Origin: an uncultured Lachnospiraceae bacterium
GTDB taxonomy: Bacteria > Bacillota > Clostridia > Lachnospirales > Lachnospiraceae
Direction: 5' to 3'
Assembly (NCBI GenBank): GCA_945864145.1
Contig: CAMBAN010000013.1
Span: 1-39,066 of the forward strand
Length of the DNA: 39,066 nucleotides
A program made the position numbers and the translations under genes. This document shows, piece after piece, positions 1 through 39,066 of this stretch (its first letter is position 1; every line of letters begins with the position of its first letter). The notes under the pieces were generated by a model. The model made no database searches, was not told the DNA's origin, and saw nothing but the letters and a program-made list of their open reading frames with translations.

Positions 1-709
1 AACTAGGCGATATTCTTTGTGTTTCTTATCAGACAATCAGCAAATGGGAAAATGGGATTGTATATCCTGATATAACAATGCTCCCTCGAATTAGTGGTTA
101 CTTTGGAGTTTCTGTGGATGCACTTTTAGGATTGGAACCATTGGATGATTCCTATACTCCATCGAATTCTGGAAAAGCAGAATATTGGGAAAAGAGACTG
201 GAATATTTGAAACGAACTCGTAAAACAATGTGGAATGAGGACTATATTAGATTTTTAGTTCGTGACGTTTGGAAAATCAACAGACCAATTACCATATTGG
301 ATTATATATTCGAGGAATGGAATATGATAAACTATGTCGGCATGAAGGACTTAGTAAATTGTGGAAGACAGAGCTGGAGCGACAGAATAGGGATTATTCC
401 ATTGCAATGAAAGTGCCTCATTACATGAAAGAAGCTGAATTGAAAAAGGTATCATGTAGAATGAATGATAAGGTTACATTTTTAGAGCCTGAACAACCGG
501 ATTACACAGAAATATTGGATAGTATTGCCAGGGCAGATCATTGGAATGAAGAAAAAAGTGATGAAGAAATGGAAGCAGATATTGCTTACTTTATGAATCA
601 TGGAATGAACAGGAAAGATGCAGAAGATTATTGCAGACAGCAAAATGGTATTGTTAAGTATTTGAAAAAGAATGAGCAAGAAATATCAATTATGACAAAA
701 TCAAATTGA
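1..709 (+). pseudogene. XRE-type HTH / SAM-dependent methyltransferase fusion, internally deleted and frameshifted (5' end outside window)
   Basis: The reading frame is open from base 3 and enters the window inside an XRE-type HTH (VSYQTISKWENG, then FGVSVDALLG). It continues into the start of a class I methyltransferase (EYWEKRLEYLKRTRKTMWNE, then PITILDY). In the family ILDY is followed by the glycine-rich SAM loop (GCG.G); here the frame instead runs into unrelated residues and stops at 410. A second frame (about 300-709) carries what looks like the methyltransferase C-terminus: SKLWKTELERQNRDYSIAMK, then VTFLEPEQPDY, then MNRKDAEDYCRQQNGIVKYL. The two halves fit one ancestral gene with the SAM-binding and catalytic middle removed and the frame lost. 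The original was probably a regulator fused to a methyltransferase of unknown substrate. A sequencing error alone would not explain the missing core. The promoter of the next gene overlaps the pseudogene's last codons. Confidence 0.75.
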
Positions 710-734
710 CTATAACATCTTTTGTGTGTATAAT
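706..734 (+). promoter_or_regulatory. Sigma-A promoter for the small HTH gene
   Basis: TTGACT (706-711) and a consensus TATAAT (729-734) are separated by 17 bases, about 44 bases upstream of the start codon at 778. The -35 hexamer overlaps the stop codon of the pseudogene, so the small HTH gene has its own start of transcription. A strong AGGAGGT ribosome binding site follows at 763-769. Confidence 0.8.
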
Positions 735-777
735 AAAGACAGAATGAAAATGTCATACATGCAGGAGGTGGATTGCA

Positions 778-1059
778 ATGAAAAAGATTTCGACACTTGA
801 GGATGCTTTGCAAAGAATAGAAGAGCTTGAAAAAGTAAATGCCAAGCTTAAGGAAGAACTTGAATATTATAAAAACAGAAAAATGAGCGGACGCCAGAAA
901 CACAATGCTAAATGGATGTCAATCTATAATGATTTTGTTGCTTGTTATGAAGGTGGCATGACCATGTTGGAGATTGCAAAGAGGAATAATGTCAGTGAGC
1001 GAACCATTTATAGATATAAGGCTTATTATGATCAATTAAAGAGCAGCCAGGAAGAATAA
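778..1059 (+). CDS. Small coiled-coil / helix-turn-helix DNA-binding protein
   Basis: A 93-residue protein. Residues 1-35 are heptad-like and charged (LEDALQRIEELEKVNAKLKE), predicting a coiled coil for dimerisation. The C-terminal half contains a compact helix-turn-helix of the resolvase/transposase-like type: MTMLEIAKRNNVSERTIYRY. There is no catalytic domain, so it is probably a small transcription factor or a domain left from a larger recombinase or mobile-element protein. It has a near-ideal promoter and the ribosome binding site AGGAGGT eight bases before the ATG, so it is likely expressed. It stands alone between a pseudogene and a poorly coding stretch, which gives no functional clue. 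Target and role are unknown. Confidence 0.7.
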   Translation: MKKISTLEDALQRIEELEKVNAKLKEELEYYKNRKMSGRQKHNAKWMSIYNDFVACYEGGMTMLEIAKRNNVSERTIYRYKAYYDQLKSSQEE

Positions 1060-1096
1060 GATTTTGTGTCATAGATAGGCCTAAAAGTTTAAAATT

Positions 1097-1300
1097 TTGA
1101 TAGCATGGATGATGTCAAAGCAGAGTGCAAGTGCAGAGTTTGCAGTAGTGACAGATTATTTAAAGGATAAGGTAGCATTGAATGTTACAAGTAATGATAA
1201 TAAAAATCGTCGTGCAAAAGGAAGTTGGTATTATGTATGGAAAGGTATCTATGAGATTATGGAAAATCAGAGAGGCATATGGTTGCCTCTTTTAAACTAA
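1097..1300 (+). CDS. Doubtful short ORF, possibly a gene remnant
   Basis: A 67-codon frame that needs a TTG start or internal ATGs near 1109 and has no convincing ribosome binding site. The translation (for example RRAKGSWYYVWKGIYEIMEN) is protein-like but I do not recognise it. Its last codons form a perfect 7-bp hairpin (AGAGGCA 1271-1277, TGCCTCT 1284-1290) followed by TTT. It may be the 3' remnant of a decayed gene with its terminator rather than an active gene. Confidence 0.2.
   Translation: MIAWMMSKQSASAEFAVVTDYLKDKVALNVTSNDNKNRRAKGSWYYVWKGIYEIMENQRGIWLPLLN
1271..1293 (+). terminator. Short terminator-like hairpin
   Basis: AGAGGCA (1271-1277), loop TATGGT, TGCCTCT (1284-1290), then only three further T residues. 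The stem is perfect but the T tract is short, so this is a weak intrinsic terminator for the small HTH transcript or an unrelated hairpin. Confidence 0.4.
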
Positions 1301-1392
1301 AAAAGAATATTTCTCCATAATTATAACATAAGGCAAAGCTTATATTACCCAATATTAGTCATTATTACTAAAAAATGTGAATTTATACAAAA

Positions 1393-1476
1393 TTGGTAAC
1401 GTTTCCAATGTACAAAATGCACTTTCTTTGGTATAATTCCAATCGTTGTGGTATAACACACGAAACACCTATTTCG
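1393..1476 (+). promoter_or_regulatory. Promoter and candidate operators of the GPH transporter
   Basis: TTGGTAACGTTTCCAA (1393-1408) is a near-perfect palindrome centred on AACGTT, the style of LacI/GalR-family operators and related to cre sites. A TATAAT lies at 1432-1437; the matching -35 position (TGTACA, 1409-1414) directly abuts the palindrome, so a bound repressor should block polymerase. Two further inverted repeats follow: TGTGGTATAACACA (1447-1460) and CGAAA-N6-TTTCG (1461-1476). This layout suggests sugar-responsive or catabolite control. The regulator is not encoded nearby. The remaining bases of 1301-1537 show nothing else. Confidence 0.55.
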
Positions 1477-1537
1477 ATAACGTAAGTATAAAAATGTGAA
1501 AGAAATGGGATTATGAGTTACATGGAGAGGAATAAAA

Positions 1538-2854
1538 ATGAATAAAAGATTTGTTATGCGTCAGCGATTTGGATATGGTGCGGCCGATATGGGTAGTAAT
1601 TTTGTGTGGTCGATGATTACAACCTATCTTGCAGTATTTTATACAGATGTAGCAAGCATCAGTGCAGTTACAGTGGGAATGATTATGCTGGTTTCCAAGT
1701 TTGTGGATGCTTGTACAGACGTTATGATGGGAGTAATTGTAGACAGGACAAGAACAAGATGGGGAAAGTGTAGACCCTATTTTCTTTTTGGGGCGATTCC
1801 ATTAGCTCTCTTTGCAGTGGTTACTTTCTTTATGCCGGAATTTGACAGTGATTTGAAAAAGGTTATATATGCATTTATTACATTCAATTTGGTGAGCACC
1901 GGGTATACGATTGTAAATACACCGTTATCTGCTATTTTACCCAGTCTGACTGATGACATGCATGAGCGTAACGTTTTAGTAACTTTTAGAATGATTATGG
2001 CTGCGATTGGTGGCTTTTGCGTGACGACGTTTGCGACACCTGTCATTAACCGATTTGGTGGTAACAGCAATACGAAAAGTTATTGCTACACTATGGTAAT
2101 CTTTTCCATATTTGCAATGATTCTATTCTTTTTCGCTTTTATGAATACGAAGGAATCAGTAGCATCTGTAAAGGCAGAGAAAGTCACATTCAAGCAAGGG
2201 ATTAAGGCTGTAAATGGTCAGTATATTTTGTTCATTTTTATTATGTTTGTATTTATGCTTGGCTTTGCGGTTAAGCAGGCAGGTGTTGTTTACTATTACA
2301 CATATGTTGTAGAAAAAGTAAATGTTATTCCCATTCAGGCGGCTGTGACATCTGTTTCTATGATTGTCAGTCAATCAAGTCTGCCAATGCTTGTTAAGAA
2401 AATAGGAAAAAAGAAATGCATGTGTTTGATGGCTTTGATTGCGTTTATTGGTAACTTTTTCTTTATTTTCTCAAACAATAACGTTTTGATGCTGATTTTG
2501 GGAACTGTACTTGTATGGTCAGCGCTTGGTTTCCTGATGGGAATGAGATTTTCGCTTTTAGCGGATGTTGTAGATTATTGTGAAATGAAGTCGGGCATTC
2601 AGGCAGCAGGAATTCTTTCTTCCTTGGATAGCTTTGTGGCTAAATTGACATTTGGTCTGAATGTTACTTTATTTACTGCACTTATGAGCCTTGGTGGATA
2701 TGTTCCAAATCAGCAGCAAACAGATTTGGAGAAGTTTTTTATCAATATAGGATTTATTGGAATACCGATGCTTTGTCTGGTACTTATGGTTGTTTTGCTA
2801 CGCTTCTTCAAGGTAGAAGAACTATTAGAACAGGGAAAAAAAGGAACAAAGTAA
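1538..2854 (+). CDS. GPH-family (MelB/XynP-like) glycoside:cation symporter
   Basis: A 438-residue integral membrane protein of the glycoside-pentoside-hexuronide:cation symporter family (major facilitator fold). The N-terminal signature GYGAADMGSNFVWSMITTYL and the loop VDRTRTRWGKCRPY are characteristic, as is RFSLLADVVDYCEMKSG in the second half. About 12 hydrophobic segments span the chain and the length is normal for the family. It should import a glycoside or oligosaccharide with Na+ or H+ across the cytoplasmic membrane. A xyloside substrate is attractive because a giant xylanase lies 22 kb downstream, but that link is inference; melibiose, glucuronide or other glycosides fit equally. 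It is monocistronic, preceded by a LacI-type operator and followed by a strong palindromic element that can terminate transcription. Confidence 0.9.
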   Translation: MNKRFVMRQRFGYGAADMGSNFVWSMITTYLAVFYTDVASISAVTVGMIMLVSKFVDACTDVMMGVIVDRTRTRWGKCRPYFLFGAIPLALFAVVTFFMPEFDSDLKKVIYAFITFNLVSTGYTIVNTPLSAILPSLTDDMHERNVLVTFRMIMAAIGGFCVTTFATPVINRFGGNSNTKSYCYTMVIFSIFAMILFFFAFMNTKESVASVKAEKVTFKQGIKAVNGQYILFIFIMFVFMLGFAVKQAGVVYYYTYVVEKVNVIPIQAAVTSVSMIVSQSSLPMLVKKIGKKKCMCLMALIAFIGNFFFIFSNNNVLMLILGTVLVWSALGFLMGMRFSLLADVVDYCEMKSGIQAAGILSSLDSFVAKLTFGLNVTLFTALMSLGGYVPNQQQTDLEKFFINIGFIGIPMLCLVLMVVLLRFFKVEELLEQGKKGTK

Positions 2855-2906
2855 TTTCAAAAAATATATAACGATAAGGGAGTATATAACTCTCTGAAAA
2901 AGTAAG

Positions 2907-2996
2907 AAGGGGTTGTAAAATAACTCCTTAAAAAAGCAGCAGCTTACCGACATCTAATTGATGGCAGTAAGCTGCTCTTTATTTTTACAGCCCCTT
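2907..2996. repeat. Nested palindromic element (MITE-like) with terminator potential
   Basis: The outer arm AAGGGGTTGTAAAA (2907-2920) pairs with TTTTACAGCCCCTT (2983-2996) with only one G-T wobble. Inside it a second perfect stem, AGCAGCTTAC (2938-2947) with GTAAGCTGCT (2967-2976), encloses CATC/GATG. The inner stem followed by CTTTATTTTT would act as the terminator of the GPH gene. The double nesting and near-identical outer arms look more like a mobilised palindromic intergenic repeat than a plain terminator. Copy number elsewhere in the genome is unknown. Confidence 0.6.
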
Positions 2997-2998
2997 GT

Positions 2999-3040
2999 GA
3001 CGCTTTTGCGTCGCTGTTAGTGGGCAATCTTTTTTTGCCC
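2999..3040. repeat. Two short consecutive hairpins
   Basis: GACGC-TTTT-GCGTC (2999-3012) and GGGCAA-N7-TTGCCC (3022-3040) are perfect stems lying between the palindromic element and the repeat array. No coding frame covers them. They resemble in style the paired hairpins at 39027-39059. Confidence 0.5.
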
Positions 3041-3058
3041 TGGGGATTTCAGTGTAAG

Positions 3059-3305
3059 TTTTATAGGAAGAAAGAAGATAAATCGCCGTAAGCTGAAACT
3101 CAGTTTTCCTATAAGAAAGTTAAAAGAGCAAATCTTATAGGACAAAAAAGCAAGATTAGCTGTTGGTTATGATGTAAATCTCCTATAGAGTTATTGCTAT
3201 AAGTAAGTCTTATAGGATACACATGAATTCAAAGTAGAAAAAAATTCAAAATTTCTTACAAAAAGTCCTATAGGAATCTCTATTACAAATAACCTTATAG
3301 GAAAT
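3059..3305. repeat. Array of seven TCYTATAGGA motifs in inverted pairs
   Basis: Seven copies of a 10-bp near-palindromic motif occur in about 245 noncoding bases. Forward copies are at 3059-3069, 3133-3143, 3208-3217 and 3293-3303; reverse-oriented copies at 3105-3118, 3181-3190 and 3266-3276 (the last fully palindromic, TCCTATAGGA). Measured at the TATA core, forward copies are 74, 75 and 85 apart and reverse copies 74 and 85 apart. Each reverse copy precedes a forward copy by 26-27 bases, giving three hairpin-capable units, the first with a perfect 10-bp stem. Sequences between motifs are not alike. No cas genes or transposase are nearby. It could be a cluster of operator sites, a structured RNA, or an intergenic repeat family. 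Confidence 0.75.
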
Positions 3306-3451
3306 CCCAACAGTCTAAACGACGATGTAAATGAATTTTATTATTGCCATTTGTAGGCTTCCACCATTTACAACCTTTCCAGGTAGACAACTGATAGAAT
3401 AAAAGTGTATATTGATGTTGATATTGAAAAAATACTGGCAGATAAAAAACT

Positions 3452-3486
3452 ATGACATACAGGTGTCGTAATTCATATAAGATAAT
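3452..3486 (+). promoter_or_regulatory. Promoter with inverted-repeat operator before the GNAT-GyrI-WYL cluster
   Basis: GACA-TACAGG-TGTC (3454-3467) is an inverted repeat, extendable to TATGACA/TGTCGTA with one mismatch. It overlaps a possible -35 (ATGACA, 3452-3457); a possible -10 (TATAAG, 3476-3481) lies 18 bases on. A repressor or promoter-remodelling activator could act here. The downstream WYL-type regulator is the natural candidate for autoregulation, but this is inference. Nothing else was recognised in 3306-3549. Confidence 0.45.
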
Positions 3487-3549
3487 GTATATAGCGCAAA
3501 AGAAAGTGCAATACAATATCTTATGAAAAACACGGAGGATGCTAGAATT

Positions 3550-4116
3550 ATGATGATGGATGTGTATGACAAAATTCCAATGTTGGAAAGTAACAAGTTT
3601 TTACTAAGAGAAATCAAGGAAGATACAGACACTGAGGATTTACTCAAGGTGTATTCGGACAAGGAAGCAGTACCACTTTTTAACAGTGATAATTGCGTAA
3701 ATGGATTTTATTATGTTTCTATAAAAGAAATGAAGGCTACAATTGAATTTTGGAAAGATGAATATCAAAAAAGATATTATGTGCGTTGGGCTGTGGTGGA
3801 TAAAAGAAGGAATCAGGCAATAGGTACGATTGAGTTATTTAATCGAAACGCGAATGACTATTTTAATAATTGCGGATTGCTCAGATTGGACTTAAGAAGT
3901 GATTATGAAAAACAAGATGACATAGCAGATATTCTTTCTATTATTGTCCCGAAAACAAAAGAATTATTTGCATGTGATAAGCTTGCAACAAAGGCAATTC
4001 CAATTGCAAAGGAACGTATTAAGGCGCTGGAATTTGCTGGATTTAAACTATCAGACGAATCTTTAATAGGACATGATGGAACAAAATATGATTCCTATTA
4101 TGTGAGAGAGGTGTAA
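3550..4116 (+). CDS. GNAT-family N-acetyltransferase
   Basis: About 188 residues if translation begins at the ATG-ATG-ATG run at 3550, which sits 11 bases after GGAGG (3534-3538); an earlier ATG at 3523 lies before that site and is less likely. The protein has the GNAT layout: LESNKFLLREIKEDTDTEDL at the start, the central strand RWAVVDKRRNQAIGTIELFN, and the C-terminal pattern AKERIKALEFAGFKLSDESL typical of RimJ/RimL-like acetyltransferases. It should transfer acetyl from acetyl-CoA to an amine; the substrate cannot be told. The usual R/Q-x-x-G-x-G/A pyrophosphate loop is poorly conserved (LRSDYEKQDD), so cofactor binding or activity may be altered. It is the first gene of a cluster with a GyrI-like protein and a WYL-like regulator. 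Confidence 0.75.
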   Translation: MMMDVYDKIPMLESNKFLLREIKEDTDTEDLLKVYSDKEAVPLFNSDNCVNGFYYVSIKEMKATIEFWKDEYQKRYYVRWAVVDKRRNQAIGTIELFNRNANDYFNNCGLLRLDLRSDYEKQDDIADILSIIVPKTKELFACDKLATKAIPIAKERIKALEFAGFKLSDESLIGHDGTKYDSYYVREV

Positions 4117-4120
4117 GAGG

Positions 4121-4753
4121 ATGTTTTTTGATTAAAAAAAAGAATATAAAGAATTTTATATGCCGAAGAATAAGCCTGAAATTGTTAATGTACCAAAAGC
4201 AAATTATATAGAGGTACGTGGAAAAGGAAATCCAAATAATCCTGATGGTGAATATCAGCAGGCGATTGGGATACTGTATGCTGTGGAATATACATTAAAA
4301 ATGAGTTATAAAACGAATTACAAAATCCGGGGATTTTTTGAATATGTGGTTCCACCATTGGAAGGATTTTGGTGGCAGGAGGATACCCAGGGTGTGGATT
4401 TTGAAAACAAAGAGAGCTTTCACTGGATTTCCGTTATTCGATTGCCTGATTTTGTTACAAAGAAGGATTTTGAATGGGCGGTAGAAACTGCTACGAAAAA
4501 GAAAAAGTTAGATTGTTCGAAAGCAGAATTTCTACCTGTGGAAGAAGGACTGTGTGTACAAATGATGCATATAGGTTCCTTTGATACGGAACCAGAGTCA
4601 GTAGCGTTGATGGATGCATTTATAGAAGAGCAGGGCTATGAAAATGATATGAATGCAGAACGTCTGCATCATGAAATTTATATGTCTGATGCAAGGAAGG
4701 TTGCACCTGAGAAATGGAAAACGGTGATAAGACATCCGATTAAAAGAAAATAA
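4121..4753 (+). CDS. GyrI-like small-molecule-binding protein, with a stop codon in the native N-terminus
   Basis: Read from 4160 the product is 197 residues of the GyrI-like (AraC effector-binding) family: MPKNKPEIVNVPKANYIEVR, then FFEYVVPPLEGFWWQ, then HHEIYMSDARKVAPEKWKT. Members bind small hydrophobic ligands, and some hydrolyse them. Thirteen codons upstream, in frame, is ATG at 4121 giving M-F-F-D-stop-K-K-E-Y-K-E-F-Y and then the annotated start. Family members usually begin with a similar DYKKEYK.LY segment, so the TAA at 4133-4135 probably replaced a tyrosine codon. A plausible ribosome binding site (GAGAGG, 4106-4111) serves 4121, whereas 4160 has only a weak one. Expression of a shortened protein from 4160 is possible but likely reduced. 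It lies between the acetyltransferase and a WYL regulator, a common pairing in Clostridia. Confidence 0.75.
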
Positions 4754-4785
4754 AGTATCTGGAATAGTTATCAGGGTGGTGAAAT

Positions 4786-5940
4786 ATGAAAACGGACAGA
4801 TTATACGCAATGACACTATATTTGCTTAATCACGGCAAGGCTTCTGCCTCGGAGCTTGCAAAGCACTTTGAAGTATCTGTGAGAACAATTCAAAGGGATA
4901 TAGATGCACTATGTCAGGCAGGCATTCCGATATATGCCATCACTGGTACAAACGGCGGATATGAGATTTTAAGCGATTACAAAATGAATAGTCAGTTGGC
5001 ATCGGAAGATGAGTATGCATATATGGCAACGGCGATTAATGGATTGAAAACAGTGACTAATAATCCGACGGCAGATGATATTTATGAAAAAATAACAGCT
5101 ATGTCTAATCATGGCAACACGGGAATGATTTTGGATTTTTCCGTGTTAAGAGAAGGTGACGAAAACTTACTTCAAGTATTACAGTTGGTGGTAAAAAACA
5201 AACAGGTAGTTAATTTTTCGTATACAAACAACAAGGGAAAAGAGATAACCACAAAAATAAGCTTGCGTTGTCATGGTAATGCAATATATAGAATAAAGGA
5301 ATACCTAAATGGAAAACTGCTTGAAACTCTTGAAGATGGCTCAGTTCTTATGGAAATCTATGTTGTAGAGAATGAGCAATGGTGGATTGGTGTTGTACTA
5401 TCACAAGGAAAAGATGTTGAAGTGATAGAACCCGAGCATATAAAAAAGAGAATCATAGGATATGCAAAAGAGATAATCAGGTTGTATTTTCCTGCTGCGT
5501 CCTTGTGCAGACTGTTACAGGTGGAAGGAAAGAATGGGGAAGAATTATTTATCATGCTGGAGAAAGAAAATGGATTTACAGACACAGTACTTGGTAAAAT
5601 CACATTTTCTTTGTGTAAAGACAACAGAATAGAGGTGTGTATTCCTTCCAAGGGAGCAACTTATGTGCATGAGTGTGTACCCAATCCTTCCTTTTTAGCA
5701 AGCATCATAGAACTATTCCAAGAGAATCATAATCTTTCGATAAAAGAAATAAATGCGTGCTTTGCACAGTTCAATGACAATTACGTTTGTGAGAAGATGG
5801 CGCCGGGAACAGACTTTGATTATGTGCTGTATTTTCCAGACCATAAGCCTGATGCATGGTATTACTGCGTGAAAGCAGAAATGGGACATACCATTTATCA
5901 CCGGTTTACAAGAGAAGATTATCTTGCATTGATTGGATAG
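4786..5940 (+). CDS. HTH_11 / WYL-type regulator lacking the WYL core, fused to a DUF3877-like domain
   Basis: A 384-residue composite protein. Residues 1-60 are a DeoR/HTH_11 winged helix (ASELAKHFEVSVRTIQRDID, then GTNGGYEI). Residues 115-150 enter the WYL region (MILDFSVLREGDENLLQVLQ, VVNFSYTNNKGKEITTK), but the next part is already the WYL C-terminal extension (YLNGKLLETLEDGSVLMEIY, ENEQWWIGVVLSQG.DVEVIEP). About 70 residues that normally contain the WYL motif itself are missing without frame loss. From about residue 226 (EIIRLYFPAASLCRLL) to the end the sequence resembles DUF3877: IPSKGATYVHECVPNPSFLA, then DFDYVLYFPDH, then GHTIYHRFTREDYLALI. WYL domains sense nucleic-acid or nucleotide ligands; losing the core should change or abolish sensing. 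It may control its own cluster. The start at 4786 follows GGGTGG at a normal distance. Confidence 0.75.
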   Translation: MKTDRLYAMTLYLLNHGKASASELAKHFEVSVRTIQRDIDALCQAGIPIYAITGTNGGYEILSDYKMNSQLASEDEYAYMATAINGLKTVTNNPTADDIYEKITAMSNHGNTGMILDFSVLREGDENLLQVLQLVVKNKQVVNFSYTNNKGKEITTKISLRCHGNAIYRIKEYLNGKLLETLEDGSVLMEIYVVENEQWWIGVVLSQGKDVEVIEPEHIKKRIIGYAKEIIRLYFPAASLCRLLQVEGKNGEELFIMLEKENGFTDTVLGKITFSLCKDNRIEVCIPSKGATYVHECVPNPSFLASIIELFQENHNLSIKEINACFAQFNDNYVCEKMAPGTDFDYVLYFPDHKPDAWYYCVKAEMGHTIYHRFTREDYLALIG

Positions 5941-5979
5941 GAATGAAATGAATGCCACTGAACATTATGTTTCATATTT

Positions 5980-7479
5980 CTATTGTTGCAAAAGTGACAA
6001 TAATGTCGAAAAAACAGCTTCATTTTGCATCACAATAATAGCCACTGCGTTTTTGGCTCTGTTAAGTCCATGAAAAAGATTCCGAACCGTTGAAGTATTT
6101 GTATCTGACATTTCAACAGGTGAGGATGCGGATCTAAGATATCCATCTGCATCATAAAGAAAAGAAGAATCGATTAACATGACGACTTTATTAAATTCTT
6201 TACAAATACCTACGGATGCATTGACAGAAGTAATTTTTTTATCTTCCCAAAAGTGGATTTTCTCATCCTTTATATAGGTATAACCGTTTGTAATATAATA
6301 GTTCAACAGATTTTCGGTCTCAGTGATATTGTTGGATATACTTAATGAGACCGAAGGATAATCACTTCTGCGATGATATTTGGTTGCATTCATCATGCAA
6401 TGAATAAAGGATGAGAGTTCACTATTCATTCGTATTCTGTTGGTAAGTCGATATTCCTCAAAATTGGGAAGAACTTTTAAGGTATCTACAATATGAGATG
6501 CTCTTTCATTTGGAGAAATGGCATCCTCAAGGTCATAAGAAAAAATAATATACTTTTTCTCCTGTATTGCATATTTTTCCAGCTCTTTTAATGTGGTTAT
6601 CGACATTTGATGTCCTTCATCAACAAATATAACAGAATATTCTTCAAAATTTGGAAGCACACTATTGGAATGACAAGAATAGAAATCAATTCTTTTTAGA
6701 CGATGCTTCATCTGTTCCAGCTCTTCAGGGAAGCTGCCAAAGTGAAGGATACATACTTTTTGCTTTGCAGAGAGCTGTAAGGCAATATCATATAATAATA
6801 GTGTCTTTCCAGTGCCTGGAAGACCTGTGAATCCCTGAAATAATATACTGTTTGTATGGATATTTTTTAAAATATGGTATTTGATATCTTTTTGCTGAAA
6901 GGTTAAAAAATAATCTCTGCTCAAAAAGCGTTCCGGGTCTGTAAACGGAGAGATTAAATAGTTCTCTTCTTTGAACAGGTCTTCTATATGGTCTTCATAA
7001 CAGATAGTCTGTTTTTCTAAATCGGAACATAATTTTCCCCAATTGGATTCTATCAGTTTGTTACTATTTGTAAGTCGTAACAGTCTGTCAGAGTTGCTGA
7101 TATAAGTATAAGATTTTACTGTTTTCCCAAGTGAGGCAAGATAATATCTATTTTGCAAAAGCTGCTTCTTGATTTTTTCATCGGAAACCTCTCTGCTCTT
7201 TAATTCAATATTGATTACATAGTCATCAGAAATACGCAACAGATCAAATTCTTTTCCAAGCTTTGGAATTAGGAAGGAATAGTAGAAACGAATCGTAACA
7301 GAATGTTCCATTTCATCTTTTAGGTGTTCAGAAAATTTTTTCAAACTCTGGATTTCCCATTTTTTTATGGTGAGCGGATGTGTTCTTTTTGACATATGCT
7401 TTTCCAATTTCTGAATAAATGCAATTTTCTCAGTTCGTGTCAATGCATATATATTAATAGGAATCATTTGGATAACCAT
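5980..7479 (-). CDS. PD-(D/E)XK (NERD-like) nuclease domain plus SF1-type DUF2075/Schlafen-like ATPase
   Basis: A 499-residue protein. The N-terminal third has a restriction-like nuclease pattern: EFDLLRISDDY at 77-87 followed by IELKSR at 91-96 (an E/D ... ExK arrangement). The rest is a helicase-like ATPase: Walker A GLPGTGKT (219-226), Walker B VIFVDEGHQ (283-291), an SxD-type motif FSYDLEDAI, an arginine-rich LTNRIRMN segment near 346-352, and a motif-VI-like LNRAKNAVAI near the C-terminus. It should couple ATP hydrolysis to nucleic-acid binding or cleavage in the cytoplasm. Similar nuclease-helicase combinations occur in phage defence and in stress DNA processing. It is a single gene, converging on the WYL fusion gene with 39 bases between. 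The start at 7479 has AGAAAGG just upstream; M5 is an alternative start. Confidence 0.7.
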   Translation of the reverse strand: MVIQMIPINIYALTRTEKIAFIQKLEKHMSKRTHPLTIKKWEIQSLKKFSEHLKDEMEHSVTIRFYYSFLIPKLGKEFDLLRISDDYVINIELKSREVSDEKIKKQLLQNRYYLASLGKTVKSYTYISNSDRLLRLTNSNKLIESNWGKLCSDLEKQTICYEDHIEDLFKEENYLISPFTDPERFLSRDYFLTFQQKDIKYHILKNIHTNSILFQGFTGLPGTGKTLLLYDIALQLSAKQKVCILHFGSFPEELEQMKHRLKRIDFYSCHSNSVLPNFEEYSVIFVDEGHQMSITTLKELEKYAIQEKKYIIFSYDLEDAISPNERASHIVDTLKVLPNFEEYRLTNRIRMNSELSSFIHCMMNATKYHRRSDYPSVSLSISNNITETENLLNYYITNGYTYIKDEKIHFWEDKKITSVNASVGICKEFNKVVMLIDSSFLYDADGYLRSASSPVEMSDTNTSTVRNLFHGLNRAKNAVAIIVMQNEAVFSTLLSLLQQ

Positions 7480-7642
7480 ACCTTTCTATGGGAGACTTGA
7501 TGAATTGCAACTTAATTATAACATTTAATACCATGAATAGTCACTAGGGACGTTCTTTTTGCCAAAAAGATCATATATTTCCAACTTTATAATAAATGAA
7601 TAAAAGTTGGAAATAGGTTGCAAACTATTGAAAGGAAGAATA

Positions 7643-7680
7643 AAAAAATGGCAGCTAGCGAAAACTAATTGCCATTTTTT
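7643..7680 (-). terminator. Terminator of the BASS transporter gene
   Basis: AAAAAATGGCA (7643-7653) pairs with TGCCATTTTTT (7670-7680), with a partly paired TAG/CTA inner portion. The A and T tracts flank the stem on both sides so it can work in either direction; on the minus strand it lies just after the transporter stop codon. The rest of 7480-7688 contains no supportable gene. Confidence 0.75.
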
Positions 7681-7688
7681 ACATTCAA

Positions 7689-8639
7689 TTATTTTTTTTC
7701 TTCCTTCTCTGTCCAACGGTTATAGATATTTGCCAAAATAGCGCCGGAAATATTATGCCATACGGAGAAGATAGCACCAGGTACAGTAGCCATAGCCAAA
7801 TCCGGGAAAGCAGTTCCCGCCAGTGAAGTAGCAAGTCCGGAGTTCTGCATACCAATTTCTACTGAAATAGCTTTTGTCTTTGGAACACTCATTCGTAACA
7901 GTTTTCCAAGACCAAAACCGCAGGCATATCCTAAAAGATTATGAAGAATAACGACTACAAAAACGATAGCACCAGTGGTCAAGATTTTCTCTGAATTATG
8001 AGATACAACAGCAGCAACAATCAGACAGATTGCAATAACGGAGACAGAAGGCAAAACCTTTACCAGTTTCTGTGTTACTTTACCAAAAAACTTGTTGATG
8101 ATAAATCCAAGTGCAATTGGAATGATTACCACCTTGATGATGGAAAGGAACATACTGAGTGCATTCACAGTTACAGTTGTTCTTAAAAGAAGATAAGTAA
8201 TGGCTGGAGTCAGAATCGGAGCCAACAGCGTGTTAACACTTGTCATACCAACCGAAAGAGCAACATCTCCTTTGGAAAGATAAGTGATGACATTGCTGGA
8301 TGTTCCACCAGGACAGGTACCAACCAGAACTACACCGGCTAAGAGAGCCGGGTCAAGGTGAAAGATTTTACCAAGTGCAAAAGCAAGCAGCGGCATTACG
8401 GTAAATTGTGCAACACATCCGAACAAAATGTCTTTTGGGCGTGTAAATACCAGCTTAAAATCTTCCAGCTTCAGGGTAAGTCCCATACCAAACATAACAA
8501 TCATTAGCAGATAATTGACCCAGGAAGTCTGAATCCATAGACAGGAGCTGGGTACAAATAGCGCCAATGCGGCGACAACAAGGACGATTACAGCCATGTA
8601 CTTTCCAAAAAAGTCACTGATTTTTTCTAATACTTTCAT
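7689..8639 (-). CDS. BASS (bile acid:sodium symporter) family transporter, T-box controlled
   Basis: A 316-residue membrane protein with about 10 hydrophobic segments. Family signatures are VGTCPGGTSSNVITYLSKGD in the first repeat and VEIGMQNSGLATSLAGTAFP in the second, both forming the Na+ and substrate sites. Bacterial members carry organic acids (bile acids, pantoate-type and keto acids) rather than bile acids alone. A T-box leader with an isoleucine-type specifier precedes it, so transcription should rise when tRNA-Ile is uncharged. That points to import of isoleucine, its keto acid or a precursor; substrate is inference. The ribosome binding site GAGGAGG lies immediately upstream. The gene is monocistronic and ends in a strong hairpin. 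Confidence 0.88.
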   Translation of the reverse strand: MKVLEKISDFFGKYMAVIVLVVAALALFVPSSCLWIQTSWVNYLLMIVMFGMGLTLKLEDFKLVFTRPKDILFGCVAQFTVMPLLAFALGKIFHLDPALLAGVVLVGTCPGGTSSNVITYLSKGDVALSVGMTSVNTLLAPILTPAITYLLLRTTVTVNALSMFLSIIKVVIIPIALGFIINKFFGKVTQKLVKVLPSVSVIAICLIVAAVVSHNSEKILTTGAIVFVVVILHNLLGYACGFGLGKLLRMSVPKTKAISVEIGMQNSGLATSLAGTAFPDLAMATVPGAIFSVWHNISGAILANIYNRWTEKEEKK

Positions 8640-8737
8640 TTTGATTTCCTCCTCAAAGTAAATATAACTGAGACACTATGCGTGGCGATTTGTTTTTTTC
8701 ATACAGATATAGGAATGTGCACTTTATGGTGAAAAAT

Positions 8738-9012
8738 AAAAAAACCTCTGTCTCTATAAAGAGACAAAGGTTATTCCTCTGCGGTACCACTCTTATTGCC
8801 GGCAAAAGCCGACCACTCAATCACATATCTGACAATATGGGATAAGGTAACGGTTATCACTCGTTCAGACTTACTAAAACATGTCGTTTAGTCTGAATGC
8901 TCTGAGGTGATTTTCACAGGAAATCCGGATTGTCTCGCATCAACCGACAACTCTCTGAACCTTTCCTTTCCCGATACTTTTCCTCTTCAACGCAGTGTCT
9001 TTATCAGTTGCA
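8738..9012 (-). ncRNA. T-box riboswitch leader, probable tRNA-Ile specificity
   Basis: Read on the minus strand, the leader has an AGAGAG motif and distal GGTTGATG loop in Stem I, an AGTA (5' side) facing GAA, one base, then ATC and A (3' side), so the specifier is ATC (8909-8911, isoleucine). A stem III (TTCAGACT with AGTCTGAA) and the T-box GAGTGGTACCGC (8782-8793) follow. The TGGT bulge matches a tRNA ending ACCA, as expected for tRNA-Ile. The intrinsic terminator is 8743-8772 with a T run beyond it. Uncharged tRNA should stabilise the antiterminator and allow expression of the transporter 98 bases downstream. Confidence 0.9.
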
Positions 9013-9016
9013 ATAC

Positions 9017-9045
9017 ACTTTAGCACTAATATATTAATATGTCAA
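9017..9045 (-). promoter_or_regulatory. Promoter of the T-box leader
   Basis: On the minus strand TTGACA (9040-9045) and TAAAGT (9017-9022) are 17 bases apart. The predicted start of transcription is only a few bases before Stem I of the T-box. Confidence 0.75.
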
Positions 9046-9187
9046 CACATTATTTCAATTTAACAGAAAAAAATCTCGTTATGAAATCTGCGTAATAGTA
9101 TGATAACTATGGTAAGTGCAATGGATATTAACAAAATCAGCTATCAAATGTTAAGAGAAGTAGGTGGAATACCTGCTTTTCTTTTGT

Positions 9188-9193
9188 TATAAT
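9188..9193 (+). promoter_or_regulatory. -10 element of the acyltransferase gene
   Basis: A consensus TATAAT lies 32 bases before the start codon; the matching -35 (TGGAAT, 9165-9170, 17-base spacer) is weak. The promoter diverges from the T-box transcription unit. Confidence 0.45.
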
Positions 9194-9225
9194 ATGTTAA
9201 AAATCATTGCAGAGGTGGGATATAT

Positions 9226-10308
9226 ATGAGAAAATACTACATAGATAATATTAGGTGGATGACAATTGTGCTTGTTGTTGTATATCATATCATTTTCATG
9301 TTCAATTCCGTGGATACGTCGATTGTAATCGGTCCGATTACCAAATTTCATGGACAGGATGTGATACAGTACCTTCTGTATCCGTGGTTTATGGTGATAC
9401 TCTTTTTGATTAGTGGAATGTGCGCCAGATATTATCTGAAAAAACATACGGATAAGGAATTTATTAAGGCAAGAACAAGAAAATTACTGGTTCCGTCCAC
9501 AATAGGAATTTTGTTAATAGGATGGATGCAGGGTTACATCAGTATGGCAAGTGTCCATTCACTTGATACCCTTACAGGAACGCCGGCTCCTTTAAAATAT
9601 ATCATCTTATGTTTATCAGGAACCGGAGTACTTTGGACGATGCAGGTAATGTGGATTTTGTCACTGGTTCTTGTTTTACTTCGTAAGATGGAAAAAGGAA
9701 AACTGCTTGCTCTTGGTGAAAAGACCAATTTGATTTTACTGATTCTGTTTGGAATTATTGCCTGGGGTGCCTCTCATATATTGAACGCTCCACACATAGT
9801 AGTATATCGTTTTGGAATCTATGGATTTGCTTTTTTGATTGGATATTATGTGCTTTCTCATGAAAAAGTGACAGATCAGCTCACAAAGATTTGCATTCCC
9901 TTGCTTGCAATAGCTGTAGTACTTGGCATTGTTTATACATACCTTTATTTTGGTCAGAGTTATGTAACAGAACCTGTCATAAACTGTCCATTAGCGATGG
10001 CTTATTGCTGGATTGCATGTCTTGGAATTATAGGAGGAATGAAAAAATATTGCAATAAAACCAATCCATTTTTCCGTTTCATGACAAGCAAGAGCTTTGG
10101 CTTATATGTGTTCCACTATCTTGCTTTGTCAGCAACAGCATATGTATTAACGGAGTATACATCTGTTCCGGGAATTGTGATTTATCTATTGTGTACTATT
10201 TCTGCTTTCGCTGGCGGCATTTTGCTATACGAAATCGTCTCAAGAATTCCGGTAATCAGGTGGTGTGTACTTGGTATCAGAAAGGAGAAAAAAGAGAAAC
10301 ATGTTTAA
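9226..10308 (+). CDS. Acyltransferase 3 family membrane protein
   Basis: A 360-residue protein with about ten transmembrane segments. The opening DNIRWMTIVLVVVYHIIFMF has the family's conserved histidine in the first helix, and RTRKLLVPSTIGILL matches the second conserved region with its arginine. Such proteins move acyl groups (often acetyl or succinyl) onto sugars of exopolysaccharide, peptidoglycan or lipids at the membrane. The target is unknown; there are no glycosyltransferases nearby. The last eight bases overlap the start of the XRE-AbrB regulator, so the two genes are probably co-transcribed and translationally coupled, suggesting joint control. Length and topology are normal. Confidence 0.85.
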   Translation: MRKYYIDNIRWMTIVLVVVYHIIFMFNSVDTSIVIGPITKFHGQDVIQYLLYPWFMVILFLISGMCARYYLKKHTDKEFIKARTRKLLVPSTIGILLIGWMQGYISMASVHSLDTLTGTPAPLKYIILCLSGTGVLWTMQVMWILSLVLVLLRKMEKGKLLALGEKTNLILLILFGIIAWGASHILNAPHIVVYRFGIYGFAFLIGYYVLSHEKVTDQLTKICIPLLAIAVVLGIVYTYLYFGQSYVTEPVINCPLAMAYCWIACLGIIGGMKKYCNKTNPFFRFMTSKSFGLYVFHYLALSATAYVLTEYTSVPGIVIYLLCTISAFAGGILLYEIVSRIPVIRWCVLGIRKEKKEKHV

Positions 10309-10720
10309 AGACAATCTGATTTCCCTCAGGAAAATAAATAATCTGTCACAGGAAGAGTTGGCAGAAAGGATAGGGGTGACACGTCAGACGTTATCTAAAT
10401 ATGAGACAGGAGAATCTTTGCCGGACATTGATAAATGCAGGGCACTGGCGGATGTCTTTGAAGTGTCTTTAGACGACCTCGTGAATTATAATAGTAAAGA
10501 AACAGGCCTTGGGGTACCACCAAAGGGAAAGCATATGTTTGGTATGGTAAAGGTCGGTGAGAAAGGGCAGATAGTGATTCCTGCCAAAGCCAGGAAAATC
10601 TTTCACATTCAGCCGGGAGATGACCTGATTGTTCTTGGAGATGAATCCTCAGGAATCGCTATTATGAAAGAGAAAGATTTTCTGGAAGTGGTGAATCAGA
10701 TGAGAAAAACAGAAGAATGA
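10301..10720 (+). CDS. XRE-type HTH / AbrB-like fusion regulator
   Basis: The start ATG at 10301 follows AAAGGAG and overlaps the upstream gene. The product is 139 residues. Residues 1-62 form an XRE helix-turn-helix (LSQEELAERIGVTRQTLSKY, then FEVSLDDLVNYN). Residues about 80-128 form a SpoVT/AbrB swapped-hairpin domain (VGEKGQIVIPAKARKIFHIQ, PGDDLIVLGDE). Both are DNA-binding modules, so the protein may bridge or read two kinds of site as a dimer. XRE-AbrB fusions are known in Firmicutes but their regulons are little described. The overlap with the acyltransferase gene suggests it controls that operon. A shared terminator follows. Confidence 0.85.
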   Translation: MFKDNLISLRKINNLSQEELAERIGVTRQTLSKYETGESLPDIDKCRALADVFEVSLDDLVNYNSKETGLGVPPKGKHMFGMVKVGEKGQIVIPAKARKIFHIQPGDDLIVLGDESSGIAIMKEKDFLEVVNQMRKTEE

Positions 10721-10732
10721 TTAGAAAGATCA

Positions 10733-10760
10733 GGGGCAAATCATAGTTTTGATTTGCCCC
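10733..10760. terminator. Bidirectional terminator-like hairpin between convergent genes
   Basis: GGGGCAAATCA (10733-10743) and TGATTTGCCCC (10750-10760) form an 11-bp perfect stem with a 6-base loop. The minus-strand GTPase stop codon lies inside the stem. No strong T tract is present, but the position between convergent genes supports a role in stopping both transcripts. Confidence 0.6.
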
Positions 10761-11685
10761 AATATTGTTCAATTGCTTCCTGATTCAGTTTTTCTCCGAT
10801 GACTATGAGAACTTCCTGTCCATTTGGAACCGGATGAATTTCTGTTTTTTGGTGGGTGGCATTGATGGAAAGCCAGTGTCCATCCGGAAGCTTCTGGAAT
10901 CCCTTGATTCGAAAGACCTTACCACAGGCAGAGTCAGCCAATATGTTTAAGCAGGACTGTCTCAAAAATTCTTCAGACAATTCCAAATTCATAAAGTATA
11001 CACTGTCATATGTTTTCTGGTCATCAAACCAGAGTTTGGTGTAATCTGCAGTATGATAACCGGATGACATGATAGCCTGATAATCTGATTCCTGTAATGT
11101 TTCCCAGTCTTTTTGGATAACGATTTGATTGGGAATTCTGTTGCAGTGCAAAATTTCTAACGATTGCTCGACATAGTGCTGGGTTGCAGCTAATTGCCCG
11201 TTTATTGCTTCCTGTGTATGGCTATATAGAATGGTTCCCGCCTGAGCAACCTGAGATGCCAGAATAAAGCGGGAAGCTTCAGATAAGTTTTGCTCTAAGC
11301 AGGCATCAATGACAGTAATTACATTTCCTGCTTCATACCAGCGATCTAATGGTTCTTCATGGAGTACGTCAAAAAATTCGTCCATATCAAAAATCCCGGA
11401 TGGTTCGACTAAGACACGGTCGTAACCACACATTCCCATGGCAATCAGCTTCGTTTTAAATCTTCTTCTATGGCAGTCTGCATCGCAACCGCCGGCAACC
11501 ATTTCTAAAGTGCAATGGTCTCCCAGAATATCCTGCAATAATACAGCATCGACATTGACGGCTCCAAAGTCATTTTCCAAAATTCCGATGTTGAGCCCCT
11601 GCTCAATTAAGTATTTAGCATATTTTCGAATAAAAGTTGTCTTCCCGGAACCTAAGAATCCGGTTATTAAATCTATCTGAATCAT
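10741..11685 (-). CDS. COG0523 (CobW/P47K) family GTPase, putative metallochaperone
   Basis: A 314-residue GTP-binding protein. The P-loop is GFLGSGKT (residues 9-16); the family's cysteine motif appears as GGCDADCHRRR near 66-76 instead of the usual GGCxCC, so metal binding is likely but uses a different spacing plus a histidine. LVEPSGIFDMDEFFDVL is a conserved switch region and VITVIDAC follows as the Walker B-like strand. The C-terminal 90 residues form the CobW_C-like domain. Family members hand Zn, Co, Ni or Fe to client enzymes using GTP. No metalloenzyme is adjacent, so the metal is unknown. It is a lone gene on the minus strand. Confidence 0.82.
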   Translation of the reverse strand: MIQIDLITGFLGSGKTTFIRKYAKYLIEQGLNIGILENDFGAVNVDAVLLQDILGDHCTLEMVAGGCDADCHRRRFKTKLIAMGMCGYDRVLVEPSGIFDMDEFFDVLHEEPLDRWYEAGNVITVIDACLEQNLSEASRFILASQVAQAGTILYSHTQEAINGQLAATQHYVEQSLEILHCNRIPNQIVIQKDWETLQESDYQAIMSSGYHTADYTKLWFDDQKTYDSVYFMNLELSEEFLRQSCLNILADSACGKVFRIKGFQKLPDGHWLSINATHQKTEIHPVPNGQEVLIVIGEKLNQEAIEQYWGKSKL

Positions 11686-11759
11686 GTAATGAACTCCATT
11701 TCCTATTGTTTTCTTATTCTAGCATAGGATTCTTTGAAAGAAAAGAAAACATTTACCAA

Positions 11760-11808
11760 TTGACAATTCTGAATACGTCATATATAATCCGAGTTAGCTA
11801 AAACTAAT
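11760..11808 (+). promoter_or_regulatory. Consensus promoter with a DtxR/metalloregulator-like inverted repeat
   Basis: TTGACA (11760-11765) and TATAAT (11783-11788) are 17 bases apart, a full-consensus promoter. Directly after it, at the expected transcription start, is GTTAG-CTAAAA-CTAAT (11793-11808), an inverted repeat TTAG-N6-CTAA resembling sites of DtxR/MntR-type metal sensors. Repression by a metal-bound regulator is a reasonable but unproven inference. Confidence 0.6.
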
Positions 11809-11849
11809 AAAAGTTATTGGCGCAATAAAGAAAATGGAGGTTAAGCTTG

Positions 11850-12248
11850 ATGAATAAAAAACCGTTACGGATTATATGGATTATTTTAGGATTTGTCTGT
11901 TTGGGACTTGGGACAGTAGGAGTTGTTCTTCCCATTCTTCCTACAGTACCTTTTTATATGGCAACTGCATTCTGCTTTGCAAAAAGCTCGAAAAAGCTGC
12001 ATGACTGGTTTGTTGGAACGAAAATGTACAAAAAGCATTTAGACAGCTTTGTAAAGCAGCGTGCCATGACGATTGGAACAAAACTCCGCATTACCTGCAC
12101 GGTGACTGCAATGATGGCAATCAGTTTTTTCTGTATGAAAAATGTACCGGTAGGAAGAATTTGCATTGCAATTGTTTGGATATGGCATCTTTGGTATTTC
12201 TTCCTGCGTGTCAAGACTATAAAACCCGGGGAAGTGGTGGCAGAGTAA
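11850..12248 (+). CDS. DUF454 (YbaN-like) small inner-membrane protein
   Basis: A 132-residue protein with three to four hydrophobic segments. The N-terminus [20 protein letters not shown] followed by [20 protein letters not shown] and [15 protein letters not shown] matches DUF454. The ATG at 11850 has GGAGG nine bases upstream; the TTG just before it is not needed. The family's function is unknown. It is first in a tight four-gene operon with a YgbA_NO protein and a CydDC-like exporter, which hints at membrane redox or metal/haem homeostasis. Confidence 0.85.
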
Positions 12249-12252
12249 CGGC

Positions 12253-12633
12253 ATGAAAAAGCAAGATTCCATAAAAATTGAGAAAAAGAGAAAAAAAGAG
12301 CAATTAGTGGTGTCTGAGATGATTGCTCTTTATTGTCGTAAAAAGCATGGAGCATCATCCAAAGGAGAGCTGTGTCCCGAATGTAAAAAGCTTTGTGAAT
12401 ATGCTCAGGCGAGAAGTGAACATTGCCCGTTTATGGAGGAAAAAACTTTTTGTGCTAATTGTCGTGTGCATTGTTATAAGCCGGATATGCGGGAATGCAT
12501 ACGTGAAGTTATGCGCTTTTCCGGGCCAAGGATGATATGGTATCATCCGGGAATGGCTTTGTGGCATCTCATCAGTTCAAAATATGAAAAAAACAGGATG
12601 AAAAGGGTACAAGAGAAAGGAATAAAGAAATGA
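12253..12633 (+). CDS. YgbA_NO family (nitrous oxide-stimulated promoter) cysteine-rich protein
   Basis: A 126-residue soluble protein with the pattern C-x2-C ... C (GELCPECKKLCEYAQAR), C-x5-6-C-x2-C (FCANCRVHCYKPD) and the closing VMRFSGPRMIWYHPGMA. This is the layout of the family named for the nitrosative-stress-induced E. coli gene. The many cysteines suggest a zinc or iron-sulfur site. It starts five bases after the DUF454 stop and overlaps the ABC transporter start by four bases, so translation is coupled. The function is unknown; with its neighbours it suggests a response to metal or nitrosative stress. Confidence 0.8.
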   Translation: MKKQDSIKIEKKRKKEQLVVSEMIALYCRKKHGASSKGELCPECKKLCEYAQARSEHCPFMEEKTFCANCRVHCYKPDMRECIREVMRFSGPRMIWYHPGMALWHLISSKYEKNRMKRVQEKGIKK

Positions 12634-14375
12634 TTAAGACGAGACTGATTCAACTACTGTCTCATGCAAAGAAGTATATTGTATTTCAGGTAATATGGAA
12701 ATGGCTGTCTCTGCTTTGTCAGGTAGTGATGATTTATGCAGCCACTAAACTTTTAGAACAAGCGTTATTGGGTATGATTACGAAGAACCAGGTGCTGATA
12801 TATGGCATCATGGTTCTTATTGCTGTCTTTATACGGTTTTTCTGTGACAGACAGGCGTCCTATGCTGCCTTTGAAGCAAGTGTGGATGTAAAACGAATTT
12901 TGCGTGAGAAGATTTATGGGAAATTATTAAAGTTGGGAGCCTCCTATCGGGAAAATGTAGCTACCTCTGAAGTGGTACAGATGGCAGCAGAGGGAGTGGA
13001 ACAGCTGGAAACTTATTTTGGAAGATATCTTTCACAATTGTTTTACAGCCTGCTTGCTCCGTTGACCTTGTTTGTTATTCTTGCTTTTGTAAATGTAAAG
13101 GCAAGTGTGGTACTTCTTGTCTGTGTACCGCTGATTCCCATATCTATCGTAGTTGTACAGAAGTTTGCAAAGAAATTGTTACATAAATACTGGGGAATCT
13201 ATACAGAGCTTGGAGATTCTTTTTTGGAAAATCTGCAGGGATTAACTACCTTGAAGATATATCAGGCAGATGCGGATAAGGCGGTAGAAATGGATGAAGA
13301 ATCCCAGAGATTTCGTAAAATCACAATGAAGGTGCTGACTATGCAACTTAATTCTACCAGTGTGATGGACATCATAGCTTATGGCGGTGCCGCTGTTGGA
13401 ATGATTGTGACACTTTCTGAATTTGCCAAGGGAAACGTCAGTCTTGGCGGAGCCTTGATGATTATTTTGCTGGCTTCGGAGTTTTTTATCCCTTTGAGAC
13501 TTCTTGGCTCTTTCTTCCATATTGCGATGAACGGTATGGCTGCCAGTGATAAAATTTTTGCACTGCTGGATTTACCAGAACCGGAAAATAGAGGAGTGGA
13601 ACTTGAAAATAAGGAAATTTCCATTCAGTTAAAAGAAGTACAGTTTTCCTATGAAGAGAGCAGAGAGATTTTAAATAACGTGTCCATGGACTTTGCAGCA
13701 GGGAGTTTTACCTCTCTTGTAGGAACCTCTGGATGTGGAAAGAGTACGATAGCAGGTATCTTAATGGGTAGAAATAAAGGATATCAAGGCAGTATCACGA
13801 TACAAGGCAAAGAGTTGCGCGATATTTCTGGAAAAAGCCTGATGAATCACATTACTCTTGTAAGCCATAACAGCTATTTATTTAAAGGAACTGTAAGGAA
13901 TAACCTGAAAATGGGAAAGGCAGATGCAACTGAGAAAGAAATGTGTGCTGTATTGGAAAAGGTAAATCTTTTGGGATTTTTGCAGGCACAGCAAGGACTG
14001 GACACTGTAGTTATGGAAAAGGGAAGCAATTTCTCCGGTGGTCAATGCCAGAGACTTGCACTGGCAAGAGCGCTTCTTCATGATACACCTGTCTATATCT
14101 TTGATGAGGCAACTTCTAACATTGATATGGAAAGTGAAGAAATGATTATGGAAGTAATCCGGGAATTGGCAAAGACAAAGACCATCCTTTTGATTTCCCA
14201 CAGATTGGCAAATGTAGTGGAATCTGATCGTATTTACATGGTGGAAAACGGCGGAGTAGTCCAGATGGGAACTCACAAGGAGCTGATGGCAGAGGAAGGT
14301 CCATACAGCAGACTGTATCGTTATCAGAGTGAACTGGAAGCATATGGAAAAGAGAACGGAAAGGTGGTGGAGTAA
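12630..14375 (+). CDS. ABC exporter half (CydD-like), permease-ATPase
   Basis: A 581-residue fused type IV ABC half-transporter. Residues 1-310 hold about six membrane helices with SEVVQMAAEGVEQLETYFGR, characteristic of the CydD class. The ATPase domain has Walker A GTSGCGKS, signature SGGQCQRLALARA, Walker B VYIFDEATSNID and the H-loop LISHR. CydDC-type pairs export cysteine or glutathione, or otherwise affect haem loading and redox balance. The cytochrome bd genes cydAB are not nearby and the organism is probably anaerobic, so the cargo may differ. It pairs with the next gene to form the heterodimer. Confidence 0.85.
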   Translation: MIKTRLIQLLSHAKKYIVFQVIWKWLSLLCQVVMIYAATKLLEQALLGMITKNQVLIYGIMVLIAVFIRFFCDRQASYAAFEASVDVKRILREKIYGKLLKLGASYRENVATSEVVQMAAEGVEQLETYFGRYLSQLFYSLLAPLTLFVILAFVNVKASVVLLVCVPLIPISIVVVQKFAKKLLHKYWGIYTELGDSFLENLQGLTTLKIYQADADKAVEMDEESQRFRKITMKVLTMQLNSTSVMDIIAYGGAAVGMIVTLSEFAKGNVSLGGALMIILLASEFFIPLRLLGSFFHIAMNGMAASDKIFALLDLPEPENRGVELENKEISIQLKEVQFSYEESREILNNVSMDFAAGSFTSLVGTSGCGKSTIAGILMGRNKGYQGSITIQGKELRDISGKSLMNHITLVSHNSYLFKGTVRNNLKMGKADATEKEMCAVLEKVNLLGFLQAQQGLDTVVMEKGSNFSGGQCQRLALARALLHDTPVYIFDEATSNIDMESEEMIMEVIRELAKTKTILLISHRLANVVESDRIYMVENGGVVQMGTHKELMAEEGPYSRLYRYQSELEAYGKENGKVVE

Positions 14376-14377
14376 TC

Positions 14378-16060
14378 ATGGAGCAGCAAAATAATAGTAA
14401 AGATAGAAGAAAAGGAATTGCCATTATGGGGCAGCTGATTGGTCTGGTGAAACCACTGCTTCCGATTATGTTCCTTGCCATTTTACAGGGTGTTTTGGGA
14501 TATCTGTGTGCGATTTTCCTGACTATTCTTGCCGGATATGGCATCCTGCAGGGACTTTTTGCAACGTCAGGATTTTGTACCCCGGGAATGCTGGCAGCAA
14601 TACTGATTATTCTTGCAGTGTTGCGCGGCATCCTGCATTATGGCGAACAGTACTGCAATCATTTTATTGCATTTAAACTCTTGGCTATCATCAGACATAA
14701 GGTGTTTGCTGTATTAAGAAAACTATGTCCGGCAAAGCTGGAAGGCAGAGATAAAGGAAATCTCATTTCCATTATTACCTCGGATATTGAGCTTTTGGAG
14801 GTATTTTATGCGCATACGATTTCCCCAATTGCAATTGCTATTTTGACTTCTCTGGGGATGGTTTGTTTTATCGGTTCCCAATATCTTCCTGCGGGTATCA
14901 TTGCACTTTTGGGATATGTGACGGTAGGTGCGGTGATTCCTCTGTGGAATGGAAAAAAGGGTGCAACACAAGGCATGGAATTTCGCAATGCCTTTGGCGA
15001 GTTGAACAGCTTTATTCTGGATTCCCTGAGAGGGCTGGACGAGACTATACAGTATAACAAAGGTGAGGAACGGATGTCACAAATAGATGAACGCTCCAAA
15101 AAGCTTGGTCAGATGCAGAAAAAGCTGAACAGACATGAGGCAGACCAGAGTTCCTTGACTAATATGGCAATCTTACTGTTTTCCTTAGGCATGCTGTTTT
15201 TCATGCTTTGGAATTACCAAAACGGTCAGGTATCATATGATAATGTGCTGATTGCAACAATTGCAATGATGGGTTCCTTTGGTCCGGTGGTGGCTTTGTC
15301 TAATTTGTCCAATAATTTGAATCAGACTTTGGCAAGTGGCGAGCGTGTACTTTCTTTGCTGGAGGAAGTTCCTCAAATAGAAGAAGTGAGCGGAAAAGAA
15401 GAAACAGAATTTGCTGGTGCAGCGGCACAACAGATATACTTTTCTTATGAAGAAGAACAAATATTGAAAGAATATTCAATTGATATTCCAAAAGGAAAGG
15501 TTGTGGGAATTCACGGACCCAGCGGTTCTGGAAAATCGACTCTCTTAAAGCTTTTCATGCGTTTTTGGGATGTGGATAGGGGTAGTGTGCAGATTTCCAG
15601 GAAAAATATCAAGGAAATCAATACAAAGGATTTAAGGGATATGGAATCCTATGTGACACAGGAAACCTATTTGTTCCATGATTCCATTGCAAATAACATT
15701 GCTGTAGGTAAGCCAGGTGCTTCCCGCAAGGAGATTATGGAAGCTGCGAAAAAGGCCTCTATTCATGACTTTATCATGACTCTTCCACAAGGATATGATA
15801 CCAAAGTAGGTGAGCTTGGTGATACCTTGTCCGGCGGAGAAAAGCAGCGAATAGGAATTGCAAGGGCATTTTTGCATGATGCACCATTCCTGTTATTGGA
15901 CGAGCCTACCAGCAATCTTGACTCTCTGAATGAAGGAATTATCTTAAAATCATTGAAGGAATCCTGCAAGAATACGACAGTGGTTCTGGTGTCACACAGA
16001 AAGTCTACTATGAATCTTGCAGATGTGGTATATGAGATGACAAAAGAAAAGTTGACATAA
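14378..16060 (+). CDS. ABC exporter half (CydC-like), permease-ATPase
   Basis: A 560-residue partner of the preceding gene, starting two bases after its stop. ILHYGEQYCNHFIAFKLLAI mirrors the CydC RYLERYxxHxATxRLLA segment, supporting a CydDC-like heterodimer. The nucleotide-binding domain has Walker A GPSGSGKS, signature LSGGEKQRIGIARA, Walker B FLLLDEPTSNLD and VSHRKS. The C-terminus ends soon after the H-loop (DVVYEMTKEKLT), slightly short but within the normal range. No clear terminator follows; a new promoter begins inside its last codons and drives the two-component system. Confidence 0.85.
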   Translation: MEQQNNSKDRRKGIAIMGQLIGLVKPLLPIMFLAILQGVLGYLCAIFLTILAGYGILQGLFATSGFCTPGMLAAILIILAVLRGILHYGEQYCNHFIAFKLLAIIRHKVFAVLRKLCPAKLEGRDKGNLISIITSDIELLEVFYAHTISPIAIAILTSLGMVCFIGSQYLPAGIIALLGYVTVGAVIPLWNGKKGATQGMEFRNAFGELNSFILDSLRGLDETIQYNKGEERMSQIDERSKKLGQMQKKLNRHEADQSSLTNMAILLFSLGMLFFMLWNYQNGQVSYDNVLIATIAMMGSFGPVVALSNLSNNLNQTLASGERVLSLLEEVPQIEEVSGKEETEFAGAAAQQIYFSYEEEQILKEYSIDIPKGKVVGIHGPSGSGKSTLLKLFMRFWDVDRGSVQISRKNIKEINTKDLRDMESYVTQETYLFHDSIANNIAVGKPGASRKEIMEAAKKASIHDFIMTLPQGYDTKVGELGDTLSGGEKQRIGIARAFLHDAPFLLLDEPTSNLDSLNEGIILKSLKESCKNTTVVLVSHRKSTMNLADVVYEMTKEKLT

Positions 16061-16104
16061 AAAATGGTCGCTGGATATAATGTAAAAAACGATACTCATT
16101 ATCA
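16052..16104 (+). promoter_or_regulatory. Promoter of the two-component system with a Fur-like box
   Basis: TTGACA (16052-16057) and TATAAT (16076-16081) with an 18-base spacer overlap the end of the ABC gene. CGATACTCATTATCA (16090-16104) follows at the likely transcription start. It matches the Fur-family 7-1-7 consensus TGATAATnATTATCA at 12 of 14 positions. A Fur or PerR type repressor could therefore govern the sensor operon. Confidence 0.6.
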
Positions 16105-16178
16105 CAACAGCAAACAGGGAGCGTTACCTTATTTACATTTTAAAAATGAAACAATAGGAGTATAAGCAGGAATCGGAA

Positions 16179-16865
16179 ATGAATATGGAAAAAATATTAT
16201 TACTGGAAGATGATTTAAGCTTAATCAGTGGACTTTCTTTTGCCTTTAAAAAGCAAGGGTATGAGCTTGATACTGCAAGAACAATCAAAGAAGCACAGGA
16301 TTTTTGGAAAGAGAGAAAATATGACATGCTTGTCATAGATGTAACGCTTCCTGATGGTTCGGGATTTGATTTTTGTAAGGAAGTGAGACAAGCTTCCAAA
16401 ATCCCTATCATCTTTTTAACTGCGCTGGATGATGAAATGAATACCATCATGGGATTAGACATCGGCGCAGATGATTATATCACCAAACCTTTTAAATTAG
16501 GAGTGTTATTATCAAGAATCAATGCACTGCTTCGAAGAGCAAAAGATTTTAGTTCAGAAGATACACGGTTATGTTCTAATGGCATTGAGATAAATTTGTT
16601 GCAGGGACAGGCTTTAAAAGGTAGTGAATGTCTGGATTTGACAGCCGGAGAATATAAACTGCTATGCCTTTTTATGCAAAATCCCAATATTGTGCTTACA
16701 AAAGAACAGATATTAGATAAGCTTTGGGATTGTGAAGGCAACTTTATTGATAATAGTACCCTTACAGTATATATCCGAAGGCTGAGGATGAAGGTAGAGG
16801 ATAATCCAAGCGAGCCGCAAATGCTGGTAACCGTCCGCGGCATGGGGTATAAATGGGTAGGATAG
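16179..16865 (+). CDS. OmpR/PhoB-family response regulator
   Basis: A 228-residue protein. The receiver has the acidic pair at D11-D12, the phospho-acceptor D54 in MLVIDVTLPDGSGF and the conserved lysine K103 in YITKPF. The C-terminal winged helix carries LTAGEYKLLCLFMQNPNIVL and TVYIRRLRMKVEDNP, ending VRGMGYKW, all standard for the family. It is followed four bases later by its kinase. A run of three TTGTA motifs at 11-bp spacing ahead of the downstream ABC operon is a plausible binding site. Confidence 0.92.
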   Translation: MNMEKILLLEDDLSLISGLSFAFKKQGYELDTARTIKEAQDFWKERKYDMLVIDVTLPDGSGFDFCKEVRQASKIPIIFLTALDDEMNTIMGLDIGADDYITKPFKLGVLLSRINALLRRAKDFSSEDTRLCSNGIEINLLQGQALKGSECLDLTAGEYKLLCLFMQNPNIVLTKEQILDKLWDCEGNFIDNSTLTVYIRRLRMKVEDNPSEPQMLVTVRGMGYKWVG

Positions 16866-16869
16866 AGTT

Positions 16870-17907
16870 ATGAGAATATTAGCAAATAAGGATGTAAAAC
16901 GATTTTTTTGTCTTATAGTATTTTTTTGGCTTCTATCTGTAGTTGCATCACAGGGAGTGATTTATTTTGTATTTCACAGTTTTTCCTGGCTGCTGTTATT
17001 GTTATCTGTATTGCTTGCCGGCTGTATTCTGACAACATGTTACTGGTACTTTAAAAAGCAGGATGACATTATGGAAAAGGCTGTATCACAAATTGACTCT
17101 GTTATTTCAGGAAATGTGGATACTCGTATTTCCTGTGATGAAGAGGGAGAACTTTACAGATTGTTTCATAGTGTCAATACGCTTGCAGCGATATGTAACG
17201 CACAGGTAGAAAAGGAAAGCAAAGAAAAAGAAAATATAAAAAATACAATATTGGACATTTCCCATCAGTTAAAAACACCTCTTGCAGCATTGAATATCTA
17301 TAATGGTATTTTGCAGGAAGAGGCAGGAGAAACAGAAGAACTGCAACAGTTTATTTCCTTGTCAGAGCAGGAACTTGACAGAATAGAGATGCTTGTACAG
17401 AATTTGCTAAAGCTTGCCAAATTAGATGCAGGAACTATTTTACTTGAGAAAAAGAAAGAAAATGTAGCAGAGATGATAAGGGATATCGAGCTTCATTTCA
17501 GATATCGGGCAAAACAGGAAAAAAAGGAAATCAGGATAGAGGGACCGGAGGAGGTTTTCCTATACTGTGACCGTGATTGGCTGATGGAAGCAATCGAGAA
17601 TCTTGTGAAAAATGCTCTTGACCATACAAAAGAAGGGGATTTTGTAAGTATTTCATGGAAACAGCTTACGCCAGTCGTGGTGCAGATTGTGGTCAAGGAC
17701 AATGGGTGTGGTATTCATCCGGAAGACGTATACCATATCTTTAAAAGATTTTATCGCAGTCGTTTTTCCAAGGATAAGCAGGGAATTGGTTTGGGGCTTT
17801 CCCTCACAAAGGCAATTATTGAAGCGCATCATGGGACTATTGAAGTAGACAGTGAACTGGGCAAAGGAAGTATATTTGAAATTCAATTTTTAATGAATGC
17901 TGAATAG
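16870..17907 (+). CDS. Sensor histidine kinase
   Basis: A 345-residue membrane kinase. Two N-terminal hydrophobic segments (about 11-30 and 37-60) enclose almost no extracellular loop, a feature of intramembrane-sensing kinases that watch antimicrobial-peptide transporters. A HAMP-like stretch leads to the H box LDISHQLKTPLAAL with H132. The ATPase part has the N box IENLVKNALDHTKEG, the G1 box DNGCGI and G2 GIGLGLSLTKAI. It probably works with the regulator before it and senses the state of the FtsX-type transporter after it. Confidence 0.9.
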   Translation: MRILANKDVKRFFCLIVFFWLLSVVASQGVIYFVFHSFSWLLLLLSVLLAGCILTTCYWYFKKQDDIMEKAVSQIDSVISGNVDTRISCDEEGELYRLFHSVNTLAAICNAQVEKESKEKENIKNTILDISHQLKTPLAALNIYNGILQEEAGETEELQQFISLSEQELDRIEMLVQNLLKLAKLDAGTILLEKKKENVAEMIRDIELHFRYRAKQEKKEIRIEGPEEVFLYCDRDWLMEAIENLVKNALDHTKEGDFVSISWKQLTPVVVQIVVKDNGCGIHPEDVYHIFKRFYRSRFSKDKQGIGLGLSLTKAIIEAHHGTIEVDSELGKGSIFEIQFLMNAE

Positions 17908-17921
17908 AACGTGTTATATGA

Positions 17922-17966
17922 AATCCTACAAAATTGTAGGATTTTTGTAATTTTGTTGTAGGATTG
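17922..17966 (+). promoter_or_regulatory. Terminator-like hairpin and three 11-bp TTGTA direct repeats before the ABC operon
   Basis: AATCCTACAA (17922-17931) and TTGTAGGATT (17934-17943) form a stem followed by TTTTT-type bases, possibly ending the kinase transcript. The right arm also starts three direct repeats, TTGTAGGATTT, TTGTAATTTTG and TTGTAGGATTG, at 17934, 17945 and 17956, spaced exactly 11 bp. That is the usual box layout for OmpR-family regulators. A TATAAA (17989-17994) lies the right distance downstream for an activated promoter. Confidence 0.65.
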
Positions 17967-18018
17967 GAATGTTATGCTTCCATTATCGTATAAAGAGAAG
18001 AAAAAGAGGTGTAAGACT

Positions 18019-18702
18019 ATGAATTTAGTGGAAGTAGAGTCATTATCAAAAACATACGGAAAAGGAGAAACAGCAGTACATGCTCTGAAAGATATCAGCT
18101 TTGCGGTACCCAAAGGAGAATTTGTGGCAATTGTAGGAGAGTCAGGCTCTGGAAAGACTACACTTTTAAATATGCTGGGAGCGCTGGACAGACCTCAATC
18201 AGGAAAAGTCAGAATAGACGGAAAAGATATATTTACCATGTCAGAAAAGGCATTGACTGTCTTCAGACGTAGAAATATCGGGTTCATTTTTCAGGCATTT
18301 AATCTGATACCGGAATTGACAGTAGAACAGAATATGATTTTCCCGGTTTTACTGGATTATCAAAAACCGGATAAAGCTTATTTGGAAGAGCTTTTGGAAG
18401 TTTTGAATTTAAAAGAAAGACGTCATCATCTGCCAAGTCAGTTGTCAGGTGGACAACAGCAAAGAGTAGCCATTGGCAGAGCACTTATGACAAGACCAAG
18501 TCTCATTTTGGCAGACGAGCCAACCGGAAATCTGGATTCAGCAAACAGCCAGGAAGTAATTGCACTATTAAGAGAAGCATCCAGAAAATACGAACAGACG
18601 ATTATCATGATTACACACAACCGTAGCATCGCCCATGCAACAGACCGAGTGCTTCAGGTACGTGATGGTATGCTGACTGATTTAGGGAGGTATTCAGAAT
18701 GA
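18019..18702 (+). CDS. MacB/LolD-type ABC transporter ATPase
   Basis: A 227-residue ATPase from the ATG at 18019, eight bases after AAGAGGTG; a longer reading from 17974 has no ribosome binding site. It has Walker A GESGSGKT, Q-loop FIFQAFNLIPELTVEQNM, signature LSGGQQQRVAIGRA, Walker B LILADEPTGNLD and the H-loop ITHN. The FQAFNLIPELT segment places it in the MacB/LolD/BceA group, which powers mechanotransmission rather than substrate passage through a channel. It overlaps the permease start by four bases. With the TCS upstream it forms a likely peptide-antibiotic sensing and resistance unit. Confidence 0.92.
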   Translation: MNLVEVESLSKTYGKGETAVHALKDISFAVPKGEFVAIVGESGSGKTTLLNMLGALDRPQSGKVRIDGKDIFTMSEKALTVFRRRNIGFIFQAFNLIPELTVEQNMIFPVLLDYQKPDKAYLEELLEVLNLKERRHHLPSQLSGGQQQRVAIGRALMTRPSLILADEPTGNLDSANSQEVIALLREASRKYEQTIIMITHNRSIAHATDRVLQVRDGMLTDLGRYSE

Positions 18703-21023
18703 AAAATTATCTAAGCTTAGTCCCTATAGAGGCAAAGGTACATCGTAAGCAGAATCTTTTGACGGTATTTTGTATTGCTTTGGCAGTGTTTTTGGTAACC
18801 GGAGTATTCAGTATGGCTGATATGGCTGTTCGTATGGAGGACCAGAGACTAAAGGAGAAACATGGGTATTGGCATATTTCTGTGCAGGATGTATCTGAGG
18901 ATACCATAGAGCAAATGAGAAAGGAGCCTCAAATCAAGGTAATTGCTGCCTATGATGTGGTAAATTATCATTTTGAGAAAGATTACCGGATACAAAATAG
19001 GCCTGTAACCATTGCGGCAGCAGATGAAAATTTTGATAAAATTGTGAATTTGGATATGCTGGAAGGCACGTTTCCCCAAAATAGTTCTCAAATCATTCTG
19101 ACGAGGAATGCCAAAGAACTGCTAGACCTTCAGCTTGGAGAAAAAATCACTTTACAGACGCCTGTTTGCGAGATGGAATATACCATAACAGGATTTATGG
19201 AGAATACAACGAATTTATTGAAGAATGATGCCATTGGTGCATTTATTTCCTTAGATGCATTGAGGGAAATCTGTATGAAAAATCAAGAGGAGCAGCATTC
19301 GGTTTATTACATATGTTTCCGGGATGGCATTGGTCTGAAACAGCATATTCAGACATTTCAGGGAAAATATGGTCTGACAAAAGAAAACTCTGGAGAAAAT
19401 GCCGCAATACTGGGAGTACGGGGCATCAGTGACAATAGTTATTTTGTTGGATTATATGGTGCTGCTGCATTTTTAGTGGTTTTGGTGTTAATGGCAGGTG
19501 TATTGATGATTGCAGGCAGTATGAACAGTAATATCGCAGAACGCACCCGGTTTTTTGGAATGCTTCGGTGTATTGGAGCCAGTAAACAGCAGATTATGCA
19601 TATTGTGAGACGTGAGGCACTAAACTGGTGTAAGCTTGCAATTCCTATGGGAGAAGTGCTTGCTGTACTTGGCACTTGGGGAATTTGTGCTTTTCTACGT
19701 TTTCGAATTGGAGGGGAGTTTGCAGGTATTCCAACGGGTGAAGTGAGTATTGTAGGATTACTGTGTGGAGCAATGGTTGGAATCATTACGGTTCTTTTGG
19801 CAGCCCATGCACCGGCAAAGAGGGCCGCAAAAGTATCTCCTGTGGCAGCAGTAACGGGAAATGGTAGTGAGATGAAAAAGGTACACAGTGCAGCCAAGAC
19901 AAAACTATGGAAAGTAGACACAGCACTTGGCATTCATCATGCAACCTCTTCTAAGAAAAATCTGATACTGATGATCGGTTCTTTTGCACTTAGCATCATT
20001 TTATTTTTAAGCTTCTCCGTTATGATAGATTGGATTGGTCATGCGCTAAATACCCTAAAGCCATATACGTCAGATGTGACTGTGGCAGATGCGGCTTATG
20101 ACGATACAATTTCCAAAGATATGGCAAAACAGGTGTCATTGATTTCAGAAGTAAAAAATGTATATGGAAGAATGTATCAAAGCTTACCGGTAGAAACTGA
20201 CAAAGCTGTCAATCAGGTAGATTTGATTTCTTACGAAGAAAAGCAATTTGCCTGGTCAGAAGAAGAATTACTTTGTGGTGATATTTCTAAGGTAAGTGAA
20301 CAAAGTGGATATGTTATGACAGTTTTTGAAAAAGGTAGCCCCTTTGAAATAGGTGACACACTTGTCATAAATGGAAAAGAACTGGAAGTGGCTGCCATTT
20401 TATCAGACAGTCCTTTTAGCAGTACAGATATACCAACCGTTATCTGTTCGGAAGAAACCTTTTATCAGATTACAGGAAAAAATGAATACGCTTTGATAGA
20501 TATGCAGCTGACAAAAGAGGCAAATGATGAAACAGTAAGCCAAATCCGTGCTCTTTTTGGTGATACTTACAAAGTCAGAGATGCGCGTGCGGCAAATCGG
20601 GAAGTGAACAGTACGTATTATGCTTTTTCATTTCTTGTCTATAGCTTTCTTGCTCTGATTGCAATGATTACGATTTTTTACATTATGAACAGCATTTCCA
20701 TGAGTGTGTCGGCGCGCATGAAGCAATGTGGTATGATGCGTGCAGTTGGCATGGATGAAAGACAGTTAATCAGAATGATTGCAGGAGAAGCGTTGACTTA
20801 TGGCATATGTGGTTGTATGGCAGGTTGTGCAATTGGTTTACCTGTTAACAGATTTTTCTATACCAGATTTATTACAAATTATTGGGGAACCACATGGTAC
20901 ATTCCAGGTGTGGCGCTTTCTATTATTATAGGACTGACTTTGCTGTCAGCAGCTATTTCCGTGTATCGACCTGTAAAACGCATACGGGAAATGACCATCA
21001 CGGATATCATTCATGCATTATAA
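18699..21023 (+). CDS. FtsX-type ABC permease (large, two FtsX domains)
   Basis: A 774-residue permease. One membrane segment near residue 25-45, an extracellular MacB_PCD-like domain (about 50-240), a first FtsX domain (about 250-370), a further extracellular domain (about 445-620) and a second FtsX domain (about 640-765). Typical motifs are FFGMLRCIGASKQQIMHIVR in the first and MKQCGMMRAVGMDERQLIRM in the second. This ten-helix arrangement resembles Vex/YknZ-like and antimicrobial-peptide transporters of Firmicutes. It is translationally coupled to its ATPase and preceded by a matched two-component system. The substrate is probably a peptide or lipid-linked antibiotic; this is inference. 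Confidence 0.88.
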   Translation: MKNYLSLVPIEAKVHRKQNLLTVFCIALAVFLVTGVFSMADMAVRMEDQRLKEKHGYWHISVQDVSEDTIEQMRKEPQIKVIAAYDVVNYHFEKDYRIQNRPVTIAAADENFDKIVNLDMLEGTFPQNSSQIILTRNAKELLDLQLGEKITLQTPVCEMEYTITGFMENTTNLLKNDAIGAFISLDALREICMKNQEEQHSVYYICFRDGIGLKQHIQTFQGKYGLTKENSGENAAILGVRGISDNSYFVGLYGAAAFLVVLVLMAGVLMIAGSMNSNIAERTRFFGMLRCIGASKQQIMHIVRREALNWCKLAIPMGEVLAVLGTWGICAFLRFRIGGEFAGIPTGEVSIVGLLCGAMVGIITVLLAAHAPAKRAAKVSPVAAVTGNGSEMKKVHSAAKTKLWKVDTALGIHHATSSKKNLILMIGSFALSIILFLSFSVMIDWIGHALNTLKPYTSDVTVADAAYDDTISKDMAKQVSLISEVKNVYGRMYQSLPVETDKAVNQVDLISYEEKQFAWSEEELLCGDISKVSEQSGYVMTVFEKGSPFEIGDTLVINGKELEVAAILSDSPFSSTDIPTVICSEETFYQITGKNEYALIDMQLTKEANDETVSQIRALFGDTYKVRDARAANREVNSTYYAFSFLVYSFLALIAMITIFYIMNSISMSVSARMKQCGMMRAVGMDERQLIRMIAGEALTYGICGCMAGCAIGLPVNRFFYTRFITNYWGTTWYIPGVALSIIIGLTLLSAAISVYRPVKRIREMTITDIIHAL

Positions 21024-21050
21024 GCGGGAGTGCGTGAAATGTTGCAAAAA

Positions 21051-21095
21051 TGACCCGAACGGTCAAAAATAGTCTGAAAAATATGCTATTATACT
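21051..21095 (+). promoter_or_regulatory. Inverted repeat and extended -10 promoter of the small secreted protein gene
   Basis: TGACC-CGAA-CGGTCA type palindrome (21051-21064, arms TGACC and GGTCA) precedes an extended -10, TG-C-TATTAT (21084-21092). The palindrome occupies the -35 area. A similar TGAC...GTCA element lies at 24101-24118 ahead of the xylanase gene. Confidence 0.45.
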
Positions 21096-21176
21096 CATAC
21101 AGACAGATAATAGTAGGTGCATAGCATCTCAAGGACGCATGGCTGTAGTGTTTTAAAAGGAAAGGAATGAAGCAGT

Positions 21177-21695
21177 ATGAAAAAAAGAATTATGGCAACT
21201 ATGATGGCGATGATGTTAGTATTTGCATCATGTATGTGTGTAACAGCAGCTCCTGCAACCAAAACAACATCTAAACAGACTACTGATACTGTTCCGGTAG
21301 AGGAATTCACATTATTAGACTTAACAGAGGATATGATTGATGCTGGAATGTATGCAGAAAAAGGTACAGTAGAAATAGTTATAGCATTGTTTACATTAGA
21401 CACTGAGCAGTACCTGTCTGTAATGTTGTTTGACGGTTCAGATAATTCTGCCGATGTATTATGTGGTGTTGTGGATGCTACCAATACAAAGGTAACAAAT
21501 AAAGATACACATACAGTATTTACTGATATTGTAGATGTGTATACAGGAGACACATTCTCACTTACCATTGATGAAAGCGCAAAGCCATATGTAATGGATC
21601 CAACCGGTACGAAGTATAATGCAGAGAATATTACAGCAGAGGATACAATCGACTTAATGGCAGCAATTTTAGCATTAGAGGGAACAGATTATTAA
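21177..21695 (+). CDS. Small secreted protein of unknown function
   Basis: A 172-residue protein with an obvious signal peptide (MKKRIMATMMAMMLVFASCM, then VTAAPA giving an AxA-type cleavage site; FASC could alternatively be a weak lipobox). The mature part is acidic and threonine-rich, with alternating strand-like stretches (TVEIVIALFTLDTEQYLSVM, THTVFTDIVDVYTGDTFSLT). I do not recognise a domain. It is monocistronic with its own promoter and strong terminator and lies upstream of a sensor kinase gene, so it could be a ligand or target of that system. There is no evidence beyond position. Confidence 0.8.
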   Translation: MKKRIMATMMAMMLVFASCMCVTAAPATKTTSKQTTDTVPVEEFTLLDLTEDMIDAGMYAEKGTVEIVIALFTLDTEQYLSVMLFDGSDNSADVLCGVVDATNTKVTNKDTHTVFTDIVDVYTGDTFSLTIDESAKPYVMDPTGTKYNAENITAEDTIDLMAAILALEGTDY

Positions 21696-21727
21696 TGTTT
21701 TTCGTTTATTCCAAATAAGATGATGTG

Positions 21728-21760
21728 AGAGCTGTGAAAATTTTTTCACAGCTCTTTTTT
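21728..21760 (+). terminator. Intrinsic terminator after the secreted protein gene
   Basis: GAGCTGTGAAAA (21729-21740) pairs with TTTTCACAGCTC (21743-21754) and is followed directly by TTTTTT. A strong rho-independent terminator about 35 bases past the stop codon. Confidence 0.9.
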
Positions 21761-21896
21761 GATATTTGGATTACTAAAAATTTGTTGCTCCAAAGTTCAA
21801 AAAAACAGGCAAAATTGATTGAAAAGTAAGAATCTGTTAAAATAGAATAACACAAAAGAAAAGTTCATCAACCGAAGGGGATAGAGAGGTGGAAAA

Positions 21897-23180
21897 ATGA
21901 CATATATGACATTAAGGATAATCAGATATGCAATTACGCTATTGTTTGGAGTAATCTCCACATGTGCTTTTTCAGGATTATTAAGGACGAAAAAGGATAT
22001 TTTTAAGGTTGGAGAAATCTTTGTTGTTTTAGAAATCATTCAGCTAATCATTGGAATGATGATTGGATTTGAATCTACCATAGCGTTTTATCCTCTTCAT
22101 ACGCACTTGGTATTAATATGTATACTTGTCTATAAATTTCGGATAAAGTTTTTGAATGCGTTGTCTTATACCTTGATAGCCTATATGTGCTGTCAGATTC
22201 CTGCCTGGGTATCAAGCTTATTTTCCATTAATCATGGGAAATTGGCTTATGCTGAATATCCCTGTTATGTATTTATGGTAGTGCTGACTTTGTATTTTAT
22301 TATGAAGTATGCAGCCTGGCCAATTTATGAGCTGATACAGAGTTCTACGAAAATGACACTTATTTTTATCATTGTGCCGCTGACTTATTATTTGTTTGAC
22401 TATATTACTTCTGTCTGGACCCGGCTTTTATACTCAGGCAATTATCAGGTAGCACAGTTTATGCCACTTGTAATATGTGTTGCGTATTTGGTTTTTGCAG
22501 TAGCGTATAGGAATGAACAAACAAAGAGAATAGGAGCGGTCTGGGAAAGAACGATTTTGGCGAATGAGTTGAAGGCTGCAGAGAATGAGATTGAGAATAT
22601 GAAAGCTATGGATCAGATTACAAAAATGTATCGTCATGATCTTAGGCATCATTTTTCCTTCCTCTTGCATTTAGCAGAGCAGGGAGAAATCCCCCCAATA
22701 GTAGATTATATCAAAGAAAACATAGAGAATATTAATGCTATTACTCCGCAAAAATATTGCGATAATGAGATAGTAAATTTGATTTTGTCCAATTTCGCAA
22801 AAATCGCAGATGAAATGGGAGTAGACTATGATTTTTCTATTGATTTTCCGAAGAATCAGCCACTGAGTAATACAGAGATTTGCGTTTTGTTTTCAAATAT
22901 AATGGAAAATGCAATGACTGCGATGAAAAAAATTCCCCAAGAGCAAAGGACATTCCGTATAAAAATCAGGGAGTACAATAACAACATGATTATTACTGCT
23001 GATAATACATATGATGGAGATGCTGTTATCATTGAAAAGGTACCATCCACCAATGAAAATGCGCATGGTTATGGCACAAAATGTATTATGTCTATTGCAC
23101 AAAAATATAATGGTTTTTCAGATTTTAAAAGTGCAGATAAAATGTTTCAGTTAATGGTTGTGATTCCGTTAACTATTTGA
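21897..23180 (+). CDS. GHKL-type (AgrC/ComD-like) sensor histidine kinase
   Basis: A 427-residue kinase with six or seven hydrophobic segments in the first 205 residues, then a coiled-coil and the phospho-acceptor motif KMYRHDLRHHFSFLLHLAEQ (His247). The ATPase domain has the N-box VLFSNIMENAMTAMKK and G-box region NAHGYGTKCIMSIAQKYNG, typical of the GHKL subclass that pairs with LytTR regulators. Members usually sense peptides or membrane stress. Its likely partner is the LytTR regulator converging from the other strand; the two genes overlap by eight bases at their 3' ends. No AgrB/AgrD-type peptide gene is present. Confidence 0.88.
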   Translation: MTYMTLRIIRYAITLLFGVISTCAFSGLLRTKKDIFKVGEIFVVLEIIQLIIGMMIGFESTIAFYPLHTHLVLICILVYKFRIKFLNALSYTLIAYMCCQIPAWVSSLFSINHGKLAYAEYPCYVFMVVLTLYFIMKYAAWPIYELIQSSTKMTLIFIIVPLTYYLFDYITSVWTRLLYSGNYQVAQFMPLVICVAYLVFAVAYRNEQTKRIGAVWERTILANELKAAENEIENMKAMDQITKMYRHDLRHHFSFLLHLAEQGEIPPIVDYIKENIENINAITPQKYCDNEIVNLILSNFAKIADEMGVDYDFSIDFPKNQPLSNTEICVLFSNIMENAMTAMKKIPQEQRTFRIKIREYNNNMIITADNTYDGDAVIIEKVPSTNENAHGYGTKCIMSIAQKYNGFSDFKSADKMFQLMVVIPLTI

Positions 23181-23889
23181 TAACGGCCCGTAAAAATGAC
23201 ATATATGTCTCTTTTACCTGCTTTTGCAGATTCCGCGAAATTGGAATGGTAACATCTGACAAAGATACAAACGAATGATTGGAAAAAGATTTCATCAGGC
23301 TCATGTTAATGATATAGGAGCGATGAACCTTAATAAATTCCTCGCGACACAATAGGGCTTCTTCATAGTCAGATAATTTACCTGTTATGGATTTTACCGT
23401 TCCGTTGGTCAGATGAAACTGTAAGGTTTTGTTGTTAATCTCTACAGCTTCAATTTGAGTAAATGGAAGAAGAAGCATAGCTTTTGAAGTCTTAATTGCC
23501 AAGGAGTCGTTTGGCGAGGATAACTGTGAGCAAATGGTATCCAAAGCTGCAAAGAGGAGCTTTTTATCAATCGGCTTTAGCAAATAGTCTAAGGCCTTTA
23601 TGCGATAACTTTCTACAGCATATTCCGGACTTGATGTCAGGAATATGATTGGAATTTGATTACTATTGTTTCGAATTTCTTTAGCTGCTTCCATACCTGT
23701 TGTATCAGGCATAATGATATCCATGAGAAGTGCATCATATTTTTTTGTATGGAGAGCAGTGAGTAATTCTGTGGCTGTTTGAAAACTGTCAAACAGGATA
23801 GGCTCACCGGAAGGGGTACGGTATTCAATTAGAAATGATTTTATTATGGTCAATTCCTGAAGATTATCATCGCAAACAGCAAGTGTCAT
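23173..23889 (-). CDS. LytTR-family (AgrA-like) response regulator
   Basis: A 238-residue protein. The receiver has CDDN at 6-9, the phospho-acceptor D57 in ALLMDIIMPD, FLTSSPEYAVESYRIKALDY and the lysine in LLKPI. The C-terminal LytTR domain is recognised by EEFIKVHRSYIINMSLMKSF and VTIPISRNLQKQVKE. It binds DNA direct repeats as a dimer. Upstream on the minus strand are AAAGGAG as ribosome binding site and a plausible TTGTCT-17-TAAAAT promoter. The xylanase gene is divergent from it. Possible targets include the secreted protein, its own kinase and the xylanase, but I found no convincing LytTR repeats. Confidence 0.9.
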   Translation of the reverse strand: MTLAVCDDNLQELTIIKSFLIEYRTPSGEPILFDSFQTATELLTALHTKKYDALLMDIIMPDTTGMEAAKEIRNNSNQIPIIFLTSSPEYAVESYRIKALDYLLKPIDKKLLFAALDTICSQLSSPNDSLAIKTSKAMLLLPFTQIEAVEINNKTLQFHLTNGTVKSITGKLSDYEEALLCREEFIKVHRSYIINMSLMKSFSNHSFVSLSDVTIPISRNLQKQVKETYMSFLRAVIK

Positions 23890-23959
23890 ACAACTATGCT
23901 CCTTTTTGTTTTTATTGCGCAGTAAGTGTGCATATCTGCTTAGTTACCTTGTATTTTAC

Positions 23960-24051
23960 TATAATACGGATGGTTAGACAACAGACATACAATAATCTGA
24001 GAAATCAAAAAAGTGCTAAGTCAAGGTAAAATCTTTGACTTAGCACTTTTT
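23960..24051 (+). ncRNA. Possible small RNA or attenuated leader ending in a strong terminator
   Basis: AAAAAGTGCTAAGTCAA (24008-24024) and TTGACTTAGCACTTTTT (24035-24051) form a 17-bp perfect stem flanked by A and T tracts. No plus-strand gene ends here, since the region lies between divergent genes. A TATAAT at 23960-23965 could start a transcript of about 80 bases, though its -35 is poor. Alternatively the hairpin insulates the two divergent units. Confidence 0.4.
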
Positions 24052-24100
24052 GTCAAAATGCACAAAAATGCAGGATTAGAAGATGACAAATATACAAAAA

Positions 24101-24232
24101 GATGACTCGAATGTCATCGCTTTGAACTTAAAAAAATAAAACATAGCAATATTAGATAATTACAACGCAATATTTAAGGAGAATTTATACAAGATTACAG
24201 ATAAAATAACTTTGATATGATTGGCCAATCAT
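24101..24232 (+). promoter_or_regulatory. Upstream region of the xylanase gene with two palindromes
   Basis: GATGAC-TCGAAT-GTCATC (24101-24118) is an inverted repeat, and ATGATTGGCCAATCAT (24217-24232) is a perfect 16-bp palindrome ending 30 bases before the GTG start, between any promoter and the ribosome binding site GGAAGGGAG (24245-24253). The second looks like an operator. A single convincing promoter could not be fixed in this AT-rich stretch. Confidence 0.5.
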
Positions 24233-24262
24233 GGATTACTTTTAGGAAGGGAGTAGAATCTT

Positions 24263-27200
24263 GTGGTAAGTAAAAAGAAATGGGCGAAACGGGGTAGCCG
24301 AGTATTTTCTGCGATACTTGCAAGTGCCTTAGTTTTGAATAGTGGAGCATTTGAGATGGTCCGAGCAGCAGAATTATCTGAACCTATTGCAAGTATTTCG
24401 AGTGTCGAAGAAGGAGTAGCAGAGGAAACAACAGACACAGAGGAATCTAAGGAGAAAAATCAGAAAACACAGGAAGATGAAGAAACAGAAGTAGCGGAAA
24501 CAGAGACAGAAACAGAGACGGAGACAGAAACAGAGACAGAGACGGAGACGGAGACAGAAACAGAGACGGAGACAGAAACAGAAGAAGAAACAACAGAAGA
24601 ACAGACCGTGATAGAAAAGGAAGCTGTTGCAAAGGCTGCTACCTTTGATCATAGTCAGGATACAGATACGAAAAAAACATATTCTCCTGAAGAACTTGAG
24701 GTTGGACAGAATTGGGGAGCGACTGTTTCAGAAAAGGATAACATTACAACATATCAGTTTGAAAAGCAGTATAGCCAGATTAGTTATAAGTTACCGGAGG
24801 CTGTGGATGCATCCAGAATTGAAAAGGTCATTTGCAACCTGACAGCTGGAGAAGCAAAATATTTCTCTATGAAATTCTTAAATGAGAAAGGATTGGATGG
24901 AGAAATTGGCGTAGCGTATGGCACTAATTCGATTGATATCAGTAAGCTGGATAGCTCTAAAGGAGAGGCAAAGGATATTCAGGCTATTGGACTCATGAAT
25001 CTTTACGAAGGAGAGTATCAGTTCGCCATTGAAAGCATTACCTTTATCCTTACAGAAAAAGAAGCAGAGGATGAAAAAGAAAAGACTTTTAAAGTCTCTG
25101 ATTTAGAACTCGCAGCAAATTGGAATGTAGAAATGGAAGAAGTTGAAGATGGGACTGCTTTCAAATTTACAAAGCAATATGGTGCTGCAAGCTTTATGGT
25201 TCCTGAAAGTGTAGAACCAAATAAGATTGAAAAAATCATTTTTAGCGCATCAGACAGTTCGAAATTATCTGTAAAGTTTTTCTCAGATAATGGTATGCAG
25301 AATGAGATGGCAGTAGCTTATGGCAGCAATCAGCTTTCCGCTGATGCCATAAAGGAGGGCTCTGCAGCAGATATTATGACGATTGGAGTTATGGGCTTGG
25401 AGGAAGGCTTCGAAACAACAATTGATACAGTTACTTTTATCTTAGGCGATGGAAAAGAGGTCGAAGTAGATAAGTCTATTGGAGATTTGACCAAGGACTG
25501 CTTTAAGTCAGCTGCCAATAATAATCCAATCGTAACACAGCGTTACAGTGCTGACCCAGGTGTTATGGTATATGATGACACTGTTTACATCTACTCAACA
25601 AATGATATCTATGAGTATGATGCAAAGGGTGCGATAAAAGAGAATGGATATGGTCTGATTAAGACAATCAACTGTTTCTCTTCTACAGACCTTGTAAACT
25701 GGACAGATCATGGAGCAATTGAAGTAGCTGGAAAAAATAATGACGCAGGTGCCGCAAAATGGGCAAATAATTCATGGGCTCCTTGTGCAGCACATAAGAC
25801 CATTAATGGCAAGGAGAAGTTTTTCTTATACTTTGCTGATAATGGAAGTGGAATCGGTGTGTTAACCTCTGACAGTCCTACAGGACCTTGGGTAGATCCA
25901 TTAGGAAAGCAGTTGATTTCCCGCAGCACACCAACCTGTAACACCGTAGAGTGGTTATTTGATCCGGCAGTATTGGTAGATGATGACGGTTCGGCATATC
26001 TCTATTTTGGTGGAGGTGTTCCAAGTGGAAAAGCAGCAGACCCGGGAACAGCAAGAGTAGTAAAGCTTGGTGAAGATATGATTAGTCTTGACGGAGACCC
26101 TGTTCAGATTAATCCACCATATTTATTTGAAGATTCCGGTATTAACAAGGTGGATGGAAAATACATCTACAGCTATTGTTCTAACTGGAATTGTGCAGAT
26201 GGTTTTGTAAACGGTACAATCGAATATATGGAAAGCGATAGTCCGATGGGACCATTTACCTATAAGGGTGAGTTATTCAGAAATCCATCTACCTTCTTTA
26301 ACGATGGAAATGGAAATAACCATCATAGTATGTTTGAGTTTAAGGGACAGTTATATCTGGCATATCATGCAAGAGCATTGGAATTAGGTGCAATTGGCTC
26401 AAATAAGGGATATCGCAGTACACAGATTGATAAGGTAACCTATAGCAATGGTAAATTGGAAAATGTTACCGGAACAATGACAGGCGTGTCACAAGTTGGC
26501 TATCTGAATCCATACAAACAGGTAAATGCTACAACAATTGCCCGCCAGAAGGGTATCGAAGTAATTGGTGATTTGAATCCAACCTTAACAGTGACAGATG
26601 GTGACTGGACAAGCTTAAAGGGTGTTGATTTCGTAGACGGTTTATCTAAAATGACAATGAATATCAAAGCCGATGAAGATATGACCGTAAAGGTACGTAC
26701 CGGAAGTGAAACAGGTACAGTCATCGGAGAATTCCAGGTTTCAGCATCAGATTCTTTCCAGAATGTGACAGCAAGCATGAAAAATATCACAGGTGTTAAA
26801 AATATCTTCTTCACCTTTGAGGGTAGTGCAGAAGTGAGAAGCTGGAAGGCGGAAGCAGGAAATACTTTCACTTTTGATAAGCTTGAGGTAGTTACATCCT
26901 ATGATTTAACCACAGATATTTCTGTAGATGGTGCAATTACCATTGCTTATGATAAGAAGTACTCGGAAATCCGTTTTGCTTTACCGGAAAGCATTGATGC
27001 AAAAAAGGTAAATAAGATTGTTTTGAACCTTAGTAAAGGTGAAGCAGGTAATTTATCGGTAAAGGCATTGCACAATACAGGTGAAACACAGGAAGAACTG
27101 GCGGTTGTATATGGAAACAGTTCACTGGATGTTTCAGCAATGGATGCAAAAGAAAGTTTTAACTGTTTTGGTATCATGTCTATGTCTGATGACCCATGTG

Positions 27201-30200
27201 AGGTGACAATTAAATCTGTAACCTTTGAAATGGAAGCAGAAAATGACACTTCTGATGATACCGGAATTGAAATGGATATCCCGGATTTACGTGATGCAAT
27301 CACAGCAGAAATGGGAGATGACTTTATTGTTGGTACCGCAATCTGCTTAAATGAGATATCTGATAAAAAATTAATGGCTCTTGTAACAAAGCATTTTAAT
27401 GCAGTTACTTTTGGTAATGAATTAAAGCCTGACTGCTTATTAAACAAGAGTACTATCCAGACGGTAACCTTAAATGGTGAGGAAATCGAGGTACCATCTC
27501 TTAACTTTAGAAGTCCTGAGAAGATGCTGGAAAAGATTTATAAATGGAATCAGGAGAATCCGGATGACTTTATCAAAGTACGTGGACATGTATTAACATG
27601 GCATTCACAGACTCCGGAATGGTTTTTCCATGAGGATTATGATGCAGATAAACCATTAGTAGATAAAGAAACAATGACAAAACGTCATGAATGGTATATC
27701 AAATCAGTATTAGAGCATTTTGTTGGAAAAGACAGTAAATATAAAGATATGTTCTATGGCTGGGATGTTGTCAATGAAGCAGCCAGCGATAGTACTGGAA
27801 CCTATCGAAGTGGAGATGAGAATTCAACCTGGTGGAAGGTATATAACAGTAATGAATTTATCATCAATGCCTTTAGATTTGCAAATAAATACGCACCGGC
27901 AAGCCTTGAGCTTTACTATAACGATTATAGTGAATGTGATGCGAAAAAGGTGCCTGCTATTGCAAAGCTTTTAACTGACGTAAAGAATGCAGAAGGAACC
28001 CGTATCGATGGAATGGGTATGCAGGGACATTATCATACTACAGATTATCCATCTATTGAGGATTTCAAAACAGCAGCAAGAACCTATGCAAAGATTGTAG
28101 GAAAATTGCAACTTACAGAACTAGATTATCAGTGTAGCGCAGATTACGACGGAACAGCAGCTACTTATGATGAAGAAAACATGAAATTAGGCTATCGATA
28201 TAAAGCCTTTTATGATGCGGTAAAAGAATTAGAGGAAGAAGGAATTGATTTTACCAACATTACTGTATGGGGTGTTGTAGATAAAAACTCATGGCTACAA
28301 AATGCAAGCTTTGTAGGTGGTGGTGCAAATGGAAGTAAAAAGCAGATGCCATTACTGTTTGATGATGATTATCAGGCAAAGGCAGCATATTGGGCTTTTG
28401 TAGACGACACCAAATTAAAGAGTCCTGCTAAGAGATTTGATATTATCCAGGCCAATGCAAGTGATAATATTTATGAAAGTGGAAATGAGCTTACTTTTGC
28501 AGGAGAAAAGGTTAAAGCAACAGCTATTCCTGTATGGTATGAGAATACCATTTACGTACAGGTAGAGGTAGAAGACGAAGTCGAAGATCCTTTCGACCAG
28601 GTAAAGGTATATCTTTGCCAGGATGGTACAATCCAGAGAAAGACTGTATCAAGGGCACAGGCAGTGTCAACGGAAAATGGTTATGTTGCAACAGTTAAGT
28701 TCACTTGCGAGGAGGGCTCTCTTGTAACTTCAGCTAAAGTGCAGATGGATTTTGTAGTAGAAGATGCTTCTGAAAGCATTGCATACAATGACCAGTCCTT
28801 CTCACAGGATAAGAGTGCTGACAGCTATGCAAAGGGTACTATCAAACCATGCTTCTGCATTGCACAGGGGACGATTGAGGTAGATGGCGAGCTTGATGAC
28901 GCATGGGAGAAGGTAGAACCTACAGAGCTTACTATTAATTTAGGAGCAAATGTTACAGCAAATGCAAAGCTCTTATGGGATAAAGATAATTTATATGCAT
29001 ATGTGAGTGTACAGGATGCAGTTTTAAATGCAGACAGTGCGCAGGTACATGAAAAGGATTCCTTTGAGTTATTTATTGATGAGAATAATCACAAGAGTTC
29101 ATCTTATGAAGAGGATGACAAACAGTATCGTATCAATTATTTGAATGAGCAGAGCTTCAACGGAAAGAAGTGTACTGCTGAAAACATTCAGTCAGCAACA
29201 AAGGTTGTTGAAGGCGGTTATGTAGTAGAGGTTGCTGTTGCATGGACAGATATTACTCCTGAAATCGGAAGTCAGATTGGTCTGGAATTACAGATTAATG
29301 ATGCCAATGCATCAGGAAAACGTGATGGTACACTGAACTGGTATGACAATTCCGGAAACGGCTGGCAGAATCCGAGCGTATTTGGTACCGCTACTTTAGT
29401 AAAAGAAATTGGAAAAGTTGAAATAAAAGCTGATATTCAGTGGAATGTACCTGATTTGAAAGACTCTGTGACAGAGAAATTAGGTGACAATTTCCTCGTA
29501 GGAGCAACCATTGGTGGAAAAACCTCTGAGGATGAAAATATCATGGCTCTTGTAACCAAGCATTTTAATGCGGTATCTATTGAAAACGAACTGAAACCGG
29601 ACGCACTCTTTGGATATGTAAGTGATAAGCCGGAAACAGAAACAGTGGAATTCAATGGTAAAGAATTATTGGTTCCTAAGATGGATTACAGCAGAGCTGA
29701 GAAGATACTTGATAAGATTTATGATTGGAACCAGGAGCATCCGGATGAGTATATCAAGGTACGTGGTCATGTACTGACATGGCATTCACAGACTCCTGAA
29801 TGGTTCTTCAAGGAAGGCTATGTGAAGGCAAATGATTTCGTGGATAAAGAGACAATGAACTTGCGCCATGAGTGGTTCATTAAAACAGTATTAGAGCATT
29901 TTTGCGGTGGAGACAGTAAGTATCAGGGAATGTTCTATGGCTGGGATGTAGTAAATGAAGCAGTCAGTGACAGCACGGGCACTTATAGAAATGAAAATGA
30001 AAATTCTATGTGGTGGAAATTATACCAAAGCAATGAATTCATTATCAATGCTTTCAGATTTGCTAACAAATATGCACCTGCAGATTTGGAATTATACTAC
30101 AATGATTACAGCGAATGCAGTGAAAACAAATCTAAGGGCATTGCACAGCTGTTGACAGATGTAAAGAATGCAGAAGGTACTCGTATCGATGCTATGGGTA

Positions 30201-32152
30201 TGCAGTCTCATCATTCAACCAATGCAGGTTCACCATCAGCTGAACAGTTCAAGAATGCAGTAAGAAAGTATGCAGATATCGTTGGTAAGGTACAGTTGAC
30301 AGAGTTAGACTTTACAACTTCTAACGGCTATGATGGTTCTGTAGCAATGTATGATGCAGAAAATACAAAACTTGCTTACAGATATAAGGAGATTTATCAG
30401 GCAATTGGGGAATTACGTCAGGAAGGCGTTAATGTTTCCGGTATGACAATCTGGGGAACCATTGATAAGTATTCCTGGTTAAATGATAATCGAGATGTTC
30501 CACAGATTCCGATGTTATTTGATGATGACTATATGGTTAAGCCTGCATACTGGGCATTTGTAGACCCATCTGTTTTAGAGCCTCAGATAAAGGAATTTGA
30601 TGTTCTGCAAAGTACGGATGGCAGCTTTACCAATGGTTCTGTGATTGCTTTTGCAGGAGAAAAGACATCTGCAACAGTGATTCCAGTATGGAATGAAGAG
30701 GGACTTCACTTTAAGGTAAATGTGGAAGATGAAACAGTGAATGAAAATGACAAATTTGTCATTTATATATCTGTAAACAATGTACTGAACAAGGTTGAAG
30801 TGCCAAGAGAAAAAGCAAGCAAGACTGTAACAGGCTATGAAGCAACTGTTGATGCAAGTTTAGGTGCACTTACCGTAAACAGCGAGGTTGGTATTGATTT
30901 TGTAGTTGTAAACGGTGATGAAAAGGTTGCTTACAATGATTACAGATTTACACAGGAAATCAGCGATAAGTATTATGCAAGTGCCTTAATTAAGCCATTT
31001 ATGGGAATTAAGCATGGTACTGCTGTGATTGACGGTGAGTTAGATGACAGCTTTGCGAAGGTTGATGCAGTTCCTCTTAAAATTGCATTAGGTGCAAAAG
31101 CGGAAGCTTCTGTAAAACTTCTTTGGGATGAAGAAAAGCTATATGCTTATGTGGAGGTAAAGGATGCTGTATTAAATGCAGATAGCAGTCAGGTGCATGA
31201 AAAGGACTCTGTAGAAATCTTTATCGACGAGAACAATCATAAAACAACAAGCTATGAAGAGGACGATAAGCAGTATCGTGTAAATTACCTCAATGAGCAG
31301 TCATTTAATGGTAAGAAATGTAAAGCAGACTATATTGATTCCGCTGTGAAGCTTACAGAGGATGGCTATGTACTTGAAGCAGCAATTGCATGGACAGACA
31401 TTACACCTGTAATTGGTAATAAGGTAGGTCTGGAATTACAAATCAATGATGCAGATGCATCCGGTAAACGTATTGGTACATTAAGCTGGTTTGATACAAC
31501 CGGAAACGGCTGGCAGAATCCAAGTGTATTTGGTACAGTTACGTTATTAGGTACAGAAACAACAGGAGAGGATAAACCAGCAACAAATCCTGGAAACAAC
31601 TCTTCCTCTTCAAATGATGAGCAGTCTTCTGATACAGCGACAGTTACCGTGACTGTAAAAACATCAAATAACATTTCCGTTATTGATAATCAGGAGGTTC
31701 CATTAGCAATGGTTCCGGGTGTTGCTCTTCCGATGTTTGATTTGAAACTGGATTATAAGAAGCAGTTACAGAATGAATTATTGATGAAATATCATGGAAA
31801 GAATGCTTTGCTATTCTCAAATCTTGGAGGAGGCATAGGCTTTACCATTCATTCAGAGCAGAATTTTGATTCCAATATTAATATGCAAATAAATAGAAAA
31901 GAACTTCCAAATTTTGCGGAAGGATTTGATACAGTAGCTGTATCACCTGTTCAGGAAGCAAAGCTTTCCTTCGAACTTGGATTACATATTAATCTTGGTG
32001 CACAGTATGCAGGAAAGACCGCATATATCTTTAAAAAGAACCTGTTAACAGGAGAATATGTGAGAGAATCCATTGTAACTGTAAATGAAATTGGTAACGT
32101 TATGTTACAGACAAATGAATTAACAGATGTAATTGTATTGATTGCAAAATAA
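24263..32152 (+). CDS. Giant secreted multidomain xylan-degrading enzyme (GH43, two GH10, several CBMs)
   Basis: A 2,629-residue protein with a GTG start and a signal peptide (about 1-36). After an E-T-rich linker (about 76-113) come two related binding-module-like repeats (about 140-262, 275-394), perhaps like the CBM86 of Roseburia xylanases. A GH43 arabinoxylan arabinofuranosidase-like domain follows (about 406-752; likely D431, D567, E623), then a CBM6-like module (760-878) and a third copy of the first repeat type (878-990). GH10 no. 1 is about 1003-1386 (acid/base E1172 in WDVVNEA, nucleophile E1286 in TELDY), with two CBM9-like modules to 1714. GH10 no. 2 is about 1726-2104 (E1899, E2014), again with two CBM9-like modules to 2430. 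A serine-rich linker leads to an unrecognised C-terminal domain (2460-2629). No LPxTG or membrane anchor is seen. It should cleave xylan backbones and arabinose branches outside the cell. Confidence 0.93.
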   Translation: MVSKKKWAKRGSRVFSAILASALVLNSGAFEMVRAAELSEPIASISSVEEGVAEETTDTEESKEKNQKTQEDEETEVAETETETETETETETETETETETETETETEEETTEEQTVIEKEAVAKAATFDHSQDTDTKKTYSPEELEVGQNWGATVSEKDNITTYQFEKQYSQISYKLPEAVDASRIEKVICNLTAGEAKYFSMKFLNEKGLDGEIGVAYGTNSIDISKLDSSKGEAKDIQAIGLMNLYEGEYQFAIESITFILTEKEAEDEKEKTFKVSDLELAANWNVEMEEVEDGTAFKFTKQYGAASFMVPESVEPNKIEKIIFSASDSSKLSVKFFSDNGMQNEMAVAYGSNQLSADAIKEGSAADIMTIGVMGLEEGFETTIDTVTFILGDGKEVEVDKSIGDLTKDCFKSAANNNPIVTQRYSADPGVMVYDDTVYIYSTNDIYEYDAKGAIKENGYGLIKTINCFSSTDLVNWTDHGAIEVAGKNNDAGAAKWANNSWAPCAAHKTINGKEKFFLYFADNGSGIGVLTSDSPTGPWVDPLGKQLISRSTPTCNTVEWLFDPAVLVDDDGSAYLYFGGGVPSGKAADPGTARVVKLGEDMISLDGDPVQINPPYLFEDSGINKVDGKYIYSYCSNWNCADGFVNGTIEYMESDSPMGPFTYKGELFRNPSTFFNDGNGNNHHSMFEFKGQLYLAYHARALELGAIGSNKGYRSTQIDKVTYSNGKLENVTGTMTGVSQVGYLNPYKQVNATTIARQKGIEVIGDLNPTLTVTDGDWTSLKGVDFVDGLSKMTMNIKADEDMTVKVRTGSETGTVIGEFQVSASDSFQNVTASMKNITGVKNIFFTFEGSAEVRSWKAEAGNTFTFDKLEVVTSYDLTTDISVDGAITIAYDKKYSEIRFALPESIDAKKVNKIVLNLSKGEAGNLSVKALHNTGETQEELAVVYGNSSLDVSAMDAKESFNCFGIMSMSDDPCEVTIKSVTFEMEAENDTSDDTGIEMDIPDLRDAITAEMGDDFIVGTAICLNEISDKKLMALVTKHFNAVTFGNELKPDCLLNKSTIQTVTLNGEEIEVPSLNFRSPEKMLEKIYKWNQENPDDFIKVRGHVLTWHSQTPEWFFHEDYDADKPLVDKETMTKRHEWYIKSVLEHFVGKDSKYKDMFYGWDVVNEAASDSTGTYRSGDENSTWWKVYNSNEFIINAFRFANKYAPASLELYYNDYSECDAKKVPAIAKLLTDVKNAEGTRIDGMGMQGHYHTTDYPSIEDFKTAARTYAKIVGKLQLTELDYQCSADYDGTAATYDEENMKLGYRYKAFYDAVKELEEEGIDFTNITVWGVVDKNSWLQNASFVGGGANGSKKQMPLLFDDDYQAKAAYWAFVDDTKLKSPAKRFDIIQANASDNIYESGNELTFAGEKVKATAIPVWYENTIYVQVEVEDEVEDPFDQVKVYLCQDGTIQRKTVSRAQAVSTENGYVATVKFTCEEGSLVTSAKVQMDFVVEDASESIAYNDQSFSQDKSADSYAKGTIKPCFCIAQGTIEVDGELDDAWEKVEPTELTINLGANVTANAKLLWDKDNLYAYVSVQDAVLNADSAQVHEKDSFELFIDENNHKSSSYEEDDKQYRINYLNEQSFNGKKCTAENIQSATKVVEGGYVVEVAVAWTDITPEIGSQIGLELQINDANASGKRDGTLNWYDNSGNGWQNPSVFGTATLVKEIGKVEIKADIQWNVPDLKDSVTEKLGDNFLVGATIGGKTSEDENIMALVTKHFNAVSIENELKPDALFGYVSDKPETETVEFNGKELLVPKMDYSRAEKILDKIYDWNQEHPDEYIKVRGHVLTWHSQTPEWFFKEGYVKANDFVDKETMNLRHEWFIKTVLEHFCGGDSKYQGMFYGWDVVNEAVSDSTGTYRNENENSMWWKLYQSNEFIINAFRFANKYAPADLELYYNDYSECSENKSKGIAQLLTDVKNAEGTRIDAMGMQSHHSTNAGSPSAEQFKNAVRKYADIVGKVQLTELDFTTSNGYDGSVAMYDAENTKLAYRYKEIYQAIGELRQEGVNVSGMTIWGTIDKYSWLNDNRDVPQIPMLFDDDYMVKPAYWAFVDPSVLEPQIKEFDVLQSTDGSFTNGSVIAFAGEKTSATVIPVWNEEGLHFKVNVEDETVNENDKFVIYISVNNVLNKVEVPREKASKTVTGYEATVDASLGALTVNSEVGIDFVVVNGDEKVAYNDYRFTQEISDKYYASALIKPFMGIKHGTAVIDGELDDSFAKVDAVPLKIALGAKAEASVKLLWDEEKLYAYVEVKDAVLNADSSQVHEKDSVEIFIDENNHKTTSYEEDDKQYRVNYLNEQSFNGKKCKADYIDSAVKLTEDGYVLEAAIAWTDITPVIGNKVGLELQINDADASGKRIGTLSWFDTTGNGWQNPSVFGTVTLLGTETTGEDKPATNPGNNSSSSNDEQSSDTATVTVTVKTSNNISVIDNQEVPLAMVPGVALPMFDLKLDYKKQLQNELLMKYHGKNALLFSNLGGGIGFTIHSEQNFDSNINMQINRKELPNFAEGFDTVAVSPVQEAKLSFELGLHINLGAQYAGKTAYIFKKNLLTGEYVRESIVTVNEIGNVMLQTNELTDVIVLIAK
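24489..24600 (+). repeat. Glu-Thr coding hexanucleotide repeat tract
   Basis: A run of GAGACA/GAAACA/GAGACG-type hexamers encodes about 18 consecutive E-T dipeptides after the signal peptide. It is a flexible acidic linker at protein level and a slippage-prone tract at DNA level; six-base units change length without losing frame. Confidence 0.9.
27270..31550 (+). repeat. Tandem internal duplication of the GH10-CBM9-CBM9 block
   Basis: The blocks at about 27270-29405 and 29440-31550 encode the same domain order and share long near-identical stretches, such as KVRGHVLTWHSQTPEWFF, SNEFIINAFRFANKYAP and QVHEKDS.E.FIDENNHK. The offset is about 2,160 bases. Third-position differences are frequent, so the duplication is not very recent. 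Confidence 0.9.
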
Positions 32153-32195
32153 ACTTCATAGAAAGAAGTATAAGCAATTCATCAGACAGGAAAAG

Positions 32196-32231
32196 GGTAG
32201 TTACTCAAGTTGGGTAACTGCCTCTTTTTTT
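32196..32231 (+). terminator. Terminator of the xylanase gene
   Basis: GGTAGTTAC (32196-32204) pairs with GTAACTGCC (32214-32222) and is followed by TC and seven T residues. Confidence 0.9.
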
Positions 32232-32308
32232 GGAATGAGACGTAAAATGCAGAAAAATTGAAATGGTCAACATACAGCCTGAAAATTATGTTATGATAAT
32301 CCAGTATA

Positions 32309-32427
32309 CACTGCTATAGCAGTGATACAAATAGTAATGAAAAAGCGTTAGCTTTTTCCAGGTATGAAACATAGAATTTCTTCACGAAAGAGCCTTTGCT
32401 CTGAGTGATTAGAAATTCTTTTCATAC
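32309..32427. repeat. 16-bp palindrome plus long symmetric hairpin element
   Basis: CACTGCTATAGCAGTG (32309-32324) is a perfect palindrome. GAAAAAGC-GTTA-GCTTTTTC (32339-32358) is a hairpin. Then GTATGAAA, AGAATTTCT, TCAC and AGAGC (32362-32393) are mirrored in order by GCTCT, GTGA, AGAAATTCT and TTTCATAC (32398-32427). The whole forms one interrupted stem of about 26 pairs. It lies between the xylanase terminator and the MBL hydrolase start and holds no coding frame, so it is either an RNA structure in the leader or a palindromic mobile repeat. Confidence 0.65.
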
Positions 32428-32455
32428 TACCGCTGCTTGAAAGGAGAGACATAAT

Positions 32456-33268
32456 TTGAAAGCGAAAGTAATAGTAGACAACATTTCTGACGGAAACGTG
32501 AAAGGAGAGTGGGGGTTATGTATATTTATAGAATATAAGGATAAGAAGATTCTTCTTGACACAGGCGCTTCCGGTTTGTTTGCAGAAAATGCAGATATTT
32601 ATGGTATAAATCTTGCGGATGTGGATATGGCAGTTTTATCGCATGCGCATTTTGACCATGCGAATGGAATGGAGAAATTTTTTCAGAAAAATGAAAAGGC
32701 GAAGTTTTATCTTCAAGAGTCAGCTGGAGAAAACTGCTATGCAAGGAAACTGATTTTTCCTATGTACATAGGTATTCCTAAGGGAATATTACAAAAATAT
32801 AGTGACAGAATTATATACGCAACCGGAGATTATAAACTTTGTGATGGTGTATATCTGATTCCACATAAAACATCTGGGCTTGAGAGCGTAGGAAAACGTG
32901 AGAAAATGTACATTCATAGTGGAAGAACATGGAAGCCGGACAAGTTTTCCCATGAACAAAGTCTGGTATTTGATACGGAAAAGGGACTTGTGATTTTCAA
33001 TAGTTGTTCTCATGCAGGTGCAAGCATAATAATCAATGAAGTCAAGTCAACTTTTCCTGATAAACAGGTATATGCATTGATTGGTGGCTTTCATCTTCAT
33101 AACAAAAGCGAGAAGGAAGTTCGAGAACTTGCAAAAAAAATACGTGATACAAAAGTCAGCTATGTATGTACAGGACATTGTACCGGCAAGAAAGCGTATG
33201 CTGTGTTACAAGAGGAATTAGGTGATATGCTGCATCAGCTTCATGTTGGCTTGTCGATGGAATTTTAA
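32456..33268 (+). CDS. MBL-fold metallo-hydrolase (COG1237-like)
   Basis: A 270-residue protein starting at TTG, ten bases after AAGGAGAG. The metal-binding motif is SHAHFDHANG; further ligands lie in NSCSHAG, GGFHLH and the C-terminal TGHCTG. This set matches the subfamily annotated as related to dihydropteroate or aminobenzene-phosphate synthases of methanopterin-type pathways, but biochemical roles in Firmicutes are unproven. It lacks a signal peptide and is probably cytoplasmic. It is a single gene with an unusually structured upstream region. Confidence 0.85.
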   Translation: MKAKVIVDNISDGNVKGEWGLCIFIEYKDKKILLDTGASGLFAENADIYGINLADVDMAVLSHAHFDHANGMEKFFQKNEKAKFYLQESAGENCYARKLIFPMYIGIPKGILQKYSDRIIYATGDYKLCDGVYLIPHKTSGLESVGKREKMYIHSGRTWKPDKFSHEQSLVFDTEKGLVIFNSCSHAGASIIINEVKSTFPDKQVYALIGGFHLHNKSEKEVRELAKKIRDTKVSYVCTGHCTGKKAYAVLQEELGDMLHQLHVGLSMEF

Positions 33269-33380
33269 GCAAAATAAACGTATCTATTTTGCAAATTTTC
33301 CCCTTTTACAAACAGCATTTATATATTAAGATAGTGCATATACAAAAGAAGTTAAGGGTATCATATACGGAGGAAAAAAC

Positions 33381-33602
33381 ATGTTATCAATTTTATTTAT
33401 GATTTTATTAATAGGAGTATTGTGGAAGCTGATTGTCTGGTCTATGAGAGCTGCCTGGGGAATTACAAAAATCGTTTTTTCGATTGTAGTAATGCCGGTT
33501 ATTTTAATTGTGATGGCACTTGCAGGGCTTGTATATCTTGCGATTCCGATACTTGCTATTGTAGGAATTGTTGCTTTGATTGGTTCTGCAAAGAGTAAAT
33601 AG
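33381..33602 (+). CDS. Small membrane protein, unknown function
   Basis: A 73-residue protein with two or three hydrophobic segments (MLSILFMILLIGVLWKLIVW, SIVVMPVILIVMALAGLVYL, then PILAIVGIVALIG) and a short basic tail SAKSK. The ribosome binding site CGGAGG is well placed seven bases before the ATG. It has its own terminator (33690-33731). I do not recognise the family, though similar small hydrophobic proteins are common in Clostridia. Confidence 0.7.
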   Translation: MLSILFMILLIGVLWKLIVWSMRAAWGITKIVFSIVVMPVILIVMALAGLVYLAIPILAIVGIVALIGSAKSK

Positions 33603-33689
33603 TGGGCTAATGTAACATAGGAAGAACTACAAAGAAAGAGGAATATTGAAACTGCATTTGAAGAAACGTTGTCATTTTAATTTACTCTG

Positions 33690-33731
33690 AAAACCGCTAT
33701 ACTAAGGAAAAGACTTGGTATAGCGGTTTTT
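33690..33731 (+). terminator. Strong terminator before the DUF1703 gene
   Basis: AAAACCGCTATAC (33690-33702) pairs perfectly with GTATAGCGGTTTT (33718-33730), followed by one more T. It stands immediately before the ribosome binding site of the next gene, so it may end the small membrane protein transcript or act as an attenuator for the ATPase gene. Confidence 0.8.
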
Positions 33732-33742
33732 AGCATGGGGGT

Positions 33743-35470
33743 ATGACATATATGGCTAGAACAGTGGCGATTGGAATACAGGATTTTGAAAAAATCAGAG
33801 AGAAAAATGTATTTTATATAGACAAGACAGATTTTATAAAAGAATGGTGGGAAAATGAAGATGATGTGACACTGATTACCCGCCCGCGTCGTTTTGGAAA
33901 GACTCTAAACATGAGCATGGTGGAACAGTTCTTTTCCGTTGATTATGCTAATAGAGGAGACTTGTTTGAGGGGCTTTCCATTTGGGAGGATGAAGCATAC
34001 AGAAAACTGCAGGGAACTTATCCGGTAATTTTTGTGTCATTTGCAAGGGTAAAAGCTGATAATTACAAAGATGCAAAACGTCAGCTCTTTGCAATCATGA
34101 AAGACCTGTATGAGACATATCCGTTCATTCCGAAGGATAATTCCGTATCTGAAATCGCAAGAACAATGAAAGAATATCGACGAGCCGGTCGTGATGATAA
34201 TGATGCAATCAATGAAACAGATCTGGCACTTTCTATTCATGAATTATCAGGATATTTAAAAAAACATTATGATAAAAAAGTGATTATCCTTCTTGATGAA
34301 TATGACACTCCTATGCAGGAGGCATGGGTACATGGGTACTGGGATAAGATTGTTTCACTGTTTCGAAATATGTTCAATGCAGCATTTAAAACAAATGCAA
34401 ATCTTTACAGAGCCATTATGACAGGAATCACAACAGTGTCGAAAGAATCCATTTTTTCCGATTTGAACAATCTTAAAGTAGTGACTACTACATCGGATGA
34501 ATATGCGACTTCTTTTGGCTTTACTGAGGATGAAGTGTTTGTTGCATTGGATGAATGTGGACTTTGTGATAAAAAGGTTTTATTAAAACGTTGGTACGAT
34601 GGATTTACATTTGGAAAACATACAGATATTTATAATCCATGGTCAATAATTAATTATCTGGATACTGGAAATTTTGCGACCTATTGGGCAAATACCAGTT
34701 CCAACAGTCTTGTCGGCAAGCTGATTCGGGAAGGAAGTCGCAGGGTGAAGGAACGTTTTGGACGACTTTTAAGTGGAGAGTCAATAAAAACACCGATTGA
34801 CGAGCAGATTGTGTATAATCAGCTTGACGGAAACGAGGAGGCAATCTGGAGTCTGTTGCTTGCAAGTGGTTATCTGAAAGTCATTTCCTATGATGATCTG
34901 GCGGCATTGGAATACGGAGCAGAACAGATGTATGAGCTTGCACTTACGAACTATGAAGTGCGACTCATGTTTGAAGGAATGGTACGCGGATGGTTTAGAA
35001 ACGCAAAGGAAGATTACAATGACTTTATCAGTGCAATGCTTCAGGATGACATGGATGCCATGAATGAATATATGAATAGAGTGGCACTTGGCACATTCAG
35101 TAGCTTTGATACCGGAAAAAGACTTTCCGGTGCTGAACCCGAACGCTTTTATCATGGGTTCGTGCTGGGATTACTTGTGGATTTGCAGGACAGATATATC
35201 ATTACTTCAAACAGAGAAAGCGGCTTTGGCAGATATGATGTGATGATTGAGCCAAGGGAACCGGAGAAAAATGATGCGTACATTCTGGAATTTAAGGTCT
35301 TTAATTCCAGAAAGGAAAGCAGCCTTGATGATACTGTAGCTGCAGCTCTTCGCCAGATTGAAGAAAAGCAGTATGCAGCTGAGCTGATTGCACGTGGAAT
35401 AAAAGAAGAGCATATCCACAGTTATGGCTTTGCTTTTGAGGGAAAGAAAGTATTGATAGGGAAAAAATAA
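33743..35470 (+). CDS. DUF1703 AAA-ATPase-like / PD-(D/E)XK nuclease family protein
   Basis: A 575-residue protein. The N-terminal AAA-ATPase_like domain starts IGIQDFEKIREKNVFYIDKT and has the atypical P-loop RPRRFGKT (47-54) and Walker B IILLDEYDTP (181-190). The C-terminal PDDEXK_9-like nuclease has FGRYDVMIEP followed by AYILEFKVF, giving D...ExK. Such proteins are abundant in gut Bacteroidetes and Lachnospiraceae, often in many copies; defence or mobile-element roles are suspected but unproven. The start may be 33743 or the ATG at 33752; GGGGG at 33736-33740 serves either. No promoter lies between it and the strong terminator hairpin just upstream. Confidence 0.88.
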   Translation: MTYMARTVAIGIQDFEKIREKNVFYIDKTDFIKEWWENEDDVTLITRPRRFGKTLNMSMVEQFFSVDYANRGDLFEGLSIWEDEAYRKLQGTYPVIFVSFARVKADNYKDAKRQLFAIMKDLYETYPFIPKDNSVSEIARTMKEYRRAGRDDNDAINETDLALSIHELSGYLKKHYDKKVIILLDEYDTPMQEAWVHGYWDKIVSLFRNMFNAAFKTNANLYRAIMTGITTVSKESIFSDLNNLKVVTTTSDEYATSFGFTEDEVFVALDECGLCDKKVLLKRWYDGFTFGKHTDIYNPWSIINYLDTGNFATYWANTSSNSLVGKLIREGSRRVKERFGRLLSGESIKTPIDEQIVYNQLDGNEEAIWSLLLASGYLKVISYDDLAALEYGAEQMYELALTNYEVRLMFEGMVRGWFRNAKEDYNDFISAMLQDDMDAMNEYMNRVALGTFSSFDTGKRLSGAEPERFYHGFVLGLLVDLQDRYIITSNRESGFGRYDVMIEPREPEKNDAYILEFKVFNSRKESSLDDTVAAALRQIEEKQYAAELIARGIKEEHIHSYGFAFEGKKVLIGKK

Positions 35471-35480
35471 CAGATACTGG

Positions 35481-35516
35481 GCGTGACTCTGATGATATAC
35501 GGAGTCACGCGCTTTT
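35481..35516 (+). terminator. Terminator of the DUF1703 gene
   Basis: GCGTGACTC (35481-35489) and GAGTCACGC (35502-35510), perfect 9-bp stem followed by GCTTTT. Confidence 0.85.
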
Positions 35517-35543
35517 CATGTGATAGGAAATTGTTCGTATGTA

Positions 35544-36100
35544 CTAGAGTTTGCTGCTGAGCCAACTATTTTTGGGAGCACTTTGCGATTCAGACATTTC
35601 ACCGGTCCATTCAAATCCTTTTTTCGCAGCAATAACAGCAATAATCTCATTCAAGACAGCCGCTGCAGCAATCGTACCTTGCATAATTGCGGACATTCCG
35701 GTGCAGTAGCAAGTGCGATTCCGCCAAAAAGAAATGCCAGATACACAGGAATATCACTGAGCAGAAATATGACATAAAATACACCGGAAACGAGTAGAAA
35801 AGTACCTAAAGATTGTGTCAGAGTGGTAACAATCAATGCTTTTCCATAGTCTTTCAATCTTTTCCAGACAAGCTCGGTACCAATCATAAAGCCAACTGCA
35901 CATTCCAGTACATGAATGATATTTTCATACCAAGCTGCATTTATTAAAGCATCTGGCAGCAGATGCAGAGCATAAGGCCCTAACAGCATTCCAGCAAGCA
36001 GCCATCCAAGAATAGCAGGCAACCTTAACTTTGTGACATATTTTCCAATACAAAAGGCTATAATAATAGCCAAAATCCAACGCAAAATGAGTGTTATCAT
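35544..36100 (-). pseudogene. Kef/CPA2-type cation:proton antiporter, internally deleted and frameshifted
   Basis: The minus-strand frame from 36100 gives a normal antiporter N-terminus: RLPAILGWLLAGMLLGPYAL, then AVGFMIGTEL, then YLAFLFGGIALATAPE. In intact members ALATAP continues through roughly 200 further residues; here the frame falls into PQLCKVRLLQRLS and stops. A second frame right after it reads MQGTIAAAAVLNEIIAVIAA followed by KKGFEWTGEM and ends at 35544, which is the family's extreme C-terminus. So the central transport core has been deleted and the frame shifted. It should be non-functional. A decayed TetR gene lies directly upstream on the same strand. Confidence 0.78.
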
Positions 36101-36137
36101 TACTTATTCTTCCTTGCAATACCGTAAAGCATAAAAT

Positions 36138-36412
36138 CTAATATTTTCGGTAAATCTCTTTCATGAAATTTCCTATTTGTGCCATTTTTAAATGTTGTGT
36201 TAATGAATGAAAACATAGCTCTACACAGGATAGATAAAGTGCATCTTTATTTTTAAAATTATGGTATAACAGACCCTTTGGAATTCCTGCTTCACAGATG
36301 GAATTTAGAGATGCTCCTTTATATCCTTTTGTGCCGAACTCCTGAATTGCTAAAGAGAGGATTCTTTTTTGGTTAATTCTGTTTTTTCTTCTTTTTTCAT
36401 ATTAATAACCAT
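36138..36412 (-). pseudogene. TetR-family regulator fragment with frameshift
   Basis: From the minus-strand ATG at 36412 the frame gives MVINMKKEEKTELTKKESSL and stops. Shifting frame in the A-rich run restores a TetR helix-turn-helix: RILSLAIQEFGTKGYKGASL, then NSICEAGIPKGLLYHNFKNK and DALYLSCVELCF. It ends early at 36138, without the ligand-binding domain (about 75 residues of a usual 190). It probably regulated the antiporter that follows. A TAGAC-N6-GTCTA operator survives at 36691-36706. Confidence 0.75.
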
Positions 36413-36438
36413 GCCTTTCTCACAACCTGCAAACTTTC

Positions 36439-36603
36439 AGGTACTTTAGTACCTTGCTTCCCCCGTACTATTGTTTTTTTGCCTTTTTCCTCTGCCCAAT
36501 TTTCACTTCATGCTACTCTCTAGTCACCCTTACTTGCCTTTTTTTTGCCTTTTCCTCTGTTTTTCGCAATTTCTCCTGATAAAAATGGCAGATGTTTGCC
36601 ACT
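36439..36603 (-). other. Noncoding stretch with small hairpins
   Basis: Within the gene-free 36413-36848 interval, AGGTAC-TTTA-GTACCT (36439-36454) and TGGCA-N6-TGCCA followed on the minus strand by TTTTTAT (36581-36603) form hairpins; the latter looks like an intrinsic terminator for minus-strand transcription. No supportable coding frame was seen. Confidence 0.45.
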
Positions 36604-36679
36604 GTTTTTGCTTCTTCCCTCTGCCTCATATACCAATAAATTCCTAATAATGAAAAATCATTTATGTTTTTTCACACTA

Positions 36680-36706
36680 CCTTCATATTATAGACCACTC
36701 AGTCTA
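36680..36706 (-). promoter_or_regulatory. TetR-type operator with a minus-strand promoter
   Basis: TAGAC-CACTCA-GTCTA (36691-36706) is extended by near-symmetric ATATTA/TTATAT flanks. On the minus strand a TATAAT immediately follows the operator, with a weak TTGTTA-like -35 before it. This fits an autoregulated promoter of the now-broken TetR gene, about 270 bases downstream on that strand. Confidence 0.55.
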
Positions 36707-36800
36707 TTATATAACAAAGGAAAATGGGAGCTTAGTATAAATTTATCCCTTATTGTTTTTTACTATTCGACATAGTAATATGTTTTACAGATGACATAAG

Positions 36801-36824
36801 TACCTGGTACACTGTTGATATAAT
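36801..36824 (+). promoter_or_regulatory. Promoter of the HAD gene
   Basis: A consensus TATAAT (36819-36824) lies 25 bases before the start codon. GTACC-T-GGTAC (36800-36810) forms a short inverted repeat in the -35 to -10 spacer, a possible operator. The -35 itself is weak. Confidence 0.45.
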
Positions 36825-36848
36825 AGGGAGATTTTGAGGAGAAAAGTG

Positions 36849-37496
36849 ATGAAAAAGGCAGTTATTTTTGATATGGATGGTGTAATCTTTGATTCTGAGC
36901 AAGCTGTATATCATGGCTGGTTGGAATTGGCAGATAAATACCATCTGATAGATATAGAAAAGATATATAGGAAATGTATTGGCGTTAATTCTGAAATGAC
37001 AAGACAGATTTTTCTGGATTATTATGGAGAAGATTTTCCTTATGATGAATATAAAGCGGAACAGTCTAAAAAATATCATGAAAGATATGATAATGGGCGT
37101 CTTCCAATGAAGCCGGGAATAGAAGAATTACTGATTAGTTTGAAAAAGAAGCAGTATTGGATTGCCATTGCATCATCAACCAGAACAGAGCTTGTTGAAG
37201 AACAAATAAAAAATGCCGGATTAAGAGAATATTTTGATGTAATCATTGGTGGGGATATGGTTAAGAAAAGCAAACCGGAACCGGATATTTTCTTGAAAGC
37301 TGCGGAATGCTTAGGTGTATTACCGGAAGAAACATATGTGATTGAGGATTCCTATAATGGGATTCGGGCAGCATTTGCAGGGAAGATGATTCCCATTATG
37401 GTACCGGACATGCTGGAACCTGATAGTGAGATGAGAGAAAAAGCGAAGTATATTTGTAAGGATTTATATGAGGTTAGAGAGCTGTTGGAAAATTAG
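36849..37496 (+). CDS. HAD-superfamily hydrolase (beta-phosphoglucomutase-like)
   Basis: A 215-residue protein from the ATG at 36849, seven bases after GAGGAG. HAD motif I is FDMDGVIFDSE with both aspartates; motif II is IASSTR; motif III the lysine in KKSKPEPDIF; motif IV VIEDSYNGIRAA. The cap is the C1 helical type, as in beta-phosphoglucomutase and sugar phosphatases. It should hydrolyse or isomerise a small sugar phosphate; substrate not determinable. The lipoprotein gene starts 19 bases after its stop, so they may be an operon, without clear functional link. Confidence 0.88.
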   Translation: MKKAVIFDMDGVIFDSEQAVYHGWLELADKYHLIDIEKIYRKCIGVNSEMTRQIFLDYYGEDFPYDEYKAEQSKKYHERYDNGRLPMKPGIEELLISLKKKQYWIAIASSTRTELVEEQIKNAGLREYFDVIIGGDMVKKSKPEPDIFLKAAECLGVLPEETYVIEDSYNGIRAAFAGKMIPIMVPDMLEPDSEMREKAKYICKDLYEVRELLEN

Positions 37497-37515
37497 GAAA
37501 GGAGTTTGGAAAAGG

Positions 37516-38430
37516 GTGAGTTTTAAATACAGAAGAATAATAGTTGGGCTAGGCATTTGTGCATGTTTGTTTACTGGCTGCGGGCAGGAGATTGTGTCTA
37601 CAGAGGAAGAGGCGATACAAGAATCTGTGACAGAAACAAGGACATCAGAGCAAGCATCTGCATCTGAGGAAAGTGACACAAGTGTCACAATAAACCTTGA
37701 AGATGTGACAGCAGAGCAATTGAAACAGGTTACGATGAGCATAGAAACCATTCAGCAAAATAGTGATTGGGAAGCAATGGAAAAGATGGACTTTATTGTT
37801 CTTGATTCTGAAGAGGATGATGTTGTACTTTACGGACGAGGTACTGGCGAAGGAATGATTCTTCGTATAAAAGACGAGATATATCCCATTATGGAAGGGT
37901 GGTTGTCACCCAGAGTACAAATACCGGAATTGTATATACAGGATATGGACAAGGATGGAGAAATAGAATATATCATAAAAACGCATGTGAAAACAGGAAC
38001 CGGTGTATCTGGAGATGATTTGTATGTAATCACGTATAAAGATGGTACCTTCACTATGCATGAGTTTATGGAAGATGACTGGTACAAGCAGCTAATGTCA
38101 CAGCTTTCATGGGATTATGATGAGGAGTATGACACAGTAGAGGTGTATGTGGATGGAACATTTTCGGGAGCAACATTGTGCCTTGCAAAATTTTTGGAGG
38201 AAAATCAAGTATCATTTCAAGATTTATGCTTTGGAGATATTATGGAGTTTGTCTGCCATGATGAACAGTGGTATTTGTGGGTACAGGGCGGCATTATTGT
38301 GGGAGATTGGGTAACACCTCAGTATGAATATGGTATAGATATTCTTGCTCCCTTTTCCTATTCTGCAGATGGTACGTTTACGCTTGGCGAAATACAGGTG
38401 ACTGCAAGAAATGAATACGAGGAAGAATAA
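37516..38430 (+). CDS. Putative lipoprotein of unknown function
   Basis: Starting at GTG 37516, with GGAAAGGAG 11 bases upstream, the 304-residue product begins VSFKYRRIIVGLGICACLFT and then GC, a lipoprotein signal with lipobox LFTGC. A start at 37468 would prepend residues overlapping the HAD gene and bury the signal, so is unlikely. The mature part has a Glu/Ser/Thr-rich linker, then a compact acidic domain with an IQDMDKDGEIEYIIKTH segment, which resembles a calcium-binding FG-GAP/dockerin-like loop (DxDxDGxxE). It is probably anchored on the outer face of the membrane. Family and role unknown. Confidence 0.8.
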   Translation: MSFKYRRIIVGLGICACLFTGCGQEIVSTEEEAIQESVTETRTSEQASASEESDTSVTINLEDVTAEQLKQVTMSIETIQQNSDWEAMEKMDFIVLDSEEDDVVLYGRGTGEGMILRIKDEIYPIMEGWLSPRVQIPELYIQDMDKDGEIEYIIKTHVKTGTGVSGDDLYVITYKDGTFTMHEFMEDDWYKQLMSQLSWDYDEEYDTVEVYVDGTFSGATLCLAKFLEENQVSFQDLCFGDIMEFVCHDEQWYLWVQGGIIVGDWVTPQYEYGIDILAPFSYSADGTFTLGEIQVTARNEYEEE

Positions 38431-38467
38431 TGTATATAAGCTATGAGAGTAAAAGGAGGATAAACAT

Positions 38468-39052
38468 ATGCATAACGTAGTGAAAGATTATCGTGATAAT
38501 GATGTATTAAGAAAAAGTTTTAATGAATTAGCCGGAAAGACCTTTGGAATCAATTTCGAGGACTGGTATCAGAATGGCTTTTGGACAGATAAGTACAATC
38601 CTTATTCTATCGTAATAGAGGAAAAGGTGGTTGCAAACGTTTCGGTAAATCAAACAGATATGTGTTTTGATGGTAAGGTAAAACATTTTATTCAGCTTGG
38701 AACAGTCATGACGGATGAGGCATATCGAAATCAGGGACTCATCAGAGAAATTATGGAGCAAATTGATGCAGACTATCAGGGAAAGGTAGATGGCATGTAT
38801 CTTTTTTCTAATGATAGCGTAGTGACTTTTTACCCTAAGTTTGGTTTTCAAAAGGGAGCAGAATATCAGTATACGAAGAAGATAACAAACAAAGGGAAAA
38901 ATCAGTTTGAAAAAATAGTTATGGATAATGCGACTGCATGGAGACAGTTAGAGAATGTCATGGAGCAAAGCGTATTCCACGGCAGGTTTGATATGGTAAA
39001 TAACAAAGAACTAAACCTAGATTATTCACGGCACAGCCGTGTAAGTGGCTGA
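38468..39052 (+). CDS. GNAT-family N-acetyltransferase, probably C-terminally truncated
   Basis: The ribosome binding site AAAGGAGG lies seven bases before the ATG. The first 140 residues are a clear GNAT domain: IQLGTVMTDEAYRNQGLIRE with the acetyl-CoA loop (R-N-Q-G-L-I), MYLFSNDSVVTFYPKFGFQK as the second conserved part. Relatives continue past FDMVNN with roughly another 80-100 residues (typically xLxMFYxTxFMQxxVYY). Here the frame runs into KELNLDYSRHSRVSG and stops at 39052, exactly where two perfect hairpins (39027-39059) begin. An inserted element probably cut the gene; its continuation would lie outside the window. Confidence 0.75.
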   Translation: MHNVVKDYRDNDVLRKSFNELAGKTFGINFEDWYQNGFWTDKYNPYSIVIEEKVVANVSVNQTDMCFDGKVKHFIQLGTVMTDEAYRNQGLIREIMEQIDADYQGKVDGMYLFSNDSVVTFYPKFGFQKGAEYQYTKKITNKGKNQFEKIVMDNATAWRQLENVMEQSVFHGRFDMVNNKELNLDYSRHSRVSG

Positions 39053-39059
39053 AAGCCAC
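39027..39059. repeat. Twin perfect hairpins at the truncation point
   Basis: CACGGC-ACA-GCCGTG (39027-39041) and GTGGCT-GAA-AGCCAC (39045-39059). They coincide with the unexpected end of the GNAT frame and may be the edge of an inserted repeat continuing beyond the window. Confidence 0.6.
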
Positions 39060-39066
39060 ATAGTTA

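Follow-up and report, generated by a model that had tools for sequence, protein, structure and literature searches.

The DNA analysed here (hereafter the window) is a stretch of 39,066 nucleotides from an uncultured Lachnospiraceae bacterium whose genome assembly comprises 2.98 Mb and is 83% complete. Near its left edge lies a noncoding segment with a regular array of short inverted motifs. Open reading frames overlapping positions 3000-3400 are only 27-73 aa long, no frame of 80 aa occurs between 2855 and 3522, and the segment contains no transposase gene. Elsewhere in the window, a T-box leader (8757-8999, minus strand, 135.8 bits) is positioned just upstream of an SBF-family transporter gene (7689-8639, minus strand), suggesting tRNA-controlled expression of this transporter. 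In addition, 24263-32152 on the plus strand is one open frame that starts with GTG and would encode 2629 aa.

The array belongs to an element with four copies in the genome, hereafter named A (the window copy), B (contig 8), C (contig 12) and D (contig 2). Copy A is made of the following parts:

2876..2905, minus strand: inverted copy of the right terminal sequence of the element, just beyond the left end; a weak match (query 203-235, 85% identity, E 0.007)
2909..2994, plus strand: left end block, with the inverted repeat GGGGTTGTAAAATAACTCC, a terminator-like hairpin and TTTTTACAGCCCC
2995..3041, plus strand: leader, from the end block to the array, common to the four copies with differences (alignment)
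3042..3050, plus strand: 5' arm of the array-closing stem, GGGGATTTC, same sequence in all four copies
3059..3068, plus strand: first motif, with no left partner; the sole motif of the array-less copy D
3107..3142, plus strand: hairpin unit H2, arms TCCTATA/TATAGGA, 22-nt loop
3181..3217, plus strand: hairpin unit H3, 23-nt loop
3266..3302, plus strand: hairpin unit H4, 23-nt loop; a weak match to the profile of units 1-3
3301..3308, plus strand: 3' arm of the array-closing stem, GAAATCCC, same sequence in all four copies
3309..3327, plus strand: start of the tail; 3295-3327 matches copy D at 100%

Site-by-site reading of the window confirmed the seven motif sites that had been noted, at 3059 (+), 3107 (-), 3133 (+), 3181 (-), 3208 (+), 3266 (both strands) and 3293 (+). 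TCYTATAGGA is exact at four of them, with one mismatch at 3059 and 3293 and two at 3181. The alternating orientation and regular spacing claimed for the sites were also found: distances between centres are 48, 26, 48, 27, 58 and 27 bases, giving periods of 74, 75 and 85. When one mismatch is allowed, the motif is found 20 times in the window, 10 of them inside the array, against 4.4 expected; none of 100 shuffles reached 20. The core 7-mer occurs eight times in 272 bases (shuffle mean 0.08, maximum 1 in 500 shuffles). Given this excess of matches and the core 7-mer count, chance is excluded and the array is real.

Finding the motif at similar density at random across the genome was to count against the array. 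The exact motif is indeed not enriched genome-wide (19 matches versus 63 for a backward control), yet three arrays account for 15 of these; the other four are solitary, without another core 7-mer inside 400 bases. Close inverted pairs with a loop of 12-36 bases number 12 in the genome, 11 of them in arrays, versus one in the backward control. The twelfth stands alone at contig 2:22609 with a 13-base loop, and a genome scan for TCCTATA-N22/23-TATAGGA found this pair in the three arrays only. A CRISPR array was rejected as an identity for the locus: orientation alternates, and the repeats measure 7-15 bp and are not identical direct repeats. Alternating orientation likewise rules out a direct-repeat antitoxin RNA. 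Helical phasing of the spacings was set aside because independent values are too few.

The two further arrays, at contig 8:41450-41720 (271 bases) and contig 12:14041-14310 (270 bases), each match that of the window at 93% identity. Copies differ in unit number, with three inverted pairs in A, four in B, four in C and none in D, in which the leader joins the tail directly and the first motif is fused to the last, leaving one motif. In copy C, one extra motif half is mutated and additional sequence precedes the leader. Copy A lacks a stretch of 51 bases that B and C have, the break falling inside the shared TTATAGGAAG, and its stretch 2907-3069, which contains the left end block, is 95% identical to copy D. 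The junctions at which A and D differ from B and C in unit number coincide with direct TATAGGA repeats. The simplest account of these sequences is that units were lost or gained between direct repeats; the change may have gone in either direction. Besides the four copies, fragments of the element are present at contigs 38 and 121. The element thus occurs at several unrelated intergenic places, as MITEs do, though in low copy number.

Copies B, C and D are 558, 638 and 226 bp long, and in each the array region is flanked by a left end starting GGGCTGTAAAA and a right end GAGAGTTATTTTACACTCCC. The left end carries a terminator-like hairpin on its inner side. The tail of B, C and D continues to a hairpin and the right inverted repeat, a part that is lost or replaced in the window copy. 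This tail hairpin was recognised by eye just inside the right end, with a folding energy of -12.8 kcal/mol in B, -11.5 in C and -9.5 in D, and was not listed by the consensus scan. The closing stem and the tail hairpin were considered as the two states of a switch, an idea that was rejected because the two can form together in B and C with the tail hairpin shortened (1.5 and 0.7 kcal/mol). The genome was searched for the left end with up to three mismatches. Eight matches were obtained, against none for the backward control, and seven of them lie at copy ends, at the contig 121 fragment or at an insertion-sequence end on contig 196; the left ends of B and C gave no match within three mismatches. 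The elements are mosaics, as the left blocks differ between A/D and B/C and the normal right end has been lost from copy A. The left limit of the element is uncertain, and inspection of A-D by eye revealed no target-site duplication.

The ends of the element resemble those of an IS1182-like insertion sequence. In a family sample, the left end matched over 26-35 bases in six genomes besides the source genome. Two of these six contain a complete insertion sequence of 1819 bp with a similar repeat and hairpin at each end. Its protein matches Pfam DDE_Tnp_1_6, and the best NCBIfam match is the IS1182 transposase NF033551 (E 6.6e-76, 256 bits versus a cut-off of 270). Compared to the ends of this insertion sequence, A and D have a closely matching left end, B and C have left ends that diverge past GGGGCTGTAAAA, and there are three mismatches in the right end. 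In both copies of the insertion sequence that were read, a terminator-like hairpin lies just inward of the terminal repeat GGGGCTGTAAAAWAASTCC at both ends, the arrangement also seen in the element here; unlike in this IS1182 family (NF033551), the element has the array in place of the transposase gene. Sharing terminal inverted repeats with an insertion sequence and, in the window copy, having no internal transposase gene are both MITE features. With these hairpins just inside both terminal repeats of the IS1182-like elements (L187 and L188), the insertion sequence may insulate itself from neighbouring transcription.

No assembled transposase gene with matching ends was found in the source genome. 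Contig 196 terminates inside a closely similar insertion-sequence end; therefore a matching insertion sequence is probably present in this genome but unassembled. Two IS1182-like genes are assembled, C36, with an internal stop, and C99. Around C99, the stretch examined, which excluded the right end, showed no matching repeat.

The evidence for insertion comes from copy C, which has a dUTPase gene on one side and a convergent gerA gene on the other. Of the 38 genus genomes, 35 have the dUTPase, and 30 loci were compared, 29 of them from sisters, with five further sisters left out. Among the 29 sister loci, gerA is convergent in 14, on the same strand in four, and not found at threshold in 11. 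The gap between the convergent genes is 25-165 bp in 11 of the 14 sister loci and 540-750 bp in the remaining three. None of the 14 gaps contains TATAGGA or TCCTATA, and the three long gaps contain no element ends. In the source genome, the gap measures 633 bp up to the gerA stop and holds nine motif matches. Moreover, the source-genome GerA ends with NGSVK and has its stop codon within the right terminal repeat of the element, when 15 of the 19 sister GerA matches end at residue 454 of 475 and the other four earlier. Because the sister gene pairs are without the motif and the gerA stop is supplied by the element, insertion of copy C is directly evidenced, and this copy, the one compared, shows the empty site in relatives that characterises a MITE. 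All four copies begin behind a stop codon, at a distance of 3 bases in B, 10 in C, 2 in D and 54 in the window copy.

The sequence flanking the motifs had been described as unrelated between units and hence as no product of recent tandem duplication. The first half of this statement is too strong. Units 1-3 of copy B were aligned, unit 4 lying outside the alignment. The arms are identical at 14 of 14 positions in all three comparisons, the loops at 11-12 of 22-23 and the linkers at 15-17 of 35-38, so that interiors about 50% identical separate 7-bp arms that are identical. None of 400 shuffles made the loops as alike, and 38 of 400 did so once three bases were removed from each loop end. Corresponding counts were 17 of 500 for unit 1 versus unit 2, 103 of 500 for unit 2 versus unit 3, and 80 of 1000 for linker 1 versus linker 2. 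The likeness of loops and units relative to shuffles makes an old tandem duplication of a unit of about 75 bp plausible, not proven. An inverted relation between H3 and H4 gave p 0.053 in the inverted loop test.

The identity of the arms is partly built in, because the units were picked by their arms. Comparison between copies gave 0 changes at 52 core positions versus 14 at 216 positions outside for A and B (p 0.045), 1 of 52 versus 14 of 215 for A and C (p 0.17), and 1 of 52 versus 15 of 216 for the three copies together (p 0.15). For changes across the whole 10-mer, p was 0.08 (A versus B), 0.20 (A versus C) and 0.16 (all three). Arm preservation between copies is suggestive at most.

These figures bear on the proposal of a multi-site operator, that is, a cluster of paired 7-8 bp boxes in opposite orientation, 29-30 bp from start to start, bound by a DNA-binding protein as in REP/BIME clusters. 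Strict arms among diverged loops and linkers, the fixed pair spacing and the core comparison of A with B point in this direction. On the other hand, the arm-based choice of units accounts for part of the identity, the other core and whole 10-mer comparisons are not significant (p 0.08 to 0.20), and the array is positioned behind genes. Nor is the 10-mer a clean palindromic operator, given that its inner half varies. What stands of the operator proposal is that the arms are alike in all units, with the reservation that arms define the units; sites lying behind stop codons within a mobile element speak against it, and we regard this reading as very improbable.

The array could also be a decaying repeat, functionless and without recent activity. 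Low copy number, the missing right end of the window copy, strongly diverged unit interiors and an arm preservation between copies that is marginal at best would all fit with decay. Yet copies with differing unit numbers exist at 93% identity, and the arms are alike in all units despite different interiors, which makes plain decay an improbable explanation.

A third possibility is a structured non-coding RNA of the plus strand, in which a multi-branched hairpin chain would be held by the closing stem, with the mobile ends as mere carriers. The plus strand folds far below shuffles (z -5.27 for A and -5.13 for B, versus -2.73 and -4.09 for the minus strand), the closing stem is present in all four copies, and the eighth pair of the unit changes from A-U to G-U with pairing kept. 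A longer part of element B gave z -3.24 on the plus strand; folding as single-stranded DNA gave z -3.69. However, because all arms are mutually complementary, a low folding energy would arise irrespective of function. Differences between copies do not favour the plus-strand fold. Placed on the consensus fold, four keep pairing, three break it and nine are unpaired on the plus strand, versus seven, two and seven on the minus strand; with the fold of copy A alone, one is kept and six are broken on the plus strand, versus five and five on the minus strand. No arm pair is changed on both sides. In addition, Rfam 15 yielded no array match at the gathering score, nor up to E 1 around copy B, and promoter-like sites show no excess over shuffles. 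The multi-hairpin RNA of the original suggestion is therefore possible in view of its folding energy but lacks covariation support between copies, and we consider it unlikely.

Among the three suggestions made for the array, an undescribed repeat family fits best, with the qualification that the array sits as a cassette inside an intergenic element that has several copies and is bounded by inverted repeats. We conclude that it is probably a hairpin cassette, variable in unit number, in the interior of a small non-autonomous mobile element (MITE) of IS1182 type. The ends of the element are inverted repeats of about 19 bp, each with a terminator-like hairpin inward of it, on the plan of the full IS1182-like insertion sequence. 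Its middle has an 8-bp stem GGGATTTC/GAAATCCC around either a short loop, as in D, or a chain of hairpins with units of 36-37 nt and linkers of 38-48 nt. The element would be moved in trans by an IS1182 transposase, and units may be lost or gained by slippage or recombination between TATAGGA repeats, possibly aided by the hairpins. The cassette would be a tolerated cargo behind stop codons, where transcriptional read-through would give a hairpin-rich 3' RNA tail.

The strictness of the arms suggests that their sequence is read by a factor or by a recombination process. More speculatively, TCCTATA/TATAGGA could be a recognition code for a DNA-binding protein or an RNA-binding partner, so that the element would spread such pairs of sites, in tunable number, to gene 3' ends and unit number would set the effect on neighbouring transcription; this remains a long shot. 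Copies with 0, 3 and 4 units coexist in one genome, which allows a direct test of how unit number affects neighbouring genes, and unit number could help to type strains.

Relatives were sought at several distances. BLAST of the whole element of copy B across 38 genus genomes, 37 of them congeners, matched the source genome only. With a profile of the unit (up to 125 candidates per congener), eight of the 37 congeners had one match each, with E values of 0.11 to 0.96 and no cluster, and the inverted pair pattern occurred one to three times in 15 of the 37, never with two pairs close together. A family sample of 397 genomes, among them the source genome and one congener, with at most two candidates scored in each, gave weak matches of 29-37 bases (E 3e-4 to 8e-4) in six other genomes. 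Genome contigs contained no exact match to the leader-motif pattern. A looser tandem pattern, matched exactly, was found in at least 80 stretches of genome contigs and 11 viral ones. The 91 tandem-pattern stretches and 15 pair loci were ranked by motif density. Twenty-two of the best 40 were inspected; these were short tandem repeats, one CRISPR array and apparently coding DNA, and none had the build of the array. Viral scans contained neither leader nor tail, and phages and plasmids gave no match. Since no relative was found, the array is known, within the reach of these searches, from the source genome alone. Among the titles and abstract openings listed by literature text searches, those of papers containing TCCTATAGGA included, none describes the motif as a bacterial repeat.

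Other arrays of these heptamers came to light during the searches. In the Prevotellaceae MAG AH.B5_2, six contigs (L079, L098, L107, L134, L135 and L143) carry TCCTATA/TATAGGA in short tandem arrays that repeat about every 24 bp and form a different repeat family; the unit of L143, the sole one of the six inspected, contains the palindrome TCCTATATAGGA. Porphyromonas catoniae (L100, L111 and L115) and Porphyromonas pasteri (L124) have mixed-orientation TCCTATA/TATAGGA arrays in steps of about 22 bp or multiples thereof, possibly kin to the known Porphyromonas repeat MITEs. In a Caldiserica MAG, L108:2020-2440 is a CRISPR-like array whose repeat contains TCCTATAAGGA, which explains the pattern match there.

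BOX and BrickBuilt resemble the element in plan, and BIMEs recall its motif arrangement. BOX of Streptococcus pneumoniae (PMC3049150) is a composite of end modules around inner modules whose number varies, which makes its length strain-dependent; boxB forms a tandem array, and in the predicted RNA fold the inner module interacts little with the ends. The composite plan of fixed ends and a variable middle is found here as well, with 0, 3, 4 and 4 units. In contrast, boxB is one module in tandem, whereas the units here keep 7-bp arms around interiors that are about half identical, and the element has four copies and IS1182-like ends.

BrickBuilt is a MITE of Porphyromonas gingivalis with a spacer-free, direct inner repeat of 23 nt (PMC4596501). 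Like the present element, it is intergenic and of limited host range, has a leader, a tail and a variable number of inner repeats, bears terminal repeats resembling those of a resident insertion sequence, and has no transposase remnant. Unlike it, the array here is made of alternating motifs with centres 26-58 bases apart and not of a 23-nt spacer-free direct repeat.

REPs are abundant, exceeding 100 copies, and go together with RAYT transposases of the IS200/IS605 kind (PMC2817692). REP/BIME clusters share with the array their short, regularly spaced motifs in alternating orientation, an extragenic location and a proposed nature as non-autonomous mobile elements. However, palindromic units are not numerous here: the inverted pair amounts to three arrays and one lone pair, and the motif is confined to three arrays within an element that has IS1182-like ends.

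Overall, the element adds a Lachnospiraceae case to the mobile elements already known to bring along a variable hairpin array of their own, here with a different build, strict short arms being separated by drifting interiors. By the tests made, it falls outside both BrickBuilt and BIME and is best filed among MITEs (reviewed in PMC10969869), as one of IS1182 type with a new kind of internal cassette.
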